Assembly (NCBI RefSeq): GCF_010667575.1
Contig: NZ_JAABNT010000010.1
Coordinates: forward strand, 62,001-126,000
Source of the DNA: Sulfitobacter sediminilitoris
Lineage (GTDB): Bacteria; Pseudomonadota; Alphaproteobacteria; Rhodobacterales; Rhodobacteraceae
Direction: 5' to 3'
DNA: 64,000 bases
Part shown: piece after piece, positions 1-64,000 of the stretch
Layout of the letters: each line of letters starts with the position of its first letter
How positions within the stretch are numbered: the stretch's first letter is position 1
Notes under the pieces: model-generated
Database searches by the model: none
What the model saw: the letters and a program-made list of their open reading frames with translations, nothing else
Told to the model about the DNA's origin: nothing
Program-made: the position numbers and the translations under genes

Positions 1-2
1 TG

Positions 3-188
3 GTCGCAATCACGTCAGGATGGGCTTTGAGCGGCGCGAGTTCGCCGTTCACTGCGACGACACTCCTGATTGGATCCTTTGCCAACATTACCGCACACCG
101 TGTTGGGCTGGTGTGGAATGGTGCTTATACCCTGATCTGTGGTTGTGCTTTGTCGCTTTGGGTCGTGATATTTGCCTTTGCGTTTTGA
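3..188 (+). CDS. C-terminal fragment of an integral membrane protein (5' end outside window)
   Basis: An open frame runs from the window edge to a TGA at 186-188 and encodes about 61 residues. The fragment is very hydrophobic: a Gly/Ser/Ala-rich stretch with SPFTATTLL is followed by a hydrophobic segment ending in WVVIFAFAF, as expected for the last helices of a transporter. The family cannot be named from the tail alone; a secondary transporter or permease is the simplest guess. The overlapping 194-residue frame starting at 20 has a non-protein-like composition and is not preferred. Confidence is moderate because only the end of the gene is visible. Confidence 0.5.
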   Translation, partial: VAITSGWALSGASSPFTATTLLIGSFANITAHRVGLVWNGAYTLICGCALSLWVVIFAFAF

Positions 189-334
189 GCGCTTCAGGCG
201 TCAGACATAGGGCAAATACCTCATCCCAGTGCCAACAAGATGCCCGTCCCGCCGTCCCAAGACTCTATCGGGGCGACGTATCGAACACGCAAATGGGGGG
301 CTGTTTTGGTGAACTTCTGATCTGTGCGAGAGGC

Positions 335-1132
335 CTAGCTTCGCGCCTTACCCAGATGAAGGCCCGCATCTACCAGCAACAGTTCCCCGGTCACATGCCG
401 GGAAGCGTCAGAGAGGAAGAAGAGTGCCGTCTCGGCTATGTCATCCGGGCCGGACGCTACGGCCAGCGGGGTTGCAGCCTCAATGCCGCGAAGCGTTTTC
501 TCAAATGCATCCTCGTCCATGGTATCCTTGAACCAGCGCGTACCAATAAAACCTGGGCAGATTGCGTTCACTCTGATAGCCGGGGCCAACGCTCTGGCCA
601 GTGAAAGTGTCATCGTGTTGAGCGCACCTTTCGAGGCAGCATAGGCAACAGATGATCCGATGCCTTTTACCCCGGCAATCGAAGAGGTGTTGAGTACCGT
701 GCTGGCCCTTCCGGTCTGCTTGTACGCCGCCTCAAGCAAAACCTTGGCAGCTTGCAGCATCAGATAGGATCCAACCACATTCACTTCGTAGATATCGAGG
801 AAATCATCTTTTGTGAGCGCGTTCAGATCAGCATGGTCCCGCGCATGCCGCGTGATACCAGCATTGTTGGCTAGAATATCCAGCTTGCCCCACGGCCCTG
901 CCGCATCAACAAGCGCCTGACACCCCTCTTGATCCGCCACGTTTGCCTGCACCACGACTACTTTCGCTCCGGCTGTCCGACATTGATCAGCAGCTTCCTC
1001 AGCTTCAACAGAAGAACGGGAATAGTTGATGATGACGTCTGCACCGCGTTCAGCCAACTTGATCGCGATTGAACGCCCCAAACCTGTCGCAGACCCGGTA
1101 ACTAAGGCCACGCGCCCTTCCAAATCATCCAT
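335..1132 (-). CDS. SDR family NAD(P)-dependent oxidoreductase
   Basis: Classical short-chain dehydrogenase/reductase of 265 residues, the usual length. The cofactor glycine motif TGSATGLG lies at residues 12-19, the NNAG motif at 89-92, and the catalytic Ser (150/151), Tyr164 and Lys168 in YAASK are all present, so the enzyme should be active on a hydroxyl or keto substrate in the cytoplasm. Substrate is not predictable from sequence; fabG-like 3-ketoacyl reduction or xenobiotic alcohol oxidation are both possible. The start is supported by AAAGGG seven bases before the ATG. It lies 188 bases downstream of the TetR gene on the same strand and could be co-transcribed with it. Confidence 0.88.
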   Translation of the reverse strand: MDDLEGRVALVTGSATGLGRSIAIKLAERGADVIINYSRSSVEAEEAADQCRTAGAKVVVVQANVADQEGCQALVDAAGPWGKLDILANNAGITRHARDHADLNALTKDDFLDIYEVNVVGSYLMLQAAKVLLEAAYKQTGRASTVLNTSSIAGVKGIGSSVAYAASKGALNTMTLSLARALAPAIRVNAICPGFIGTRWFKDTMDEDAFEKTLRGIEAATPLAVASGPDDIAETALFFLSDASRHVTGELLLVDAGLHLGKARS

Positions 1133-1320
1133 TTTTGCACCCTTTCAAATTCTCTCATAACCACTCTGCCTCCTTTCTGAAGACATGAGCAAAGAGTCTT
1201 TTCAGAGAGGTTTGATCCGAGGAAGTGGACGGATGTGGGAATTTCATAGTTTGACAGCGTCCGATCGACAGACGGACCGGAACAATTGCCGCTACATGCT
1301 GGACCGGGTCGCGACAAACT

Positions 1321-1905
1321 CTATTTTGATGTGAGAGCCGCAATCAGCGCGTCAATCATATCAGACGCGGAATGTTTCAACGGATCTTTCAATCTGTCTG
1401 AAAGACCAAACATGAGAACCAATCCCAATACCGCCGAATGGATGGCAAATGCTTCCTGGCGCACAGCAACGGGTTCATTGCTAAGCTTGTCGGCAAGAAC
1501 GGCATACATCCTGTCAGTCACGGGATGTACCTTCTCCAGCAGCTTGACAGAATGAGGCTCCGAAGCGCTTGGCGGAATCGTCTGTGGCAAGAGGTACATC
1601 ATCCGAAATCGGTCAAGATCATCAAGGTGAAAAGCCGCGATAGCTCTGACGAACGAATCAATTGCCTCATCGCGTGAGGATGAACGGGAGACCGATTGCA
1701 CCGCGATGTCGGCCTCCGCCTCCAGCCAAGGCAGAAACAATGCAGCCAAAAGGTCGTGCTTCGTTGAATACCAGTATAGCACCGCTTGTTTTGTTCGCCC
1801 CAGACGACGGGCAATCGCATCGAAGGAAACCGCTGCCAGCCCGTCCGATGCGAGAAGTTCGCGGGCAATTATCAGAATCTGATCCTTGGTGTTTTTCCCA
1901 GACAT
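1321..1905 (-). CDS. TetR/AcrR family transcriptional regulator
   Basis: A 194-residue one-component repressor. The N-terminal helix-turn-helix (about residues 10-55) has the family pattern AVSFDAIARRLGRTKQAVLYWYSTKHDLL; the rest is the variable ligand-binding and dimerisation domain. The start ATG follows AAGGA at a good distance. It is divergent from the MAPEG gene, and the 100-base intergenic region contains two perfect palindromes (1924-1938 and 1947-1961), typical of an autoregulated TetR protein that also controls its divergent neighbour. The downstream SDR gene may be a third target. The inducer is unknown; the neighbours suggest a lipophilic or electrophilic compound. Confidence 0.9.
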   Translation of the reverse strand: MSGKNTKDQILIIARELLASDGLAAVSFDAIARRLGRTKQAVLYWYSTKHDLLAALFLPWLEAEADIAVQSVSRSSSRDEAIDSFVRAIAAFHLDDLDRFRMMYLLPQTIPPSASEPHSVKLLEKVHPVTDRMYAVLADKLSNEPVAVRQEAFAIHSAVLGLVLMFGLSDRLKDPLKHSASDMIDALIAALTSK

Positions 1906-1923
1906 CTACATAATCCTTGACGA

Positions 1924-1938
1924 CTTACCATTGGTAAG
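1924..1938. promoter_or_regulatory. Palindromic operator 1 for the TetR regulator
   Basis: CTTACCATTGGTAAG is a perfect 15-bp palindrome with a central T. It sits 19 bases upstream of the TetR start codon. Its centre is 23 bp, about two helical turns, from that of the second operator, so two dimers could bind the same face of the DNA. Assignment to the adjacent TetR protein is inferred from position. Confidence 0.8.
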
Positions 1939-1945
1939 CTATCTC

Positions 1946-1962
1946 ACTTACCAATGGTAAGT
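1946..1962. promoter_or_regulatory. Palindromic operator 2 for the TetR regulator
   Basis: ACTTACCAATGGTAAGT is a perfect 17-bp palindrome. Its core differs from operator 1 only at the central base (A in place of T). It lies 44 bases before the MAPEG start codon, a position fit to repress the MAPEG promoter. Confidence 0.8.
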
Positions 1963-2006
1963 AAAGCGTGATCTAACGTTAAGACGTTCAAAGGAACGGA
2001 ACAAAA

Positions 2007-2471
2007 ATGGTCGAATTGAATTTAGAAAACCCTGTCTTTATCACCTATCTGATCGCATCGGCTATCATGGTGCTCAAAGTCATGGGGCAAGGCTGGATAA
2101 CTGTATACCGCATGTTGAAAGTCGGTGCGGGCTACGCAAGCCCCGAGGACCTACAACGAGGTATGATTAACACCTCCCCCGATCCATCGCAGCTTGAAGT
2201 TGACGAATACGTCGACCGCTCCCGGCGGATGCACAGAAATGACTTGGAGAATATTCCCGCATTCTGGATCGCTGGCCTACTTTTCGTCGCTGTCAATCCT
2301 GCACTCTGGCTTGCACAAGTATTGATGTACGGATTTGTAGCAGCGCGGCTCGGACATTTCTGGGCATATGCCACGAAGCAGACCCATGAGATCAGAGCAA
2401 CCTTTTATTCAATAGGGTCTATGATCGTGATTTACATGGCGTGCCACGCTCTACTGGCCGTTCTCGCATGA
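2007..2471 (+). CDS. MAPEG family membrane protein
   Basis: A 154-residue inner-membrane protein of the MAPEG superfamily (membrane-associated proteins in eicosanoid and glutathione metabolism), the family of microsomal glutathione transferases and prostaglandin E synthase. It has about four hydrophobic helices. The family signature lies around residues 70-87 in the loop after the first helix: RSRRMHRNDLENIPAF, with the Arg/His/Asn/Glu residues that bind glutathione in characterised members. Length is typical. AAGGA precedes the ATG. Divergent control by the TetR protein suggests an inducible detoxification role, possibly glutathione conjugation or peroxide reduction; that is inference. Confidence 0.85.
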   Translation: MVELNLENPVFITYLIASAIMVLKVMGQGWITVYRMLKVGAGYASPEDLQRGMINTSPDPSQLEVDEYVDRSRRMHRNDLENIPAFWIAGLLFVAVNPALWLAQVLMYGFVAARLGHFWAYATKQTHEIRATFYSIGSMIVIYMACHALLAVLA

Positions 2472-2928
2472 ACAATCGACCCACGACTGATTCGCCTGCA
2501 AAAAAGACCTTTATCCGTTTTCTCGATCCCGCTCCGCAGCAAACGGCGAAACTGTCCCGAATGTAAGGAATGGTCGCCACCCAGAGAACGGTTGGTTCGG
2601 TAGGAGGATTACGAGTGGGAACTGATGTCCGGGCTCTCAGGAAGCCGAGCCGCACTACCTTCACCGACAACCACTCGACACCCGATCCGAGCTGAGGACC
2701 GGCTTGCTTGGCTGCTCGTGACGCATTCAGACACAAGAAGACGACGATGCAATCTGGGAACGGCACGCCCGCCCACTTGGGGAACATTTCTCTTCATCGT
2801 TTTGCTCATGGTGCTCCATCTTGTTCCAGGGTTGGAGGTTCCGACAAACCAAGCGCGGTTCAACTTTGCAATAAACCGGTTGGCCTTCTGATCTGGCGGT
2901 GTAATCTCGCCCCCAAAGGGGAGCCCAC
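2472..2928. other. Intergenic region without a confident gene
   Basis: 457 bases between the MAPEG gene and the acyl-CoA ligase. Several short overlapping frames exist on both strands but none has convincing composition. The best is an 88-codon plus-strand frame at 2625-2891 with a hydrophobic stretch FLFIVLLMVL. No tRNA, box-type operator or terminator was recognised. The last bases carry GGGGAG, the ribosome-binding site of the ligase gene. Confidence 0.5.
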
Positions 2929-4485
2929 ATGACCATTTACAAAAGCCAGTTTCCAGATGTCGCGCTGAGCGACAAAACTGTCACGCAGCGCATATTCGAA
3001 GGCATCGATCCAGAGATGACGATCCTGATCGACGGGCCGACGGGGCGCAAGGTGACCGGTGCGCAGTTCATGGGCGGGGTCAAGTCGCTCGCTGGCGGGC
3101 TTGAGGAGCGCGGATGGGGGGCGGACAAGGTGTTAGCACTCATGGCGCCGAACATTCCGGAGTATTGCGTGGTCTTCCATGCCTCGGCCTGGGCCGGTGG
3201 TACGATTACCACGATCAACCCGACCTACACTGCGCATGAGGTCAATCACCAGCTCAAGGATGCTGCGGCCGATGTGCTGGTGACAATCGCGATGTTTGCG
3301 GAAACCGCGAAAGAAGCCATCAAAGGCACCAAGGTCAAGGAGATCGTCATCATCGGCGATGCACCCGAGGGAATGATCCCCCTTACGGATGTCATGGGCC
3401 CGCCCCTGGCTGAACAGGCGCCGGTCAATGTGGCTGAGCATGTGGTGGCGCTGCCCTATTCCTCTGGCACCACGGGGTTGCCCAAGGGCGTGATGCTGAC
3501 CCACCGCAATCTGGTGGTGAACATCGATCAGTCGCTTGGCCCGGCGGACGTCACACCGCAGGAAATGACGGTGGCCTTCCTGCCGTTCTTCCACATCTAC
3601 GGCCTGCAGGTCCTGCAGAACATCTACCTCGCCGCAGGCGGTGGCCTTGTTACCATGCCGCGCTTCGATCTGGAGATGTTCCTGAACCTTGTGACCGAGT
3701 ATAAGACGCCGCGGCTGTGGATCGTGCCGCCGGTTGCGCTGGCGCTGACGATGCATCCACTTGTCCAGAAATATGATCTGTCTTTCCTTGAGCAAGTCAA
3801 CTCAGCCGCCGCCCCCCTGGGCGCGGACGTGGCCGAGGCCATGGGCAAGCGTCTGGGCACAAGCGCGACACAGGGCTACGGCATGACGGAGCTTTCCCCG
3901 GTCAGCCACATTTCTCCCAACGGCAAGGGCAAAGCCGGTGCATCCGGCGTAGCGCTGCCCAGCACCGAAAGCCGGATCGTTGACCCGGAGACGCTCATGG
4001 ACGTGTCGCCGGGAGAAGACGGAGAACTTTGGGTGCGCGGGCCACAGGTGATGAAAGGGTATCTGAACAACGCCAAGGCCACCGCTGAGACGATTGTCGA
4101 GGACGGATGGCTGCGCACCGGCGATATCGCGCATTTCGACAGTGACGGCTATCTCTTCATCACCGACCGCCTGAAGGAGCTGATCAAGTACAAGGGATTC
4201 CAGGTCGCACCTGCTGAACTGGAAGCGGAACTGGTCACCCACCCTTCGATTGCCGATGCCGCCGTGATCGGCATTCCCGATGACGAGGCGGGCGAACTGC
4301 CCAAGGCTTTCATTGTCGCGACACAGGGACAGGCCGCGCCCAGCCTGGAGGATATTCAGGATTACCTCAAAGACCGGTTGGCGCATTACAAACAGGTGCG
4401 TCTGCTGGAAGTGGTTGATGAGATCCCGAAATCTGCTTCGGGCAAGATCCTCCGAAGAATGCTTCGGGACCAAGGGAGCGCCTGA
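2929..4485 (+). CDS. Acyl-CoA synthetase, 4-coumarate-CoA-ligase-like (AMP-binding)
   Basis: A 518-residue ANL-superfamily ligase that activates a carboxylic acid with ATP to an acyl-adenylate and transfers it to CoA. Diagnostic motifs are all present: the phosphate loop SSGTTGLPKG at 178-187, YGMTE in the A5 region, GYLNN, the hinge GWLRTGDIAHFDSDGY and DRLKELIKYKG, and the C-terminal catalytic lysine in PKSASGKILRR. Overall it resembles plant 4-coumarate-CoA ligases and their bacterial relatives more than short-chain acetyl-CoA synthetases. Substrate is unknown; an aromatic or medium-chain acid is likely. GGGGAG lies seven bases before the ATG. The next gene, an EamA exporter, follows by 128 bases. 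Confidence 0.9.
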   Translation: MTIYKSQFPDVALSDKTVTQRIFEGIDPEMTILIDGPTGRKVTGAQFMGGVKSLAGGLEERGWGADKVLALMAPNIPEYCVVFHASAWAGGTITTINPTYTAHEVNHQLKDAAADVLVTIAMFAETAKEAIKGTKVKEIVIIGDAPEGMIPLTDVMGPPLAEQAPVNVAEHVVALPYSSGTTGLPKGVMLTHRNLVVNIDQSLGPADVTPQEMTVAFLPFFHIYGLQVLQNIYLAAGGGLVTMPRFDLEMFLNLVTEYKTPRLWIVPPVALALTMHPLVQKYDLSFLEQVNSAAAPLGADVAEAMGKRLGTSATQGYGMTELSPVSHISPNGKGKAGASGVALPSTESRIVDPETLMDVSPGEDGELWVRGPQVMKGYLNNAKATAETIVEDGWLRTGDIAHFDSDGYLFITDRLKELIKYKGFQVAPAELEAELVTHPSIADAAVIGIPDDEAGELPKAFIVATQGQAAPSLEDIQDYLKDRLAHYKQVRLLEVVDEIPKSASGKILRRMLRDQGSA

Positions 4486-4613
4486 GCGCGCGTCCCTCCC
4501 TGCATCGATAGACACACCTGAACAGGAAACCAGATGGATGCATCAGCACTGCCAAGGCACTATGACATTGATGTGCCGAACATAGCACGGCGTGCTGTCA
4601 TCGGTGTCACTGC

Positions 4614-5468
4614 ATGACGGCGCAGAACCGCGCGATCTTGTTGATGATCGGGGCGATCTTCTGCTTTTCCATTATGGATGCGACGGTCAAGGCTGTCGCG
4701 CCCAGCATTGGCGTATTGCCAGCGCTTTGGGCGCGCTATGCTGGTCAAATGGTGCTGGTCGTCCTGCTTGTCCTGCCGCGAATACGGCAAGTGATGCGAA
4801 CACAATATCCGACCCTCCAGTTCCTGCGCTCGATTCTGCTGATGAGCGCCACAGCCTTCTTCTTTACCGGGCTTAGTCTGATCCCACTGACCGACGCCGC
4901 CGCCCTCATGGCGACGAACCCAGTGCTGATCACGCTGGGTGCCGCCCTGTTTCTAGGAGAGCGCCTTGGCGTGCGCCGGGTGGCCGGGATCGCGGCGGCA
5001 CTGATCGGGGCGATGATCATCATTCGTCCCGGCAGCGATGTCTTCAGCCCCGCCGCGCTATTCCCGCTTGCGGCTGCGGGATGCTATTCGGGCTATGCGC
5101 TGCTGACGCGGCGGGTGGGGGCGGATGAGGACGTCTGGACGTCGCTATTCTACACCGGGCTGGTCGGCACGGTTATCCTGACAATTGCTGTACCCTTTCA
5201 ATGGCAGACACCGGATCTCTTTGGCCTGTCCCTGATGGTCGTAATCGCATTGGCAGGGACCATAGGACAGCTTGCCCTGATCCTTGCATTCTCAAAGGGC
5301 GAAGCCGCCATGCTGGCCCCCTATTCCTATGTTGGCCTCGCCTTTGCCGCCTTTTGGGGCTTTGTCTTCTTTGCCGAAATCCCTGATTTCTGGACAGTCT
5401 TCGGCAGCGTCGTGATCGCGGGCGCGGGCATTTATGTCTGGCACCGCGAAACATATGGCAAACGCTAA
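4614..5468 (+). CDS. EamA/DMT superfamily transporter
   Basis: A 284-residue inner-membrane protein with about ten hydrophobic helices arranged as two EamA repeats of five (roughly residues 5-140 and 150-278), the usual architecture of drug/metabolite transporters such as RhaT and YdcZ relatives. The first-repeat signature WARYAGQMV and the Pro-rich FIGERL-like element (FLGERLGVRR) are visible. Substrate is unknown. No clear ribosome-binding site precedes the ATG. A 13-bp palindrome AGCACGGCGTGCT (4584-4596) lies 17 bases upstream and might be an operator. The gene is convergent with the GNAT-like gene, with 14 bases between the stops. Confidence 0.85.
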   Translation: MTAQNRAILLMIGAIFCFSIMDATVKAVAPSIGVLPALWARYAGQMVLVVLLVLPRIRQVMRTQYPTLQFLRSILLMSATAFFFTGLSLIPLTDAAALMATNPVLITLGAALFLGERLGVRRVAGIAAALIGAMIIIRPGSDVFSPAALFPLAAAGCYSGYALLTRRVGADEDVWTSLFYTGLVGTVILTIAVPFQWQTPDLFGLSLMVVIALAGTIGQLALILAFSKGEAAMLAPYSYVGLAFAAFWGFVFFAEIPDFWTVFGSVVIAGAGIYVWHRETYGKR

Positions 5469-5482
5469 AAGGGCGTTGTCGG

Positions 5483-6283
5483 CTAGAAGTCCGGCTTGCG
5501 CCGCCCTGTCTTGATCCGCAGCACTTCGGTCAGCCGCCGCAGCAGAGCAACCAGAACGTTGCCAAATGTGATCGGCACCACAACGACCAATCCGTGGCCT
5601 TTGATGTAACCCGGGTTGCAGGCCTTGAAGAAGACCACATCAGGCCGATCATCCCGTGTGTTCAGTTTGCGCTCCCCTTGCGTTTCGATCGTGATCCACC
5701 CCACCTCGCGCACCAGCGGATCGTCCGGCATCACAGCCGGATCGGCAAAGCTCTCTGCCAGTTCGATGGCGATGGCCTCGTCCTGTGCCGTGTGATCCTG
5801 CGAGGGGGACGGGAAAAGCACCGGAAAATACTTACAGAACAGGTGGTAGCTTGAGGTGTGCACCAGCGTTCCAAGGTAATAGATTGGTGTCCTCGGGTGC
5901 CTCAGCTTCTCAGCGATGGCCCGCTGGATACCAAAGCCATAGGTCGCCCCCCGCCCCCGGTAGTCCGGTAACAGACCCGCCTCGGCCCGCAGAACCAACG
6001 CCTCGCGCCCCGCGACGGTCCTGCGATAGCGATGCACCGCGCAATACCCAATGATATCCTCACCGGCCGAAACAAAAAGCTGGATGACCGTGGTCTCCGC
6101 AGGCGGTTCGATCACGTGGCTGACAAACTGATCATAGGTCACGCCCGAAAAGATCCGGCAATGCACGGCATAGAGCTTGCGCGCCAAGGTGTCCTGCGCA
6201 CTTTTGCCAAGCCGGGACGGGACCACGAGGCGATAGCTGGCTACTCCGGGTCCCGGCACGACCGGGCTATCGGCTCCGGTCAT
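5483..6283 (-). CDS. GNAT-like N-acyltransferase fold protein
   Basis: About 266 residues. The central part contains a GNAT motif-A-like element, LLPDYRGRGATYGFGIQ, following a beta strand EALVLRAEAG. This matches the acetyl-CoA pyrophosphate-binding loop consensus (R/Q-x-x-G-x-G/A). The C-terminal 80 residues, with VVFFKACNPGYIKGHGLVV, have no recognised domain. The start at 6283 is chosen over upstream TTG/ATG codons because GGGAG precedes it at nine bases. Substrate and role are unknown; the neighbours (exporter and aminotransferase) do not define a pathway. Confidence 0.6.
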   Translation of the reverse strand: MTGADSPVVPGPGVASYRLVVPSRLGKSAQDTLARKLYAVHCRIFSGVTYDQFVSHVIEPPAETTVIQLFVSAGEDIIGYCAVHRYRRTVAGREALVLRAEAGLLPDYRGRGATYGFGIQRAIAEKLRHPRTPIYYLGTLVHTSSYHLFCKYFPVLFPSPSQDHTAQDEAIAIELAESFADPAVMPDDPLVREVGWITIETQGERKLNTRDDRPDVVFFKACNPGYIKGHGLVVVVPITFGNVLVALLRRLTEVLRIKTGRRKPDF

Positions 6284-6385
6284 GCGCGGGCTCCCTTCCA
6301 TCAACGCACACCATCGCCGACAGGGCCCAGCAAGGCAATCAGCCTGACACGGCCGAACACAGGCTATGCAAGACGATCCGCAGGA

Positions 6386-7756
6386 TCACCCCAAAACGTC
6401 CTTCACCGCATGTGCGAGTTTTCCGGCAACCTCGTCAGCTTCGGCATGCGTCAGGCAGAACGGTGGCGCAAAGCCCAGAATGTCGCCCTGCGGCATGGCG
6501 CGGGAAATCACGCTATGCTTCAACAGCGCTTCGTTCACCTTTGGGCCGATCTTGCGTGACGGGTCAAAGAACTGGCGTTTCTCCCTGTCCTCAACAAATT
6601 CCACGGCGCACAAAAGCCCCTCACCCCGAACCTCGCCCACATGGGCATGTTCCCCAACCGCCGCTTGCAGCGCAGACTTGAAATACGCGCCCACGTCACG
6701 CGCATTGTCGATCAGGCCCAGACTGTCGATCAGCTTGAGGTTCGCAACCCCGGCTGCCGCCCCAATGGGATGTGCCGAGTAGGTCCAGCCATGGCCGATG
6801 GGACCGTTTTCATCTGTGCCCTGTTCCAGCACCTTCCAAACCTTGTCTCCGATGATGGAGCCCGAAAGCGGCGCATAGGCCGAGGTCAGGCCCTTGGCAA
6901 TGGTGATGATATCCGGCCTCATGCCATAGTGATCTGATCCGAACATGCTGCCAAGGCGCCCAAAACCTGTCACCACCTCGTCTGCGATCAGCAGGATGTC
7001 ATGGCGGTCCAGAACCTCCTGAATCGCGGGCCAGTAGCCATCGGGCGGTGGCACAAGGCCCCCTGTGCCAAGCGCAGGTTCGCCGATAAAGGCCGCAATG
7101 GTGTCGGCCCCTTCCCGTTCGATCAGTGCTTCCAGTTCGGCCACACAATGGGCGACGAAATCCGCCTCTGACTGATCAACGTCCGCGCGACGATAGTAAT
7201 AGGGGGCCTCGGTATGTAGAACCTGCGCCAAGGGCAGGTCAAACTTCTTGTGAAACAACTCAAGCCCGGTCAGCGATCCTGTCATCAGTCCTGAGCCGTG
7301 ATAGCCGCGCCAGCGTGAGATGATCTTCTTTTTTTCTGGGCGTCCAAGGATGTTGTTGTAGTACCACACCAGCTTGATGTTGGTTTCATTCGCATCTGAT
7401 CCACTAAGCCCGAAATAGACCTTGGACATATGCGCTGGCGCGCGATCAAGGACCATCTTGGCAAGGGTGATCGACGCCTCTGTCCCGTGGCCGACATAGG
7501 CGTGGTAATAGGCCAGCTCGCGCGCCTGATCGGCGATAGCTTCCGCGATCTCCTGCCGACCGTAGCCGACATTGACGCAATAAAGCCCGGCAAAGGCATC
7601 TAGCAGTCGGTTACCGTCGCGGTCCTCGATATGGCAGCCGCTGCCGCCGGTGATGATCCGGCTAGGCAGATCGCCCCGGGCAAAATCGGCAAGATGGGTG
7701 GAGGGATGGAAAAAATTTTCGCGGTCCCAGGCGTCGAGTTGGTCGTTCTTGAGCAT
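6386..7756 (-). CDS. Class III PLP-dependent aminotransferase (omega-transaminase type)
   Basis: A 456-residue fold-type I aminotransferase. Lys288 in [15 protein letters not shown] forms the Schiff base with [14 protein letters not shown] (259-269) carries the Asp that contacts the pyridine nitrogen, and GYHGSG and SGSDANETN bind cofactor phosphate. Overall it is strongly reminiscent of the Roseobacter omega-transaminases that use pyruvate or similar acceptors with amines or beta-amino acids; this is from memory of the family. AGAGGTGAG precedes the ATG. The true physiological donor (taurine, beta-alanine, putrescine or another amine) cannot be told from sequence. Confidence 0.9.
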
Positions 7757-8113
7757 GGCTCACCTCTTGTCACAGGCGGCGCGCCGCCGTTGTCGTTGAT
7801 AGGGAGCCTTGCTGCGCGCAAACCGAAGCAGAAATATCGGCCTGTCGAACGGGAAAGCTCCGCCCAACCCAGGCAGCAGCGCGCAATGCCTTTATTGCCG
7901 GGTCGAAGCAAAGGTAAATCGTTTCGCCTGCCGGCGCTAGGGGCAGATGTGCCTTCCGCTGCAATCAAAGGAAGAGCGTGAGATCAGCGGCTCAATCTTA
8001 ATGCGCAAGGCGCAAAGGGCATACCTGCACAAATTGTCGTTTTCCTGATCTTAATCAATCCATCTTCGGCCGCCGCTCCTTACCATCCAAAGTATCGCAA
8101 GAGGGGGAACGGC
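7757..8113. other. Divergent intergenic region: aminotransferase leader and flavodoxin promoter
   Basis: 357 bases. A perfect 14-bp GC palindrome, GGCGGCGCGCCGCC (7775-7788), lies in the aminotransferase leader. At the other side is an FNR-type box (8045-8058) before the flavodoxin gene. The overlapping frames here are GC-rich shadows. No RNA gene was recognised. Confidence 0.5.
8045..8058 (+). promoter_or_regulatory. FNR/FnrL-type box
   Basis: CTGATCTTAATCAA matches the FNR-family consensus TTGAT-N4-ATCAA at 9 of 10 defined positions. Its centre lies about 62 bases before the ATG of the flavodoxin gene, which would put a class II start site about 20 bases before the codon. It suggests activation at low oxygen by FnrL or a DNR/NnrR-like regulator (inference). 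Confidence 0.6.
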
Positions 8114-8611
8114 ATGAACGGTGCGATATTCTATGCGACGAAATATGGTAGTACCGGACAATATGCGCATTGGATCGGTATTGCCACACATCTGCCGGTG
8201 TATAACATCGCAAAGGAAACGCCGGATCTGTCGGCCTACGACTTTCTCGTTCTCGGATGCCCCGTGTTGTACAATAGGCTGATGTTTCACACATGGGCCA
8301 AGCAACACGCCGCATTGATCAAGACCAGGCCGACCATTCTGTTCACAGTGTCGGGCGCCGGTCCTGGCAACAAACTTGACGATTGGATTGCAAACAGCCT
8401 GCCCACAGACATCATACTGCATGTGCGTCATTTCGCGCTGCGGGGCAGGCAGGATCCTGCAAAGCTGACCTTTTTCGACCGAACCATGCTGATCATCGCT
8501 GGTCTGCTGAACCGAGACAGGGTCGCCGCCCGAGATGAGATGCATGGATTCGACTACATGGACAAGTCAAGCATAGCGCCAATTGTCGAGATGATTGAGA
8601 GCCTGAAATAA
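8114..8611 (+). CDS. Flavodoxin-domain protein, HemG-like protoporphyrinogen IX dehydrogenase candidate
   Basis: A 165-residue flavodoxin-fold protein. The N-terminal FMN phosphate loop is ATKYGSTGQYA (8-18), very like the YATKYGSTxxxA loop of HemG/flavodoxin_5 proteins; GCPVLYNRL and the TVSGAGPGN region correspond to the other flavin loops. HemG uses quinone to oxidise protoporphyrinogen IX, which permits haem synthesis without oxygen. The FNR-type box upstream and oxygen-dependent hemF 5 kb away agree with such a role. A plain flavodoxin-like quinone reductase is the alternative. GAGGGGG precedes the ATG. Confidence 0.72.
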   Translation: MNGAIFYATKYGSTGQYAHWIGIATHLPVYNIAKETPDLSAYDFLVLGCPVLYNRLMFHTWAKQHAALIKTRPTILFTVSGAGPGNKLDDWIANSLPTDIILHVRHFALRGRQDPAKLTFFDRTMLIIAGLLNRDRVAARDEMHGFDYMDKSSIAPIVEMIESLK

Positions 8612-8948
8612 CCGGTAAATTCCCATAACGACAGCGGAGGTCTGGGGCGGCTGACGCGCTACGGTTTCCTTGTCCAAAATCGCACATCAAGAGGTATCTT
8701 ATCCGGCGCGTGATATGCAGCACATCAGGTAAGACACACGAGCGTTCATCGAATTTTCGCAGCGGCCCGATAAAATCTATATCAGGCGCTGGGTGATCAA
8801 CAAGAAATCGCAGCATGGTTACTTAAGACGCCTGACACTGCGTCAAAAGAGGGGTATCAAACCACTTAAATTATTGACACATTTCAATAAATTATTGAAG
8901 CTTCTCATATTATAGCTCTGCGAAGTGTGTTTATCCTGGAATCGCTTG
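8612..8948. other. Intergenic region with an A+T-rich palindromic end
   Basis: 337 bases after the flavodoxin gene. A short plus-strand open stretch (about 8733-8909, ending with a TAG) reads like protein but has no start codon or recognisable family, so it is not called. The last 80 bases are A+T-rich and contain a perfect palindrome at 8883-8899. Confidence 0.45.
8871..8899. repeat. Overlapping inverted repeats, possible operator
   Basis: TTCAATAAATTATTGAA (8883-8899) is a perfect 17-bp palindrome. An extra TTATTGA (8871-8877) pairs with TCAATAA (8884-8890), so two alternative dyads overlap. It lies 50 bases before the chosen start of the periplasmic protein gene, a position suited to a repressor or activator site. 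No specific regulator is indicated. Confidence 0.5.
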
Positions 8949-9401
8949 ATGCCATTTTTTCGAATTGCCGCCGCGTCCCTGGCTTTGGCAGCCACATCTT
9001 CCTGCGTTGATATCGCCTGGACGACCGACAAGAAGCATGTCGTGCTGTTTGATGAAGGCGGCTGGATCCAATGGTACGACGATCAGGTCAAAGACCTGAC
9101 TGCACGCGGCATACGACCTGAACTGCGCGGCAGACATTGCTCTGCCGCGACGATGCTTTTGGGCGTGCCGGGCGTTTGCGTACATCCAAAGGCAGAATTC
9201 GGGTTTCATGGCTGCATTCCCGTTCTCCCGGGCGAGACCAAAGAGATGGGCGATAACCAGATGAGAAAGCATTACAACCCTGCCTTAAGAGCATGGTACG
9301 ACAAGAATGCGCGCCACCTTCAATTCACCACGAAGAAGCTGACCGGCCAGCAATTGCACGACATGTTCGGATACGACCTGTGCGAAACGGTGGGGCGGTG
9401 A
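8949..9401 (+). CDS. Predicted periplasmic protein with ClpP/COG3904-like region
   Basis: 150 residues with an N-terminal signal sequence (MPFFRIAAASLALAATSSC; the Cys at 19 could be a weak lipobox). The middle, CSAATMLLGVPGVCVHPKAEFGFHGC, resembles the small ClpP/crotonase-fold periplasmic proteins of COG3904, which read CxSACxxLL..G..R.....AxxGFH. The later part, MRKHYNPALRAWYD, also resembles that group. The start at ATG 8949 is preferred to GTG 8925 because it begins the signal peptide. The gene directly precedes the ABC transporter but is not a substrate-binding protein. Function is unknown. Confidence 0.6.
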   Translation: MPFFRIAAASLALAATSSCVDIAWTTDKKHVVLFDEGGWIQWYDDQVKDLTARGIRPELRGRHCSAATMLLGVPGVCVHPKAEFGFHGCIPVLPGETKEMGDNQMRKHYNPALRAWYDKNARHLQFTTKKLTGQQLHDMFGYDLCETVGR

Positions 9402-9549
9402 ATTTGCACCATACTATCCAAAGCGATCGAAACTGGCAGATGGTGCAGGTGCATTGGAAACCGCCAGTCGACAGGTTTCCACAAGGTTAGTCCGCAATCA
9501 GGCAACCTGCCCCTTGACCCCGCCCCCCTGCCCGTTATCCACTGCTGGG

Positions 9550-10530
9550 ATGCTCGCCTATATCATTCAACGTGTCGCCCAGTCCGCCCTTGTCCTGCTG
9601 ATCGTGGGGCTGGTGGCGTTTTCCATGTTCCGTTTCGTAGGCGATCCCATCGACAACATGCTGGGGCAGGAACGTACCCAGGCAGACATCGAACGCTTGC
9701 GCACGCAGCTGGGCCTCGATCAGCCGTTTCCGGTGCAATACGTGAAATTCCTGACCGGCGCCGTGCAGGGCAACTTTGGCGTCAGCTACCGGCAGGGCCG
9801 CCCCGTCTCTGATATCCTGATGGAACGTGCGCCCGCGACACTGGAACTCGCCGCTGTCTCCGGCTTCCTCGCCATCGCGATCGGCATCGGATTGGGGGTC
9901 TTTACCGCGATCCGGCGGGACGGATTTGCCGCTAACACCATCATGTCGCTGTCATTGATAGGCGTCTCTCTGCCCACCTTCCTCATCGGTATCTTATTGA
10001 TTTACCTGTTTTCTGTGGAGTTAGGGTGGCTCCCCAGCTTTGGGCGGGGCGATACCGTCCGAATAGGGGGCTGGACCACCGGTTTCCTGACCGAATCCGG
10101 CCTCAAGGCCCTGATCCTGCCGTCCATCACCCTTGGTCTCTACCAGATGACCCTGATCATGCGGCTGGTGCGATCCGAAATGCTTGAGGTCCTGCGTCAG
10201 GACTATATCCGCTTTGCCCGCGCGCGCGGATTGCGCGACCGTGCGGTGAATTTCCGCCATGCGCTAAAGAACACGCTGGTGCCCGTCATCACCGTCACTG
10301 GCCTGCAACTGGGTAGCATCATCGCCTTCGCGATCATCACCGAAACCGTGTTCCAATGGCCCGGTGTGGGCCTGCTCTTTATCAATGCGATCCAGTTCGT
10401 CGATATCCCCGTGATGGCCGCCTACCTGATGCTGATCTCCGTCATGTTCGTGGGCATCAACTTGATCGTGGACCTTCTGTATTTCTCCATCGACCCCCGC
10501 CTGCGCGCGGACCGGACAAAGGCGCACTGA
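9550..10530 (+). CDS. Dipeptide/oligopeptide-type ABC transporter permease (DppB-like)
   Basis: About 326 residues with six hydrophobic helices. The N-terminus MLAYIIQRVAQSALVLLIVG is the characteristic beginning of DppB/OppB permeases, and the EAA cytoplasmic loop (YIRFARARGLRDRAVNFRHA) contacts the ATPase. It forms the inner-membrane channel with the next gene. The ATG at 9550 is chosen over 9454 because the extra 32 residues are Pro/Cys-rich and unlike the family. The four-gene operon 9550-13506 runs permease, permease, ATPase, ATPase. Confidence 0.9.
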   Translation: MLAYIIQRVAQSALVLLIVGLVAFSMFRFVGDPIDNMLGQERTQADIERLRTQLGLDQPFPVQYVKFLTGAVQGNFGVSYRQGRPVSDILMERAPATLELAAVSGFLAIAIGIGLGVFTAIRRDGFAANTIMSLSLIGVSLPTFLIGILLIYLFSVELGWLPSFGRGDTVRIGGWTTGFLTESGLKALILPSITLGLYQMTLIMRLVRSEMLEVLRQDYIRFARARGLRDRAVNFRHALKNTLVPVITVTGLQLGSIIAFAIITETVFQWPGVGLLFINAIQFVDIPVMAAYLMLISVMFVGINLIVDLLYFSIDPRLRADRTKAH

Positions 10531-10531
10531 C

Positions 10532-11494
10532 ATGACCGAAATGCCCCTGCCCCCCGACGCGCCCATTGCCGTCAAAGACCCTTCCCGGCTCAGCCTCGCA
10601 CTGCAATCGGACTTTATCTACACCTTCAAGCACTCGCCCGTCGCAATCGTTTCCTTCGTCGTGGTCGTGCTGATGGTGCTGGCAGCAATCTTTGCCCCCC
10701 TCATCGCGCCCTATAACCCCTTCGATCCTGCGTCGCTGGACCTGATGAACGGGTTTTCCAGACCGATGGAGCCCAACGCCTTTACCGGAGACACCTTCTG
10801 GCTCGGCACCGACGATCAGGGGCGCGACGTGTTCTCGACCATCCTTTACGGCATGCGCATTTCGCTGTTTGTGGGTGCGGCGGCGGTGCTTTTCGCAATG
10901 GTCCTCGGCATCACGCTGGGTCTTTTGGCAGGCTACCTTGGCGGCTGGACCGAAACCATCATCATGCGCGTGGCTGATGTACAGCTCACCTTCCCCGCGA
11001 TCCTTGTCGCCATGCTGATCTTCGGCGTGGCCAAGGGCATCACGCCGGTCGAATACCGCGACCAGATGGCGATCTGGGTGCTGATCATCGCGATTGGCCT
11101 ATCTGACTGGGTACAGTTCGCCCGCGTGGTGCGGGGTGCCACGCTGGTGGAGAAGAACAAGGAATACGTACAGGCCGCCCGGCTAATCGGGCGGACAAGC
11201 CCGTCAATCATGCTCAAACACATTCTGCCCAACGTGCTGTCCCCGGTGCTGGTGATCGCGACGATCTCACTGGCGCTGGCGATCATCGCTGAGGCCACGT
11301 TGAGCTTCCTCGGTGTCGGCGCCCCTCCCACACAACCCTCACTCGGGACGCTCATCCGCATTGGCCAAGGGTTCCTGTTCTCCGGCGAGTGGTGGATCTT
11401 GCTATTCCCTGCGGTGACGCTATTGGCGCTGGCGCTATCGGTGAACCTGCTGGGCGACTGGCTGCGTGATGCGCTGAATCCGAGGCTCCGCTAG
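10532..11494 (+). CDS. Dipeptide/oligopeptide-type ABC transporter permease (DppC-like)
   Basis: 320 residues. It has the N-terminal OppC_N segment (helix at about 38-58) followed by the LGTDDQGRDVFSTILYGMRISL signature that marks DppC/OppC permeases. The EAA loop YVQAARLIGRTSPSIMLKHILPN is intact. It starts two bases after the preceding stop, so the two permeases are translationally linked and form the transmembrane heterodimer. Confidence 0.92.
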   Translation: MTEMPLPPDAPIAVKDPSRLSLALQSDFIYTFKHSPVAIVSFVVVVLMVLAAIFAPLIAPYNPFDPASLDLMNGFSRPMEPNAFTGDTFWLGTDDQGRDVFSTILYGMRISLFVGAAAVLFAMVLGITLGLLAGYLGGWTETIIMRVADVQLTFPAILVAMLIFGVAKGITPVEYRDQMAIWVLIIAIGLSDWVQFARVVRGATLVEKNKEYVQAARLIGRTSPSIMLKHILPNVLSPVLVIATISLALAIIAEATLSFLGVGAPPTQPSLGTLIRIGQGFLFSGEWWILLFPAVTLLALALSVNLLGDWLRDALNPRLR

Positions 11495-11563
11495 TGCTTC
11501 AGCCTATCCAACACACTACCCGGCGCCAGCGCGCCGTGCCCTGCTAAGAATACAAAGTAGCCA

Positions 11564-12544
11564 ATGACCCAATCCGTCCTCTCCATCCGCGACCTTACCG
11601 TCGAAATCCCAACGCGCCATGGCATCCTGCGCCCTGTCGACGGTGTCTCCTATGATATTGCACCGGGTGAGATCCTCGGCGTCGTCGGTGAATCCGGCGC
11701 GGGCAAATCCATGGCGGGCAACGCCGTGATCGGCCTGCTCAGCCCCCCTGCCCGCATCGCCAAGGGCGAAATCCACGTGAACGGCAAACGCATCGACCAC
11801 CTCAAGGGCGATGCCATGCGCCGCCTGCGCGGCAAGGAAATCGGCATGGTCTTTCAGGACCCGCTGACCTCTCTCAATCCGCTCCTGCGCATCGGCGACC
11901 AATTGACCGAGACCATCCTTGCCCACCTCGACGTCAGCCGGTCAGAGGCCGAGAAAAGGGCCGTTGCGGCACTTGATGAAGTCGGCATCCCCGGTGCCGC
12001 CGAACGCATCACTTCCTACCCGCACGAATTCTCAGGCGGGATGCGCCAGCGCGTGGTGATCGCGCTCGCCCTGTGTGCCGAACCCAGCCTGATCATCGCG
12101 GATGAACCGACCACGGCCCTCGACGTCTCGGTCCAAGCCCAGATCATCGCGCTCCTGAAGAGCCTCTGCAAGGAACGCGGCACTGCCGTCATGCTGATCA
12201 CCCACGATATGGGCGTGATTGCCGAAGCCGCGGACCGCGTCGCGGTCATGTATGCGGGCAAACTGGCCGAATTGGGCAGTGTTAGAGACGTTCTGACCAC
12301 GCCGCGTCATCCTTACACGGACGGCCTGATGGGCTCGACCCCCCTCGCTTCTCGCGGCAAGAAACGGTTGCACCAGATCCCCGGTGCCATGCCACGCCTC
12401 GACAATCTGCCCGACGGCTGTGCCTTCCATCCACGCTGTCCCTTCGCGCAGGACACCTGCCGCGCCGACCCCGCACCGAAACTCAGCGACGGGAACGGCG
12501 CCGCCTGCTGGTTCCCGCTCTCTCATGCGGAGGCAGTCGCCTGA
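11564..12544 (+). CDS. ABC transporter ATP-binding protein (DppD-like)
   Basis: 326 residues. It has Walker A GESGAGKS (about 45-52), Q-loop in MVFQDPLTSLNPLLRIG, the ABC signature FSGGMRQR, Walker B LIIADEPTTALD and the switch His in LITHDMG. The C-terminal oligopeptide/dipeptide extension has the Cys pattern CAFHPRCPFAQDTC, which places an iron-sulfur-like Cys motif typical of DppD/OppD. It energises peptide import with the next gene, whose ATG overlaps the TGA of this one. Confidence 0.92.
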   Translation: MTQSVLSIRDLTVEIPTRHGILRPVDGVSYDIAPGEILGVVGESGAGKSMAGNAVIGLLSPPARIAKGEIHVNGKRIDHLKGDAMRRLRGKEIGMVFQDPLTSLNPLLRIGDQLTETILAHLDVSRSEAEKRAVAALDEVGIPGAAERITSYPHEFSGGMRQRVVIALALCAEPSLIIADEPTTALDVSVQAQIIALLKSLCKERGTAVMLITHDMGVIAEAADRVAVMYAGKLAELGSVRDVLTTPRHPYTDGLMGSTPLASRGKKRLHQIPGAMPRLDNLPDGCAFHPRCPFAQDTCRADPAPKLSDGNGAACWFPLSHAEAVA

Positions 12545-13506
12545 TGGCCCTTGTTTCTGTCGCCAACCTCACCCGTATCTTTGACGTCTCCAAGCCCTGG
12601 CTGAATCGCTTGATCGAGCGGCGCAAAAAGGCATATCTGACCGCTGTCAGCGATGTGTCTTTCGAGATCGAGGAAAAGACCGTTTATTCGCTGGTCGGCG
12701 AATCGGGATCCGGCAAATCAACCATCGGCAAGATGCTTGTGGGCCTCCAGCGGCCCACTTCTGGTTCGGTGAAGATCCGCGACGTGGATCTTGCCCGCGA
12801 AACCGATGCTGCCAAGATTGACGCGGTCCGCGCCGATATCCAGATGATCTTTCAGGATCCCTTCGCCTCTTTGAACCCCCGCTGGCGTGTGCGCGACATC
12901 ATCGTCGAACCCGTCGCCGCACGCGGTGGCGAAACCAAAGGCTTGGCTGAAAAACTGCTCGAACAGGTGGGCCTGTCTGCCCGTGACGCCGGCAAGTTCC
13001 CCCACGAATTCTCCGGCGGCCAGCGCCAGCGCATCTGTATCGCTCGCGCCTTGGCGTCAGAGCCACGGTTGATCGTCTGTGACGAGCCAACCAGCGCCTT
13101 GGACGTGTCGGTTCAGGCCCAGGTGCTGAACCTGATGAGCGATCTAAAGGACGACCTGGGGCTGACCTATCTCTTCATCAGCCATGACCTGACGGTGGTG
13201 CAGCATATCTCCGACCGTGTTGGCGTGCTCTACCTCGGGCGGCTGGTCGAAGAAGCAGCACCTGATGAGCTGTTTGACGACCCCAAGCACCCCTACACCC
13301 AGATGTTGCTCGAAGCGGCGCCCAAGCTGGGCGAGTTTGGCCGCGATGTGCCGCCGCCCAAGGGCGAAATCCCGGACCCGATCAATCCGCCGACGGGTTG
13401 CGCCTATCATCCCCGTTGTCCGCTGGCGGCCGACATCTGCAAGGCAGAGCGGCCACAGATGCGGGAACTGCGGGAGGCAAAGGTTGCCTGCCATATGGCG
13501 AAGTAG
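12544..13506 (+). CDS. ABC transporter ATP-binding protein (DppF-like)
   Basis: 320 residues. Walker A GESGSGKST, Q-loop MIFQDPFASLNPRWR, signature FSGGQRQR, Walker B LIVCDEPTSALD and FISHDLT are all present, so both ATPases of the complex are catalytically complete. The C-terminal CAYHPRCPLAADIC matches the oligo/dipeptide extension. The N-terminal part contains an insert before Walker A (SKPWLNRLIERRKKAYLTA), as in peptide and opine ATPases. Translational coupling (ATGA overlap) with the previous gene fixes the start. Confidence 0.92.
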   Translation: MALVSVANLTRIFDVSKPWLNRLIERRKKAYLTAVSDVSFEIEEKTVYSLVGESGSGKSTIGKMLVGLQRPTSGSVKIRDVDLARETDAAKIDAVRADIQMIFQDPFASLNPRWRVRDIIVEPVAARGGETKGLAEKLLEQVGLSARDAGKFPHEFSGGQRQRICIARALASEPRLIVCDEPTSALDVSVQAQVLNLMSDLKDDLGLTYLFISHDLTVVQHISDRVGVLYLGRLVEEAAPDELFDDPKHPYTQMLLEAAPKLGEFGRDVPPPKGEIPDPINPPTGCAYHPRCPLAADICKAERPQMRELREAKVACHMAK

Positions 13507-13534
13507 GCTCTAACAAGGCCGAAATGCCGATTAG

Positions 13535-13557
13535 CAAGGCCCGTTACGCCTTGTTCT
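13535..13557 (+). terminator. Possible terminator of the ABC transporter operon
   Basis: CAAGGC-CCGTTAC-GCCTTG (13535-13553) is a six-base-pair hairpin followed only by TTCT. An outer copy of AACAAGGC (13513-13520) can pair with the same right arm as an alternative. The weak T tract keeps confidence low. Confidence 0.35.
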
Positions 13558-13595
13558 GAGAACTCAGGATCACATGAAAATGGCAGGCTGGTACC

Positions 13596-14477
13596 TTAGT
13601 ACCACTTCGCCACAGGCGGCAGGCTCATCAGCACGGCCTCCGGGTCATGGCCGGTTTCCAACCCGAACTTCGTGCCCCGATCATAGACAAGGTTGTACTC
13701 CGCATAGAGCCCGCGATGACGTAGTTGCGTTTCCTTGTCCTCATCTGTCCAGTCCTGCACGCGGCGCTTGTCGACCAAGGGAACGAACGCAGGCAGGAAC
13801 GCGGCGCCGACATCGCGGGTCAGCGCAAAATCCGCCTCCCAATCGTCTGTGTTGCGGTCGTCATAAAAGATCCCCCCTACCCCGCGCGCGCGTTTGCGGT
13901 GCGGAATGTAGAAATACTCGTCCGCCCAGGCCTTGAGTTCATCATAGAGCGTCTCTCCATGCGGATCGCAGGCGCGCTTCATCTCAGCATGAAAATGTGC
14001 GGTATCCTCGTCATATTCGATGCAGGGGTTCAGATCGGCCCCGCCCCCGAACCACCAGGCATGCGGCGTCCAGAACATGCGCGTGTTCATATGCACGGCA
14101 GGGACATGCGGATTCTGCATGTGTGCTACCAAAGAGATTCCCGATGCCCAGAAGCGCGGATCGTCCGCCATGCCCGGGATGCCCTTGCGCGCGGCCATCG
14201 CCATTTGCGCGCGTTCTCCCAGCGTGCCGTAGACGGTAGAAATGTTCACGCCGACTTTTTCGAACACGCGGCCACCGCGCATCACGCTCATCTCGCCGCC
14301 ACCGGCGTCTGATCCATCCTCGGCCGTGCGGGAGGTCTTGCGCACCTCCACCCGGCCTGCGGGCGCATCTGTTTCATGCCGGTCTTCCAGCGCGTGAAAG
14401 GCTGCAACGATATCGTCACGCAACTGACGGAACCACGCGGCGGCCTGCGCTTTTTCGGTCTCAAAAGTCTCTGTCAT
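13596..14477 (-). CDS. hemF: Coproporphyrinogen III oxidase, aerobic
   Basis: 293 residues, close to the usual length of about 300. HemF converts coproporphyrinogen III to protoporphyrinogen IX with O2 in the cytoplasm. Recognisable family blocks include GGRVFEKVGVNISTVYG, HMNTRMFW, WWFGGGADLNPC, KRARGVGGIFYDD and the C-terminal NLVYDRGTKFGLETGHDPEAVLMSLPP. The start at 14477 is preferred to the upstream in-frame codon because the family begins near this point. It is convergent with the ABC operon. Confidence 0.95.
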   Translation of the reverse strand: MTETFETEKAQAAAWFRQLRDDIVAAFHALEDRHETDAPAGRVEVRKTSRTAEDGSDAGGGEMSVMRGGRVFEKVGVNISTVYGTLGERAQMAMAARKGIPGMADDPRFWASGISLVAHMQNPHVPAVHMNTRMFWTPHAWWFGGGADLNPCIEYDEDTAHFHAEMKRACDPHGETLYDELKAWADEYFYIPHRKRARGVGGIFYDDRNTDDWEADFALTRDVGAAFLPAFVPLVDKRRVQDWTDEDKETQLRHRGLYAEYNLVYDRGTKFGLETGHDPEAVLMSLPPVAKWY

Positions 14478-15114
14478 TGAAGTGTGTTCTCGATTCTGTT
14501 CCAGCGGCAACCTAGCGTTTGCTCATGTCAGATAAAAGTGACAACGGGTGCTTTGTTCTTAATGCAACTCAGCACATCGAACTGGCGTTTAACGGGACCA
14601 CAGGAAACCAGACAGGACAAAAATGCATTAGTCACTGCATTTGCGCTGAATGGGGTCTTTTGATCAGCATGAGGAGGTAAAAATCTCCAATGAGGCAGCG
14701 TATCGACCCCTTTCCCGCGGTTTTCCGACGAGCAATCCGAAATTGCCAAGAGACAGGAGGCGCAATCCTAGCAGCATTTGCACCTTAAAACAAAAGGCTC
14801 GCGTGGCGGCAACCACAGGGGCCATCATGTCAAAAGTCGGTTTTGAAACTGTCCGTCTTGTCACTTCTGACAATACTCCGCAGTGCCGGGCGTTAGACAA
14901 ACCGGATGCGAAAAAGTGGCGGACTTCTAGTCCGGCCAGTTACAGCACATATGCTCCGGTCCTTGGTGCAGTTTTACTCCGACGTTGACAGACCGGCCAA
15001 GGGCGTCATCTTCGTATCGCAAGCGGGTTTAACGCGGAGATTTGTGCCCCACCCGGCTCACCTGTTGCGTCAGGCTCTGTGTCCGGGAGGAGTCATTTTT
15101 AGGGAAAGTTCTGA
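14478..15114. other. Intergenic region between hemF and flagellin 1
   Basis: 637 bases holding the hemF promoter side and the flagellin 3' side. Short frames on both strands lack family features. No FNR box, TTAA-N7-TTAA box, tRNA or strong T-tailed terminator was found. It marks the border between the metabolic region and the flagellar locus. Confidence 0.5.
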
Positions 15115-15939
15115 TTAACGGAACAGGCTCAAGATATTCTGTGGTGCCTGGTTCGCAATCGAAAGGGACTGTGTCGCCAGCTGCTGCTGGACCTGATAGG
15201 CCTGCAAACGCGCTGCTTCTTGTTCCATGTCCGCATCCACCATCGAGCTGACACCGGAATCGATGGTGTCTGTCAGGCTTTCTACGAACTGCATCTGACC
15301 GTCGAGCGAGTTTTCGGTAACGCCTAGCGAGGTTGCCGCAGAGATGGCGTTCTGAAGTTCGACTTCGGCGGTGACCAAATCGGCCGCAACGTTTCCGGAT
15401 GTTGTCAGGTCAATAGCCGACAACGCGTCCTGGATCGCCTGCAGATTAACAGAGTTGAATGACATTGTCGTTGTTCCAAACGTGCCGCCTGCACGGGAAA
15501 TGCCCGTTACAACGGTCACAGCGGCGGCTGCACCGCTGACAAGGTCGTCACCGTTAAAAGTTGCCTGATCAATCGCGGCCTGCATGTTTTCAGCCAAAGC
15601 ATCGAGTTCTGACTGAACAGCGGCTTTGTCGACACCATCGCTTTGCGCAAAGGCGATACGCTCGACCATCTGTTGTGCCAGATCACTGACCGTCTCGGCA
15701 CCAAGGCGGGCTGTCGCGACAGAGTTCTTCGTCGCGGTCATGCCTTCATTGATGGCCTTGAACATGCCGCTGTCGCCCTTCATCGTCTCAGAGATGGCAA
15801 AGTAGGCAGCATTGTCTTTACCGGAGCTGATTTGCAGGCCAGAGGACACACGGTTTTGGGTTTCGTTCAGGCCACGGTTAACGTCTTTAAGCGTTGCAAG
15901 GGCCACCATTGCGGAATTATTGGTGAGAATGGACGACAT
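15115..15939 (-). CDS. Flagellin (copy 1)
   Basis: 274 residues, the filament subunit exported through the flagellar gate. The N-terminal D0/D1 region (ALATLKDVNRGLNETQNRVSSGLQI) and C-terminal D0 region (RLQAYQVQQQLATQSLSIANQAPQNILSLFR) are canonical; the middle is short, as in other Rhodobacterales, with no large D2/D3 domain. It is the same length as the second flagellin at 35116 and visibly close throughout. The ATG at 15939 is chosen because it aligns with copy 2 and is preceded by AAGGAGAG. Unlike copy 2 it has no TTAA-N7-TTAA box upstream, and an IS element starts about 125 bases upstream. Confidence 0.93.
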   Translation of the reverse strand: MSSILTNNSAMVALATLKDVNRGLNETQNRVSSGLQISSGKDNAAYFAISETMKGDSGMFKAINEGMTATKNSVATARLGAETVSDLAQQMVERIAFAQSDGVDKAAVQSELDALAENMQAAIDQATFNGDDLVSGAAAAVTVVTGISRAGGTFGTTTMSFNSVNLQAIQDALSAIDLTTSGNVAADLVTAEVELQNAISAATSLGVTENSLDGQMQFVESLTDTIDSGVSSMVDADMEQEAARLQAYQVQQQLATQSLSIANQAPQNILSLFR

Positions 15940-15965
15940 ACTGCTCTCCTTATTTCTCAAGTATT

Positions 15966-15983
15966 TTCAGTCTTCTGACCGAA
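15966..15983 (-). promoter_or_regulatory. Conserved 5' leader hairpin of flagellin 1
   Basis: In the transcript the leader reads TTCGG-TCAGAAGA-CTGAA, a five-base-pair stem with one G-U pair and an eight-base loop, about 27 bases before the start codon. The same loop (TCAGAAG) and stem occur before flagellin 2 with a compensating A-U in place of G-U. A recognition site for the mRNA regulator FlbT is a reasonable but unproved reading. Confidence 0.5.
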
Positions 15984-16065
15984 GGGCTTCTTTGAGCCAC
16001 GATCTGGGTACCGTCGAAATGGGAAAAAATTTGGGCAAATAGTAGACATCTTTAAGTGAATGACA

Positions 16066-16083
16066 CACCGGCTGAGGCCGGTG
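16066..16083. repeat. IS end hairpin (tnpA 3' side)
   Basis: CACCGGC-TGAG-GCCGGTG forms a perfect seven-base-pair stem with a four-base loop, three bases beyond the tnpA stop codon. It is the likely right end structure recognised by the transposase. Confidence 0.7.
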
Positions 16084-16086
16084 GCA

Positions 16087-16485
16087 TCATTTGGCGGAAT
16101 GTAATTCCAGGTACTGCATGATGATGTCGTCGGTCACATTGCCCGAGGTGGTCGAGAAGTACCCACGCGCCCAGAACCGCCTGCCCCAGTAGCGCTTGCG
16201 CAATTCGGGGTACTCCATCTGGATGCGACGCGACGACCGTCCCTTGATCCGCTGCATGACATCCGAAAGCGACAGCTTTGGCAGGATCGACAGGAACATA
16301 TGGACGTGATCCCGGGCCAGCACGCCATGCACGATGTGAACGCCCAATTCGTCACAGGTCTGCCGGATGATCTGCCTGAGCCGTTCACGCATCGGACCCT
16401 GTAGCACAGCGTACCGGTATTTCGTGACCCAAACGACGTGGAACCTATGGTAAAATCGCGTGTGCGCGGATGACGAGTAGCGCAT
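16087..16485 (-). CDS. tnpA: IS200/IS605 family transposase TnpA (Y1 HUH nuclease)
   Basis: 132 residues, the normal size. The HUH metal site is H60-V-H62 in RDHVHMFL, and the catalytic tyrosine is Y125 in IIMQYLE; GYFSTTSGNVTDD before it is the usual lead-in helix. It excises and inserts the element as a single-stranded circle. The ATG at 16485 follows AGGAGGAGA closely; an upstream in-frame start would lie within the inverted repeat and is rejected. Both the ribosome-binding site and the start codon lie in one arm of a perfect 28-bp inverted repeat, so translation is probably strongly repressed. All catalytic residues are intact. Confidence 0.9.
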   Translation of the reverse strand: MRYSSSAHTRFYHRFHVVWVTKYRYAVLQGPMRERLRQIIRQTCDELGVHIVHGVLARDHVHMFLSILPKLSLSDVMQRIKGRSSRRIQMEYPELRKRYWGRRFWARGYFSTTSGNVTDDIIMQYLELHSAK

Positions 16486-16553
16486 GATCTCTCCTCCTGA
16501 ATGTTGAAACCATACCACCTCCGCGGGTTTCAACATTCAGGAGGAGAGATCAT
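16484..16553. repeat. Perfect 28-bp inverted repeat over the tnpA ribosome-binding site
   Basis: Arms 16484-16511 and 16526-16553 are exact reverse complements, separated by a 14-base loop. In the tnpA transcript the right arm forms the 5' side and the left arm, which includes AGGAGGAGA and the AUG, forms the 3' side. The stem would hide the start from ribosomes, as known in principle for IS200. The perfect length is notable. Confidence 0.85.
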
Positions 16554-16573
16554 CAACAAAGACGCTGAAGCGG

Positions 16574-16590
16574 ACCGGCTGGAAGCCGGT
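16574..16590. repeat. IS end hairpin (tnpA 5' side)
   Basis: ACCGGCT-GGA-AGCCGGT is a perfect seven-base-pair stem with a three-base loop. It shares its stem core with the hairpin at the other end and is the likely left end structure. Confidence 0.65.
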
Positions 16591-16612
16591 AGTTTATCTC
16601 CAATAGATTGAA

Positions 16613-16648
16613 AATCAATGCTTTTTGGCTCCAAAAGAACATTGATTG
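16613..16648. repeat. Long imperfect hairpin beside the IS element
   Basis: AATCAATG (16613-16620) pairs with CATTGATT (16641-16648) around a nearly paired inner part, CTTTTTGG and CCAAAAG. It lies just outside the presumed IS end and may be part of the element, a terminator without T tract, or a separate fold. Confidence 0.4.
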
Positions 16649-16793
16649 GTCGCCCATTGGGAAGGCTACCAGCGCCACAAAACACAAGCTTGTGGCCGTC
16701 GGGACAGTGCGATAGCGGCTTTGTGCACCGATGTTGCTTGTGCCAAGAGAGGCCCAGGGCCTGATGCCTTGTCTCTTAGCCCACTGAATGCCA

Positions 16794-16821
16794 AAGGCCC
16801 CCGCAGTTGTGCGAGGGCCTT
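16794..16821 (-). terminator. Terminator of the Hint-domain gene
   Basis: AAGGCCC-C-CGCA-GTTG-TGCG-A-GGGCCTT forms an 11-base-pair stem with one mismatch, 41 bases after the stop codon at 16862. On the minus strand it ends in CCTTTGG, so the T tract is short. Position and stem strength support intrinsic termination. Confidence 0.55.
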
Positions 16822-16861
16822 ACTGGATGGGTATTGCGGTTGAGAAGCCGGGGGGCCCTGA

Positions 16862-17905
16862 TTATGCCGCCAGTCTTTTCGCAGATTTGTTCTGATCTGC
16901 GGTGCCATGCTGAGTGCCAAAGCAGGCTTGCGCCACATACTCTGGGATTTCCGGATAGGCCTTTTGGCTGCTGCCAGAGATGTATCCAAGTTTGAGCAGG
17001 TTCAGCTTTGCCTTGCTGGGCAGTGCTGAAAGGGTCTGTGTATCAGGGAAAAGACTCTCGCACTCCAAACCATTGGCAAACATCACCTCATGGTTTTCCA
17101 GAAGGATATGATGATATGTCACTGACGTCAGTTCGTGCCGTTGTTTGATGGTCGTGCCATTCACTAGGTACTTTGCCGGAACAAATGCTTCGTCTGCGCC
17201 GAAATGGAGTTCGATCTTCCACCCTGTCACAAGGATCAGGTGGTCCGGTGACACAAGCAGGTCATCGTGCGGGTAGCCAAAGCCAAGAGCGCCCTTGGAA
17301 ATATGGATTGGCGCAAGATGTTTGCTGTCCGGACCGAACTTTATATGGCTCTGGCTTTTCCAGATGATCCGCTGATCCGCAGCATCCAGTGTCCTGACCA
17401 GATCACCCACCTCAAGCGTTTCGACCGGGCGTTCGCCAGCAGGTGTTGCGATCAACGATCCCTCTGAAAGACAGGCAACTTCGGCGAAATCGCAAGTTCC
17501 TTTGACCGTGCTGTCTGCCAGTTGGGCCGCACCGTCATAGAGCGAATATGTCCGTGTCGTTGCAATTGTCGGAAACTCGTCCGCACCAACGATAACGTTA
17601 TGACAGTTGGACGATTGAAAGATCGTGTATTCGCCGGTGGTCTCGTGGTCCTTGTAAAGGTCGTTGACCGGTGCAAGGCCACTGGCAATCACTGTGCCAT
17701 CGTGGGCAATAACCTCCCATGACGGATCCGTTAAGTCTGTATCGCCGGTGGCATGCTGCGCACGAAGCCGGAACTGGTCCGAAGACGTTCCCATCGATCG
17801 CACACCTCTGATTTTAATAGAAAGTTCGCCGCTTAAGTTGTCTTCGATCTGCTCGAAGGAGGCAAACGTCGCGATTTGAAGTCCTGAAAACTGGAGCTCT
17901 ACCAT
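16862..17905 (-). CDS. Hint (Hedgehog/intein) domain protein
   Basis: 347 residues. Residues 1-140 are a beta-rich N-terminal region of unknown type. A Hint_2 domain starts at Cys145 (ACLSEGSLIATPAGERPVE) and continues through LEVGDLVRTLDAADQRI and SPDHLIL with the conserved His222. This family is frequent in Rhodobacteraceae and is often linked to type I secretion substrates or surface proteins; the Hint fold can carry out autoproteolysis, with the Cys as nucleophile. No signal peptide or RTX repeat is visible. No ribosome-binding site is obvious before the ATG. Its link to the flagellar locus is positional only. Confidence 0.75.
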   Translation of the reverse strand: MVELQFSGLQIATFASFEQIEDNLSGELSIKIRGVRSMGTSSDQFRLRAQHATGDTDLTDPSWEVIAHDGTVIASGLAPVNDLYKDHETTGEYTIFQSSNCHNVIVGADEFPTIATTRTYSLYDGAAQLADSTVKGTCDFAEVACLSEGSLIATPAGERPVETLEVGDLVRTLDAADQRIIWKSQSHIKFGPDSKHLAPIHISKGALGFGYPHDDLLVSPDHLILVTGWKIELHFGADEAFVPAKYLVNGTTIKQRHELTSVTYHHILLENHEVMFANGLECESLFPDTQTLSALPSKAKLNLLKLGYISGSSQKAYPEIPEYVAQACFGTQHGTADQNKSAKRLAA

Positions 17906-18456
17906 GATTATTATGATTTCTACTTACACCTGATCGCTCATTCTGCCTGAAACGAACGGTGTATTGACCTGTGAGCACCTCTTCTGAGGCTCAAGGGCGG
18001 TGTTTGACATCCTGTTTTCGGACACCAAACAAGAAGAAAACTTCTTTCGGTTACTCTATCGGATACATTCTTGATCCAATAGTCCAGTACAGTTCTTGTA
18101 CTCTCTAAACCGACTTCAACCAAGCTATCTTGGCAGAATTGTGTCGGAGGTGTGGATAAACAGCGACAAGGCGTTCAAAGGTCAAACCCGCATACACTAT
18201 AATGTCCATGACTTGGCTGACGTGCCCGGCGCTGGGATTTCCGGCAAAGGCAAGTCTGCCCCCTGCCGTGCCGACAGCCATTCGGTGATCTGTGCCAGCA
18301 TTGCTAACACGCAAAACTTTTGCACTGGCGGGAAACAGTTACAAAATTTCTAAATGATTGTAGCCAATAGTCAAAATTTCGCCATACTTCACGGTCAGGT
18401 TGTTTTCAGAAACGTGTTTGGATCGGTGGATTCCATCGAAAACTCTGGAGCGAAAG
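17906..18456. other. Divergent intergenic region between the Hint gene and the REC protein
   Basis: 551 bases, A+T-richer than the flanking genes, containing promoters for both directions by position. A short dyad AAGAAG-AAAA-CTTCTT is at 18031-18046. No TTAA-N7-TTAA box, RNA gene or convincing coding frame was found. Confidence 0.45.
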
Positions 18457-19443
18457 ATGAAAATCCTGGCAGTCGACGACGACGCAATCATTCTTAAGTT
18501 GCTCGATCAGATCATTCTGGCGCTGGGTGGTCACGAGTTGACCATGGCGGAATCCGGTGCCGAGGCGTTGGATGTGATTGCTCAGAACGAAGGCGCTCCC
18601 TTCGATTGTTTTATGTTTGATATCCAAATGCCCAACATGGATGGCATCGAACTGGTCAAGCGGGTGCGGTCGATTGATGACTATTTCGACACGCCTGTGC
18701 TGATGCTGACGGCGATGTCGGACAAGCGGTACATTGACCGTGCCTTTGCGTTCGGCGCGACCGATTACGTGACGAAACCATTCGAGGTCTCGGAACTGGA
18801 GACTCGTCTGAACCTGTTGCAAACGCTTGCCCAGAAACGCCAGCCTCATGCCAAGAAGATCTTTGCGGCGCAGGCCTTGGGCGACGGCGGTTTGCCCGCT
18901 GAACAGCCACAGTTTGAGCTTTATGAACCGATCTCAATCTACGATGTTGAGAATGTCATCGACCACACCGCATTCGAGAATTACCTTGCACAGCTTTCAA
19001 GAAGTTCGCTCTTCGGTTCGACACTCTTTGCTTTTGCGATCCGTGGCGCAGACAGGTTTTTCGAGACCCTCAGCCCCTTCGAATTTTGCAGCCTGATTTC
19101 AGATGCGGCCGAAGTCATTTCTGATACGATGCATGGCCACCAGTTCTTGATGTCCTACGCCGGTAACGGAATATTTGTGTGTGTCACCGAAAGCGGCTGG
19201 CGCCCCGAGATGGACAGACTGACCGATCATGTGAACCTCGCCTTTGTTCGGACCGAGCTTTACAACAACAGCGGTGACCGGCTTGATGTGCGTGTTGTTA
19301 CGGGAGACGCGGTTCGGCTGGTCTGGAAATCGGGCAACTCACTTTATTCAGCACTGGCCGAAGCACACAACAGCGCCGAAGAAGCAGCAATCCGCAAAGA
19401 GCGTGAGCGCGGCAGTATCTGGATGACCCAGAACAGCGCCTGA
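18457..19443 (+). CDS. Response regulator with C-terminal degenerate GGDEF-like domain
   Basis: 328 residues. The receiver domain (1-120) is complete: acidic pocket DDD at 7-9, phosphoacceptor Asp55 in FDIQMPNMDG, a Thr after strand four (MLTAMS) and Lys in VTKPFE. Residues 170-328 look like a nucleotide-cyclase fold without the GGDEF motif (FAFAIRGADRFFE, LMSYAGNGIFVCV), so c-di-GMP synthesis is unlikely. Such proteins act as phosphorylation-dependent switches with unknown output. The start is the ATG at 18457 after GGAG. It faces the sigma-factor operon and may be part of motility regulation. Confidence 0.75.
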   Translation: MKILAVDDDAIILKLLDQIILALGGHELTMAESGAEALDVIAQNEGAPFDCFMFDIQMPNMDGIELVKRVRSIDDYFDTPVLMLTAMSDKRYIDRAFAFGATDYVTKPFEVSELETRLNLLQTLAQKRQPHAKKIFAAQALGDGGLPAEQPQFELYEPISIYDVENVIDHTAFENYLAQLSRSSLFGSTLFAFAIRGADRFFETLSPFEFCSLISDAAEVISDTMHGHQFLMSYAGNGIFVCVTESGWRPEMDRLTDHVNLAFVRTELYNNSGDRLDVRVVTGDAVRLVWKSGNSLYSALAEAHNSAEEAAIRKERERGSIWMTQNSA

Positions 19444-19651
19444 CCACCCGACCCTCAGAACCTTTTTAAACGTGCACATTTCGGATGGCACGATGTTTTG
19501 GTTTTGGCATCCTCTCAAATGACCGGGTGGCTGAGCGGCCTTGATACCTCAAGATCTGCCTAAGCGGTTTCTTTGGCCTTTTCATGACTTGACCCCCTGC
19601 TCCATAAATCTTGTTGAGAAAGAGCAGTCTAAAGGCCTGTATATACTTAGA

Positions 19652-19666
19652 TTAACCCAGCTTTAA
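19652..19666 (+). promoter_or_regulatory. CtrA-type box upstream of the sigma factor operon
   Basis: TTAACCCAGCTTTAA matches TTAA-N7-TTAA exactly, 72 bases before the ATG. A further TTAA follows at 19672. It probably drives sigma factor-fliK-flgD. Confidence 0.75.
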
Positions 19667-19738
19667 TCAGATTAATCTTTGCCTTCCCATGAATTTATGC
19701 TTGGGTCAAAAAAAATAATAAATCTATTGGGCAGGACC

Positions 19739-20419
19739 ATGACTTATTCTTACGCGGCCGCAAGGAGCGCGCCCCTTCTGGAATGGGAGGACGAACGCCT
19801 GTTGATCGAGAATTGGCAGTTGCGACAGGATGCCAATGCCCTTGAGGCTTTGGTGCTTTCGCATGCGCGGATCGTCCACTACTGGGCCAGGAAACTGAGC
19901 CGGGACAAGGTCGAACAAGAAGAGCTTGTGTCTGAAGGTATCATCGGGTTGATCCGCGCTGCTGACTTGTTTGATGTCACCCGCGAGGTTCGGTTTTCGA
20001 CATATGCGCGTTGGTGGGTCAAGAACAGTGTCCTGACAGCGCTTGACCGTCTTCGATCTGTTGTTGAGACCCCGGCGAATGCGCGCAAGTCCGCACCCCA
20101 GCAAATCAACCGATCAATTGATGACGAGGACAACTTTGAAGGGCTGGTGTCGGATGATCCGACGCCCGAAGAACACATGATTGCGAAATCTTCTCGTGAT
20201 GCGATGCGCCGTCGGATCACGGACGCAATGACCGGGTTGAACGATATTGACCGCGAGGTGCTGACCTGCCGCAGTCTCAAACAACCCCCCGACACGATCA
20301 GTGATCTGGCGAACCGGTTGGGTATGAATACCAGTAAATTGCGGCAGCTTGAGCGTCGTGCGATGGCGCGGCTTAAATACGAACTGATCGCCCGTGGCGT
20401 CATGACAAGCAGGGTTTGA
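19739..20419 (+). CDS. RpoH-like alternative sigma factor of the flagellar locus
   Basis: 226 residues with region 2 (LVLSHARIVHYWARK to VRFSTYARWWVKNSVLTALDR) and a region 4 helix-turn-helix near the C-terminus (TISDLANRLGMNTSKLRQLERRAM). The core resembles sigma-32 (RpoH), but where RpoH carries its box (QRKLFFNLR) this protein has PANARKSAPQQINRS, and it is shorter than RpoH. The start at ATG 19739 follows GCAGGA; the preceding in-frame Met codons have no such site. It is followed six bases later by fliK, and a CtrA-type box is upstream, so a flagellum-dedicated sigma factor replacing FliA is plausible (inference). Confidence 0.8.
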   Translation: MTYSYAAARSAPLLEWEDERLLIENWQLRQDANALEALVLSHARIVHYWARKLSRDKVEQEELVSEGIIGLIRAADLFDVTREVRFSTYARWWVKNSVLTALDRLRSVVETPANARKSAPQQINRSIDDEDNFEGLVSDDPTPEEHMIAKSSRDAMRRRITDAMTGLNDIDREVLTCRSLKQPPDTISDLANRLGMNTSKLRQLERRAMARLKYELIARGVMTSRV

Positions 20420-20425
20420 GAACGA

Positions 20426-22108
20426 ATGAACCTGCTTTTTCCAATGACCCCGAATTCGACGACCGCGCAGGCTGCGGCACCACAGGGCGGCGGCAAGGCT
20501 CCGGATGGATTTGCCTTGCTGATGCGTGCCATTGTGAAAGGCCCGGCAGCTATGATGTCTGTCGTGTCTGAAGGTCAGACGCCAATCAACAACAACAGCG
20601 GGGCGCAATTGCTGGCGTCGCTTTCAGGTTCTGGTGAAGAGAGATCGACACTGGCAGCCGTGCAACCAACCGAAGCCACGGATGAACTTCTTGCTTCTGG
20701 TGATGCTTTGGGTGTGGTTGATCCCGGCACTGTTACCGGAGTTCCGGCAGCGGTCCTGCCCGCGCCTGCGCCGACGGATGGCAAAGGAGTTGTCGCTGCG
20801 GGTTCAGTATTGAGTGCCGTGGTAAAAACAGTGGCTGAACAGCTTGTTCCGTCAGCGCCAGCGGATAAAGGGCCGCCACAGTTTCAGAACGGCGGCCCGG
20901 CTGTTCAACCTGCGACTGCGCTTGCCAGCAATGGCGGGCAGTCGGTCGTCACTTTTGGCCCCTCGCCCACGGTACAGGTATCGCAACCTTCGGCCGCCAT
21001 TTCAGTTCAGCCTGACGGGTTGCAAAATGTTGAGCCAACAGCAGGCATTTTGACGTCGGGACGAAGAGAGGCCAGCGCGCAGAACACGGGCGGTACATCA
21101 CCAATGATGCCAAGTGCTGAAACGGCAGATCAGAATGTAGCTAAACTGGTCACTACTGAAGTGAAGCAAACGCCTGTACCGGCGGACAAGCCTGCCCAGA
21201 CGGCTTCCGTCAAGACAGAAATGCCGCCAGTTCCTTCGGCATCAACCGGACCTTCACCCGCTCAGCAAGGTGTTCCAGATAGTCCGGTGAAAACCGCACA
21301 GACAGCGGCCACTATAGTTGTACCTGATGTGGCGGTGGATGTGGCTGGCGCTGATCCGCGCCGGACAAATCTGAAATCACGCTTGGCACAGATTAAAACC
21401 GAAACCGCTGCGCTCTCCCCTGCTGCCTCGTCAAAAAGTGCGGTCGTACCTTTGGCCACTCAGGCAGAGCAAGAGACACTGCCATTGGCTGATCAGACAA
21501 GACCAGAGACGGTGAAGGTGTCAGAGGGTGTCAGACCCACTTTTCTAACAGATCAGCCGGGCACCAAAGCAGCCGCACCTGTCGGCGCACCGGTTCATGA
21601 ACATCTGCAGGATGTCCCTGCCGCACGCCCTGTTGACACGTCGCCGCCGCACCGCGCGGAAAACTCTGCTGTGGCCTCTGCATCAAGGGCAGAAGACGCA
21701 GGTCCGAAAGCAGCCCCCAAACCATTTGCGGACGCCCTTATTTCACAAATCAAATCGGTTGACGTCAGCCAGAACAGGACCGTCGTAAACTTGCACCCGC
21801 GCGGTCTGGGTACGATCGAAGTTGAAGTGATTGGCGAAAAAGATCTGGCGTCCAAGGTCGTTGTTCGGGTTGAAAACCCTGCGGTTCTGCAGGCGCTGCG
21901 CGATGAACGCCAACTGCTGGCCCACACCATTGGCGTGGCAGACAGCAGCGTTCTTGAGTTCCGAGACAACGAAACCGGGACACAATCTGATGGCGGACAG
22001 GATCAGGGCGCAAAATCTGGCGGTGTCTTTGACGGCTCCGGCACGGAAGAGGCGCACCGCGAGCGCCGCGATATCGTTGATCACGGTCAGCTAGATATTC
22101 TCACCTAG
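20426..22108 (+). CDS. fliK: Flagellar hook-length control protein FliK
   Basis: 560 residues. Residues 1-430 are low-complexity, rich in Ala, Pro, Thr, Val and Gln, as expected for the stretched ruler part. The C-terminal domain (about 435-520) has the FliK signature VVNLHPRGLGTIEVEV and ALRDERQLLAHTIG, which contacts FlhB to switch export from hook to filament substrates. The gene follows the sigma factor by six bases and precedes flgD by 14, the usual neighbour because FlgD caps the hook. Confidence 0.88.
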   Translation: MNLLFPMTPNSTTAQAAAPQGGGKAPDGFALLMRAIVKGPAAMMSVVSEGQTPINNNSGAQLLASLSGSGEERSTLAAVQPTEATDELLASGDALGVVDPGTVTGVPAAVLPAPAPTDGKGVVAAGSVLSAVVKTVAEQLVPSAPADKGPPQFQNGGPAVQPATALASNGGQSVVTFGPSPTVQVSQPSAAISVQPDGLQNVEPTAGILTSGRREASAQNTGGTSPMMPSAETADQNVAKLVTTEVKQTPVPADKPAQTASVKTEMPPVPSASTGPSPAQQGVPDSPVKTAQTAATIVVPDVAVDVAGADPRRTNLKSRLAQIKTETAALSPAASSKSAVVPLATQAEQETLPLADQTRPETVKVSEGVRPTFLTDQPGTKAAAPVGAPVHEHLQDVPAARPVDTSPPHRAENSAVASASRAEDAGPKAAPKPFADALISQIKSVDVSQNRTVVNLHPRGLGTIEVEVIGEKDLASKVVVRVENPAVLQALRDERQLLAHTIGVADSSVLEFRDNETGTQSDGGQDQGAKSGGVFDGSGTEEAHRERRDIVDHGQLDILT

Positions 22109-22122
22109 GAAGGCACCAGATC

Positions 22123-22794
22123 ATGTTGACCACCCCGGCCCTGCTGAACAATGTGAATACCGCCAATCAGGCAAGCAGCAACGACTCCCTGTCGCAGCTG
22201 GGGGATGACTACAACAAGTTCCTCACCTTGCTGACCGCCCAGATATCAAACCAGGATCCGCTTGCACCTGTCGACAGCACTCAGTTCGTCGCGCAACTGG
22301 CCCAGTTGTCACAGGTTGAACAGGCGGTTCAGACAAATCAACGGATTGAAATGCTGACCAATCAGGTTGCCGGGTTGATGAACCTGAGCGGCACTGATCT
22401 GATCGGACGAGACGTCAAGACAAGTTCGAATGTTGTCTGGCTGGAAGACGGAGGCATCAACTCCACCTATGCGGTTGCGGATGGCGCGGTGAAGGTTGAG
22501 GCCAAGATTACAGATCCTCTGGGGCGCGTCGTGCGCACGATACAGGGTCTGTCATCTGAACCGTTTGAGGAGTTCCCGCTGGTGTGGGATGGAAAAGACG
22601 ATGCAGGCCAGCCTCAACTTGAAGGCAAGTACACCGTGCAACTGTTCGCGACGGATGAAAAAGGTGAGCCGATTGGCGCAGAGGTGTCGCGCACAGCCGA
22701 GGTGAAAGAGGTCATTTTCCAGAATGGCGAGATTTTATTTACCCTGACAGGGGATGAAATTGTATCGTCCGTAACCGTGCTTTCGGCCAGCTGA
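22123..22794 (+). CDS. flgD: Flagellar hook assembly protein FlgD
   Basis: 223 residues. The N-terminal signature YNKFLTLLTAQISNQDPLAPVDSTQFVAQLAQLS is diagnostic for FlgD; the C-terminal part (about 100-200) is the Ig-like FlgD domain (LVWDGKDDAGQPQLEGKYTV). It forms the scaffold cap for hook polymerisation. GGAAGG precedes the ATG. It ends the sigma-fliK-flgD operon and converges with the fliL-like gene (four bases between the stops). Confidence 0.95.
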   Translation: MLTTPALLNNVNTANQASSNDSLSQLGDDYNKFLTLLTAQISNQDPLAPVDSTQFVAQLAQLSQVEQAVQTNQRIEMLTNQVAGLMNLSGTDLIGRDVKTSSNVVWLEDGGINSTYAVADGAVKVEAKITDPLGRVVRTIQGLSSEPFEEFPLVWDGKDDAGQPQLEGKYTVQLFATDEKGEPIGAEVSRTAEVKEVIFQNGEILFTLTGDEIVSSVTVLSAS

Positions 22795-22798
22795 GATT

Positions 22799-23263
22799 TC
22801 AATCGCGCAGACTGAGATTTGATTTATACGTGTTGATCCGCGCTGTCCTGATCACCGGAAAGTCCACGTACAGCTTGCGCACGATCTGAGCGGCGAGTTT
22901 TTTCCTGCGTTCTTCTGCGTCCATCGGAGCTGCAAGGCTCAGGTCGGTTTCGGCCAGTTCAGCAATCGCAGTGACAGTGGCGTCGCGCAGCCTGGCGCGG
23001 CCAACCGAACCATTGATGGCCTCAAAGGCTGCTGACCCCATCACGTAGACATCGATGTCAAAGACAAGGTGCAAAGTGCTTCTGGGCTGCAAAAGCTGCA
23101 TGGTGAATTTGCCTAACGGCATTTTGAAAAGATGCTCTGGCTTGGTTTCCGCAACTGTCCCTTCGGGAACGGGGGCATCGGTCGGGCGCATGAAACGCTC
23201 GCCAAAATATCCCAGTGCGCCGGCACCGGCGACGAAAACACCGATGATCAGGAGTTTGATCAT
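22799..23263 (-). CDS. FliL-like membrane protein at the end of the flgFGAH operon
   Basis: 154 residues with one N-terminal membrane segment (MIKLLIIGVFVAGAGALGYF) and a periplasmic domain. HLVFDIDVYVMGSAAFEAINGSVGRARLRDATVTAIAEL and the later RKKLAAQIVRKLYVDFPVIRTARI resemble the FliL periplasmic fold, but the long acidic linker of the true FliL (45706) is missing. It follows flgH with GAGG before the ATG and is the last gene of the operon. A basal-body or stator-associated role is likely; exact function is unknown. Confidence 0.6.
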   Translation of the reverse strand: MIKLLIIGVFVAGAGALGYFGERFMRPTDAPVPEGTVAETKPEHLFKMPLGKFTMQLLQPRSTLHLVFDIDVYVMGSAAFEAINGSVGRARLRDATVTAIAELAETDLSLAAPMDAEERRKKLAAQIVRKLYVDFPVIRTARINTYKSNLSLRD

Positions 23264-23275
23264 CAGAACCTCGTT

Positions 23276-24007
23276 TCAGTAGGGTAAGAGAATTTCAAGA
23301 ATGTCCTGACCGGGCCGCGCGGTCTGCACGACGGAAATCTGCCCGCGACCCCCGTACGAGATACGCGCTTCGGCGACCTTGTCGTAATCGATGGTGTTGT
23401 CCACATCGATGTCAGATTCGCGGATGATGCCAGCGATGCGCAACTCACGCAGTTCTGCGTTCACTTTCACCTCCTGACGGCCCGCAATGACGAAATTACC
23501 GTTCGGCAATTCCTGAATGATCAGCGCAGCGACGCGCAGTCGGATGCTTTCGTTGCGCCGAATGCTGCCCGCGCCTGCGGCTTCAGAACTGCTTTCCAGC
23601 CCAATTGCGGTACCGCTGTCGGTTGAAAAATCCAGATTGAAAAAGTCCGGGTCGGCCACTGTCTGCTTGGCATCGCGGCTGCGTTCGGTAGCGTTTTGCA
23701 GCTGTGCGCGGTCGTTAATGTCGATCAGGACTGTGACAAGATCGCCGACGTTCTGCGCGCGCCGGTCCCGGAAAAAGCTAGTGGTCTCAGATGACCAAAG
23801 GCTTGAGGCTTCCGCGCGTTTGGGCGCAGGTTTCGGTTCAACCATTGGCATCGGCACACTGATGCGGTTGACCTCGTTCATGGCGGCAGGGTCAAGGACC
23901 AGATCACTGACTTGCGGATTGCGTACATCGGCCAGTTCGGAACAGCCCGCGATTGCAAAAAACGCGAGCCCAAGGGCTGCAGCGGTGCGTTGAGCGCGCG
24001 CTATCAT
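23276..24007 (-). CDS. flgH: Flagellar L-ring protein FlgH
   Basis: 243 residues. A lipoprotein signal peptide ends in FAIAGC, so Cys22 is probably lipidated and the protein anchored to the outer membrane. SLWSSETTSFFRDRRAQNVGDLVTVLIDI and the C-terminal PNGNFVIAGRQEVKVNAELRELRIAGIIRESDI match FlgH. It forms the L ring around the rod. The ATG overlaps the flgA stop by four bases (ATGA), showing translational coupling. Confidence 0.95.
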   Translation of the reverse strand: MIARAQRTAAALGLAFFAIAGCSELADVRNPQVSDLVLDPAAMNEVNRISVPMPMVEPKPAPKRAEASSLWSSETTSFFRDRRAQNVGDLVTVLIDINDRAQLQNATERSRDAKQTVADPDFFNLDFSTDSGTAIGLESSSEAAGAGSIRRNESIRLRVAALIIQELPNGNFVIAGRQEVKVNAELRELRIAGIIRESDIDVDNTIDYDKVAEARISYGGRGQISVVQTARPGQDILEILLPY

Positions 24008-24693
24008 TGCTCTACCTCGACAATACCTTCTGCGGTTGCGACGGCGGAAATCGCCTTGTTGCTGGACAGGTTCACAACCCGCAACGTTTGTCCCGCGTGC
24101 GCATCTGCCATCGCCCGGCCCGTCGCAGAAAGCGACAGCCCACCGTGGGTCAGCAGGATTTTGACCTTGTCACCGCGTTCGATGATCCGCGGCGGGATCA
24201 CGGATTGTCTGGGTACGGGCCTGCCGGCAACCAACATGCGGCGGACCTGCTGCCCGACCAGATCATCCACATCCTGAATGGCAAAGACACCAAGCCGCTG
24301 AATGGGAAGTTCGATCATCATAATGTCGCTGTCCTGTACGATTTCATCGGGCAGCAACCGGCGTGCGGGAACCGGGACTTTGACCGTCATCACGGCAAGG
24401 CCCCAGACACGGTGTGTTTCACCATATTCAGAGATGATGTTGGCGATGAATTGGCCGGTCTTTGGATCAATCCAGAATTCCTGAATGAATGTGCCTTCGC
24501 GCAAAACGCCATCGGCCAGTCGCACGTCAATGCGCCCGTTCGTGGGGATGATCTGCTCCAGTTCTTCAAGCGCACGTTCTTCAATCAGGTCCGTCACCTT
24601 TTCGACGCTGGCCATCGCGGGTGGCGCGGCAAGGATCGAAGCGGTCAGAAGCGCGCTCAGGAAACCGGTCAACAAAGCGTGGCGCATATTCAT
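24004..24693 (-). CDS. flgA: Flagella basal body P-ring formation protein FlgA
   Basis: 229 residues with a signal peptide (cleavage near PAMA-SV). The C-terminal SAF-like region contains ARRLLPDEIVQDSDIMMIE, LVGQQVRRMLVAGRPVPRQSV and GLSLSATGRAMADAHAGQTLRVVN, the usual FlgA blocks. It is the periplasmic chaperone for FlgI assembly into the P ring. It sits 12 bases after flgG with GAGG before the start and overlaps flgH. Confidence 0.92.
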   Translation of the reverse strand: MNMRHALLTGFLSALLTASILAAPPAMASVEKVTDLIEERALEELEQIIPTNGRIDVRLADGVLREGTFIQEFWIDPKTGQFIANIISEYGETHRVWGLAVMTVKVPVPARRLLPDEIVQDSDIMMIELPIQRLGVFAIQDVDDLVGQQVRRMLVAGRPVPRQSVIPPRIIERGDKVKILLTHGGLSLSATGRAMADAHAGQTLRVVNLSSNKAISAVATAEGIVEVEQ

Positions 24694-24705
24694 CTCAATG
24701 CCTCA

Positions 24706-25491
24706 CTACTTGATCTGGTTGGTGGTGGTCATGATCTGGTCTGCGGTCTCGATCGCCTTGGAATTCATCTCATACGCCCGCTGGGCCGAAATCAGATCCG
24801 TGATCTGTTGAATGATGTTCACGTTCGAATTCTCAAGGTACCCTTGGCGGGTGATGCCCACGCCGGGAGAACCCGGCGTCGCTTCGACCGGTTCACCGGA
24901 CGCGCCTGTGGCTTCCATCAGGTTGTCCCCGACGGGTTTCAAACCAGCTTCGTTCAGGAATGTCGCAAAGGTCAGCTGGCCCAGCTCCACCGGGTTGGGA
25001 TCGTTTTCGATATAGGCCATGACGACGCCAAACTGATTGACCTCAACTTGCCGGGTCAGCTCTGGCACGACGATGGCGGGCTCGATCTCGTAGCCGTTCA
25101 GGGTAACCATCTGACCTTCGGCGCTTAGTTGGAAATTGCCGTCGCGGGTATAGGCCTGAGACCCATCCGGGCGGTTCACTACAAAATATCCACGCCCGTC
25201 GATGGCCAGGTTCATCTGGTTCTCTGTCTGGATCAGACCGCCTTGGGTGTTGTGCCGGATGACACCCGCCGCCTGAACGCCCAAACCAATGTCGGTGCCC
25301 ACTGGCCGTGCCGTACCCTCTTCGGAGGTCAGCGTGCCCGCGTTGTGCACGCTTTGATAAATCAGGTCCTGAAAGGCCGCACGGCCGCTCTTGAATCCTG
25401 TCGTGTTCGCGTTGGCGATGTTGTTCGCGATCACGTCGACGTTTGTCTGTTGCGCCAACATACCTGTTGCTGCAATGCCAAGTGCCTTCAT
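24706..25491 (-). CDS. flgG: Flagellar distal rod protein FlgG
   Basis: 261 residues, exactly the normal size. The N-terminal rod signature is MKALGIAATGMLAQQTNVDVIANNIANANTTGFKSGRAAF; the C-terminal SNVNIIQQITDLISAQRAYEMNSKAI completes the D0 helix pair. It polymerises as the distal rod through the P and L rings. GGAG precedes the ATG. Second gene of the flgF operon. Confidence 0.97.
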   Translation of the reverse strand: MKALGIAATGMLAQQTNVDVIANNIANANTTGFKSGRAAFQDLIYQSVHNAGTLTSEEGTARPVGTDIGLGVQAAGVIRHNTQGGLIQTENQMNLAIDGRGYFVVNRPDGSQAYTRDGNFQLSAEGQMVTLNGYEIEPAIVVPELTRQVEVNQFGVVMAYIENDPNPVELGQLTFATFLNEAGLKPVGDNLMEATGASGEPVEATPGSPGVGITRQGYLENSNVNIIQQITDLISAQRAYEMNSKAIETADQIMTTTNQIK

Positions 25492-25511
25492 CTCATGCTC
25501 CTACCGCCAGA

Positions 25512-26246
25512 TCAGCCGCTACGACCCAGCCGCTGAATCACGGTTTTTGTCAGGTCGTCGTCCTGGTTCATCAATTTGATTGAATTTTCATATGCGCGCT
25601 GAATGTCGATCAGGCGGGTCATTTCCAGAACTGCTTCGACATTGCTGTTTTCGACAAAGCCCTGTTTGACCTTGGGATCGGTTGCCTGTTGTGGGGCGGC
25701 GGCATTGTCTGGGAGATGATACATGCCGCCGCCCAGGGACAGCATTGCTGCCCCGTGCTCGATTGTTACTACGCCGATGGTGCCCAGCACGGCGCCGGTC
25801 CGGTCGGTTATGGTGCCGCCGGTGGTTATGGTTATGTCCTGCCCGACATCGTCAGGCAGGGTGATTGGTCCGCCACCCGCATCCAGCAGTGGCTGACCGC
25901 TTGCTGTCTTAAGCTGGCCGTCAACATCCAGGATCAGACGGCCATGACGGCTGTAGCCTGCTCCGCCGCCATCAAGTTGAAAGGACATCCAGCCGTCCCC
26001 GCCCAAAGCGATGTCAAACGGATTGCCTGTTGGGACCAGCGTTCCTGCATTCAGATCAAGATATGTGCCGCGATCCTGAACATAGCTGATGTCACGGGTG
26101 GTCGAGCTGTCCTCAATCGATTCAAGGAGCGGGTTGATTGACTTGAAACCCGCCGTAGAGGCGTTGGCAAGGTTGTGCGCGGTCATGTTCAAGCTGCGCT
26201 CAAGCGCCGTCGCTTGTGACAGGGACACATAGCTGATGTTGCTCAT
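25512..26246 (-). CDS. flgF: Flagellar proximal rod protein FlgF
   Basis: 244 residues. N-terminal SQATALERSLNMTAHNLANASTAGFKS and C-terminal NSNVEAVLEMTRLIDIQRAYE are the rod-family D0 halves, and its place next to flgG supports FlgF. The ATG at 26246 is preferred to an upstream Met because GGAGG lies five bases before it. First gene of flgF-flgG-flgA-flgH-fliL-like; a one-mismatch CtrA-type box lies 97 bases upstream. Confidence 0.92.
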   Translation of the reverse strand: MSNISYVSLSQATALERSLNMTAHNLANASTAGFKSINPLLESIEDSSTTRDISYVQDRGTYLDLNAGTLVPTGNPFDIALGGDGWMSFQLDGGGAGYSRHGRLILDVDGQLKTASGQPLLDAGGGPITLPDDVGQDITITTGGTITDRTGAVLGTIGVVTIEHGAAMLSLGGGMYHLPDNAAAPQQATDPKVKQGFVENSNVEAVLEMTRLIDIQRAYENSIKLMNQDDDLTKTVIQRLGRSG

Positions 26247-26342
26247 TAAGGCCTCCATCGGCGGAGCAGGTGCCGGAGGTGTTTGGGTCAGATGGCAGTC
26301 TGTTGCAAAAACAAATTTTCATATCTACAAGGATAAGGCAAG

Positions 26343-26357
26343 TTATATTGTCTTTAA
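26343..26357. promoter_or_regulatory. CtrA-type box (one mismatch) between flgF and the solenoid gene
   Basis: TTATATTGTCTTTAA matches TTAA-N7-TTAA at seven of eight fixed positions. It is 97 bases before flgF but only 18 before the divergent gene, so it fits flgF better. The downstream ACCAAGAATAAA is also found before flgB. Confidence 0.55.
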
Positions 26358-26375
26358 CCAAGAATAAAATTGAGC

Positions 26376-28178
26376 ATGCAAACCATATCACTCTTTATCG
26401 CGGCGACAGTTCTTGCATTTGCGGGAATCGATGCAGGCGCGGCAACAAAAGAAGAGGCCGTGACCGCCCCTGTCGCGCGCACCTCCGCCCGAGCAGGCGG
26501 ATGGCGTGGCGACCTTGATTTGCAGCACTGGTCGACCGGTACTTTTCATCGTGATCTGGTCGAGACAATTCAGAACCTGAGCGCTGCGCATGGATCAGAG
26601 CGGATTGGCGTCATGCTTGATGCCGCAGAGCTCTACCTGACACACATGCTGCTCTACGAAACATCTTCGACGCTTGCCGGGATCAATCCGACCCTTCCTG
26701 ACCATACGAGGCGCTATGTTGCGTTAAGCCATGCGCAGACCTTGCTGGGCGGCGAGGCGGTTTCTTCGTTTGATGCCTCGCCGCTGGCAGATCCGGACCG
26801 GCCTGACAGTGCTTTCTGGCGTGCTCTTCAGGCGATCGCTGTCGGGGATGTCGGGATGCTGAACGATAACATCGAGGCCAGCTTTACTGGTCTTGGCCTG
26901 CAATCCCGCGCGGTTCTGCGCGCCATGCTTCCTGTCTTTATCGAAGCTGCGATTGAAACAGAACACTTTAGATATGCTGAGGCAGCGCTGAAGCTGATGT
27001 ATGAACTGCCGGATCTGGATTATTCACCGACAGGCTATTTTCTGAGAGGCCGTCAAGAAGAGAGGCAGGGCAACAATTCTTCTGCGCTTACGGCATATTT
27101 TGAAGCCGCAAAAGGATGGGATCAGTACGCGGCCCGCGCACGGCTTGCCGTCGCAGATATGTCCTTGAGCGATGGCACTGATGGGGCGCTTCTGGCGGCA
27201 CAAAGCATTTTGGCCGACGGACTTGAGGCGTGGCGTGGGGGCCAGCACGAGGTGGAGATCCTCAAGCGCCTTGCGCGGGTTCTTTCTGCACGCCGGGACG
27301 ATGTCGCAGGCCTTCTCACACTTGGAAAACTGATCGCGCGGTTTCCTGCTGCGAAGGAAGCCGAGGTTGCAAAAGCTGAGGTACAAAAGTTGTTGGAGCA
27401 ACTTTATAGCAAAGGCGGCGAAGGGCAGTATGCGCTGGCCGACTGGATGAAGGCGCATCTGAAATTTCTGCCTTTCTTTCGCACCTTGCCAGACTTTGCC
27501 CGCCACACAGAAACCTTTGCCGACTACCTTCTGGCGCTTGGTGCCACCGACCTTGCCGCAAAGGAGTTTCAGCGCGCAATCCGGCTTTTGCAGGAAGTGG
27601 AGAGCGCCGCATCAGAGACAGCGCTGCAAGATTTGTTTCGTCTTAACTTAAAGCTGGCAACCGCACAGATGCGCGGGGGTCTCCCGCAAGACGCACGCAC
27701 CACCCTTGAGCTGATGGATGTGGCGCCCGGCCCGCAGAACGCGCAAGATCACGCCACGATCAAGGCGTCTGTGCTCGCCGAACTGGGCGACAGGCAGGCG
27801 CTACTGGATACGGTGGTTCCGACACCATCTTCTGATCATCAGCGTAGAATGGCGATGGCATTGGCCGAAGAGGGTCAATGGGATAAATCGCGCGACATTC
27901 TGGCGGAGTTCTGGGCCCAGCAGCCAAGCGCGTTTTCGGTGCAGGATGCCACGCATCTGCTGATCGCGGCGAACAGATCCAACGACGCGCAGACCCGAGA
28001 CAGGGTCATCCGGGCCTTTCCGGGACTGACAAATAACAAAACATTAGTTGAACTGGCTGAAAGTTTGAGTGCCGAAGTACCAACCCTTCTATTACTGAGC
28101 CACGATCAGGCCGCCGCGCGTCTGGACAAGCTGGACGAGGCTTTTGAAAGCATCAAAAATTCCGGAATATCACCCTGA
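26376..28178 (+). CDS. Uncharacterised periplasmic alpha-solenoid protein in the flagellar locus
   Basis: 600 residues with a clear signal peptide (MQTISLFIAATVLAFAGIDAGAA). The rest is almost wholly helical, with repeated Ala/Leu-rich helix pairs that look like TPR or HEAT-type units, for example FRYAEAALKLMYELPDLDYSPTGYFLRGRQEERQGNNSSALTAYFEAA around residues 195-245. No enzyme motif is visible. The ATG at 26376 replaces the TTG six bases upstream. It sits between flgF and flgE. A stator or basal-body scaffold, perhaps doing the job of the missing MotC, is possible; I do not recognise it. Confidence 0.75.
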   Translation: MQTISLFIAATVLAFAGIDAGAATKEEAVTAPVARTSARAGGWRGDLDLQHWSTGTFHRDLVETIQNLSAAHGSERIGVMLDAAELYLTHMLLYETSSTLAGINPTLPDHTRRYVALSHAQTLLGGEAVSSFDASPLADPDRPDSAFWRALQAIAVGDVGMLNDNIEASFTGLGLQSRAVLRAMLPVFIEAAIETEHFRYAEAALKLMYELPDLDYSPTGYFLRGRQEERQGNNSSALTAYFEAAKGWDQYAARARLAVADMSLSDGTDGALLAAQSILADGLEAWRGGQHEVEILKRLARVLSARRDDVAGLLTLGKLIARFPAAKEAEVAKAEVQKLLEQLYSKGGEGQYALADWMKAHLKFLPFFRTLPDFARHTETFADYLLALGATDLAAKEFQRAIRLLQEVESAASETALQDLFRLNLKLATAQMRGGLPQDARTTLELMDVAPGPQNAQDHATIKASVLAELGDRQALLDTVVPTPSSDHQRRMAMALAEEGQWDKSRDILAEFWAQQPSAFSVQDATHLLIAANRSNDAQTRDRVIRAFPGLTNNKTLVELAESLSAEVPTLLLLSHDQAAARLDKLDEAFESIKNSGISP

Positions 28179-28234
28179 AAACTTGATGAGAAAAATACTA
28201 CACCAAGTTCAAAAACAAAAATAATTCATTGAAC

Positions 28235-28249
28235 TTTAACCTTCCTTAA
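28235..28249 (+). promoter_or_regulatory. CtrA-type box (one mismatch) upstream of flgE
   Basis: TTTAACCTTCCTTAA is TTTA-N7-TTAA, or TTAA-N6-TTAA read one base later. The inner CCTTCC is shared with the fliF and flgB boxes. It lies 55 bases before the flgE start and probably drives flgE-flgK-flgL. Confidence 0.6.
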
Positions 28250-28304
28250 AACCCATCTGTGTATGTCTATCGGTGAGGCAGAAAAAAACAATAAAGGTGG
28301 TACA

Positions 28305-29606
28305 ATGAGCATCTCAAGCGCGCTTCAGATAGGTGTGAGCGGTCTTCAGGCCAACTCGAAGATTGTTGGAAGCATTTCTGAGAACATCGCGAACGCAAAT
28401 ACCGTCGGATATCGACGCGGGTTTGCGCATATGGTCACGACAACGGCATCGGGCGTAAATGGTGATGGCGTCCTGTCAGTCGCTGCGGTGGGCCAACTGG
28501 ACATGTCCACTGCGGGCGGCCTGATCTCCACGAATTCAGCGACCGATATGGCGATTGGCGGCAACGGGTTTTTCGCCGTTTCGATGAATCCGAACGAAAC
28601 TGTTTCTACGAACTATCTGCTGACGCGCGCGGGATCTTTCCTGCCGGATGCAAACGGCGATCTGCGCAATGCCGCCGGATACTATCTTGCGGGTTTCCCT
28701 TTTGGGCTGGACGGAACAATCGGATCTGTTGACCGCAGCTCGTTTGATCAGATGGAAACCGTGAACATCGGCAATTTTAATATTTCCGCCGGTGTCTCGA
28801 CAGAAATCTCTGCCTTCGGCAACCTGCCGTCGCAAGATACCGGCATCGCAACACCCGGCGCGCCCTTTGCTACCTCTTCAGAGTATTTTACCCCTCTCGG
28901 CGAAAGCCAGAGAATTTCCTTTTCCTGGGCTCCCACCACGACGGCCAACATGTGGGATTTGTCGATCTCGGATCAGAACGGCGACCCACTTGGAACGGTA
29001 TCAGTTGAATTCAATGACTCAGGACCAGAGGCCGGCTCGCCACTTGCCTATACCGGCGCTGCATCTGTGGCCACGGCACCTGCGGACTTTGTGTTTGACC
29101 CCCTGACCGGCGCTGCAACGATCACCCTGAACAACGGGACCGTGCCGCAGGTCCTTGATATCAATCTTGGCGCGCCAAACTCCTTCGATGGGATCACGCA
29201 GTTTGCCGGGGACTTCAGCCTATCGTTCGACCGCGACGGCTCAAGCGTGGGAGAGCTGGTGCGCAGCGAGATTTCCGAAGACGGCACACTCTTTGGCGTT
29301 TTTGACAACGGGATGCGGCGGGCGCTGTATCAGATTCCTGTCGCCATCGTGGACAATCCCAATGGACTTATCGAAGCCAAGGGCAACGCCTACAAGCTAT
29401 CTGGTGAGAGTGGCTCGTTCTCAGCGCTTGAGGCCAAATCTTCAACAGTTGGTTCGATCAACGCTGGTGCTCTAGAGTCCGCCAACGTGGATATCGCGCA
29501 AGAGATGACCGAATTAATCAAGGCGCAACGCGCGTTTTCAACGAACGCCAAAATCATCACAACCGCAGACGAACTGATGGAAGAAACAACCAGATTGAAG
29601 CGCTAG
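28305..29606 (+). CDS. flgE: Flagellar hook protein FlgE
   Basis: 433 residues. N-terminal LQIGVSGLQANSKIVGSISENIANANTVGYRR and C-terminal SANVDIAQEMTELIKAQRAFSTNAKIITTADELMEE are the D0 helices of the hook; the centre is a FlgE D2-like beta domain. It forms the curved hook, with length set by FliK. The ATG at 28305 is preferred to 28263 because AAAGGTGG precedes it and the extra 14 residues are unlike the family. Confidence 0.95.
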   Translation: MSISSALQIGVSGLQANSKIVGSISENIANANTVGYRRGFAHMVTTTASGVNGDGVLSVAAVGQLDMSTAGGLISTNSATDMAIGGNGFFAVSMNPNETVSTNYLLTRAGSFLPDANGDLRNAAGYYLAGFPFGLDGTIGSVDRSSFDQMETVNIGNFNISAGVSTEISAFGNLPSQDTGIATPGAPFATSSEYFTPLGESQRISFSWAPTTTANMWDLSISDQNGDPLGTVSVEFNDSGPEAGSPLAYTGAASVATAPADFVFDPLTGAATITLNNGTVPQVLDINLGAPNSFDGITQFAGDFSLSFDRDGSSVGELVRSEISEDGTLFGVFDNGMRRALYQIPVAIVDNPNGLIEAKGNAYKLSGESGSFSALEAKSSTVGSINAGALESANVDIAQEMTELIKAQRAFSTNAKIITTADELMEETTRLKR

Positions 29607-29629
29607 GTTTGGTATCGCCGGAGCAATAG

Positions 29630-31048
29630 ATGAGTCTGACTGGAGCCCTTAATTCAGCGACGTCGGGTTTGCGGACAACGCAGACCCTGTCGCGCGTGGC
29701 GGCTGACAATGTCTCCAACGCGCTAAACCCGGGATATGTGCGGCGTCGCGCTTTGCTGGTGACACCAGGCACCCACCAAAGCGGTGCAATGGTGAGTGAG
29801 ATCCGCCGCGAGGTAAACGCGTCCCTGCAACGGATGTCGCGACACGAAACCGGCAAGATGGCGCGCTATCAAGTGGTTCAGGAAGGTTTACGCAGCTACA
29901 CCGCATACCTTGGCCAACCCGGCGACGGGTCTTCACCCGCTGACAAGTTCAGCGCATTTCAGAACAGCCTGACGACGCTTGTGAACATGCCATCATCAAA
30001 CGGGGCGCAATCGGGGGCGGTTCTGGCGGCCGAAGACCTTGCGCTTTCGATCCGCAATGCTGCACAGACTCTTGGGACCACGGCCACGGAAGTGGACATG
30101 GAAATACGCTACGAAGTCGCGGATCTGAACCAGGCGCTTTATCAAATGCGCGAGCTGAACATCCAGCGGCGTGATTTTCGTCCGGGGACGCTGGAATCCG
30201 CACAATACGATGAACAAATCGATCTTGTACTCGATCAGATCTCGGGCATCGTAGACATTCGGTCTACCGTGTCATCCAATGGATCGGTCAGCATCTATAC
30301 CCGGGGCGGGGCCGCTCTTATTGAAGGGGATCAGGTCCAGGATGTGACCTTTAATCAGGGCGATGGCACGCTGATGGCCGGTATGCAGGACATCACACCG
30401 TTCAAGGACGGAGTCCGTGGCCTTCAACAAGGCAGCCTTGTGGGTTTGTCTGAGTTGAAGCGCGAGGTGATCCCGCGGTTCAAGCTGCAACTGGACGAAT
30501 ACGCGCGCGGCCTGATTGAAACCTTTGAAAACGCTGATGCGACCGTCACAGCAGGACAACCCGGTCTGTTTACGGACAATGGTATGGCGTTCAACCCTGC
30601 AAACCTTGACGGGTTGGCCGCGCGGCTTCAGGTCAACGACCAGATATCGCTGCAGGGTGATGCCGAGGTTTGGCGCATCCGGGACGGCCTTGGTGCCGCC
30701 GCACCGGGCGATGTCGCGGATTCAGCGCAAATTTCAGCCTTTGTCGCGGCATTGAACAACCCGCTTGGTGCTGCCGTCGATACTGGCATTCCGGTCACCG
30801 TCACATTGCGCGATTTTGGCGCTGAGATGGTGACAAGTCAGGCCAGCGAACGCGCCCGCGCCGAGAACGACTTTAATGCCGCAAGCTCTGCTGCAGAGGT
30901 GGTTCTGGCCGCACGGCGCAACACGGAAGGCGTGAACATCGACGATGAAATGCAACAATTGTTGCTGATTGAACAAAGCTATGCGGCAAACTCCCGGATC
31001 CTGACCACGGTATCCGAGATGATTGACACGCTGATCGCTTCATTCTGA
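29630..31048 (+). CDS. flgK: Flagellar hook-associated protein FlgK (HAP1)
   Basis: 472 residues. ALNSATSGLRTTQTLSRVAADNVSNALNPGYVRRR is the N-terminal FlgK/rod-type helix, and the C-terminal GVNIDDEMQQLLLIEQSYAANSRILTTVSEMIDTLI is the FlgK C-helix. It joins hook to filament. GGAG precedes the ATG; it follows flgE by 23 bases and precedes flgL by 10. Confidence 0.95.
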   Translation: MSLTGALNSATSGLRTTQTLSRVAADNVSNALNPGYVRRRALLVTPGTHQSGAMVSEIRREVNASLQRMSRHETGKMARYQVVQEGLRSYTAYLGQPGDGSSPADKFSAFQNSLTTLVNMPSSNGAQSGAVLAAEDLALSIRNAAQTLGTTATEVDMEIRYEVADLNQALYQMRELNIQRRDFRPGTLESAQYDEQIDLVLDQISGIVDIRSTVSSNGSVSIYTRGGAALIEGDQVQDVTFNQGDGTLMAGMQDITPFKDGVRGLQQGSLVGLSELKREVIPRFKLQLDEYARGLIETFENADATVTAGQPGLFTDNGMAFNPANLDGLAARLQVNDQISLQGDAEVWRIRDGLGAAAPGDVADSAQISAFVAALNNPLGAAVDTGIPVTVTLRDFGAEMVTSQASERARAENDFNAASSAAEVVLAARRNTEGVNIDDEMQQLLLIEQSYAANSRILTTVSEMIDTLIASF

Positions 31049-31058
31049 GGGTCGCACT

Positions 31059-32141
31059 ATGGTTTGGAACGTCGCCAGCACTTCTTCGTATCAGTTCAAT
31101 CTGTTCAGTCGCCAGAACGTGCAGCGCACTTCGCTTGAGCTTCAGCGCGCTGGACAAGAGGTGTCGACCGGGCGCAAGGCGGATATCTATGCCGATCTGG
31201 GACCGCGATCCACATCTGTCATGCGCTTGAGGGCAAGCGAGGCGGACAATCAGACATTCATGCAGTCGAACGATGTCTTGGGCAACAAGCTGCAAGCAAT
31301 GCTGACCACAATCGATTCTGCCCGCGATCGTTTGCAGGGCGTGTTGCAGACAGCAATTGCAAATGTGGCCACCCCTCAGAACGGAGCCGCGGTTTTGCAG
31401 GATCAGGCAAAGTCCGCGCTTGAGAGCGTGATTTCCACACTTAACACAAGCTTTAACGGCGATCACCTGTTTGCGGGTCTGCAATCTGATACCCCGCCGC
31501 TGGTTCGCTGGTCCGAGATCAATGCGACCACTGGTCTGTCACCAGAGGATGCGATGACCTCAATCTTTGGAGGTGGACCTGTGGATGCCGCAAGTGCCAC
31601 GGCGATAGCGGATCAGATCGATCAGGCCTTTGCGTCAAACGACACCGGCAACCCTGCCCGCAATTACGAGGCCACCTTCTATAATGGATCACCGGAACTG
31701 GATGGCGGCGGTCAGCCGACCAAGCAGGTGAATGCATGGGTGAACAACGGCCAGGAAGTTGTTTATGGCGCGCGGGCAAATGACGAACCCTTCCGCGAGG
31801 CGATCAAGGGACTTGCGATGCTGGCTGTCACGGATGTGAGCCAAATGGACGAGGCCGCTTACAGCACATGGATGAACCGTGTGGTCGACGCGCTAAGCAG
31901 TGCCCAGGAAGGCATGCTGGGTGTTTCTGCCCGCGTTGGTTTCAACCAGCAGGTTGTGGAAACCACACAATCGCAGCTGACTGACCTGTCACTGGTCAGG
32001 CGCACGCAAATATCTGACTACGAAAGCGTCGACCCCTACGAGGCAATCACCCGCATGCAAAGTCTGGAAACACAGCTTCAGGCAAGCTACCAAGTTTCAT
32101 CAAGGCTGTCAGGTCTGTCCATCCTCAACTTCCTGCGCTGA
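31059..32141 (+). CDS. flgL: Flagellar hook-associated protein FlgL (HAP3)
   Basis: 360 residues. The flagellin-like N-terminus (SRQNVQRTSLELQRAGQEVSTGRKADIYADLG) and the C-terminal YEAITRMQSLETQLQASYQVSSRLSGLSILNFL identify FlgL rather than a flagellin. It is the second hook-filament junction protein. Its stop codon directly abuts the stop of the convergent regulator gene with no intergenic base. Confidence 0.93.
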   Translation: MVWNVASTSSYQFNLFSRQNVQRTSLELQRAGQEVSTGRKADIYADLGPRSTSVMRLRASEADNQTFMQSNDVLGNKLQAMLTTIDSARDRLQGVLQTAIANVATPQNGAAVLQDQAKSALESVISTLNTSFNGDHLFAGLQSDTPPLVRWSEINATTGLSPEDAMTSIFGGGPVDAASATAIADQIDQAFASNDTGNPARNYEATFYNGSPELDGGGQPTKQVNAWVNNGQEVVYGARANDEPFREAIKGLAMLAVTDVSQMDEAAYSTWMNRVVDALSSAQEGMLGVSARVGFNQQVVETTQSQLTDLSLVRRTQISDYESVDPYEAITRMQSLETQLQASYQVSSRLSGLSILNFLR

Positions 32142-32846
32142 TCAACCCGCCTCGGACATCGGCTCCGGCACGCTCAGCTTGTAGCCGCGACCGTGTACCG
32201 TCTCGATATACTGCCAGCCACATTCAGATGCGGATGCGAATTTCTTGCGCAGTTTGCAGATGTAGACATCAATCACCTTGTCAAAGGGCTGATCTATGCT
32301 GGCACCATAAACGGCGTCATAGATCGCGTCCTTTGAGATCACCTTGTTGGAATTCAGCGCGAGGTGCTGAAACACAGAGTGTTCGCGCTTGGACAGCTTG
32401 ATCCGGTTGCCGGATACCACCGGGTCACGCCCGTCAAAATATGCGGTCAGCTCTCCCAGAACGACACTATCTGCGGCGTGTCCACACAGCCTGCGAATGA
32501 TCGAGTTTGTCCGTGACAAAAGCTCGGTACCCCGGATAGGGCTGACGATCACATCGTCGGCACCGAGGTTCAGAAGTTCGGAAGTATCCTGTGCATTGCG
32601 GAAATTCCGCAGCACGATAACCGGATTGGCGCAACCTGCATTGCGGATTGCACGTATATGGTCGCGTACATCTTCGCTTTCGCCCAGAAACACAGAGTAA
32701 ATTTCCTGCCCCGGCTGCCGCAAAGCGCCCAAGCCCGATTGAAAGAATTCTGCCGTAACGAACTGGGCTTCAATGCCGACGCTGCGGAGCTCTGACGCCA
32801 ATCCTTTGCGCCGCTCTTCCTGCTGTTCGAAGACATACACACGCAT
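32142..32846 (-). CDS. FtcR/CtrA-like winged-helix regulator with an atypical receiver
   Basis: 234 residues. Residues 130-230 form an OmpR-type winged helix very close to CtrA/FtcR proteins (KLSKREHSVFQHLALNSNKV, FDKVIDVYICKLRKKF, YIETVHGRGYKL). The receiver (1-115) lacks the acidic pair (VFEQQ), has Glu56 where the phosphoacceptor Asp should be, and lacks the usual Lys, so normal phosphorylation is unlikely; Glu may mimic the active state. FtcR is a flagellar master regulator of Brucella. The gene is divergent from flgI across a CtrA-type box, which it may bind. Confidence 0.85.
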   Translation of the reverse strand: MRVYVFEQQEERRKGLASELRSVGIEAQFVTAEFFQSGLGALRQPGQEIYSVFLGESEDVRDHIRAIRNAGCANPVIVLRNFRNAQDTSELLNLGADDVIVSPIRGTELLSRTNSIIRRLCGHAADSVVLGELTAYFDGRDPVVSGNRIKLSKREHSVFQHLALNSNKVISKDAIYDAVYGASIDQPFDKVIDVYICKLRKKFASASECGWQYIETVHGRGYKLSVPEPMSEAG

Positions 32847-32914
32847 AATTTGCCAACCCTGCCCAATTCTTTCTATCCTTGAGTGTTAGCAAGGAAAGAT
32901 TATGCAATCAATCC

Positions 32915-32929
32915 TTAATTATTCTTTAA
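32915..32929. promoter_or_regulatory. CtrA-type box between the FtcR-like gene and flgI
   Basis: TTAATTATTCTTTAA is an exact TTAA-N7-TTAA, 73 bases before flgI and 68 before the divergent regulator. It could control both, including autoregulation. Confidence 0.75.
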
Positions 32930-33002
32930 TTTTGATGTTTGCCATGAATTAATAACTGATGTACAAAAACAGAGTAAACTGTACTTTAACTTTCGGATCC
33001 TG

Positions 33003-34190
33003 ATGATGTTTGGACGATGGATTGATCTGAGCGCCTTGCGATGGCTCCACAGTCTGAAATTGGCTGTATTGACCTGTGCTGTCTTGGGGCTTGCAGTGCC
33101 TGCGACGGCAGAGGTGCGGATCAAGGACATCGCAAACTTTGAAGGCGTGCGCGAAAACCACCTGATCGGCTACGGTCTAGTTGTTGGCCTGCTTGGGACC
33201 GGCGACAAGCTCAGCTCAAGCCCGTTCACCCGCGAATCCATTCGCGGCATGCTGGAACGCCTTGGCGTCGCAAATCTGGAAGGCGACACACTCAAGACAA
33301 AAAACACGGCTGCTGTGATGGTCACGGCCAAACTCCCTCCCTTCGCGCGACGCGGCTCACCGATCGATATCACTGTGTCATCTTTGGGCGATGCGACCAG
33401 CCTGCGGGGCGGTACGCTTCTGGTCACGCCCCTGACCGGGGCTGATGGCGCGGTCTATGCGGTTGCGCAAGGCGCGGTTGCCACGTCAGGTTACAATGTC
33501 GAAGGCAACGCGGCTTCGGTTGTCGAGGGTGTGGCGACCATCGCAAAGATAGAGAACGGGGCAATCGTGGAACGCGAGGTCGATTTCGATCTCTACCAGA
33601 TGAACAGTGTCCGCATCGCCTTGCGGACGCCTGATTTCACAACGGCAGCACGGATGCGTGACGCGATTGTGGCCAAGCTGGGGCCGCGTTCGGCAGAGGT
33701 GCTGGATTCAGGCACTGTCGAGGTCTGGATCGGGGACAAGGGCGATGTCCCCGGCACCATTACTGCCGTCGAAAATCTGACGCTCACGCCTGATAGCATC
33801 GCACGTGTTGTGGTGGACGAAAAATCAGGCACCATTGTCATGGGGGCGGACGTCCGTATCGCGCAGGTCGCCATCAGCCAGGGTGGCCTGACCGTGCGCG
33901 TGAAAGAGAACTATCAGGTCAGCCAGCCCGGTCCAATCAGTGTTGGCGGAGATACAACCGTGATCTCCGGCAGCCCGATCAACATCGGCGGCACCACCGT
34001 CGTTGTGCCAGAGACCGAAATTGAGATCGAGGAAATCGACGGCAGTTTTACCATCCTGCGCGGTGACGTGAGCCTTCAGGAACTGGTGGACGGGTTGAAC
34101 GCCATCGGTGTGGGCGCGCGGCAGACCATCGCGATCCTTCAGGCCATCAAGGCCGCCGGTGCTTTGCATGCAGATCTGGAGATCATCTGA
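33003..34190 (+). CDS. flgI: Flagellar P-ring protein FlgI
   Basis: 395 residues with a signal peptide ending near PATA. ENHLIGYGLVVGLLGTGDKL and VVVDEKSGTIVMGADVRIAQVAISQGGLTVRV are FlgI signatures. It forms the P ring in the peptidoglycan layer, aided by FlgA. The N-terminal pre-sequence is a little longer than usual; a later start was not found because the hydrophobic core needs these residues. The stop TGA overlaps the ATG of the next gene. Confidence 0.95.
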   Translation: MMFGRWIDLSALRWLHSLKLAVLTCAVLGLAVPATAEVRIKDIANFEGVRENHLIGYGLVVGLLGTGDKLSSSPFTRESIRGMLERLGVANLEGDTLKTKNTAAVMVTAKLPPFARRGSPIDITVSSLGDATSLRGGTLLVTPLTGADGAVYAVAQGAVATSGYNVEGNAASVVEGVATIAKIENGAIVEREVDFDLYQMNSVRIALRTPDFTTAARMRDAIVAKLGPRSAEVLDSGTVEVWIGDKGDVPGTITAVENLTLTPDSIARVVVDEKSGTIVMGADVRIAQVAISQGGLTVRVKENYQVSQPGPISVGGDTTVISGSPINIGGTTVVVPETEIEIEEIDGSFTILRGDVSLQELVDGLNAIGVGARQTIAILQAIKAAGALHADLEII

Positions 34191-34504
34191 TGACAAACCC
34201 TGTCGACCTTTTCAGGCAAGCCCCCCTGCCCCTGCAGGAGAAGGGCAGTCTTGACGCCGCCAAGTCCGTCGAAACGGCCCGTGATTTCGAAGCGGTCTTT
34301 CTGACCCAGTTTGTAGACCAGATGATGAAAACGACGGGCGACACCGCTTTTGGCGGAGAAAAGCAGGCCGAGATGTGGCGGTCGTTCATGTCCGAAGCCG
34401 TGGCAAAGCATCTGGTGGAACAGGGTGGCCTTGGGCTGACAGGTCACGTTGAAAAGATGATCAACGCCTATGTGCAGACACCGACAAAAGGTCAGGAGCC
34501 ATGA
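34190..34504 (+). CDS. flgJ: Rod-binding protein, FlgJ N-terminal domain only
   Basis: 104 residues matching only the rod-binding half of FlgJ: ARDFEAVFLTQFVDQMMKTT and FGGEKQAEMWRSFMSEAVAKHLVEQGGLGL. The muramidase half present in enterobacterial FlgJ is missing; a separate lytic transglycosylase lies in the fliQ-flhA operon. It caps and guides the growing rod. ATG overlaps the flgI stop, so the genes are coupled. Confidence 0.85.
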   Translation: MTNPVDLFRQAPLPLQEKGSLDAAKSVETARDFEAVFLTQFVDQMMKTTGDTAFGGEKQAEMWRSFMSEAVAKHLVEQGGLGLTGHVEKMINAYVQTPTKGQEP

Positions 34505-34986
34505 TCCCACGCAAGAAATTCCGCTTTGGCGAACGGGACGCCAGCAAACCTTCGGCGCAAATTCAGCTGACAGCGGAGGACGAACAGAACCTTGACGCCT
34601 ATGTCATCAAGATCAAAGAGACCGTTACGATCCTCCGCAAGGAAATGAACGCGATCAAGGAAGGGGAGCTTGAGGCGGTCAGCAACCTTTTTGACGAAAA
34701 ATCCAGAGTGCTGAAATGGCTCGAACTGCGCACACCGCTGGTTGAGCCATTTCTGAACCACGAATTCGCGCAAAAATTGAATATCAAAGGCCATTTGATC
34801 GAGTTGCGAAAATATATTGAAGAAGATGGTGCCATGTTGTCACGCATGGCTGTCGCCGCTCGGACGGTCTTGCGCGAGATCGAAAAAATAAACAATCGCA
34901 ATACCTTGGGTGGTGTATACGGTAAGTCAGGCGAAAAGATCGGTAACGCTTCGGGCGGCAGGATCAACGTGGACGAAGAACTCTGA
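34501..34986 (+). CDS. FlgN-like flagellar export chaperone
   Basis: 161 residues, mostly helical and coiled-coil. It resembles FlgN-family chaperones of FlgK and FlgL in size and in the central pattern VTILRKEMNAIKEGELEAVSNLFDEKSRVLKWLE. Overlapping the flgJ stop by four bases, it closes the flgI-flgJ-flgN operon, the order common in Rhodobacterales. Assignment rests on context and fold pattern; sequence conservation in this family is low. Confidence 0.7.
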   Translation: MIPRKKFRFGERDASKPSAQIQLTAEDEQNLDAYVIKIKETVTILRKEMNAIKEGELEAVSNLFDEKSRVLKWLELRTPLVEPFLNHEFAQKLNIKGHLIELRKYIEEDGAMLSRMAVAARTVLREIEKINNRNTLGGVYGKSGEKIGNASGGRINVDEEL

Positions 34987-35014
34987 TCGCTTTTTTCCGA
35001 AAACTCTATTTTCT

Positions 35015-35029
35015 TTAACCTGCCTTTAA
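35015..35029 (+). promoter_or_regulatory. CtrA-type box upstream of flagellin 2
   Basis: TTAACCTGCCTTTAAC is an exact TTAA-N7-TTAA followed by the preferred C, 86 bases before the ATG. Flagellin 1 has no such site. Confidence 0.75.
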
Positions 35030-35069
35030 CCTCAGCAGCTACTTAGCCCCTGATGGCCGCAGAGCCACA

Positions 35070-35087
35070 TTCAGTCAGAAGCCTGAA
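35070..35087 (+). promoter_or_regulatory. Conserved 5' leader hairpin of flagellin 2
   Basis: TTCAG-TCAGAAGC-CTGAA forms a five-base-pair stem with an eight-base loop, 28 bases before the start codon. The loop and spacing match the flagellin 1 leader, with an A-U pair where copy 1 has G-U. Confidence 0.5.
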
Positions 35088-35115
35088 GAAATAAGAGAAA
35101 CGAGGAGAGCATTAA

Positions 35116-35940
35116 ATGGCGTCCATTCTCACCAATAGTTCCGCAATGGTGGCCCTTGCCACCCTGAATGATATTAACCGTGGTCTGAACGAGACCCAGA
35201 ACCGTGTTTCCAGCGGCCTCGCAATTCGTTCCGGTAAAGAAAACGCCGCCTACTTCGCCATCTCTGAGACGATGAAGGGCGACAGCGGCATGTTCAAGGC
35301 CATCAACGAAGGCATGACAGCAACAAAGAATTCTGTTGCTACAGCCCGCCTTGGTGCCGAAACAGTCAGCGATCTGGCACAGCAGATAGTCGAGCGTATC
35401 GCCTTTGCTCAAAGCAACGGTATCGACAAAGACGCTGTTCAGACAGAACTCGATGCTCTTGTCAACAACATGCAATCTGCGATTGACCAGGCGACATTCA
35501 ACGGTGATGATCTTGTAAGCGGTGCCGCCGCATCCGTGAGCGTTGTGACAGGAATTTCTCGCGCAGGCCCAACATTCGCAACAACAACGATCTCATTCAC
35601 TTCAGTTGACCTACAAACTATTCAGACAAATCTTGCAGCCATTGATCTGGTAGCGTCAATTGACCTTGAGGCCGATCTGGTCACCGCCGAAGCCGAGCTT
35701 CAGAACGCCATTGCGGCGGCGACATCGCTTGGTGTGACTGAAAACACCCTCGAAGGTCAGATGCAGTTCCTCGACAGCCTGACCGATACACTGGATTCCG
35801 GCGTCAGCTCCATGGTGGATGCGGACATGGAAGAAGAAGCGGCACGCCTGCAGGCCTATCAAGTCCAGCAGCAGCTCGCGACGCAGTCCTTGTCCATTGC
35901 GAACCAGTCTCCACAGAACATCCTGAGCCTGTTCCGTTAA
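35116..35940 (+). CDS. Flagellin (copy 2)
   Basis: 274 residues, same length as copy 1 with differences mostly in the middle (about residues 140-200). N-terminal ALATLNDINRGLNETQNRVSSGLAI and C-terminal RLQAYQVQQQLATQSLSIANQSPQNILSLFR are standard. CGAGGAGAG precedes the ATG. It has its own CtrA-type box, leader hairpin and T-tailed terminator, so it is a single-gene transcript and probably the main filament protein. FlbT and FlaF, encoded at 52-53 kb, are expected to control its mRNA and export. Confidence 0.95.
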   Translation: MASILTNSSAMVALATLNDINRGLNETQNRVSSGLAIRSGKENAAYFAISETMKGDSGMFKAINEGMTATKNSVATARLGAETVSDLAQQIVERIAFAQSNGIDKDAVQTELDALVNNMQSAIDQATFNGDDLVSGAAASVSVVTGISRAGPTFATTTISFTSVDLQTIQTNLAAIDLVASIDLEADLVTAEAELQNAIAAATSLGVTENTLEGQMQFLDSLTDTLDSGVSSMVDADMEEEAARLQAYQVQQQLATQSLSIANQSPQNILSLFR

Positions 35941-36030
35941 TTCGAAGCAAGGCTGAGATAACCAGGTAGGTTTGCCCTGCGAACGTAATCCAAACCGGGC
36001 GGAGTTATGACGACCCCCTCCCTGAATTCA

Positions 36031-36061
36031 GCCGGTCATCTGCAAAGATGGCCGGTTTTCT
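36031..36061 (+). terminator. Intrinsic terminator of flagellin 2
   Basis: CCGGTCATCT-GCAA-AGATGGCCGG (36032-36055) is a ten-base-pair stem with one G-U pair and a GNRA-type loop, followed by TTTTCT. It lies about 90 bases after the flagellin stop, right at the end of convergent fliI. Confidence 0.85.
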
Positions 36062-37451
36062 ATTGCACCGGGGCTTCGAGCGCCGCCCGTTCAGCTGCCT
36101 CGAAGAACTCTTTCAGAGGATCCTCGATCCCCGCTTCCAGCACCATACGGTACATTTCGGCAAAGCTTTGGCTTGCCGGTATCATTTCTCCACGCTGCTG
36201 CGACAGGAACGGACTGGCCGCGTGGAAAAAACGGACGGCCTCGTCGGTACGCGGATCAGACCCTTCTTTATACGCCCCCAGCCGGATCAGATCTTCCATA
36301 TCAGCATAACGTCCCAAAGCCTTGCGTGCGGCCTTCGTGATCTCAAACTCCTCAGGGGAATGACAGCCCGGCAGCATCCGCGACAACGACCGCTGCAGAT
36401 CAATCGCCGGGAACCGCCCCTGTTCGGCAATCCGGCGGTCTAACACCAAATGGCCATCGACGATGCCACGCACCGCATCCGCGATCGGTTCGTTCATATC
36501 GTCACCATCCACCAGCACCGTATAAAGGCTGGTGATGTCGCCCTCCCCTTCCCGGCCCGGCCCGGCGCGCTCAAGCAGATGCGGCAATTCGCTGAATACG
36601 GACGGCGGGTATCCCCGAAGCGTCGGCGGCTCGCCCCGCGCCAGACCAATTTCGCGCTGCGCCATCGCAAACCGAGTCACGCTGTCCAAAAGCAACAGCA
36701 CCTGCTTGCCTTGGGTTTTGAAATACTCCGCAATCGTCGTCGTGGTCAGCGCCGCCTGCTTGCGCAACAGCGGTGCCTCATCACCGGTCGACACAACGAC
36801 AACGGCTCGCGCCATCCCTTCGGTGCCCAGATCTTCCTTGATGAACTGCTGCACCTCGCGCCCACGTTCACCGATCAGGCCGATGACGATCACGTCGGCG
36901 TCCGTGTTGCGCGCCAGCATCGCCATAAGCGTGGACTTGCCCACGCCCGATCCGGCAAAAACACCCATGCGCTGACCCTGACAGATGGGTGTAAAGACAT
37001 CGACGCACTTGATCTGCGTCTCCAGCTTTGCCCCCACCTGCTTGCGCTCAAAGGCACCCGGAGGATGCGCCTTGACCGAGGATTTCCTGCGCGGCCGTGG
37101 CAGGCGCGAATACTCTGACAACGGTCTGCCAAGGGCGTCGACAACCGTCCCGATCCAACTCTCGTCGGGGAAAACCATGTCATCCAGCTCAAGCAGCTCG
37201 ACCGGATCACCCACAGCGACGCCTTCCCAGTTGCCAAACGGCAAAAGGCACAGGTCTGACCCCTGCGCGCCAACCACCTCACCGTCAATAAAGCCCTTGC
37301 GCCCCTGCACCCGGCAGCGGCTGCCGATCCCGGCAACGGCCTCAAGCCCGTTCACGGTCAGGGTCAATCCGACGATGGCGCGGACGCTGCCAACGGTCTT
37401 TGCGCTGGAGGATGAATAGATGGTATCCTGCAAATCTAAAAACGTTGACAT
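36060..37451 (-). CDS. fliI: Flagellar export ATPase FliI
   Basis: 463 residues. Walker A GSGVGKST (168-175), Walker B region LLLLDSVTRFAMA, and the FliI/V1-type blocks GERGREVQQF and GEPPTLRGYPPSVFSELPHLLERAG are intact. It energises loading of export substrates with FliH and FliJ. No ribosome-binding site is visible before the ATG, and the CtrA-type box begins only six bases upstream, so the message may be leaderless or start elsewhere. It is separated from fliH and fliJ, which lie 11-23 kb away. Confidence 0.95.
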   Translation of the reverse strand: MSTFLDLQDTIYSSSSAKTVGSVRAIVGLTLTVNGLEAVAGIGSRCRVQGRKGFIDGEVVGAQGSDLCLLPFGNWEGVAVGDPVELLELDDMVFPDESWIGTVVDALGRPLSEYSRLPRPRRKSSVKAHPPGAFERKQVGAKLETQIKCVDVFTPICQGQRMGVFAGSGVGKSTLMAMLARNTDADVIVIGLIGERGREVQQFIKEDLGTEGMARAVVVVSTGDEAPLLRKQAALTTTTIAEYFKTQGKQVLLLLDSVTRFAMAQREIGLARGEPPTLRGYPPSVFSELPHLLERAGPGREGEGDITSLYTVLVDGDDMNEPIADAVRGIVDGHLVLDRRIAEQGRFPAIDLQRSLSRMLPGCHSPEEFEITKAARKALGRYADMEDLIRLGAYKEGSDPRTDEAVRFFHAASPFLSQQRGEMIPASQSFAEMYRMVLEAGIEDPLKEFFEAAERAALEAPVQ

Positions 37452-37457
37452 CAGGAT

Positions 37458-37472
37458 TTAAACCTTCCTTAA
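37458..37472. promoter_or_regulatory. CtrA-type box between fliI and flgB
   Basis: TTAAACCTTCCTTAA is an exact TTAA-N7-TTAA. It lies 51 bases before the first flgB ATG and six before fliI, so it most probably serves the long flgB-flhB operon. Confidence 0.75.
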
Positions 37473-37473
37473 T

Positions 37474-37500
37474 CTTGCTATTCTTGCTATTCTTGCTATA
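37474..37500. repeat. Triple 9-bp tandem repeat in the flgB promoter
   Basis: CTTGCTATT is repeated twice and followed by CTTGCTATA, directly after the CtrA-type box. The period of nine bases is close to one DNA turn. It may be a slippage-prone spacer or a stacked protein site; copy number change would move the box relative to the start. Confidence 0.7.
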
Positions 37501-37523
37501 TACCAAGAATAAATAATGAGTCC

Positions 37524-37880
37524 ATGATGAACACAGAACCAACATCAATCTTTGACCTCGCCCCCAAGCGCCTGCAGTGGCTCGCCACCCGGCAAAAGGT
37601 CGTGTCCGAGAACATCGCAAACGCCGATGTGACCGAATACCGGGCCAAGGATATCGAGAGTTTCGCCAGCTACCTCGACGACGCGCGGGGCTCTGGTGGT
37701 TTGCCGGATGCGGACGTGACCGAAGCCGAGGTGAACTGGGGTGAGGACATGTCAGGCAACAACGTGGTGTTGGAAGAGCAAATCATGGAAGCAAATGCGA
37801 CCGCTGGCCAATTCAGGATTGCGGCAAGTCTCTACCGCAAGGCGCATGAGATGCTGCACACCGTGGCCGGCCGCCGCTAA
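37524..37880 (+). CDS. flgB: Flagellar basal body rod protein FlgB
   Basis: 118 residues (or 117 from the second adjacent ATG). WLATRQKVVSENIANADVTEYRAKDIESF is the rod-protein N-terminal signature, and the short length fits the proximal rod protein FlgB. First gene of the operon flgB-flgC-fliE-fliQ-transglycosylase-flhA-fliR-flhB. Confidence 0.92.
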   Translation: MMNTEPTSIFDLAPKRLQWLATRQKVVSENIANADVTEYRAKDIESFASYLDDARGSGGLPDADVTEAEVNWGEDMSGNNVVLEEQIMEANATAGQFRIAASLYRKAHEMLHTVAGRR

Positions 37881-37898
37881 GCCCAAGGAAACTGACGA

Positions 37899-38309
37899 AT
37901 GGACCCTCTCAGCAGTATCAGCACAACAGCAGCCAGCGGGATGCGGGCGCAGGCCGAGCGTTTGCGTATCGTGTCAGAGAACGTAGCGAACTCAAGCTCG
38001 ACCGCGCAGGAGCCGGGCGGTGACCCTTACCAGCGCAAGACGATCTCTTTCGACTCCTCCACTGACGAACGTACCGGGGCCGCCATTGTGACCGCAGGCG
38101 ATATCGACCGCGACAAAGCCCCTTTCACCCTTCGTTTTGACCCTTCGCATCCTGCCGCGGATGAGAACGGCTACATCAAGCTGCCAAACGTGAACCCCCT
38201 GATCGAAATGAGCAACATGCGCGAGGCGTCCCGCAGCTATGAGGCAAACCTATCAATGGTCGAAAATGCGCGCGATATGCGTCGTCAGCTTGTCGATATG
38301 TTGCGGTAA
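37899..38309 (+). CDS. flgC: Flagellar basal body rod protein FlgC
   Basis: 136 residues. STTAASGMRAQAERLRIVSENVANSSST at the N-terminus and YIKLPNVNPLIEMSNMREASRSYEANLSMVENARDM at the C-terminus are FlgC blocks. It forms the proximal rod with FlgB and FlgF. It follows flgB by 18 bases. Confidence 0.95.
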   Translation: MDPLSSISTTAASGMRAQAERLRIVSENVANSSSTAQEPGGDPYQRKTISFDSSTDERTGAAIVTAGDIDRDKAPFTLRFDPSHPAADENGYIKLPNVNPLIEMSNMREASRSYEANLSMVENARDMRRQLVDMLR

Positions 38310-38318
38310 GGGACTGAT

Positions 38319-38633
38319 ATGACTGATTTCTCTGCCATCCGGTCTTCCTATGTGCAGGCTGCCTATTCCAAGGCGGCTGAAAACAAACCTGCCGCGGCCG
38401 ATGTCAAACCAGCAGGCCCCGATTTTTCGACAATGGTCGCCAATGCCGCGCAAGAGGCCGTCGAAACGGTTCGTACCGGTGACACGATGGCGATTGCCGG
38501 TCTGAACGGTCAGGCCGGGTTGCAGCAGGTGGTCGAGGCGACCATGGCGATGGAAAGCACGGTTCAAGTGTCCGTCGCCCTGCGCGACAAGCTGGTCGAA
38601 GCCTATCAGGACGTCATGAGAATGCCGATCTAG
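38319..38633 (+). CDS. fliE: Flagellar hook-basal body complex protein FliE
   Basis: 104 residues. The C-terminal LQQVVEATMAMESTVQVSVALRDKLVEAYQDVMRMPI is the FliE signature. It joins the MS ring/export gate to the rod. It follows flgC by nine bases in the usual flgB-flgC-fliE order. Confidence 0.94.
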   Translation: MTDFSAIRSSYVQAAYSKAAENKPAAADVKPAGPDFSTMVANAAQEAVETVRTGDTMAIAGLNGQAGLQQVVEATMAMESTVQVSVALRDKLVEAYQDVMRMPI

Positions 38634-38669
38634 GCCGCGGCAACTCTTTTCAGCAAGCAGGGACACCGC

Positions 38670-38939
38670 ATGGACCCGGTCACCACATACGAACTGATCC
38701 GCCAGACCATCATGGCAACGCTGATATCCTCGGCGCCCGTTCTGATTGTTGCCCTTGGCGTGGGTCTTGTGATCGCGTTCTTCCAGGCGTTGACGCAGAT
38801 CCAGGAAATGACCCTGACCTTCGTGCCCAAGATCGCGGCAATCTTTGTGACGCTAGCCCTGTCTTTGCCGTTTATCTTCTCAACCCTGACCCAGCTGTCA
38901 GATCGCGTCTTTGACCTGATCTCCAGTGGCGGGATCTAG
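38670..38939 (+). CDS. fliQ: Flagellar export gate protein FliQ
   Basis: 89 residues with two hydrophobic helices. LVIAFFQALTQIQEMTLTFVPKIAAIF is the FliQ hallmark. Together with FliP and FliR it builds the export gate. AGGGA precedes the ATG. The stop is immediately followed, after one base, by the ATG of the transglycosylase gene. Confidence 0.95.
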   Translation: MDPVTTYELIRQTIMATLISSAPVLIVALGVGLVIAFFQALTQIQEMTLTFVPKIAAIFVTLALSLPFIFSTLTQLSDRVFDLISSGGI

Positions 38940-38940
38940 A

Positions 38941-39723
38941 ATGAAGCGCGCGCGCATGATCCTGGTTGGCTTGGGTATCCTCTATCTGACTCTGACCGCC
39001 GACGCGGCAGGGTCAGAGAACTGGGCCGGGTTTTATCTTCCAAGCACATCGCCCGCACACCGAACCGCTCCCGGCGGCGCAGACATCTGCCTGCGGGCCA
39101 TCCTTGAGGCGCAAGATCGGCATGGCATCCCTGACAATCTGCTGCTCGCGATCGGCATTCAGGAAGCGGGCCGTCAGGTCAACGGCAAGCTGACCGTTTG
39201 GCCATGGACTGCCAATTCAGATGGTCGGGGCGCGTTCTTTGACAGCAAGGATGCCTTGGAAGACTGGGTGCGCAAGACGCAATCAACCGGCAAACGGTCC
39301 ATCGACGTAGGCTGTATGCAGGTGAACCAGAAATGGCACGCGCATCACTTTGCATCCCTTTCAGAGGCAACCGATCCAACGGCAAACGTTGATTACGCCG
39401 CCCGCTTTCTGCGCAGACTGCACGCTGAGACCGGCGATTGGTGGGAGGCGGCAGGCCGCTATCATTCCTCGACCAAAGAGTTCAAGGACATCTACCTGAG
39501 GAAACTGGCGCAGAACCAGCGGCTCGCCAATGCCAGTTTTGCGCAGCTGGCCGACCTGCAAGGGCAGGCACCGATACGCGCGCAATCAACGCGCAAGCAG
39601 CCCGGCATCCATTGGAGTTCTGACATGACCGGTAGCGGTGCGCAGGTCATGCGCAGGGTCGTGTCAATCTATTCCGCAACCCCGTTGCAACCGATCCTGC
39701 CCAACTACGTCGAGGCGAACTGA
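38941..39723 (+). CDS. Lytic transglycosylase of the flagellar locus (SltF-type)
   Basis: 260 residues with a signal peptide (ending near DAAG). The SLT-like domain spans about 40-190: ILEAQDRHGIPDNLLLAIGIQEAG with the catalytic-type Glu, SIDVGCMQVNQKWH, and WWEAAGRYHSS. It should open peptidoglycan for rod growth. This supplies the muramidase function missing from the single-domain FlgJ, as described for SltF of Rhodobacter sphaeroides. It is embedded between fliQ and flhA with one-base and two-base gaps, so expression is tied to the export gate. Confidence 0.82.
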   Translation: MKRARMILVGLGILYLTLTADAAGSENWAGFYLPSTSPAHRTAPGGADICLRAILEAQDRHGIPDNLLLAIGIQEAGRQVNGKLTVWPWTANSDGRGAFFDSKDALEDWVRKTQSTGKRSIDVGCMQVNQKWHAHHFASLSEATDPTANVDYAARFLRRLHAETGDWWEAAGRYHSSTKEFKDIYLRKLAQNQRLANASFAQLADLQGQAPIRAQSTRKQPGIHWSSDMTGSGAQVMRRVVSIYSATPLQPILPNYVEAN

Positions 39724-39725
39724 AC

Positions 39726-41828
39726 ATGGCGACGCCGGACACCAATATCACAGGCCGCCCTGTCTTTAGCTTTGCCAAGCTGGGGCACAGCAACCGTGAC
39801 ATCGGTTTTGCGATTGGAATGGTCCTAATTCTGGCCATGCTTTTTGTGCCTTTGCCCCCGTTCTTTCTTGATCTGGGGCTTGCGATATCGCTGTCACTGT
39901 CGGTGCTGATCCTGATGGTGGCGCTCTGGATCGGTGCCCCGCTAGAGTTCAACTCTTTCCCGACCCTGTTGCTGGTCGTCACGATGTTGCGGCTTGCGCT
40001 CAACGTCTCGTCCACACGCCTGATCCTGAGTAACGGCCACGAAGGACCTGCGGCTGCGGGCAATGTGATCGAAGGATTTGCCCGGTTCATCGTCGGCGGG
40101 GACTTCGTGATCGGGATCATCGTTTTCACGATCCTCGTTATCATCAACTTTATCGTCATCACCAAGGGTTCGACCCGGATTGCCGAAGTTGCCGCGCGCT
40201 TCTCTCTGGACGCGATGCCCGGCAAACAGATGGCGATCGACGCCGACCTTGCCGCCGGGGTGATCAACGAGCTAGAAGCCAAGACCCGCCGCAAGACCGT
40301 GGAAGAAGAAAGCTCTTTCTTCGGCGCGATGGACGGTGCCTCCAAGTTCGTGCGTGGCGATGCGGTAGCCGGTCTGATCATCGTGCTGATCAACGTCTTC
40401 GGCGGCATCCTGATCGGCATGATGAGCCATGACCTGAGCGTCGGGCAGGCGATGAACAACTACACGGTGCTGACCATCGGTGACGGTCTGGTCACCCAGA
40501 TTCCCGCGCTGATCGTGTCGCTGGCCGCCGGGCTGCTGGTGACCAAGGGTGGCACGCACGGCGCCGCGAACGAGGCGGTGCTGGGCCAGCTCAGCAACTT
40601 CCCCAAGGCGCTTTACATGGCTGCAGCGCTGATGTTCGCCATCGGTTGGCTGCCTGGCTTCCCGCTGATGATCTTCATGCCGCTGTCGGCGGGCATGGCT
40701 GCCTTCGGCTACTTCATGCAGAAGCAGGCTGCGGAGCGCCTGGCCGACGAAAAACACGAGGCCGATGCCGCGATTGCAAAAGACGAAGTGCAAGGTGATC
40801 CCGTCGCCGATATGTTGCGTGTCGATGACGTGCGCCTTGATCTGGGCACGGCGCTTGTGCCGATGATCACCTCTGTCGATGCCGCCCTGCCCGGCAAGGT
40901 CAAAAGCCTGCGGTCCCTCTTTATTCAGGATTTCGGATTTGTCCTGCCCGGAGTGCGCATCAAGGATGATGCCGACTTGCCCGCCACCACCTATGCCATT
41001 TCACTGCAGGGGGTTGAGGCCGCGCGGGGCGAGATTGAACCGATGATGATGATGGTCATCAACCCCACGGGCGAAGACATCGACCTGCCCGGCAAGCGTA
41101 CCCGCGAGCCCACATTCGGGCTTGAAGCGATCTGGGTGGATGAGGCCCGCGCCTCCGAAGCGGAATTGCTGGGCATGACGGTCGTCGATCCTGAAAGCGT
41201 CATCACGACCCACCTGACCGAGGTGATCAAGGAGCATATGCCGGAAATCCTGACCTATGCCGCGACACAGGAACTGATCGAAGGGCAGGACAAGGATTAC
41301 CAGAAGCTGCTGGCCGACAGTTCCAACAACAGCCCCGCCGTGATGCTTCAACATGTCCTTCAGGCGCTTCTGGCCGAGCGGGTTTCCATCCGCAACTTGC
41401 CCAAGATCATCGAAGCGGTGGCCGAAGCCAGCGCCAATACCAAGAACATCCGTGCCGTGATCGAACACGCACGTGGCAAGCTGTCCAAGCAGATTTGCCA
41501 GTCGCTGAAAGACGCACAGGGCTATGTCCCCGTGATCAACCTGTCGGGCGAATGGGAAAGTGAGCTGACATCCTCGATCTCCAGCTCCAATGGGGAGGAA
41601 ACCTTCCTCATGTCACCCTCCCGCGTGCAAGAGTTCGTGCTGGCGATGCGCAAGGAAATCCAGAAGTTCTCATCTGCTGATGAATGGCCCGCCATCCTCG
41701 TGACACCACAGGCCCGACCCTATGTCCGCTCAATCCTTGAGCGGGTCAGCCCGATGACACAGGTCATTTCGCACAACGAGGTGCACCGCAAAGCATCGCT
41801 GCGGACGGTCGGCACAGTGGGGCAGTGA
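39726..41828 (+). CDS. flhA: Flagellar export gate protein FlhA
   Basis: 700 residues, normal size. About eight N-terminal hydrophobic helices with the FHIPEP signature region (FNSFPTLLLVVTMLRLALNVSSTRLIL; ARFSLDAMPGKQMAIDADL) and a cytoplasmic domain from about residue 350 that binds chaperone-substrate complexes. It forms the nonameric ring of the export gate and uses the proton gradient. The start codon is the ATG two bases after the transglycosylase stop. Confidence 0.97.
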   Translation: MATPDTNITGRPVFSFAKLGHSNRDIGFAIGMVLILAMLFVPLPPFFLDLGLAISLSLSVLILMVALWIGAPLEFNSFPTLLLVVTMLRLALNVSSTRLILSNGHEGPAAAGNVIEGFARFIVGGDFVIGIIVFTILVIINFIVITKGSTRIAEVAARFSLDAMPGKQMAIDADLAAGVINELEAKTRRKTVEEESSFFGAMDGASKFVRGDAVAGLIIVLINVFGGILIGMMSHDLSVGQAMNNYTVLTIGDGLVTQIPALIVSLAAGLLVTKGGTHGAANEAVLGQLSNFPKALYMAAALMFAIGWLPGFPLMIFMPLSAGMAAFGYFMQKQAAERLADEKHEADAAIAKDEVQGDPVADMLRVDDVRLDLGTALVPMITSVDAALPGKVKSLRSLFIQDFGFVLPGVRIKDDADLPATTYAISLQGVEAARGEIEPMMMMVINPTGEDIDLPGKRTREPTFGLEAIWVDEARASEAELLGMTVVDPESVITTHLTEVIKEHMPEILTYAATQELIEGQDKDYQKLLADSSNNSPAVMLQHVLQALLAERVSIRNLPKIIEAVAEASANTKNIRAVIEHARGKLSKQICQSLKDAQGYVPVINLSGEWESELTSSISSSNGEETFLMSPSRVQEFVLAMRKEIQKFSSADEWPAILVTPQARPYVRSILERVSPMTQVISHNEVHRKASLRTVGTVGQ

Positions 41829-41831
41829 CCC

Positions 41832-42587
41832 ATGTCGCTTGAGACCTATGTCAGCACGCTGTTCTTTTCCTACCTCGTGGTCTTTGCGCGGCTGGGATCG
41901 GCTCTGATCTTCATGCCGTCTTTTGGTGAGGTGCAGATACCCATCCGGGCGCGGCTGTCCTTCGCGCTGGTGATGTGCGCCGCTCTATTGCCCGCGACAC
42001 CGGTACAGGCGGCAATGCCCTCAGATCCCATTGCCCTTGTGCTGCTTCTGGGAGCCGAGGTGACGATTGGTCTGTGGATCGGACTTACCGCACGGATCCT
42101 GCTGGCCGCCCTGCAATTTGCGGGCTTTCAGGCCGGGCAAGTTTCCGGCCTTGCCAACGCCTTTGGTCCTTCTTTCGGATCGTTCGAAGGGGCCACGATG
42201 GTCGCAACCCTGATGATGATCAGCGCGGTTGCGATGATCTTTATCACCGACACCCACCACATCATCCTGCGCGCGCTCATGTCCAGCTACATGATCTTTC
42301 CCCCCGGTGAGGTCATGCTGGCCGATATGACAAACCAGATTCTGCAGGCCGGATCGCAAAGCCTTTATATCGGGACGGCCATTGCGGCACCCTTTTTTGT
42401 CATGGGCGTGGTTCTGAACCTAGGTATGGGTCTGGCAAACCGGATGATGCCCCAATTGCCGGTTTTCTTTGTCGCCGCCTCATTGCTGATTGGCGCGGGA
42501 TTGTTGATCTTGGCTGTGTCCATGCCTGCCGTGCTTGATTTCTTTATCGACCGGTTCAGCGAATGGCTTGTGGGCTTCAGGTTCTGA
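41832..42587 (+). CDS. fliR: Flagellar export gate protein FliR
   Basis: 251 residues with about six hydrophobic helices. FFSYLVVFARLGSALIFMPSFGEVQIPIRARLSFAL and GLANAFGPSFGSFEGATMVATLMMI are FliR blocks. It is the single-copy core of the FliPQR gate. It follows flhA by three bases, and its stop lies one base before the flhB start. Confidence 0.95.
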   Translation: MSLETYVSTLFFSYLVVFARLGSALIFMPSFGEVQIPIRARLSFALVMCAALLPATPVQAAMPSDPIALVLLLGAEVTIGLWIGLTARILLAALQFAGFQAGQVSGLANAFGPSFGSFEGATMVATLMMISAVAMIFITDTHHIILRALMSSYMIFPPGEVMLADMTNQILQAGSQSLYIGTAIAAPFFVMGVVLNLGMGLANRMMPQLPVFFVAASLLIGAGLLILAVSMPAVLDFFIDRFSEWLVGFRF

Positions 42588-42588
42588 C

Positions 42589-43716
42589 ATGGCAGAGAAC
42601 AACGACAGCACGGAAAAAGCCCTAGAACCGACTGAGAAACGGCTTAAAGATGCCCGCCGAAAGGGTGATGTTCCCTCCTCCAAGGAAACCGGGAACATGG
42701 TCGTGGTCATCGCCCTTCTGGGCATCATTGCCTTTGTCCTGCCGTTTCAGACGCCTCGTGTGGTCGATGCTCTGTCCAGCCTGATCGAACAGGCCAGCAC
42801 AATGACGGTTGCCACGGGTGCGCCGGGGCTGGTGCGACTGGGTCAAATCACCAGTGAATTCACCCTGAACCTGGTCTGGGGTATCGCCCCGCTGTTCGGC
42901 GTCTTGCTGTTGGGTGCGGTGATCGGTGCGATCGTTCAGGGCGAAACCGTAATTGCCTTCGAACGGATCAAGCCGAAGCTGTCCAAGATCTCCCCTGCCG
43001 AGGGTCTCAAGCGTCTGTTCTCGGCAAATTCACTGGTCGAATTCCTGAAAAGCATCGTCAAGGTGTTCGCCATCGGGTTCCTGGCGATCTGGTTCACCAA
43101 TCAGGCGGTGCGTGACATCTGGAACACCTCCGGATTCGTACCCGAATACCTGCCCGGCTACCTTGTCGAAGCGGCCAAGAAACTTCTGATGGCCGCCGCC
43201 ATCCTGCTGCTCCCCGTCGCCATTGCCGACATTCTGTGGCGCCGCTTTGACTGGCGCAAAAAGCAGCGGATGAGCCAGAAAGACCTGAAGGACGAAATCA
43301 AGGAAAGCGAAGGATCCCCGGAAATCCGCAACAAACGTGCCCGCCGTCGGCGCGAGTTGTCCCAGCAGCGCACCATCGCGGTCGTTCCGATTGCTGATGT
43401 GATCCTGACCAACCCGACCCACTATTCCGTAGCACTGAAATACGATCCAGCGCGGGACATGGCACCGGTCTGTATCGCCAAGGGTGCTGATATGGTCGCC
43501 CTGCGCATCCGCGAGATCGCCTTCGAACACGATATCCCGATTGTCGAGAACAAGCCGCTGGCACGCCTTCTGTATGATACGGTCGAGGTTGATCAGGCCG
43601 TGCCCGTCGAGCATTGGGAGATCGTGGCCGAGATCATCAGCTTTGTCTTTGACCTCAAGAAGAACATTCGGCGCAAACCTCCTGAGGGCTCTGTGCTGCA
43701 AACGTCGCTTCAGTAA
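42589..43716 (+). CDS. flhB: Flagellar export switch protein FlhB
   Basis: 375 residues. N-terminal EPTEKRLKDARRKGDVPSSKE, four hydrophobic helices, and the autocleavage site NPTH at 275-278 in VILTNPTHYSVALKY. Cleavage at this site with FliK binding changes export from hook to filament proteins. The start is the ATG at 42589; an earlier frame start overlaps fliR and is rejected. Last gene of the flgB operon, convergent with motE. Confidence 0.97.
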   Translation: MAENNDSTEKALEPTEKRLKDARRKGDVPSSKETGNMVVVIALLGIIAFVLPFQTPRVVDALSSLIEQASTMTVATGAPGLVRLGQITSEFTLNLVWGIAPLFGVLLLGAVIGAIVQGETVIAFERIKPKLSKISPAEGLKRLFSANSLVEFLKSIVKVFAIGFLAIWFTNQAVRDIWNTSGFVPEYLPGYLVEAAKKLLMAAAILLLPVAIADILWRRFDWRKKQRMSQKDLKDEIKESEGSPEIRNKRARRRRELSQQRTIAVVPIADVILTNPTHYSVALKYDPARDMAPVCIAKGADMVALRIREIAFEHDIPIVENKPLARLLYDTVEVDQAVPVEHWEIVAEIISFVFDLKKNIRRKPPEGSVLQTSLQ

Positions 43717-43728
43717 ACTCAGGAAGGG

Positions 43729-44388
43729 CTATTTCAGTCTGATCCCGTTCAGGTCCTGATCGCCGGGCAGTTGAGACCGCTCAAGAATGATCTTGGAAAT
43801 CGCCCGCGCCCGAACATCCGACACCTTTGCAAGAATGGGCGCCGCCGCGCGTGGATTCATCTCGCCCAGGATCATGATCGTTGTCTCGATGTCCAGATCA
43901 TCGATGATCCTCGCCGCATCTGCGGGTTTCATGTTCTTGTAGAATTCGATCAGGCGGTTCAAATCCTCGGTCTGCGATGCCTCAACCCGGGCCAACAATT
44001 CCTCGATTGATGTCTGAAGTTCTGTCAGTGACGCTTTTTCGATCTCCAGGCGCTCCATCGCCAGCGCCAGCTCTGACTTTCGCTGTTCAATCTCCTGTTT
44101 TTGAAGCTCGACAAGCTCCCGCTCGCGATTCAAAGACCTCAAAACCTCTTCGGGCGCGTCATAATTGTCGGTCTTCTCCGGCAGGTCTTCGACCAAAGGT
44201 GGAATGTCGTCAGCTGGCTCCGGGGAGGCCTTGTCTCCGCTGCCGGCAGCAGCCAGAACAACAATCTGGTCATTAACAGGACCGGTGCCCTGAAACATCG
44301 GCAGTTCCGGAAACGACATCGCCGCCTTGGCAAACAAGGTCAGCCCCAAACCGCCAACAATCAACTTCCCACTTAGCATGTTACGCAC
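43729..44388 (-). CDS. motE: MotE-family protein
   Basis: 219 residues. An N-terminal signal or anchor segment is followed by a coiled coil (about 80-150, LVELQKQEIEQRKSELALAMERLEIEK) and an MgtE-N-like domain, YKNMKPADAARIIDDLDIETTIMILGEMNPRAAAPILAKV. In rhizobia MotE is a periplasmic chaperone for MotC, which stabilises the MotA/MotB stator. No motC gene is present in the window. The start may be GTG 44388 (AGGG upstream) or ATG 44379. It is last in fliL-fliM-membrane protein-motE. Confidence 0.8.
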   Translation of the reverse strand: MRNMLSGKLIVGGLGLTLFAKAAMSFPELPMFQGTGPVNDQIVVLAAAGSGDKASPEPADDIPPLVEDLPEKTDNYDAPEEVLRSLNRERELVELQKQEIEQRKSELALAMERLEIEKASLTELQTSIEELLARVEASQTEDLNRLIEFYKNMKPADAARIIDDLDIETTIMILGEMNPRAAAPILAKVSDVRARAISKIILERSQLPGDQDLNGIRLK

Positions 44389-44391
44389 GGA

Positions 44392-44757
44392 TCAGACCCT
44401 CGCCGTATCGGCTGAATCAAAGAATGCGCGGACCAATTCCTTCTTGTCACGCACCCTGCGAAGACCGGGGATTTCGGGCGCCGGTGGCGCCGCCCGACGC
44501 GACGAAAACGCCGCTTCTTCGGGCGCGGACGCCGGGGCCGCCTGTGGTTGTGGTGCCTCTTCGGCAACTTCGATGTTCCTGCGCATCTCCGCCACAGAGG
44601 TTTGCGACTTATCAACAGCAGAAGAAAACTCATCGACCAGCGGCTCAAGCTCCCGAAGCGTTGCCATCAGCAACCGAACCTTGCGAGAGACCAGATAGCC
44701 GTAGGTGATGCTGCCGATCAAAAGCACAATGATTACACCGTCAATTATCGCTGCCAT
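44392..44757 (-). CDS. Small membrane protein between fliM and motE (DUF6468-like)
   Basis: 121 residues with one N-terminal membrane helix (MAAIIDGVIIVLLIGSITYGYLVS), then a coiled-coil-prone part (LRELEPLVDEFSSAVDKSQTSVAEMRRNI), and a Pro/Ala-rich tail. It occupies the position where other alphaproteobacteria carry a DUF6468-type flagellar protein; that name is from memory of gene order and should be taken as tentative. The ATG at 44757 overlaps the fliM end by 17 bases, so translation is coupled. Confidence 0.65.
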   Translation of the reverse strand: MAAIIDGVIIVLLIGSITYGYLVSRKVRLLMATLRELEPLVDEFSSAVDKSQTSVAEMRRNIEVAEEAPQPQAAPASAPEEAAFSSRRAAPPAPEIPGLRRVRDKKELVRAFFDSADTARV

Positions 44758-45694
44758 CTTCTTCCAGCTCCTCTTTCTTTGAAATCTTCTCGGTAATCTG
44801 AACGGCGACAAAGCCGTTATTTCGTTTGCCCAGTGACACTTTGAACATCGGCTCATCCGCGCCGACAAGCGTCGCCTGCTCTCCCTCCTCGATACCAAAA
44901 TCAATGGTATCGCCGGGTTGCCATGACATGATCTTTTGAATGGGGATCGCCTCTTCGGCCAAAACAACCTCAAGATCCATGTGCGCGCGTTCGATCTGGC
45001 CACTGATCAAATCGTGCCATGTCCGCTGGTCTTCACCCCGGTTGCCAAAATAGATCTTGCTCAGGGCGGGCCGGATCGGTTCCAGCGCGTCATAAGGGAT
45101 CACAACCTCCAGAATGCCAACATGCCCCGCCATCGCGACCGAGAATTTCATCCGGGCGCACAAGCTGGCATTCTTGACGATGCCGGCACTATCGGGATCG
45201 GTTTCCACCCGGTCCAACAACAATTCAGCTGAGCCAACAACAGACAGCGCCCGCTGTAACTCCGCAAGGATCGCAGCCGCGACCCGTTCGCCAAAGCCAA
45301 GCTCGATCGCTGTGAATTCGCCAGTTTCATCTTCTTTGAGCTGCTTTGCGCTGCCCCCCAGCATCAGTTCCGTTGCCGTCAGCAAAAGCGTCCGGTCGAT
45401 GACTAACAGAATCTCGCCTTCGAACGGCACGCCCGTACTGACAGCCAGCAAGACAGGTGACGGAAGGGTTTCGATGATCTGGCCCATCGGCACATAGTCC
45501 AGTGACATCAGCGACGACTCGCAGATGGCGCGGGTCAGATCAGGAAGCGAGACAGACAGATTTTCAACCAGCCGCTCACCGATGATGTCAAGCATCGGAA
45601 GCCGGTCAAAGGTGAAGTCTGACAGCCGGATGATCTCATCGATCAGGCTGGCGCCCTCTGACTCAATCTCACTTTCTGACAGCACCTCACTCAC
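44741..45694 (-). CDS. fliM: Flagellar motor switch protein FliM
   Basis: 317 residues. The N-terminus LSESEIESEGASLIDEI is a diverged form of the CheY-binding LSQxEID element. The middle CheC-like domain and the C-terminal SPOA domain (AIPIQKIMSWQPGDTIDFG, PMFKVSLGKRNNGFVAVQI) make up the C ring with FliG and FliN. It follows fliL by 11 bases. Confidence 0.92.
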   Translation of the reverse strand: MSEVLSESEIESEGASLIDEIIRLSDFTFDRLPMLDIIGERLVENLSVSLPDLTRAICESSLMSLDYVPMGQIIETLPSPVLLAVSTGVPFEGEILLVIDRTLLLTATELMLGGSAKQLKEDETGEFTAIELGFGERVAAAILAELQRALSVVGSAELLLDRVETDPDSAGIVKNASLCARMKFSVAMAGHVGILEVVIPYDALEPIRPALSKIYFGNRGEDQRTWHDLISGQIERAHMDLEVVLAEEAIPIQKIMSWQPGDTIDFGIEEGEQATLVGADEPMFKVSLGKRNNGFVAVQITEKISKKEELEEDGSDN

Positions 45695-45705
45695 CGGTAC
45701 ATCTC

Positions 45706-46437
45706 CTACTGCACGATCAAGTCGTTGATCAGGATTTCCTGCGGCAGATCACTGCCCACTGCCGCCCGCGCGCGTTTCAAAAGCTCTCCCTTGATGTAGA
45801 GAATCCCCGCCATGCCACGCACATCGGCTTCGGACAGACCCCGCAGGTATCCGTTGAACAGGTCCCGCATGAACGGTTCACGTTCCTCCATCAGCGCACC
45901 CGATCCCTCGTCGGGCCGATAGGCCACCACCAGGTTGATCTTCAGAAACGCCGTTTTCTCGAACCCCTGCGCATCAAAGCTCTGGATGTTCGTCGTCATG
46001 TCCCCGAAGTTAAGCAAACCGGTGTCAAGCACGTCACCTTTGTCGCCACCGTACTCATCCTCTTTTGCCTGCAGGGCATATGCCTTCTCGGCATCATGGC
46101 CAGCCTTGGCCAGAGGGTCCGTGATATCGGTCCGCAACGTGGTCTTTTTCTCTCCACCATGACCATCATCCTTGGCCTCTGCGTGATCGTCATCCTTGGC
46201 CTCTGCGTGATCGTCGCCCTGACCATCGCCGTGGTCTTCCTCTTCGCTCTTGTAATCAGGCGCATAGGCTTCGGCATCCTGCATGTAGGCCATGCGCGCC
46301 AGAAAGAATCCGCCGCCAAGCGACAACAGGCACATCAACGCCGCAGCCAAAAGAAGCTTGCGTGACCCGCGCGGCTTTGCACCGGCGTCCTCGTCAGTTG
46401 CTGCCTCTTTTGCCTTCGCCTTCGGTTTCTTGGCCAT
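45706..46437 (-). CDS. fliL: Flagellar basal body-associated protein FliL with acidic His-rich linker
   Basis: 243 residues, longer than the usual 150-180. A Lys/Ala-rich cytoplasmic start, a membrane helix (about 28-50), then a linker at 64-98 rich in Asp, Glu and His with a repeated DDHAEAKD unit, and the FliL domain (about 120-243: TGLLNFGDMTTNIQSFDAQGFEKTAFLKINLVVAY). FliL encircles and stabilises the stator. The linker could bind metal ions or water-swell in the periplasm. First gene of the fliL operon, divergent from fliF across one CtrA-type box. Confidence 0.9.
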   Translation of the reverse strand: MAKKPKAKAKEAATDEDAGAKPRGSRKLLLAAALMCLLSLGGGFFLARMAYMQDAEAYAPDYKSEEEDHGDGQGDDHAEAKDDDHAEAKDDGHGGEKKTTLRTDITDPLAKAGHDAEKAYALQAKEDEYGGDKGDVLDTGLLNFGDMTTNIQSFDAQGFEKTAFLKINLVVAYRPDEGSGALMEEREPFMRDLFNGYLRGLSEADVRGMAGILYIKGELLKRARAAVGSDLPQEILINDLIVQ

Positions 46438-46519
46438 GGCTGTCTCGATATCTCCTACGCAAGAATAATCATCGCGTTCTTCATTGATTACAAGTTTATA
46501 TTTCTATCTATACTTGCTC

Positions 46520-46534
46520 TTAACCTTCCTTTAA
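46520..46534. promoter_or_regulatory. CtrA-type box between fliL and fliF
   Basis: TTAACCTTCCTTTAA is an exact TTAA-N7-TTAA, 37 bases before the fliF start and 82 before fliL. The central CCTTCC is the same as in the flgB and flgE sites. It could serve both directions. Confidence 0.78.
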
Positions 46535-46571
46535 TGATGTATAGTACAAAAGACAATCCACGGAGTGCTCT

Positions 46572-48275
46572 GTGCAAGGATTATTTGAAAATCTAAGTGC
46601 CTTGGGACGGCAAAGGCTGATGGTCCTTGGCGGGACCGCCATTGCCGTGATCGCCGTCATGCTTTTAGGTCTGGGGACTTTGTCCCGGCCAGACTACGCA
46701 CCGATCTATTCCAACCTGTCGGTGACATCCGCCAGTTCGATTGAGGCAACGCTGGCGAACGCCGGCTTTAACGTCACGGTCTCCGAAGACGGATCTTCGG
46801 TCTCGGTCCCCCGCGCGGATGCGGCCCGTGCGCGAATGGTCTTGGCGGAAAGCGGTGTATCAATCGACGGCGATCCAGGCTGGGAGCTTTTCGACGAGAA
46901 AAGCGGCCTTGCGATGAATTCCTTCCTGCAAAAGATCAATCGCACCCGCGCCATGGAAGGAGAGCTTGCCCGCTCCATCCAGACACTCGACGGCATCTCA
47001 ACCGCGCGCGTGCACCTTGTCCTGCCAGACCGGGAACCTTTCTCGCGCGAGGCCCCTGCCCCACGCGCCTCCATCATCATCCGCCCCGAACCGGGTCGCG
47101 CAGTCAACCGCAAGCAGGCCATTGCCGTGCGGAACCTTGTCGCCTCGGCGGTGGCAGAGCTTGATTTGTCACGCGTGACCGTTCTTTCCGCGAACGGTGA
47201 GACCATTCTGGCCGAAGGGGCCGATGGCGAAGGCCAGGGCACCATGCAAACGGCCAAGTCCAATATCGAGGACCGGCTATCGCGGGAAATCGAGAGCATC
47301 CTGACGGCGCGTGTGGGCGCCGGGAACGCCCGCGTCCGGGTCAACGTTGAACTCAGCACCCAGCGCGAAGTGATCATCGAACAAAGCTTTGACCCCGATC
47401 AGCAGGTGGTGCGCTCTACTGAAACCAAGTCCGAAAACCAAAGCGGCAACGAAGGTGGTGGCAATGTCGGGGTCGAGAACAACATTCCCGCTGCCCTTAC
47501 CGATGGTGAAGCCGGTGCGACGAACACCCGTTCGGAAACGGACGAAGTCGTCCAGTACGAAATCGGCAATACCCGCCGTGAAATCGTGCGCGAGGCAGGC
47601 GAGGTCCGCAGGCTGACCGTCGCCGTGCTGATCAACGGGATCTACAACGTCGACGGCTCTGACGTCGCCTATGCCGAACGCACACCAGACGAGCTTGCAA
47701 GGCTCGAAGAACTGGTAAAATCCGCCGTCGGATTTGAAGAGGCACGCGGCGACAGCGTTTCAGTCGATAGCATGCGCTTCATGGATTACTCCATGGATCT
47801 GGGGGATCCGCTCAGAATGTCGATGATGGATCGGCTCAGCGAAAGCATCGTCCCGATCCTGCGCGGCGTGCTTGCCCTGCTGATCGTTGGTCTGGCGCTG
47901 ATCCTTGGTGTCCGGCCTGTCCTGAACCGCCTTGCCGAACCTGAACAACTGCCCCCGCCAGAGGACAGCAATGCTCCTGACCTGGCCGCCGCCGCTCAGG
48001 ACAACCCTGACCGCGCAGAAGGTCAGGATGGCCCCAGAATGCTGCCCAACGCGCAGACTCTCAGTGGGGTCGATGGTCAGGACCCGCTACCCAGCAAAGT
48101 CGGGATCATTGAGTCCGATTATGGTGATGACGTGCCCGAATATGTCACCAAGCAAGGCATTCGCGGCAATCTGCACAAAAAGAAAATCGACAGGATCCAG
48201 CGCCTTGCCGATGAAAAACCGGACGAGGTGCTGCGTGTCCTCAGATCCTGGCTCAAGACCGAGGCTGAGGCATGA
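46572..48275 (+). CDS. fliF: Flagellar MS-ring protein FliF
   Basis: 567 residues, normal size, with two membrane helices (about 17-38 and 430-455). YSNLSVTSASSIEATLANAGF, LARSIQTLDGISTARVHLVLPDREPFSR and SVDSMRFMDY are recognisable, and the C-terminal RKKIDRIQRLADEKPDEVLRVLRSWL-like tail binds FliG. It is the first structure assembled. The start codon is GTG (46572) with GGAG upstream, as no ATG fits. Operon fliF-fliH-fliN-fliP. Confidence 0.95.
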   Translation: MQGLFENLSALGRQRLMVLGGTAIAVIAVMLLGLGTLSRPDYAPIYSNLSVTSASSIEATLANAGFNVTVSEDGSSVSVPRADAARARMVLAESGVSIDGDPGWELFDEKSGLAMNSFLQKINRTRAMEGELARSIQTLDGISTARVHLVLPDREPFSREAPAPRASIIIRPEPGRAVNRKQAIAVRNLVASAVAELDLSRVTVLSANGETILAEGADGEGQGTMQTAKSNIEDRLSREIESILTARVGAGNARVRVNVELSTQREVIIEQSFDPDQQVVRSTETKSENQSGNEGGGNVGVENNIPAALTDGEAGATNTRSETDEVVQYEIGNTRREIVREAGEVRRLTVAVLINGIYNVDGSDVAYAERTPDELARLEELVKSAVGFEEARGDSVSVDSMRFMDYSMDLGDPLRMSMMDRLSESIVPILRGVLALLIVGLALILGVRPVLNRLAEPEQLPPPEDSNAPDLAAAAQDNPDRAEGQDGPRMLPNAQTLSGVDGQDPLPSKVGIIESDYGDDVPEYVTKQGIRGNLHKKKIDRIQRLADEKPDEVLRVLRSWLKTEAEA

Positions 48276-48925
48276 TCGACCTCTTTCAGCGCAACTTTGA
48301 CACCGATGCCAAACGGTCTGTCCACGGAGACGCCAGCGCCGCGGCAGAGGCAATTGCCGATCTCAAGGCCCAATTGGAAGCCGCCCGCCAAGAAGGGTTC
48401 GACGCAGGCCGCACCATCGGGAAACAGGACGCCAAAGCAGAGTTCGACGCCGCCGAGACCGAACGCCTGAAACTGGAACGCGAGGCCATTCGTACACAAC
48501 TCGAGGCACTTGCCGCATCTGACACCCAGCTCCGCCTTGATACCGAGCGCGACATCATCGAGCTGTTCTCGGGCATTGCCGAACGTCTGGTGCCCGAACT
48601 TCTGGACACCTACGGCGTCGATCTGGCCATCGCGCGGATCCGTCAAAGCGTCCAGCAATCGCGCACCGATCCGGTTCTGATTGTTCGCGCCTGCCCGGAC
48701 GTGATTGCCGTTCTACAGAACGAGGCGCCCGATTGGCTCAGCAACGCGTCGCGCAACACACAGATTGATTTACAGGCCGATCCGTCCATGAACCGCGGGG
48801 CCGCGCAGGTGCGCTGGAAGGGCGGACGGTTGGACTATGACATCCAGGCTGCAAGCCTTGCCATGCTCAAGGGATTGGCCAAGGCCGCAGAAGACTACGA
48901 AAAAGCCACTCAGAAAGCAGGGTAA
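48272..48925 (+). CDS. fliH: Flagellar assembly protein FliH
   Basis: 217 residues. Long helical N-terminal part (AEAIADLKAQLEAARQEGFDAGRTIGKQDAKAEFDA) with the Gly-spaced helix pattern of FliH, and a C-terminal domain that binds FliI (DLQADPSMNRGAAQVRWKGGRLDYD). It holds the export ATPase in check and links it to FliN. ATG overlaps the fliF stop by four bases. Confidence 0.85.
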   Translation: MIDLFQRNFDTDAKRSVHGDASAAAEAIADLKAQLEAARQEGFDAGRTIGKQDAKAEFDAAETERLKLEREAIRTQLEALAASDTQLRLDTERDIIELFSGIAERLVPELLDTYGVDLAIARIRQSVQQSRTDPVLIVRACPDVIAVLQNEAPDWLSNASRNTQIDLQADPSMNRGAAQVRWKGGRLDYDIQAASLAMLKGLAKAAEDYEKATQKAG

Positions 48926-49297
48926 ATGTTGGAAAACGAACAAGAGACTACCCCCGACGAAAAGCCAGAAAACGCTCAGGGCGACGCCGCTCAATCCAAA
49001 GCGAAGCCAAAGGAAATTGCCAAGGGTGAGGCCAAGGACGGCGGAAAGAGCCTTGATGCGATCTTTGGCGTCAAGCTGGAGGTTCGTGTGGTTCTGGGAC
49101 GCAACCGGATGCCTATTTCGGAACTCCTGAACCTGACCAAAGGCTCTGTGATCGAACTGGACCGCCGGGTGGGCGAACCGGTTGATCTGATGATCAACGA
49201 CCGCATGGTCGCGCGTGGCGATCTGGTGCGGGTACAGGGCGATATGCTGGGCGTTGCTCTGCGTGAAATCGTCAAAGATTTCGTGTCCGAAACCTGA
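48926..49297 (+). CDS. fliN: Flagellar motor switch protein FliN
   Basis: 123 residues. The SPOA domain is in the C-terminal 80 residues: LEVRVVLGRNRMPISELLNLTKGSVIELDRRVGEPVDLMINDRMVARGDLVRV. The first 45 residues are charged and probably flexible. It forms the bottom of the C ring and docks FliH. It starts directly after the fliH stop. Confidence 0.95.
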   Translation: MLENEQETTPDEKPENAQGDAAQSKAKPKEIAKGEAKDGGKSLDAIFGVKLEVRVVLGRNRMPISELLNLTKGSVIELDRRVGEPVDLMINDRMVARGDLVRVQGDMLGVALREIVKDFVSET

Positions 49298-49298
49298 A

Positions 49299-50120
49299 AT
49301 GATCACCCGTCCCCTGCCCTATTTCTGTCGTTCAGCGGCGCTTGTCAGCGTTGCCCTGCTGGTGATCATCGCCGGCAGCGGCGCCGCTTTGGCGCAGGAG
49401 ACAGAGATTGGCGGGTTGATCCGCGATTTGTCCTCGCAACTGGGCGGTGTCACCCCCGGCAGTGATCAGGGGGCCAGCCTATCCGGTCGGTTGATCCAGC
49501 TTTTCGCGGTGCTGACCGCGCTCAGCGTGGCCCCGGGATTGCTGGTCGTGATGACCAGCTTCACCCGCTTTGTCATCGTCTTTTCCATGCTGCGCCTGGC
49601 ACTGGGCCTGAACCAGACACCGCCCAACATCGTGCTGAATGCCATGGCGCTTTTCATGACCTTCTTTGTCATGCAACCCGTGTTCGAAGATGCTTTTGAC
49701 GGCGGTGTGCGGCCGCTGGTCGCCAATGCAATCACCGAAGAACAGGCCATGATGGCCATTGCCGAACCCTTCCGCGAATTCATGATGGTCAATGTGCGCG
49801 ACAAGGACCTTCAGCTGTTTCAGGACATATCCGGCGAAACAGCCACACCCGCGGATGACCCCGATGCCCCACCCAGCTGGCGCACCCTGATCCCGGCCTT
49901 CATGATCTCAGAACTACGGTCGGCCTTTACCATCGGCTTCCTGATTTATCTGCCCTTTGTCGCCATCGACCTGATCGTCGCCTCTGTCCTGATGAGCGCG
50001 GGCATGATGATGTTACCGCCCGTATTGGTGTCCCTCCCCTTCAAGGTGATCTTCTTTGTTCTCATCGACGGGTGGTACATGCTGGCCGGGTCCCTGATCG
50101 GGTCATATCTGGGTGGATAA
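49299..50120 (+). CDS. fliP: Flagellar export gate protein FliP
   Basis: 273 residues. A cleavable signal sequence (ending GAALAQ) and four hydrophobic helices. Signatures FTRFVIVFSMLRLALGLNQTPPNIVLNAMALFMTFFVM and SELRSAFTIGFLIYLPFVAIDLIVASVLMSAGMMMLPPVLVSLPFK are typical. It forms the core of the gate with FliQ and FliR. The ATG at 49299 comes one base after the fliN stop. No fliO lies beside it. Confidence 0.97.
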   Translation: MITRPLPYFCRSAALVSVALLVIIAGSGAALAQETEIGGLIRDLSSQLGGVTPGSDQGASLSGRLIQLFAVLTALSVAPGLLVVMTSFTRFVIVFSMLRLALGLNQTPPNIVLNAMALFMTFFVMQPVFEDAFDGGVRPLVANAITEEQAMMAIAEPFREFMMVNVRDKDLQLFQDISGETATPADDPDAPPSWRTLIPAFMISELRSAFTIGFLIYLPFVAIDLIVASVLMSAGMMMLPPVLVSLPFKVIFFVLIDGWYMLAGSLIGSYLGG

Positions 50121-50161
50121 TACGCCTGATCATGAAGAAAGATATGTTATTCAAGGATAGT

Positions 50162-50176
50162 TTAATTTATCCTTAA
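50162..50176 (+). promoter_or_regulatory. CtrA-type box upstream of fliG
   Basis: TTAATTTATCCTTAA is an exact TTAA-N7-TTAA, 38 bases before the fliG ATG. It overlaps an inverted repeat AAGGATA-N8-TATCCTT (50153-50174). It gives fliG its own promoter inside the fliF block. Confidence 0.7.
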
Positions 50177-50214
50177 GCTAACCCGAAACGCCCAAAGCCC
50201 GGAATCGCCGTCAG

Positions 50215-51246
50215 ATGAACCAGTTCGTCCCCTTCCGCAAACACCGTCGCATGTCAGGCGCGCAGAAATCCGCGATCCTGTTCCTGTGTCTGGGCGAAGA
50301 ACGCGGCGGGGCGCTGATGCAGCAGCTTGATGTGTCAGAGATCCGCAACATCACCACGGCCATCTCAACGATGGGCGAGATTGACGCGAGCATCGTCGAG
50401 GAAATCCTGCTCGAATTCGACGAGAAGATCAGCCACGACGGGGGCGTTGTCGGCTCCATCGAAGCGGCGCGAGGTCTGTTGAAAGAGTTCCTGCCTGAAG
50501 AACGCGTGGCCGAAATCCTTGATGAGATCGGCAGCAACACTGTCGGCAATGTCTGGAAAGACCTTTCGGAACTGGACGCAAAACAGTTGGTCGAGTTCCT
50601 GTCAAAAGAACACAATCAAACCGTTGCTGTCATCCTGACCCGGATCCGGCCCGAAGCAGCGGCCAAGGTGCTGCCCATGCTGGGGGCCGACCGCGCCCCG
50701 GACGTGATCGAGCGGATCATGCAAATGGACAACCTGCCCACCGATACCATTCAGAACATCGAAACCACGCTGCGCGAAAACGTTCTGGCCAAGGCCGGGC
50801 GCAGCGCCGAGGCGCGTATCGAAGGGCAGCTTGTATCGATTTTCAATAAACTCGACGAAGACCTGTTCAGCAAGATCTCGAAAGAGCTGGAACAGCGACA
50901 GCCGGTTCAGTTCAAAGCCATCCAGCAAAAAATGTTCGTCTTTGACGACATGGTGAAATTCAAGGAAAACATGCTGGGCAAGATCATGCGTGAAGTCAGC
51001 GGGAACACCCTGCCGCTTGCCCTGCGCGGCGCAAAGAAAGAAGTCCGGGAATACTTCCTGGCCTCCCTGCCCTCGCGATCCCGCGGAATGTTGCAGGAAG
51101 AGATGGAATCCATGGGGCCTGTCAAGGCCCGCGATGTGAAAGACGCCCAATCACAACTGGTCGAAGCGGCATTGCGATTGATCGCTGATGGAACGGTGGA
51201 ACTGCCGGAAACCGGCGAAGACATGCTCGAAGACATGTCGGACTAA
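50215..51246 (+). CDS. fliG: Flagellar motor switch protein FliG
   Basis: 343 residues. N-terminal GAQKSAILFLCLGEERGGALMQQL, the EHPQ-like element in LSKEHNQTVAVILTRI (armadillo middle domain), and the C-terminal torque helix FVFDDMVKFKENMLGKIMREV with charged residues that face MotA. It is the rotor component in contact with the stator. Convergent with the DUF1217 gene, seven bases between stops. Confidence 0.96.
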   Translation: MNQFVPFRKHRRMSGAQKSAILFLCLGEERGGALMQQLDVSEIRNITTAISTMGEIDASIVEEILLEFDEKISHDGGVVGSIEAARGLLKEFLPEERVAEILDEIGSNTVGNVWKDLSELDAKQLVEFLSKEHNQTVAVILTRIRPEAAAKVLPMLGADRAPDVIERIMQMDNLPTDTIQNIETTLRENVLAKAGRSAEARIEGQLVSIFNKLDEDLFSKISKELEQRQPVQFKAIQQKMFVFDDMVKFKENMLGKIMREVSGNTLPLALRGAKKEVREYFLASLPSRSRGMLQEEMESMGPVKARDVKDAQSQLVEAALRLIADGTVELPETGEDMLEDMSD

Positions 51247-51253
51247 AAGCATC

Positions 51254-52078
51254 TTAGCGGTAAAGCTGCGAAGCCGAGAAATTGATCGTGGCCACATCCA
51301 GTGTGATGGGCACGAACTGCGCGCCAAAACTGGCAGACTGCAAGATGCTTACAGCGATATTATTCGAAGCAAACCCTTGCGGATTAATCACATCAGAAAT
51401 CGCCGTATAGCGGGTGATCAACCGCTCACGCTCTGCCGGGTCGGCCAGATCGGCCAGATCAAATTTTTCTTCAAACAGCTTTTTCTGCACATCAAGGTCC
51501 AGACCTGAAATCTCCTTGGGCAAATTCAGCGCCACCTGAAAGAAATTGGTCAGTTTCTTGTCCTTCAACACATCGAACCAACTGTCGATGGTTTCCGCTT
51601 TCTCGCGAAATTCCAGTACTGTGCCCACTGTGCTGTTCTGTTCATCGTTTTGATTGATGAACTGCCGGTCATAGAACCGGTCCACAACAGCATTCTGAAA
51701 CGTCAGACCGTTGAAATTCGGAACCTGCGCGCCCTCTTCGGTCGTAAATCCCAAGGAAAGGTGCAGTTCCCGAAACCGTTGATCCGTCAGACGGTTCAAC
51801 AGGGACGTTTCCTCGACCGGGTCACTTTCCAACACCTTGCGCATCAGGCCCTTACCGAAGATCTGGTCTTCCAGGTCAAAGGCGCGCATCACAAAGCTAT
51901 AGACTTCGAAATCCTCGATCAGCTCTTTTGGGGTCGTGATCTGGCCAATGCGTTCGCGAAATGCTTGTTCCGCACGCTGATTGGTCGGCTCATCGCGCAT
52001 CAATGCAATCTGCCGATCGCGCGTCGCATCTATCAATCGCAATGCAGTCGGACTGCCAAGACCATTGATGCTGATCAT
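51254..52078 (-). CDS. DUF1217 family flagellar protein
   Basis: 274 residues, with an N-terminal LGSPTALRLIDATRDRQIALMRDEPTNQRAEQAFRERIG and a helical body containing two copies of a pattern like FDLEDQIFGKGLMRKVLESDP and GISLNLPKEISGLDLDVQKKLFEEKFD. This agrees with DUF1217, a family limited to alphaproteobacterial flagellar loci with no assigned mechanism. It is last in the flaF-flbT-DUF1217 operon. Confidence 0.82.
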   Translation of the reverse strand: MISINGLGSPTALRLIDATRDRQIALMRDEPTNQRAEQAFRERIGQITTPKELIEDFEVYSFVMRAFDLEDQIFGKGLMRKVLESDPVEETSLLNRLTDQRFRELHLSLGFTTEEGAQVPNFNGLTFQNAVVDRFYDRQFINQNDEQNSTVGTVLEFREKAETIDSWFDVLKDKKLTNFFQVALNLPKEISGLDLDVQKKLFEEKFDLADLADPAERERLITRYTAISDVINPQGFASNNIAVSILQSASFGAQFVPITLDVATINFSASQLYR

Positions 52079-52087
52079 CGTCCCAAC

Positions 52088-52507
52088 CTACTCTGCCGCC
52101 GTCTTGGCGTATTTGTCTTCCAGCATCTCAAACAGCCGGGCCTCGTATTCGATCAGCGGACGCAGCGCGCGCATCGCCTTATAGAAATCTGCCGTGGACA
52201 CATGATGGGCAGCATCGAAAATGTGCTGCGCAACCTCATCATGGAAAACAGGAACCATCTGTCCCAGCTTCTTTTGAATGATCGGCACCAGCTTTGCGCG
52301 TATCGCAGGGTCAAGCAACGAAGCCTGGATGAAAAAATACACCTCTTTTACAGGTGTGCGCGCCTCATCCTCTTTCAGCAGGTCTGCTTCGCGAACAATA
52401 TCTGCATGGGTCTCAATCACCAGCATCTGGCGCCGGTCAGAATTACGCACAACGCAGCCGTTGATCAGAAGACGCTCATTCGGTTTCAGTGTCAGTTGTA
52501 ATCCCAT
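52088..52507 (-). CDS. flbT: Flagellin mRNA regulator FlbT
   Basis: 139 residues. LQLTLKPNERLLINGCVVRNSDRRQMLVIETHADIVREADLL is the FlbT signature. In Caulobacter FlbT binds the 5' leader of flagellin mRNA and promotes its decay until the hook is complete. GGAG precedes the ATG, six bases after flaF. The two flagellin leader hairpins in this window are candidate targets. Confidence 0.93.
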   Translation of the reverse strand: MGLQLTLKPNERLLINGCVVRNSDRRQMLVIETHADIVREADLLKEDEARTPVKEVYFFIQASLLDPAIRAKLVPIIQKKLGQMVPVFHDEVAQHIFDAAHHVSTADFYKAMRALRPLIEYEARLFEMLEDKYAKTAAE

Positions 52508-52513
52508 ATCCGA

Positions 52514-52915
52514 TCACTCCGGTGCTGCGCTAAGGGCCCGTCCGCCAAGGCCATCAATAATACTTCGGTTGACGTCGATCAGCGGGCGAACCGTCTTGCC
52601 ACCCGCCATGACGCTTTGCGTATGGCTTTCAACCCAGACAGCCAAGGACACGAGCCCGGCACGCAGATTTGGGTTCAGCGCGTTGTCTTTTTCCAGCAGG
52701 TCCATTTTGAACGTGGCCCAGATCATCTGGTTTTTCCAAAGCGTGTGCCGCAAACCGTCAGCCAGCAATTGCAAACGATCAATACGACGCTCTGTCGTAT
52801 CAAAGGCCTCGAATTGCTGCTCTAGTTCTGAAGTCACTTGCGCAAGGATGCGACGCTCAATCTCGCGTGGCGCTTCCGTGTGCGAGATCGTCCGCTTGTA
52901 CGCGGCTACGCTCAT
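52514..52915 (-). CDS. flaF: Flagellar biosynthesis regulator FlaF
   Basis: 133 residues. MSVAAYKRTISHTEAPREIERRILAQVTSELEQ and WATFKMDLLEKDNALNPNLRAGLVSLAVWVESHT are FlaF blocks. FlaF is needed for flagellin synthesis and secretion, acting with FlbT. The ATG at 52915 has AAAGG at eight bases; an earlier GTG (52924) is possible. A CtrA-type box is 54 bases upstream. Confidence 0.92.
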   Translation of the reverse strand: MSVAAYKRTISHTEAPREIERRILAQVTSELEQQFEAFDTTERRIDRLQLLADGLRHTLWKNQMIWATFKMDLLEKDNALNPNLRAGLVSLAVWVESHTQSVMAGGKTVRPLIDVNRSIIDGLGGRALSAAPE

Positions 52916-52969
52916 TCCTGTCACCTTTTGTTTTTTTTCTGCCTCAACGGTAACTGTAGCGATGCGGAG

Positions 52970-52984
52970 TTAAGGGAAATTTAA
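52970..52984 (-). promoter_or_regulatory. CtrA-type box upstream of flaF
   Basis: TTAAGGGAAATTTAA (plus strand) is an exact TTAA-N7-TTAA and is flanked by G and C, giving the preferred GTTAA...TTAAC form on both strands. It lies 54 bases before the flaF ATG. Confidence 0.75.
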
Positions 52985-53062
52985 CATTTGGAAATTTTAC
53001 TGAGATTCGGGCCGTTTAGGGCATCGACGACCCCGATTATTGCAGCGATGTCACAACCAGAG

Positions 53063-53093
53063 AAAAGCCCACGTACCGGATGGTTCGTGGGCT
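53063..53093 (-). terminator. Intrinsic terminator of the 53154 gene
   Basis: AGCCCACG (53066-53073) pairs with CGTGGGCT (53086-53093) around a 12-base loop. On the minus strand the stem is followed by TTTTCT. It lies 61 bases after the stop codon of the unknown gene at 53154 and insulates the flaF operon from it. Confidence 0.85.
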
Positions 53094-53153
53094 CTACCAT
53101 ATATTGTGATTAGTTCTACGCGCTGCCACTAGGGCCGCCGGATCGTTGCGATT

Positions 53154-53612
53154 CTACTGAACAAGCGCTTCTCTTTGCCAAGACAGCTGCTTATCCCGAG
53201 TCTGCTGCGACACAACATGTCCTTCAGGCGCTACGCCAACCGGATTTTCCGTCTGATGTGGCACAGCCAGCTTAACAAGGATGTCACCGATTGCCTGACC
53301 CAGCGTCTCAGCAGAATAATCCTTGGCCTGATTCATTGCTGCGGACTCAATGTAGATGACGGTATCATCGCTGACTTCGATCTCGAATTCCTCAAAGAGC
53401 ACATCGGCAAGTGACGCACCCGGCATCACCTCTTCTCCCGCGATACAGGCGCAGGCGGTCATGCCTTCGTGATCCAGCTTCGAGGTGAAGCACACGGTCG
53501 GAACGGACAATAGGGACGACAGCATGCGCGCAACCGGAGAATGATTTGAGCCCTCGCAAATCTCCATTTGATGGCTCCAAACATGCTCCAGGACAGTTTG
53601 AGTCTTCACCAC
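53154..53612 (-). CDS. Uncharacterised acidic protein next to flaF
   Basis: 152 residues, acidic, cytoplasmic by appearance (no signal or membrane segment), with three Cys residues in VCFTSKLDHEGMTACACIAGEE. The core at 60-125 (VLFEEFEIEVSDDTVIYIESAAMNQAKDYSAETLGQAIGDILVKL) looks like a compact alpha/beta domain. No family is recognised. Two adjacent GTG codons (53612, 53609) follow GGAGG, so either may be used. It has its own terminator and an upstream region with several TTAAC half-sites. Confidence 0.6.
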   Translation of the reverse strand: MVKTQTVLEHVWSHQMEICEGSNHSPVARMLSSLLSVPTVCFTSKLDHEGMTACACIAGEEVMPGASLADVLFEEFEIEVSDDTVIYIESAAMNQAKDYSAETLGQAIGDILVKLAVPHQTENPVGVAPEGHVVSQQTRDKQLSWQREALVQ

Positions 53613-53974
53613 TTCACCTCCGTTAACTTTTCAACTCAAAGTTACTCAATTCGACGGACTCTTTGAACCGAAAATTTGTTAATTTTTCTACGCTTTTTTG
53701 GGCATTTACTCAGCGTTAACCATTTTCGGCAGGCGAAAGTTAACATTCGAAAGGTTGCAAAAATCCGCTTTTGTCGTTGATTTTCTGATGTCTAGATATG
53801 GTAGCTATTGTTCATCACATAACTAGTAATGGTGCCGACGCCCAGATTTGGAACACAACTACCAACACATGAATTTTACATTTAAATATTTGCATCATTG
53901 GAATAAATATGTTCATCGCAGAATCACCGGCAGATTGTGGTTTTTCTGGCAGTCTGAGCATCAAGCAGCAACAA
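53613..53974. other. A+T-rich intergenic region with TTAAC half-sites
   Basis: 362 bases, strongly A+T-rich. TTAAC occurs at 53623, 53716 (as TTAACCAT, a CtrA half-site form) and 53740, and TTAAT at 53679, but no pair has the seven-base spacing. The region holds the promoter of the 53154 gene and the 3' end of the next regulator gene. No reading frame or RNA gene was recognised. Confidence 0.45.
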
Positions 53975-54679
53975 TCAGCCTTCGACGCCACTGTCCTGGG
54001 TTTCGGTCAAAAGCAGATAGCCCGATGACCTGACCGTCGATACCGAAATCTCTGATCCGAATGCCTGAGAGAACTTCTTGCGGATCTTGGCGACATGAAC
54101 GTCGAACTTGCGGTCGCCATACTGCCAGGGTCGTCCGTCTATCGCCTGGCTCAGATCGTCCCGCGTAACGATCTCTCCTTGATGGCGGTAAAGAATTCCA
54201 AGAATCTGTGCTTCAACGGTGGTCAGTTGCGCACGATCAGCAAGATATGCTTCGGTTTCCCACTCTACATTCAGGTTTTGCAGGTTGTCTTGATCCAGTG
54301 GATGACCAAGGCGCACTGCCACCCGCGCCGCAAGTTCATGCAAGGGGCACGGCCATTCAACAACATCGTCCGCACCAGCAAAAAATGCATCGGTGCCACA
54401 AATGCATTCGCGGTCCCGGATAACAATAACGATGGGCTTTTTGTCCAGCGAATTCAGTGACTGGATAGCTTCGATTTTGCCATTGCAGTCATCAGCAATA
54501 TGAACAAAAACAACACCTTTTGTGGCTTGGTCGATGCCATTTTCCGCGATTTTCTGGAACGTCGAAATTGTCTCGAACTTGTGCTTGAGGACAATAAGAA
54601 ACAGGTAAGTCAATGGATGCGCAACTGAGGGGTCGTTCGTCACCAGCAAAGATGACGTCCCTATCTGTTCTCTAAACAT
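53975..54679 (-). CDS. Winged-helix regulator with a degenerate receiver domain
   Basis: 234 residues from ATG 54679 (GGGAG upstream; an in-frame GTG at 54703 is the alternative). The C-terminal OmpR-type winged helix (about 125-225) shows LTTVEAQILGILYRHQGEIVTRDDLSQAI, KFDVHVAKIRKKF and VRSSGYLL. The N-terminal 115 residues follow the receiver fold but lack a convincing phosphoacceptor Asp and have WP in place of the KP motif (GADDVVEWPCPLHELAARV). It is therefore probably phosphorylation-independent. Second such protein in this locus besides the FtcR-like one; a flagellar regulatory role is inferred from position. Confidence 0.78.
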   Translation of the reverse strand: MFREQIGTSSLLVTNDPSVAHPLTYLFLIVLKHKFETISTFQKIAENGIDQATKGVVFVHIADDCNGKIEAIQSLNSLDKKPIVIVIRDRECICGTDAFFAGADDVVEWPCPLHELAARVAVRLGHPLDQDNLQNLNVEWETEAYLADRAQLTTVEAQILGILYRHQGEIVTRDDLSQAIDGRPWQYGDRKFDVHVAKIRKKFSQAFGSEISVSTVRSSGYLLLTETQDSGVEG

Positions 54680-54917
54680 TGTCTTGGCCACTCCCGCCCG
54701 CACACAGCATCAAGTTGCCTTACGAAATCATCTTCCCGGCCTGGCGACCCATCCATCGGTTCAAGCCAGGTCACGATCCGGAAGTCCATTCTTCGAGAAA
54801 AATTTGAGCCAACACAAGAAAAAATCGAAAATTTTACGAATGATTAACTTCAATACTTAGGTACTGCTCATAATGGATGCAGAAAGCGCCTGAAAACCTG
54901 AAATATAGGTTATCACT

Positions 54918-55133
54918 ATGAAAAGTTCCAATGGCGCTCAGGCGACCCGACAACAAGCGATCGCCGCCGCGCACCGACTCTCTTCACTCGTCCAGCTCAC
55001 TCAGCACGACCAGTTCCTGCATGAGACGATGCAATATGCGACAGATGTGATCGCCCGTTCGGGACTTCTTTCAGACGCGTTGCAGATGCAAACGCACGCC
55101 AGCCCCAGAGATGCCAAGCGACACTTTCAATAA
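54918..55133 (+). CDS. Small hypothetical protein
   Basis: 71 residues, Gln/His/Ala-rich and helical by composition (RQQAIAAAHRLSSLVQLTQHDQF). A weak AGG lies nine bases before the ATG. No family is recognised and no conserved neighbour pairs with it, so it could be chance; the amino-acid composition is plausible for a real small protein. Confidence 0.4.
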   Translation: MKSSNGAQATRQQAIAAAHRLSSLVQLTQHDQFLHETMQYATDVIARSGLLSDALQMQTHASPRDAKRHFQ

Positions 55134-55412
55134 ACGAACATCAGCCCAAATCATCGGCGAAAAAGTGCAAATGCATCAATTGGACACCGCAACTTTCCGC
55201 CGATGGCAGCACAGCGCTCTGAATTTTCTTGCGACACAAAGAGAGAATCCCGTCTAAGCTGGTTAATAAAGATAACTCGAAGTTGAAAGTTCTTCAAATG
55301 AGACAAATATTCTCAAACGGTCCTTGACTTGGATACTGCAACTGCCAAATACATCTTAAAAATTGGAAGAACGGATTTCTTCAACCAGGGCGGGTAACAC
55401 AAGGAATGATCG

Positions 55413-55880
55413 GTGACTAACAAGATTAATGCGACACAGCCGACCAACGCCTTGGTGCAGGTCCTTTCCTGTTTCGCAGCTCGCGAGAATGCTACCGTCG
55501 AGGACGTTGTGGCACTCGCGAAACAACTGAAGGCCGTGTTGGGAGACGCAGCAAACAAAGACGTACCCCGAAGTCTGGTTTCAACTGCAGACCTAAGTAC
55601 CCAGATCGCTGTTCCGGCGGTGCCACTTGATCAGTCAGTCACGGACGAGGCAGTCACCTGCCTATGCTGTGGCAAGTCCTTCACAATGCTCAAGCGGCAT
55701 CTGAAGGCAGAGCATGGATTGACCGAAGAACAGTACCGTGTTCGCTTTGATCTGCCAGAGGATCATCCATTGGTTGCGCCGAACTATTCCATCCGCAAGG
55801 CAGAATACGCAAAGCGTATTGGGCTGGGCAAATACACCCGCGATGACGTGGCAACACAAAACAGCTTGCCCTCTGCCTAA
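55413..55880 (+). CDS. MucR/Ros family zinc-finger transcriptional regulator
   Basis: 155 residues. The C-terminal half is the Ros/MucR domain: CLCCGKSF with Cys-x2-Cys and MLKRHLKAEHGL with the His pair, then YRVRFDLPEDHPLVAPNYS. In alphaproteobacteria MucR-type proteins control exopolysaccharide, motility and cell-cycle genes, often as H-NS-like silencers of A+T-rich DNA. The start is GTG (55413) with AAGGA upstream. It lies between the degenerate regulator and motB, a position that suggests a role in choosing motile or sessile life. Confidence 0.88.
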   Translation: MTNKINATQPTNALVQVLSCFAARENATVEDVVALAKQLKAVLGDAANKDVPRSLVSTADLSTQIAVPAVPLDQSVTDEAVTCLCCGKSFTMLKRHLKAEHGLTEEQYRVRFDLPEDHPLVAPNYSIRKAEYAKRIGLGKYTRDDVATQNSLPSA

Positions 55881-55923
55881 AAGCATCTCCCGGCGCCTTG
55901 GAAATGCCTCAATTCAGCCGCTG

Positions 55924-55938
55924 TTAATCCTCTTTTAA
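55924..55938 (+). promoter_or_regulatory. CtrA-type box upstream of motB
   Basis: TTAATCCTCTTTTAA followed by C is an exact TTAA-N7-TTAA, 85 bases before the motB ATG. Confidence 0.75.
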
Positions 55939-56023
55939 CCTTGATACCTGCCCCTAACCGCGGAGTAGCAGAAGCACTGCCGCCGATAACGATCGATCCA
56001 TTCGACGTGTTGAGGCAGAGTAT

Positions 56024-57223
56024 ATGGCAGCGACAACGCAGCCCAAGATTTTCAAGAAGATCGAAGTCATCGAAGGTGGTGGACACCACGGCGGTGGCTG
56101 GAAGGTAGCCTACGCTGACTTCATGACGGCGATGATGGCATTTTTCCTTCTGATGTGGATTCTTGCGAGTTCTGACGAACAGAAACTGCGCGGGATTGCG
56201 GAATACTTTACCAACGCAACCTTGCCCGGCGGCAGCGGTGTTCTGGATGGCGCAACGCTGGGTCCCCCCGGCACATTGACCGCATCCAGCGGCAGTATCG
56301 TTGCGCGTGGCTCTCAACTGGGGGCGATGGATGACCCCTCCCCCACTCAATGGGAAGTGAGGGATGTCACGGAGACATCTAATCCGGATGAAAAGGTGCT
56401 CGGCAACAAGCAGGGCGACCACGAAAATCCTGCGTCTGCTGATGCTTCGGAAAAGATTCAAAAGGCCGGCCCTGACGGTGACAGCGGAACCGCAAGTGGA
56501 CAGTCCGCCGAAATCGACATCAAGGCAGAGCATCCCATCGACGACATGAAGTTCAAGGAACTGCAGAACGATATCCTGCAGGCGATGCAGCAGAACCCCG
56601 ATCTTGATCCGCTGGTTGAGAATGTCATTTTCGAACAAACGCCCGAAGGTCTGCACATCCAGATCATTGATCAGGAAGGCAAACCAATGTTCCACAGTGG
56701 CCGCGCCGAAATGGCCGGTGCCACCGAAACACTGATTGGCAACCTTGGCAAATCACTGTCCCAGTTGCCCAACCGCATTATCCTGTCCGGCCACACGGAC
56801 GCGGTGCCCTTCGCGAATAATGATACCTACGACAACTGGGATTTGTCGTCTGACCGCGCAAACGCAACACGCCGGGTGTTCGAGGCATCAGGCGTGGACC
56901 GCAACCGCATCATCCGGGTGTCCGGCATGGCTGATACACAGCTTCTAAAGCCCGAAAACCCCGAAGATCCCTCTAACCGACGCATCTCGATCATGGTGCA
57001 GTACCGAACGGAAGATCAGGCTGACGCTCCTGTCCAAAAGGCAGACGCCGAACCGCACGGAAAAGGGACCCACGACGATCACGTGTCACCGTCAAAGCAA
57101 ACCGGTACGGACCACACCGACCCTTTGTTGCAAGAGACAAAGCATGCGGCGGATCATACCACGCCGACGCCCAGTCCGCTTGATGATCAGGTCTTTGAAA
57201 ACCTGCGCAATGCGCTGCGCTAA
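56024..57223 (+). CDS. motB: Flagellar stator protein MotB
   Basis: 399 residues, longer than the enterobacterial protein because of a 100-residue acidic linker after the plug. The single membrane helix carries the ion-binding Asp in WKVAYADFMTAMMAFFLLMWIL. The OmpA-like domain (about 240-330) has IILSGHTDAVPF and LSSDRANATRRVFEASGV and anchors the stator to peptidoglycan. The C-terminal tail is charged. It is transcribed separately from motA, which is unusual for this pair, and its stop overlaps the convergent gene. Confidence 0.92.
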   Translation: MAATTQPKIFKKIEVIEGGGHHGGGWKVAYADFMTAMMAFFLLMWILASSDEQKLRGIAEYFTNATLPGGSGVLDGATLGPPGTLTASSGSIVARGSQLGAMDDPSPTQWEVRDVTETSNPDEKVLGNKQGDHENPASADASEKIQKAGPDGDSGTASGQSAEIDIKAEHPIDDMKFKELQNDILQAMQQNPDLDPLVENVIFEQTPEGLHIQIIDQEGKPMFHSGRAEMAGATETLIGNLGKSLSQLPNRIILSGHTDAVPFANNDTYDNWDLSSDRANATRRVFEASGVDRNRIIRVSGMADTQLLKPENPEDPSNRRISIMVQYRTEDQADAPVQKADAEPHGKGTHDDHVSPSKQTGTDHTDPLLQETKHAADHTTPTPSPLDDQVFENLRNALR

Positions 57224-57810
57224 TATTGTGCAGCCAATACAGCTAGCTTGGGTTTACGCACGCTCACAAATCTTGGACGGCGGGCCTGCTCGGCGGACCT
57301 GCGCAGGAATTCGGGCAGAAGCGGGCTCAATTCGCCGGTGGACTTCCGATCCACAGCAGGAGCAGGGGCAGGTGTGCTGTGCTGTACGGGTTTTGGGGCG
57401 GACACCGGCGCGGCCGGAACCCTTGGCTTCAGCCCAAGAACCAGCGCCGGATCCAGCCCTTCTTCCAACGCGTAAGTGTAGTTCACGGCATAATCGATGG
57501 CCTCGTCCAGTACCGTCGGATCAGACGCTACCAGTGCCATCAACCGCCGCTCATCCGAGTATCGAAAAGACCGCGTTTCAAATCCCGGCACCTGCGGAAC
57601 AAAACAGATGTCCCGCGCCGCAAGCCGAAGGACATCCATGATCCGTTCAGCAATGTGTGGCCGCTCGTCCCGGCGGAACACCACCATGTTACAGTCACCA
57701 TCCCGCATCAGGCATGCGGCCAGACAAATCTCATCCGGCCAGCTGGCAAAGGCATGCCGAACATCTTCGGCATCAATAAGGACGATCAATGCACTTTGCG
57801 AGTTTGTCAT
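57220..57810 (-). CDS. Uncharacterised protein between motB and motA
   Basis: About 196 residues from ATG 57810 (GGAG upstream; GTG 57843 is possible). The N-terminal 110 residues form an alpha/beta-like domain (ALIVLIDAEDVRHAFASWPDEICLAACLMRDGDCNMVVFRR); the C-terminal part is Pro/Ala-rich and then basic (RRSAEQARRPRFVSVRKPKL). No family is recognised. It is on the strand opposite to motA and motB, sharing its stop region with motB. The basic tail could bind nucleic acid or membrane; this is speculative. Confidence 0.6.
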   Translation of the reverse strand: MTNSQSALIVLIDAEDVRHAFASWPDEICLAACLMRDGDCNMVVFRRDERPHIAERIMDVLRLAARDICFVPQVPGFETRSFRYSDERRLMALVASDPTVLDEAIDYAVNYTYALEEGLDPALVLGLKPRVPAAPVSAPKPVQHSTPAPAPAVDRKSTGELSPLLPEFLRRSAEQARRPRFVSVRKPKLAVLAAQY

Positions 57811-57983
57811 GCGGGGCAGCTCCGGCATCATAAGAAGAGACACGGTTAATCATCTATTTGTTTAAATTTAGTTGTCAACTGTATTTGTATTGCAGAGTTT
57901 ATACTTACAACCGGATAACTCTTCTTGATATTTAGAATAAATCATAAGTATAGTCAGAAAAAACCAGAAGAGCAGGCAAAGAA

Positions 57984-58853
57984 ATGACGATTATTATCGG
58001 CTTTATCGTTGTGTTGGGCATGGTCTTTGGCGGATACATGCTGTCTGGCGGCGACATGGGCATCATCATGCATGCTCTCCCCTTCGAAGGGATGATGATC
58101 GGCGGCGCGGCTTTGGGATCCTTCATCGCCGCGAATTCCTTTGGCAATCTTCTTGGTGCCGGCAAAGCGATGGTCAAGGCATTCAAAGGCCCCAAGTGGA
58201 AAAGCGCAGACTACATTGATCTGCTGAACCTGATGTTCACGCTGGCCAAGATGTATCAGCAGGACGGCATGCTGTCTTTGGATGAACATATTGAAAACCC
58301 GAAAGAAAGCAGCATCTTCTCGCAATATCCAAAGCTTCAGAAGGACCACTTTGCCGTGGACCTGATCACAGACAGTTTCCGGATGCTGGCGCTTCAGTTC
58401 GATGACCCCTATCAGACCGAAGATGTGATCAACCGCAAGCTCAAGAAACACCATCACGAGGCGCTCACCGCCCCTCACGGGCTGACCACTGTCTCTGATG
58501 CCCTGCCTGCCATCGGGATTGTTGCAGCGGTTTTGGGCGTGATCAAGACCATGGCCTCCATCGACAAGCCACCCGCCGTGCTGGGTGCTATGATCGGTGG
58601 CGCGCTTGTGGGTACGTTTCTGGGTGTTTTCCTCGCGTACTGCTTTGTCTCGCCTCTCGCGAACCGGCTTGAGGCGATCGAGGAGCAGGACGGCATGTAT
58701 TACTCGGTGATCCGGGATATCTTTATCGCCATTCTGCACAACCACTCACCTGCGATCTGCACCGAAATCGGACGCGGCAACATCCCGACATCGCTGCAGC
58801 CCAGCTTTTACGAGATGGAAGAAGCCCGTCAAAGCATGCCACAGGCCGCTTGA
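57984..58853 (+). CDS. motA: Flagellar stator protein MotA
   Basis: 289 residues with four hydrophobic helices. GFIVVLGMVFGGYMLSGGDMGIIMHALPFEGMMIGGAALGSFIAAN and GLTTVSDALPAIGIVAAVLGVIKTMASIDKPPAVLGAMIGGALVGTFLGVFLAY are MotA blocks, with the Pro residues of the proton channel. The cytoplasmic loop should face FliG. No CtrA-type box is seen upstream, unlike most other operons here. fliJ follows by three bases. Confidence 0.95.
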   Translation: MTIIIGFIVVLGMVFGGYMLSGGDMGIIMHALPFEGMMIGGAALGSFIAANSFGNLLGAGKAMVKAFKGPKWKSADYIDLLNLMFTLAKMYQQDGMLSLDEHIENPKESSIFSQYPKLQKDHFAVDLITDSFRMLALQFDDPYQTEDVINRKLKKHHHEALTAPHGLTTVSDALPAIGIVAAVLGVIKTMASIDKPPAVLGAMIGGALVGTFLGVFLAYCFVSPLANRLEAIEEQDGMYYSVIRDIFIAILHNHSPAICTEIGRGNIPTSLQPSFYEMEEARQSMPQAA

Positions 58854-58856
58854 CCC

Positions 58857-59303
58857 ATGGCAGTCCGTGATCGTCTCAAGGCGTTACGCCTGATGGAGCG
58901 GATCACACGCCACCAGATGGAGGCCATCGGTGCGGAGCTTTCCGCGCTGCGGGCCGAGCAGGCAGAACTTGAAACGCAGAAAGACCGGCTCAAGGCTGTT
59001 TCCATTCAGGAAGCCAGGACCAGCACGGACGACACACGGCCCTATCTGCCCGCCTATCTGCAATCGGTTGAAACCCAGCAATCGCACTGGACAGAAGAAC
59101 AGGACAAGATCGAGGAAAAGGCCGTTCTTGCCGAAGCAAGGCTGATGAACGCATTCCGGGAGGTCAAGACGAGAGAAGTCGTCCTGGGCCGGGTAGAGCA
59201 GGAAGTGGAGCAGGAAAAACAGCGCGCGGAAATCGCACAGATGGATGATGCGGGCCGCGCGTTGTTCGTGCTTGGCCGAAACGCGCAGACCGCTAAGCCT
59301 TAA
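58857..59303 (+). CDS. FliJ-like coiled-coil export chaperone
   Basis: 148 residues, almost wholly coiled coil (LRLMERITRHQMEAIGAELSALRAEQAELETQKDRLKAV; EVVLGRVEQEVEQEKQRAEIAQMDD), the size and shape of FliJ, which forms the stalk of the export ATPase. Sequence conservation in this family is poor, so the call rests on fold and on its place in the locus. It is co-transcribed with motA and far from fliI. Confidence 0.65.
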   Translation: MAVRDRLKALRLMERITRHQMEAIGAELSALRAEQAELETQKDRLKAVSIQEARTSTDDTRPYLPAYLQSVETQQSHWTEEQDKIEEKAVLAEARLMNAFREVKTREVVLGRVEQEVEQEKQRAEIAQMDDAGRALFVLGRNAQTAKP

Positions 59304-59312
59304 CAGGCCTGC

Positions 59313-59708
59313 TCAGGCGGCTGCGGACCAGCCCTTTGCCCAGATCTTGCGCAGATCGTCAGCCAGCGTCGTCGGATCGAACGGTTTTCCAACCACATCC
59401 AGATCCATCGGATGCACCAGCAAACTATCCCCGCCATCCATCAACCGTGCGGTCAAATAGACAGCCGGAACATTCTCGTACCCCGGTATCTTGCGGATTT
59501 CGACAAGGGTTTCTGGTCCCGTCAGTCCCGGCATCTGCACGTCGCTCAGGATCAGCTGCGGCGCAAAAGCCTCGATGACATCAAGCGCCTTCTCGCCCCG
59601 ATCGACCTGCTCGATGGTAAAGCCGCCAATAAGTTCCAGCGCCATTCCCGTGATCTGCAAGATCTCCGGATCGTCTTCCAGATGCAAAATTTTCGTCAGC
59701 TCTGTCAT
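59313..59708 (-). CDS. CheY-like single-domain response regulator
   Basis: 131 residues made up only of a receiver domain. All functional residues are present: Glu11/Asp12/Asp13, phosphoacceptor Asp56 in LSDVQMPGLTG, Thr86 in YLTAR and Lys108 in VGKPFD. Lying just downstream of the sensor kinase on the same strand, it is the likely terminal or intermediate receiver of that pathway. It could act directly on the motor or on another kinase. Confidence 0.88.
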   Translation of the reverse strand: MTELTKILHLEDDPEILQITGMALELIGGFTIEQVDRGEKALDVIEAFAPQLILSDVQMPGLTGPETLVEIRKIPGYENVPAVYLTARLMDGGDSLLVHPMDLDVVGKPFDPTTLADDLRKIWAKGWSAAA

Positions 59709-59751
59709 CTTGTTCTCATGCTCCTGCTCAATTTACCTGCCCTCTTACTTG

Positions 59752-62700
59752 CTACGCTCTGCGGCGTCCCCGCCCGCCTCCGCCGCTTGAAAACTTCGAC
59801 ACCACGCCGCGTCCGCTTTGGGCTTCTTCCATGCGCGACACGATCAGCACCATCGGCCACTCCGGCGGCAGTTTGCTGTTTGACTTGGGGTAAAGCGCCA
59901 TTGTGGCGCCGTCATTCATTGATCCGAACTGCGCAAGCAGATCGACGTTTGCCCAGCCCGAGTGCGCAAAAGCCTGCGCGCTCTCATCAAAGGTTTCTAT
60001 GCCCTGCTTTTTCAACCAGGTCTGGAGTGCCGCGTCCCCGGTGATCGCTGCAACCGCTGGGGTGCCGGCTTGATCCATCAGATCGCTGCATGCCGCCAAC
60101 CAGTCCTGCATCAGTGTGGTCGACGCCATGTTGCGTTTGGTGATGGTATTTGCGGGATCAGCGGCCTGACTGAACTCGATCACGCAAACATCGCGGTCAT
60201 CCATGCTGTCTGCTTTGATAAGATCGCTCAGAACGCCGCGCTGCCCTGCCCCAAGCCATGTCATCGCAGAAGAATTCCCAACGACACCGCGGCCCTTGGC
60301 CAGCTGCTTTACCGTAACCTGCGCAACCTCGGACTTTGCCTCAAGGCCCGATTTGCGGCTCAGGTCCAGCAGGCGGTGAACAACCTCTTGGACTGGCGTC
60401 TCTGGCGCGTCCGCAAGCGAAAGCGCAGCCCCGTTGGAGAATGCGACCGGCAGGTCGCTTTCCTCGGCGATACGTGGGATCGGAATAACTTTCTCACCAT
60501 CTACCATTGGCAGATCCACAAAGAATTCTGTGCCAACGCCTTCTTTGCTGACGAAAGACACCCGGCCCTGATGGTGTTCGACAATCAGTTTTACGATCGA
60601 AAGCCCAAGCCCAGTCCCGCCCTTCGACCGGGTGTCAGAACTGTCAGCCTGCGTAAATTTCTCAAAGATCGTGGGCTGCGCCTTTTCGGGGATACCATCA
60701 CCAAAGTCCCGGATGGTGATGCGCAGACGATCGGCCTTGCGCGACAGCCCGACCTCGATCTTGGTGCCTGTCTTGGAAAACTTCGCCGCGTTTGAAATTA
60801 GGTTGTCCATCACCTGCGTCAGGCGCGCCGGGTCGCCATATGTCATATAGCTTTCATCTTCGGGCTGCGGAAGCCGGTCGATGCTGACATTGAATTTCTC
60901 GGCGTAGAAGGCATTGGATTGCAACGCGTCGGTCACAAGCTGATCAATGTCGAACAACTGCATCTGGAAATCCATCTTGCCGGATTCAATCTTTTCCAGA
61001 TCAAGGATATCGTTGATCAGTACCACAAGGCGGTCACAGCTGGTCGCTGCCATGTCGACAACGCCACCCATCTTCTCGGGCATCTCGCCTACGGCGCCGG
61101 ACATGGCCAGCCCCAGCGCGCCTTTGATTGAGGTCAGCGGCGTGCGCAGCTCGTGGCTGACGGTAGCGATAAATTCGTTCTTGGCCCGTTCGATGATCTT
61201 GCGCTCTGACACGTCACGGTAAATGGCGATGAGACGCGGTTCATCCTGTTCTGGCTGCACGTATTCGAGGCTGATTTCATAGGTGACGTCGTTCTTGCCC
61301 GCTGCCTCCCAAGTGATGCGCCGCTGTGGACCCATCTCGATAGCCTCGCAACGCATTTTCAGGGTTTGCAGATCTTTCTCCATAATGAAATCCCCGGCCT
61401 TCTTGCCTTTCCAGGTGCCTCCAACCCGGTCTTCAAAAAGGGTCTGCACCGCAGCGGTGTTGGCGTAGGTAATTTCAAGGCTGACGGGGCGCATCACCAC
61501 GATCTGATCTTGGATCAGCTCAAGCGTGTCATTAAAGCGGGTCTCGGACACGCCTTTGCGTGTACTGGTCACATCGGACGCGACGATGGCAATCTCGCTC
61601 AGCTTGCGCGAGGTGCCGGTGACGGGAATGAACGTGCTTTGGACCCACGCGCTCTTGCCGTCCTGTTTGGTCAACTGCAATGCACCCTGCCACGGCACAC
61701 CGGCGTTCATCGCGGCCATGATCTCGCCCTCCAGCATCTGCCGGTTGGTTTCCTTCATGATCTCGGCCAGTGGCGTGTTCATCAGGCTGTTGCGGCTGCG
61801 CTTGAGCGCCGTAACGAACTGTTCGTTCATATGTGAGATGATGCCGTCTTTGGTCAGCATGCAGAACACCGTGTGATCCTCAATCGCATTGCGATAAAAC
61901 TGCTTTGAGCGCACCTCTGACTGCAGGACGTTCTTGCGCGCCTCGGCAAGGCTGGCATTGCGGAGCAGCGCATATCCCAACAGCACGAGCGACAGAAGGA
62001 TTAGCGCTGAAAGCCCGATCACAGGCCATTTGTACGCAAGATAAATCCGCGTTGCCGCCTGCCGGAGATAGTTCTCATAAGGCCGCGCACGCAAAGAGAT
62101 CAGCAACTCATGCACCGCCTGATAGTTCTGCGGCGCTTGCCAGAGAACACCGTTTGCCGCCTGGGATTCAACGTTGCTTGGAGTGACATTGAGCAAGGTT
62201 TCAATCAACAGCGCAAGGGCATCCTCGGGTACGTCAGGCATCGCCGCCATCACCCAGTCAGGATACAGCGGCGTGCTGGCCCAGAACGGATAGCCCTCGT
62301 GCACAATTGGTTGGATCGGACGAAAGTCATCAAGCGATATCGCGCCTTGCTGGGCAAGGTATTCCAGTACCCCTGCACGGATCACTCCGACGTCGACAAG
62401 GTCATTCTGCACAGCATAGACGACCTCGCGCTGGTTGCCGCCGGAAAACAGCACATCAGCAGCCATGTCGTCTGGGCTGAGGCGGTATTTGCGGAACTCT
62501 TGCAGGGCCAGTTGCCAGCCCGTCAATTCGTTCGCAGTGACGCCCATAATCCTTTCGCCAGCGATGTCATTAAACTGGCGGATGCCGCTGTCATTTCGAA
62601 CAAAAACAACCGCGCCTGTGCGGTCATAAGTCGTCCCGTCCCACATGTGGGCTACGGAAAGCAACGCGCGCACGCCCTCCTCTACCTCTGCCACGACGAA

Positions 62701-63015
62701 AGCGGCGGGGTCGCCCAAAAGCAAGTCAATATTGCCTTCGCCCAAACCGCTGATCAGCGACGTATCGGTATGCGGTTCAATCTTGAAGCGATACGGAAGG
62801 TTCTGGGCAGATGCCGCACGATTGAGAAGCCCTTGGGTCGGCGTCCATGCTTCCAGCGCACGGGTGGCCCCTTCGGTGGCAAGTATACCCAAGGTCAACT
62901 GTTTGATGGGCTGTGGGCTTGTCTCCTGTGCACGCGAGGGTGTGGCCAGGACAGACAGCGCCGTAAGGATCAAGGCCAAGACAAAGCCCTGACCGATGCG
63001 GAACACAGATGACAT
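59752..63015 (-). CDS. Sensor histidine kinase with PhnD-like periplasmic domain and PAS domains
   Basis: About 1,087 residues. A signal peptide is followed by a PhnD/phosphonate-type periplasmic binding domain (about 40-320, e.g. GNIDLLLGDPAAFVVAE, VYAVQNDLVDVGVIRAGVLEYL), a membrane helix (333-354), two PAS domains (about 375-490 and 495-610), HisKA with phosphoacceptor His625 in VSHELRTPL, and HATPase (about 730-840: NLISNAAKFS, DFGDGI, GGTGLGLSIV). The last 240 residues match no domain I recognise. It should sense a small molecule and feed the Hpt/receiver genes on both sides. Numbering is from the upstream GTG 63027; the ATG at 63015 is preferred. Confidence 0.88.
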   Translation of the reverse strand: MSSVFRIGQGFVLALILTALSVLATPSRAQETSPQPIKQLTLGILATEGATRALEAWTPTQGLLNRAASAQNLPYRFKIEPHTDTSLISGLGEGNIDLLLGDPAAFVVAEVEEGVRALLSVAHMWDGTTYDRTGAVVFVRNDSGIRQFNDIAGERIMGVTANELTGWQLALQEFRKYRLSPDDMAADVLFSGGNQREVVYAVQNDLVDVGVIRAGVLEYLAQQGAISLDDFRPIQPIVHEGYPFWASTPLYPDWVMAAMPDVPEDALALLIETLLNVTPSNVESQAANGVLWQAPQNYQAVHELLISLRARPYENYLRQAATRIYLAYKWPVIGLSALILLSLVLLGYALLRNASLAEARKNVLQSEVRSKQFYRNAIEDHTVFCMLTKDGIISHMNEQFVTALKRSRNSLMNTPLAEIMKETNRQMLEGEIMAAMNAGVPWQGALQLTKQDGKSAWVQSTFIPVTGTSRKLSEIAIVASDVTSTRKGVSETRFNDTLELIQDQIVVMRPVSLEITYANTAAVQTLFEDRVGGTWKGKKAGDFIMEKDLQTLKMRCEAIEMGPQRRITWEAAGKNDVTYEISLEYVQPEQDEPRLIAIYRDVSERKIIERAKNEFIATVSHELRTPLTSIKGALGLAMSGAVGEMPEKMGGVVDMAATSCDRLVVLINDILDLEKIESGKMDFQMQLFDIDQLVTDALQSNAFYAEKFNVSIDRLPQPEDESYMTYGDPARLTQVMDNLISNAAKFSKTGTKIEVGLSRKADRLRITIRDFGDGIPEKAQPTIFEKFTQADSSDTRSKGGTGLGLSIVKLIVEHHQGRVSFVSKEGVGTEFFVDLPMVDGEKVIPIPRIAEESDLPVAFSNGAALSLADAPETPVQEVVHRLLDLSRKSGLEAKSEVAQVTVKQLAKGRGVVGNSSAMTWLGAGQRGVLSDLIKADSMDDRDVCVIEFSQAADPANTITKRNMASTTLMQDWLAACSDLMDQAGTPAVAAITGDAALQTWLKKQGIETFDESAQAFAHSGWANVDLLAQFGSMNDGATMALYPKSNSKLPPEWPMVLIVSRMEEAQSGRGVVSKFSSGGGGRGRRRA

Positions 63016-63032
63016 GGGGGTAAACACGGCGC

Positions 63033-63398
63033 TCAGACCGCATCCAGGCTTGCTTCGATCTGATCAAGCAATGCTGCCAAGTGGGCCTCAACAACCTCGG
63101 TGTTGAGGGGTTTCGCGCCTTCTTGGGCGTTCAGGATCTCTTGTTCAAGCTGGGCTGCTTTCGCGCCGACGTCGTTAAAGCCAAACGCGCCTGCTTGACC
63201 ATGCAGCTTGTGCGCGTGCTGACATATTGTCTCGACAACGGCTTCAACGTCGACGTCTTCCTCATAGAGTTCATCCATCAGGCTATCGAGTTCTGCGACC
63301 CGGCCCTTCAGTGTTTCAATGAACTCCAGCTTGAGTCTTGCAAGCCCTGCCTGGAGCAGCTGTAGCTTGTCGTTCTGTAGCGCCTGCTGCGATGTCAT
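63033..63398 (-). CDS. Hpt-domain phosphotransfer protein
   Basis: 121 residues, helical, with the Hpt phosphoacceptor motif HAHKLHGQAGAFGF (His in HKLHG). The remainder gives a four-helix bundle and a C-terminal helix. It carries phosphate between the sensor kinase and receivers. The start at ATG 63398 has GAGG five bases upstream, better than the earlier in-frame codons. It is directly upstream of the kinase gene (18 bases). Confidence 0.88.
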   Translation of the reverse strand: MTSQQALQNDKLQLLQAGLARLKLEFIETLKGRVAELDSLMDELYEEDVDVEAVVETICQHAHKLHGQAGAFGFNDVGAKAAQLEQEILNAQEGAKPLNTEVVEAHLAALLDQIEASLDAV

Positions 63399-63605
63399 AC
63401 CTGCCTCGTCTGCTTTCTTTTTCTCACATACGTAGGACAAAGCGGGGTGGGATTTTGTGACGAAGTCTCTTGTGGACTTCTTCGGGATCCGGATGTGCCT
63501 GCCGTTTGAACCTGTATGCCCGCCCGTCGCCTTTTGGTGGCTGTTTGTGCGGTTTTCTTTTTTGCTCGTGTTTCTTTTTTTTTCTGTCGTAGCGCTTTAC
63601 CTGAT

Positions 63606-64000
63606 CTAGGTGTCTCCCCCCTTGCGATCAGGTTTGGCGCTTGTCAGTAGTTTAGTGATTTGTCGTAGGTTGCCATTCATAAACAGATACCGAAGTGCTT
63701 TCGGCAAAAGCGTTGAGTATCGTGCAGTCTGCTGGAAAGCCTGAGACAGCTTTGAATGCGGCCGGTTCAGATTGGAATCGCGGTCCACTTTCAGCCGTGT
63801 CAGCATGCTTTCGGTGAACTGCTCTTGGCCTTGCTGGCCTGATCTGACCAGTGCCAGTTCGCGTGCCTGAACCGGGTCCTCAATGATTTCCGCGATGCGG
63901 ACCCGCTTCATCAGCTCCACAACGTCGAAAGGTTTGAAGATGTAATCGGTGGCGCCAGCCGAGAACGCCGATGCGATAAGCTCTTCTTCTCTGGCGACTG
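63606..64000 (-). CDS. Response regulator, C-terminal part (5' end outside window)
   Basis: The frame is open to the window edge. The first visible residues, SAGATDYIFKPFDVVELMKRV, are the end of a receiver domain with the conserved Lys of KPFD. About 100 residues follow without a recognisable output domain (TARYSTLLPKALRYLFMNGNLRQITKLL). It is the first visible gene of the phosphorelay operon RR-Hpt-kinase-RR on this strand. Confidence 0.8.
   Translation of the reverse strand, partial: VAREEELIASAFSAGATDYIFKPFDVVELMKRVRIAEIIEDPVQARELALVRSGQQGQEQFTESMLTRLKVDRDSNLNRPHSKLSQAFQQTARYSTLLPKALRYLFMNGNLRQITKLLTSAKPDRKGGDT

Follow-up and report, generated by a model that had tools for sequence, protein, structure and literature searches.

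The locus and its TPR gene

By the nomenclature of PMC12363192, the window, the whole stretch of 64,000 nucleotides of Sulfitobacter sediminilitoris that we analysed, is a fla2-type flagellar gene cluster (Table 1). In our own comparison it has the same blocks as the pMaD5 plasmid cluster of Marinovum algicola DG898, the fla2 reference strain of that study, and its gene order is closest to that of a Sulfitobacter plasmid cluster. Flagella of this type are often plasmid-borne (21 of 43; PMC12363192). As a preliminary description made from the sequence had stated, MotE is encoded here; its match to MgtE_N is weak, and other fla2 clusters have clear homologues of it. The gene beside it encodes a pflI-like protein, named after the operon described in PMC10954123, which has no Pfam match above cut-off and whose phmmer matches lie beside motE in loci across the class.

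Table 1. Features of the window that bear on the TPR gene and its proposed partners (positions within the window).
Feature	Position	Strand	Basis
flgF, divergent neighbour of the TPR gene	25512..26258	-	Order kept in 9/9 genomes and 8/8 plasmid loci
MotK-related TPR protein of the fla2-type flagellum, no detectable AMIN, 600 aa	26376..28178	+	ORF, TPR_14, profile homology
N-terminal hydrophobic segment, probable signal peptide (about 23 residues)	26376..26444	+	Hydropathy; cleavage site inferred
TPR body, residues 43-572	26502..28091	+	hhalign, in order against MotK profile columns 281-724, one large gap
flgE, downstream of the TPR gene, same strand	28263..29606	+	Order kept in 9/9 genomes and 8/8 plasmid loci
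motE (E-ring / FlgY-type), proposed binding partner	43729..44388	-	MgtE_N E 0.0025, below cut-off; homologues in 9/9 fla2 genomes
pflI-like membrane protein in fliL-fliM-pflI-motE block, start approximate	44392..44805	-	Position; phmmer
fliM	44741..45694	-	Order as in annotated loci L013, L015-L019
fliL	45706..46437	-	Pfam FliL above cut-off
motB, proposed target of the MotE / TPR protein pair	56024..57223	+	MotB_plug, OmpA above cut-off
motA, fla2-type	57984..58853	+	62-84% identity in 8 other TPR-gene genomes; next best 56%

The frame between flgF and flgE is a real gene. It runs intact from an ATG at 26376 to a stop at 28178 and encodes 600 residues (602 from an alternative TTG start at 26370), the minus-strand frame across it contains many stops, and 14 homologues with 25-54% identity align along the whole length of the protein, so that the 600-residue frame first described at this conserved place holds up. 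The helical-repeat body that had been proposed is borne out by a Pfam TPR_14 match above the cut-off (26.8 bits against 23.5), and the reported absence of an enzyme motif agrees with the four Pfam and three NCBIfam matches listed, none of which is to an enzymatic family. The best NCBIfam match, tol-pal YbgF, reaches 25.6 bits against a cut-off of 90.1, and we read it as TPR-type also. Hydropathy is highest at the N-terminus, where 13 of 15 family members carry a lysine or arginine within the first 10 residues and the window copy carries none. A single-sequence structure model was poor (pLDDT 46.3), the hits of PDB sequence searches were repeat proteins, generic or designed, and short stretches of unrelated proteins, and a scan of viral contigs found no homologues.

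Among 72,556 plasmid records searched with tblastn, 19 from six genera have a match to the TPR gene, and all 19 copies are annotated as 'hypothetical protein'. We examined eight of these records, all from Roseobacteraceae and together spanning the six genera; each has the gene flanked by flgF and flgE, with the neighbours named only as generic hook/basal-body proteins in two. The copy of Roseivivax marinus (L019, 17743-19594) is annotated as two overlapping frames, possibly because of a frameshift or a sequencing error. A profile search of 148 genomes of the host's family found near-full-length members in nine, leaving aside a 101-residue match in G004 and short TPR matches in other genomes. 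These nine are exactly the genomes with a fla2-type MotA (at least 62% identity; the next MotA has 56%). All nine also have a fla2-type MotE, and in all nine flgF and flgE flank the TPR gene. One of the loci (L009, from G107) was found by HMMER and the profile and missed by tblastn; it was left out of the family alignment, as were L010 and the split copy of L019.

TPR proteins frequently act as chaperones. In every locus examined the gene has flgF and flgE as its neighbours and stands away from motE, motA and motB, so that its product could instead be a periplasmic chaperone that serves the assembly of the rod, hook or rings, in line with the nearby flgF, flgG, flgA, flgH and flgE. We regard this as unlikely, however, given that the gene co-occurs with the fla2-type MotA and MotE, and that rotation, but not the assembly of filaments, depends on the relatives discussed below, MotK and fssB/CC_2058 (PMC10954123, PMC7885107).

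Three minor features of the window may be recorded here. Adjoining flgH is a gene for a 154-residue protein (22799-23263, minus strand) without a Pfam match at E <= 1; in the Roseivivax marinus locus the gene at this place is annotated as FliL family. The sequence TTAA-N7-TTAA, which we take to be a CtrA-like motif, occurs at 19652, 32915, 35015, 37458, 46520, 50162, 52970 and 55924, by coordinates each time no more than about 100 bases ahead of a flagellar frame, and is absent from the interval that precedes the TPR gene. Next to the first flagellin gene are two minus-strand frames, of which one (16087-16536) looks transposase-like, presumably of the IS200/IS605 type, and the other (16865-17905) encodes a Hint_2 domain protein.

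Relation to MotK and to long AMIN+TPR proteins

MotK of Cereibacter sphaeroides is a periplasmic protein that, together with MotE, is essential for flagellar rotation; mutants lacking either are paralysed, MotK is reported to interact with MotE and MotB2, and MotE with MotK and MotB2 (PMC10954123). The flagellum concerned is called 'Fla2' in that paper and is fla3-type in PMC12363192; orthologues of MotK in Rhodobacterales belong to fla1- and fla3-type clusters. For comparison we assembled a MotK set, made up of the genes that immediately follow motA in 15 loci not of the fla2 type. Four of 20 candidate regions (L103, L105, L110 and L115) had no clear MotK frame and were left out, and L112 was left out of the alignment, though it was used in one earlier comparison. 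One member, L104, has 652 residues and a plausible 24-residue signal, the figures that PMC10954123 gives for MotK.

Compared by hhalign, the window family and the MotK body match with a probability of 97% (E 1e-10); the 442 matched columns keep their order, broken by one large gap, and the score is 95.6 (81.5 with the roles swapped). TPR arrays resemble one another and Pfam sees just TPR repeats in the window protein, which could thus be an unrelated TPR protein, no more similar to MotK than any TPR array would be. Block-shuffled profiles do reach half of the match score (48.0, the best of 30). The other controls remain lower: 24.5 for the best of 30 column shuffles, 23.4 for the reversed profile, 27.1 for MotC in the same script, and, for two TPR families of the same bacteria, 29.5 (a decoy that has about 576 residues and seems to carry a signal) and 35.7 (a YbgF/CpoB-like family), the decoy rows being the longest central frames, a few of which have odd lengths and may therefore be wrong frames. 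With the MotK match in order along nearly the whole body, and with class-wide relatives found by a plain HMM and encoded among flagellar genes in 18 of 20 regions inspected, we consider a mere resemblance of repeats very improbable. The window protein escapes detection by a plain HMM of MotK, so the direct link to MotK rests on the profile-profile comparison and on an intermediate family found across the class.

The MotK profile matches 101 of the 148 genomes, some of them partially (in G039, the AMIN part only); the count was 103 before G000 and G069, each with a single short match, were removed. Both the TPR family and MotK have matches in G088 and G092, which are the genomes with two systems.

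One of the two genomes removed, G000, carries a decayed flagellar remnant on its contig C12 (L026, 18912-19832, and L027, 128-5574). Its pieces look like motB, flgE, fliK and flgD, the MotB plug by search and the rest by eye, and no other flagellar gene was seen by eye among frames of at least 150 residues in the 39 kb examined. The remnant is perhaps an old fla1-type system.

The intermediate family emerged when 385 alphaproteobacterial genomes were searched with the profile of the window family: 141 have matches at E <= 1e-4, mostly in frames of 1,000-1,400 residues. We picked 20 regions from these genomes, spanning E 1e-36 to 5e-8, and a plain HMM of the window family finds the protein with E 5e-11 to 2e-38 in 19 of them and with E 4.9e-14 in the twentieth; having been found by searching with the window family, these proteins are not an independent sample. 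In 18 of the 20 regions the long protein is surrounded by flagellar genes (fliM, pflI, motE, a MotB-like frame, fliP), with motE present in 17 of the 20 and MotA matched in none; the two regions without flagellar neighbours sit on short contigs. Homologues of the window protein thus occur mainly within flagellar loci, in all nine member-bearing genomes of the host's family and in these 18 regions.

The C-terminal bodies of the long proteins match the window family with E 2.6e-39 and 1.1e-37 over 520 and 505 columns, the best profile match of all that we compared, and they match MotK with E 7e-25 and 8e-25. In an unrooted tree the window family, MotK and the long proteins form three separate groups (support 100, 100 and 99), and the mean distance is 4.16 between the window family and the long proteins, 5.20 between MotK and the long proteins, and 5.71 between the window family and MotK. 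The long proteins have about 850-1,350 residues with AMIN domains, compared to 600 without AMIN in the window protein, and lie beside fliM, pflI, motE and fliP. In size, domains and place they are like CC_2058 (FssB) of Caulobacter, a likeness drawn without a sequence alignment; deletion of fssB (CC_2058) leaves Caulobacter cells flagellated and non-motile (PMC7885107). The profile matches are best explained if the window protein, MotK and the long CC_2058-like proteins are one alphaproteobacterial family. For MotK and the Caulobacter proteins, the account in PMC10954123 describes just a shared N-terminal fold and no sequence similarity; here, MotK and the long AMIN+TPR proteins are tied together by sequence profile.

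MotK and the window protein share a homologous TPR body and a motE gene in the same cluster, and the window protein, with its hydrophobic N-terminus, may be exported as well. They differ in that the MotK genes examined stand directly after motA, in a fliL-motE-motA operon, whereas the window gene lies outside that operon between flgF and flgE, and in that an AMIN domain and a long linker precede the body in MotK. The window protein is very probably the fla2-flagellum version of MotK and of its longer alphaproteobacterial relatives. Its function had been called unknown at first, which needs amending now that these relatives, MotK and fssB/CC_2058, have been studied.

Comparison with rhizobial MotC

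The preliminary description had noted that MotC, the MotE partner in rhizobia, is not encoded alongside MotE, and our search agrees: the window and eight fla2 loci together have 2,955 open frames, among which a MotC profile finds nothing better than E 0.28, compared to 6.5e-156 to 1.3e-183 for the positive controls. This profile was built from 74 of 75 rhizobial MotC loci that we collected. A search of 289 genomes of the class with the MotC model NF009442 gave no match and is uninformative, since the control genomes had none either.

Could the window protein itself be the orthologue of MotC proper? The two would share the presumed role of MotE partner, reported for MotC (PRK12798, of Rhizobiaceae and relatives) in S. 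meliloti (PMC10954123, PMC13023049), and AMIN is absent from both, which for MotC we judged from its length (383-558 residues with the longest start) and from a structure model that is an all-helical repeat protein without an N-terminal beta domain (pLDDT 77.9). The best fold matches of that model include TPR superhelices, none below E 0.001. There is also a weak similarity through the class-wide profile, which matches MotC with a probability of 83% one way and 51% the other (scores 53.9 and 44.2); the best decoy scores 36.8 and 180 MotC shuffles at most 47.3. In the aligned core, W-R-G-D..E..LLR is paired with APGT..EEAALRR of MotC. When the three branches are merged, however, the scores are just 45.5 and 43.8 against 38.9 for the best decoy, and the direct comparison of the window family with the 75 MotC proteins gives a probability of 1.8%. 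No MotC model is among the NCBIfam matches listed for the window protein, which is far nearer to the AMIN+TPR family (E 2.6e-39), and the neighbourhood differs, motC following motB in two annotated loci (motB-motC-fliK). Orthology with MotC therefore seems very unlikely to us. The profiles hint at common ancestry, and MotC would be at most a remote relative of the window protein; a review of the E-ring proposes on structural grounds that MotC and MotK are homologous and CC_2058 and PflA alike (PMC13023049).

By eye, the window protein (28113-28175), MotC and MotK each have a short, charged, helix-like stretch at the C-terminus (ARLDKLD.., KKLDAIDALL and R..I..LL).

The missing AMIN domain and the proposed motor role

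AMIN is a putative wall-binding domain. The shared body is preceded by 28-63 residues in 15 members of the window family, compared to 243-331 in 15 MotK proteins. At E <= 1, an AMIN profile has no match in any of the seven genomes that have only a fla2 system, and it matches all four other genomes, whose AMIN domains are rows of that profile; the genomes with both systems have a single AMIN match each, at the MotK locus. An HMM trained on MotK finds AMIN in 18 of the 20 long class-wide proteins (i-E < 0.01), in two copies in nine, and an iterated profile, trained partly on the long proteins, finds it in all 20.

Among the frames of the window and the eight fla2 loci, the best AMIN score (E 0.017, best domain 3.6) belongs to a frame on the strand opposite to motB. 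The weak match is gone with the iterated profile, whose best value is 1.2.

Since two of the three groups carry AMIN, as by report does PflA, loss of the domain in the fla2 branch is the simplest reading, which the unrooted tree does not prove. PflA of Campylobacterota is reported to have an AMIN-like N-terminal domain (PMC11870540), in contrast to the window protein with none detectable, and both PflA and FlcB of Borrelia are TPR proteins reported to interact with the MotE homologues FlgY and FlbB (PMC11870540, PMC13023049). We liken these two to the window protein by their published description, not by sequence.

Given its homology to MotK (PMC10954123), the window protein is very likely the MotE partner that the preliminary description suspected to be missing. 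That description had offered a stator or a basal-body scaffold; the protein is flagellar and a MotK homologue, which suits the former, though it is not MotC, and we found no evidence for a separate basal-body disk. We judge it likely that the protein is the fla2 counterpart of MotK, a TPR solenoid that would be exported, bind the E-ring protein MotE, reach MotB either directly or through MotE, and promote the recruitment or opening of stators. By analogy with its relatives, cells without it would assemble filaments that do not turn. The conserved place, the co-occurrence with fla2 MotA and MotE, the homologous body and the absence of a detectable AMIN were computed here; the large gap in the match, the position of the gene outside the motE-motA operon and the lack of N-terminal charge in the window copy speak against a MotK counterpart. 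The part played by MotE is not the same everywhere, since in C. jejuni deletion of pflA removes stator density and deletion of flgY, the gene for its MotE homologue, leaves it as in wild type (PMC11870540).

As the window branch is without AMIN, its hold on the envelope would have to come from partners, which may be MotE, MotB and FliL. How the missing domain is compensated is pure inference; one speculation is that the OmpA domain of MotB, or FliL, serves as the peptidoglycan anchor in its place. A broader idea, to which we give somewhat less than an even chance, is that the stator scaffold was rebuilt without a wall anchor of its own: horizontally spread fla2 flagella would use a spoke that is free of AMIN and that protein partners alone hold in place, a condition arrived at independently of rhizobial MotC, and MotC, MotK and the window protein would be one family in which AMIN has come and gone. 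If this is true, binding of the spoke to peptidoglycan is dispensable for stator activation.

The general framework was already known; what appears to be new is the fla2 branch and the absence of AMIN from it. In the portions of the MotK, Marinovum algicola fla2 and AMIN/PflA literature consulted we found no description of either, and in the main text of PMC12363192 the terms TPR, MotE and MotC never occur; a listing in supplementary tables is possible, because a screen by the E-ring group covered TPR proteins encoded close to flagellar clusters (PMC11870540). The window protein puts a name to what is likely a missing motor part of the fla2 flagellar type. The fla2-only bacteria, which appear to run their motor without AMIN, also offer a natural test of the role of this domain in motor spokes.

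In two of the class-wide regions (L223, 1446-3531, and L213, 2126-4161), the genes between motE and the long AMIN+TPR gene appear by eye to encode a CheZ-like protein and two small membrane proteins with a single helix each, the latter of which is MotB-like. These proteins are possibly dedicated partners of the spoke.
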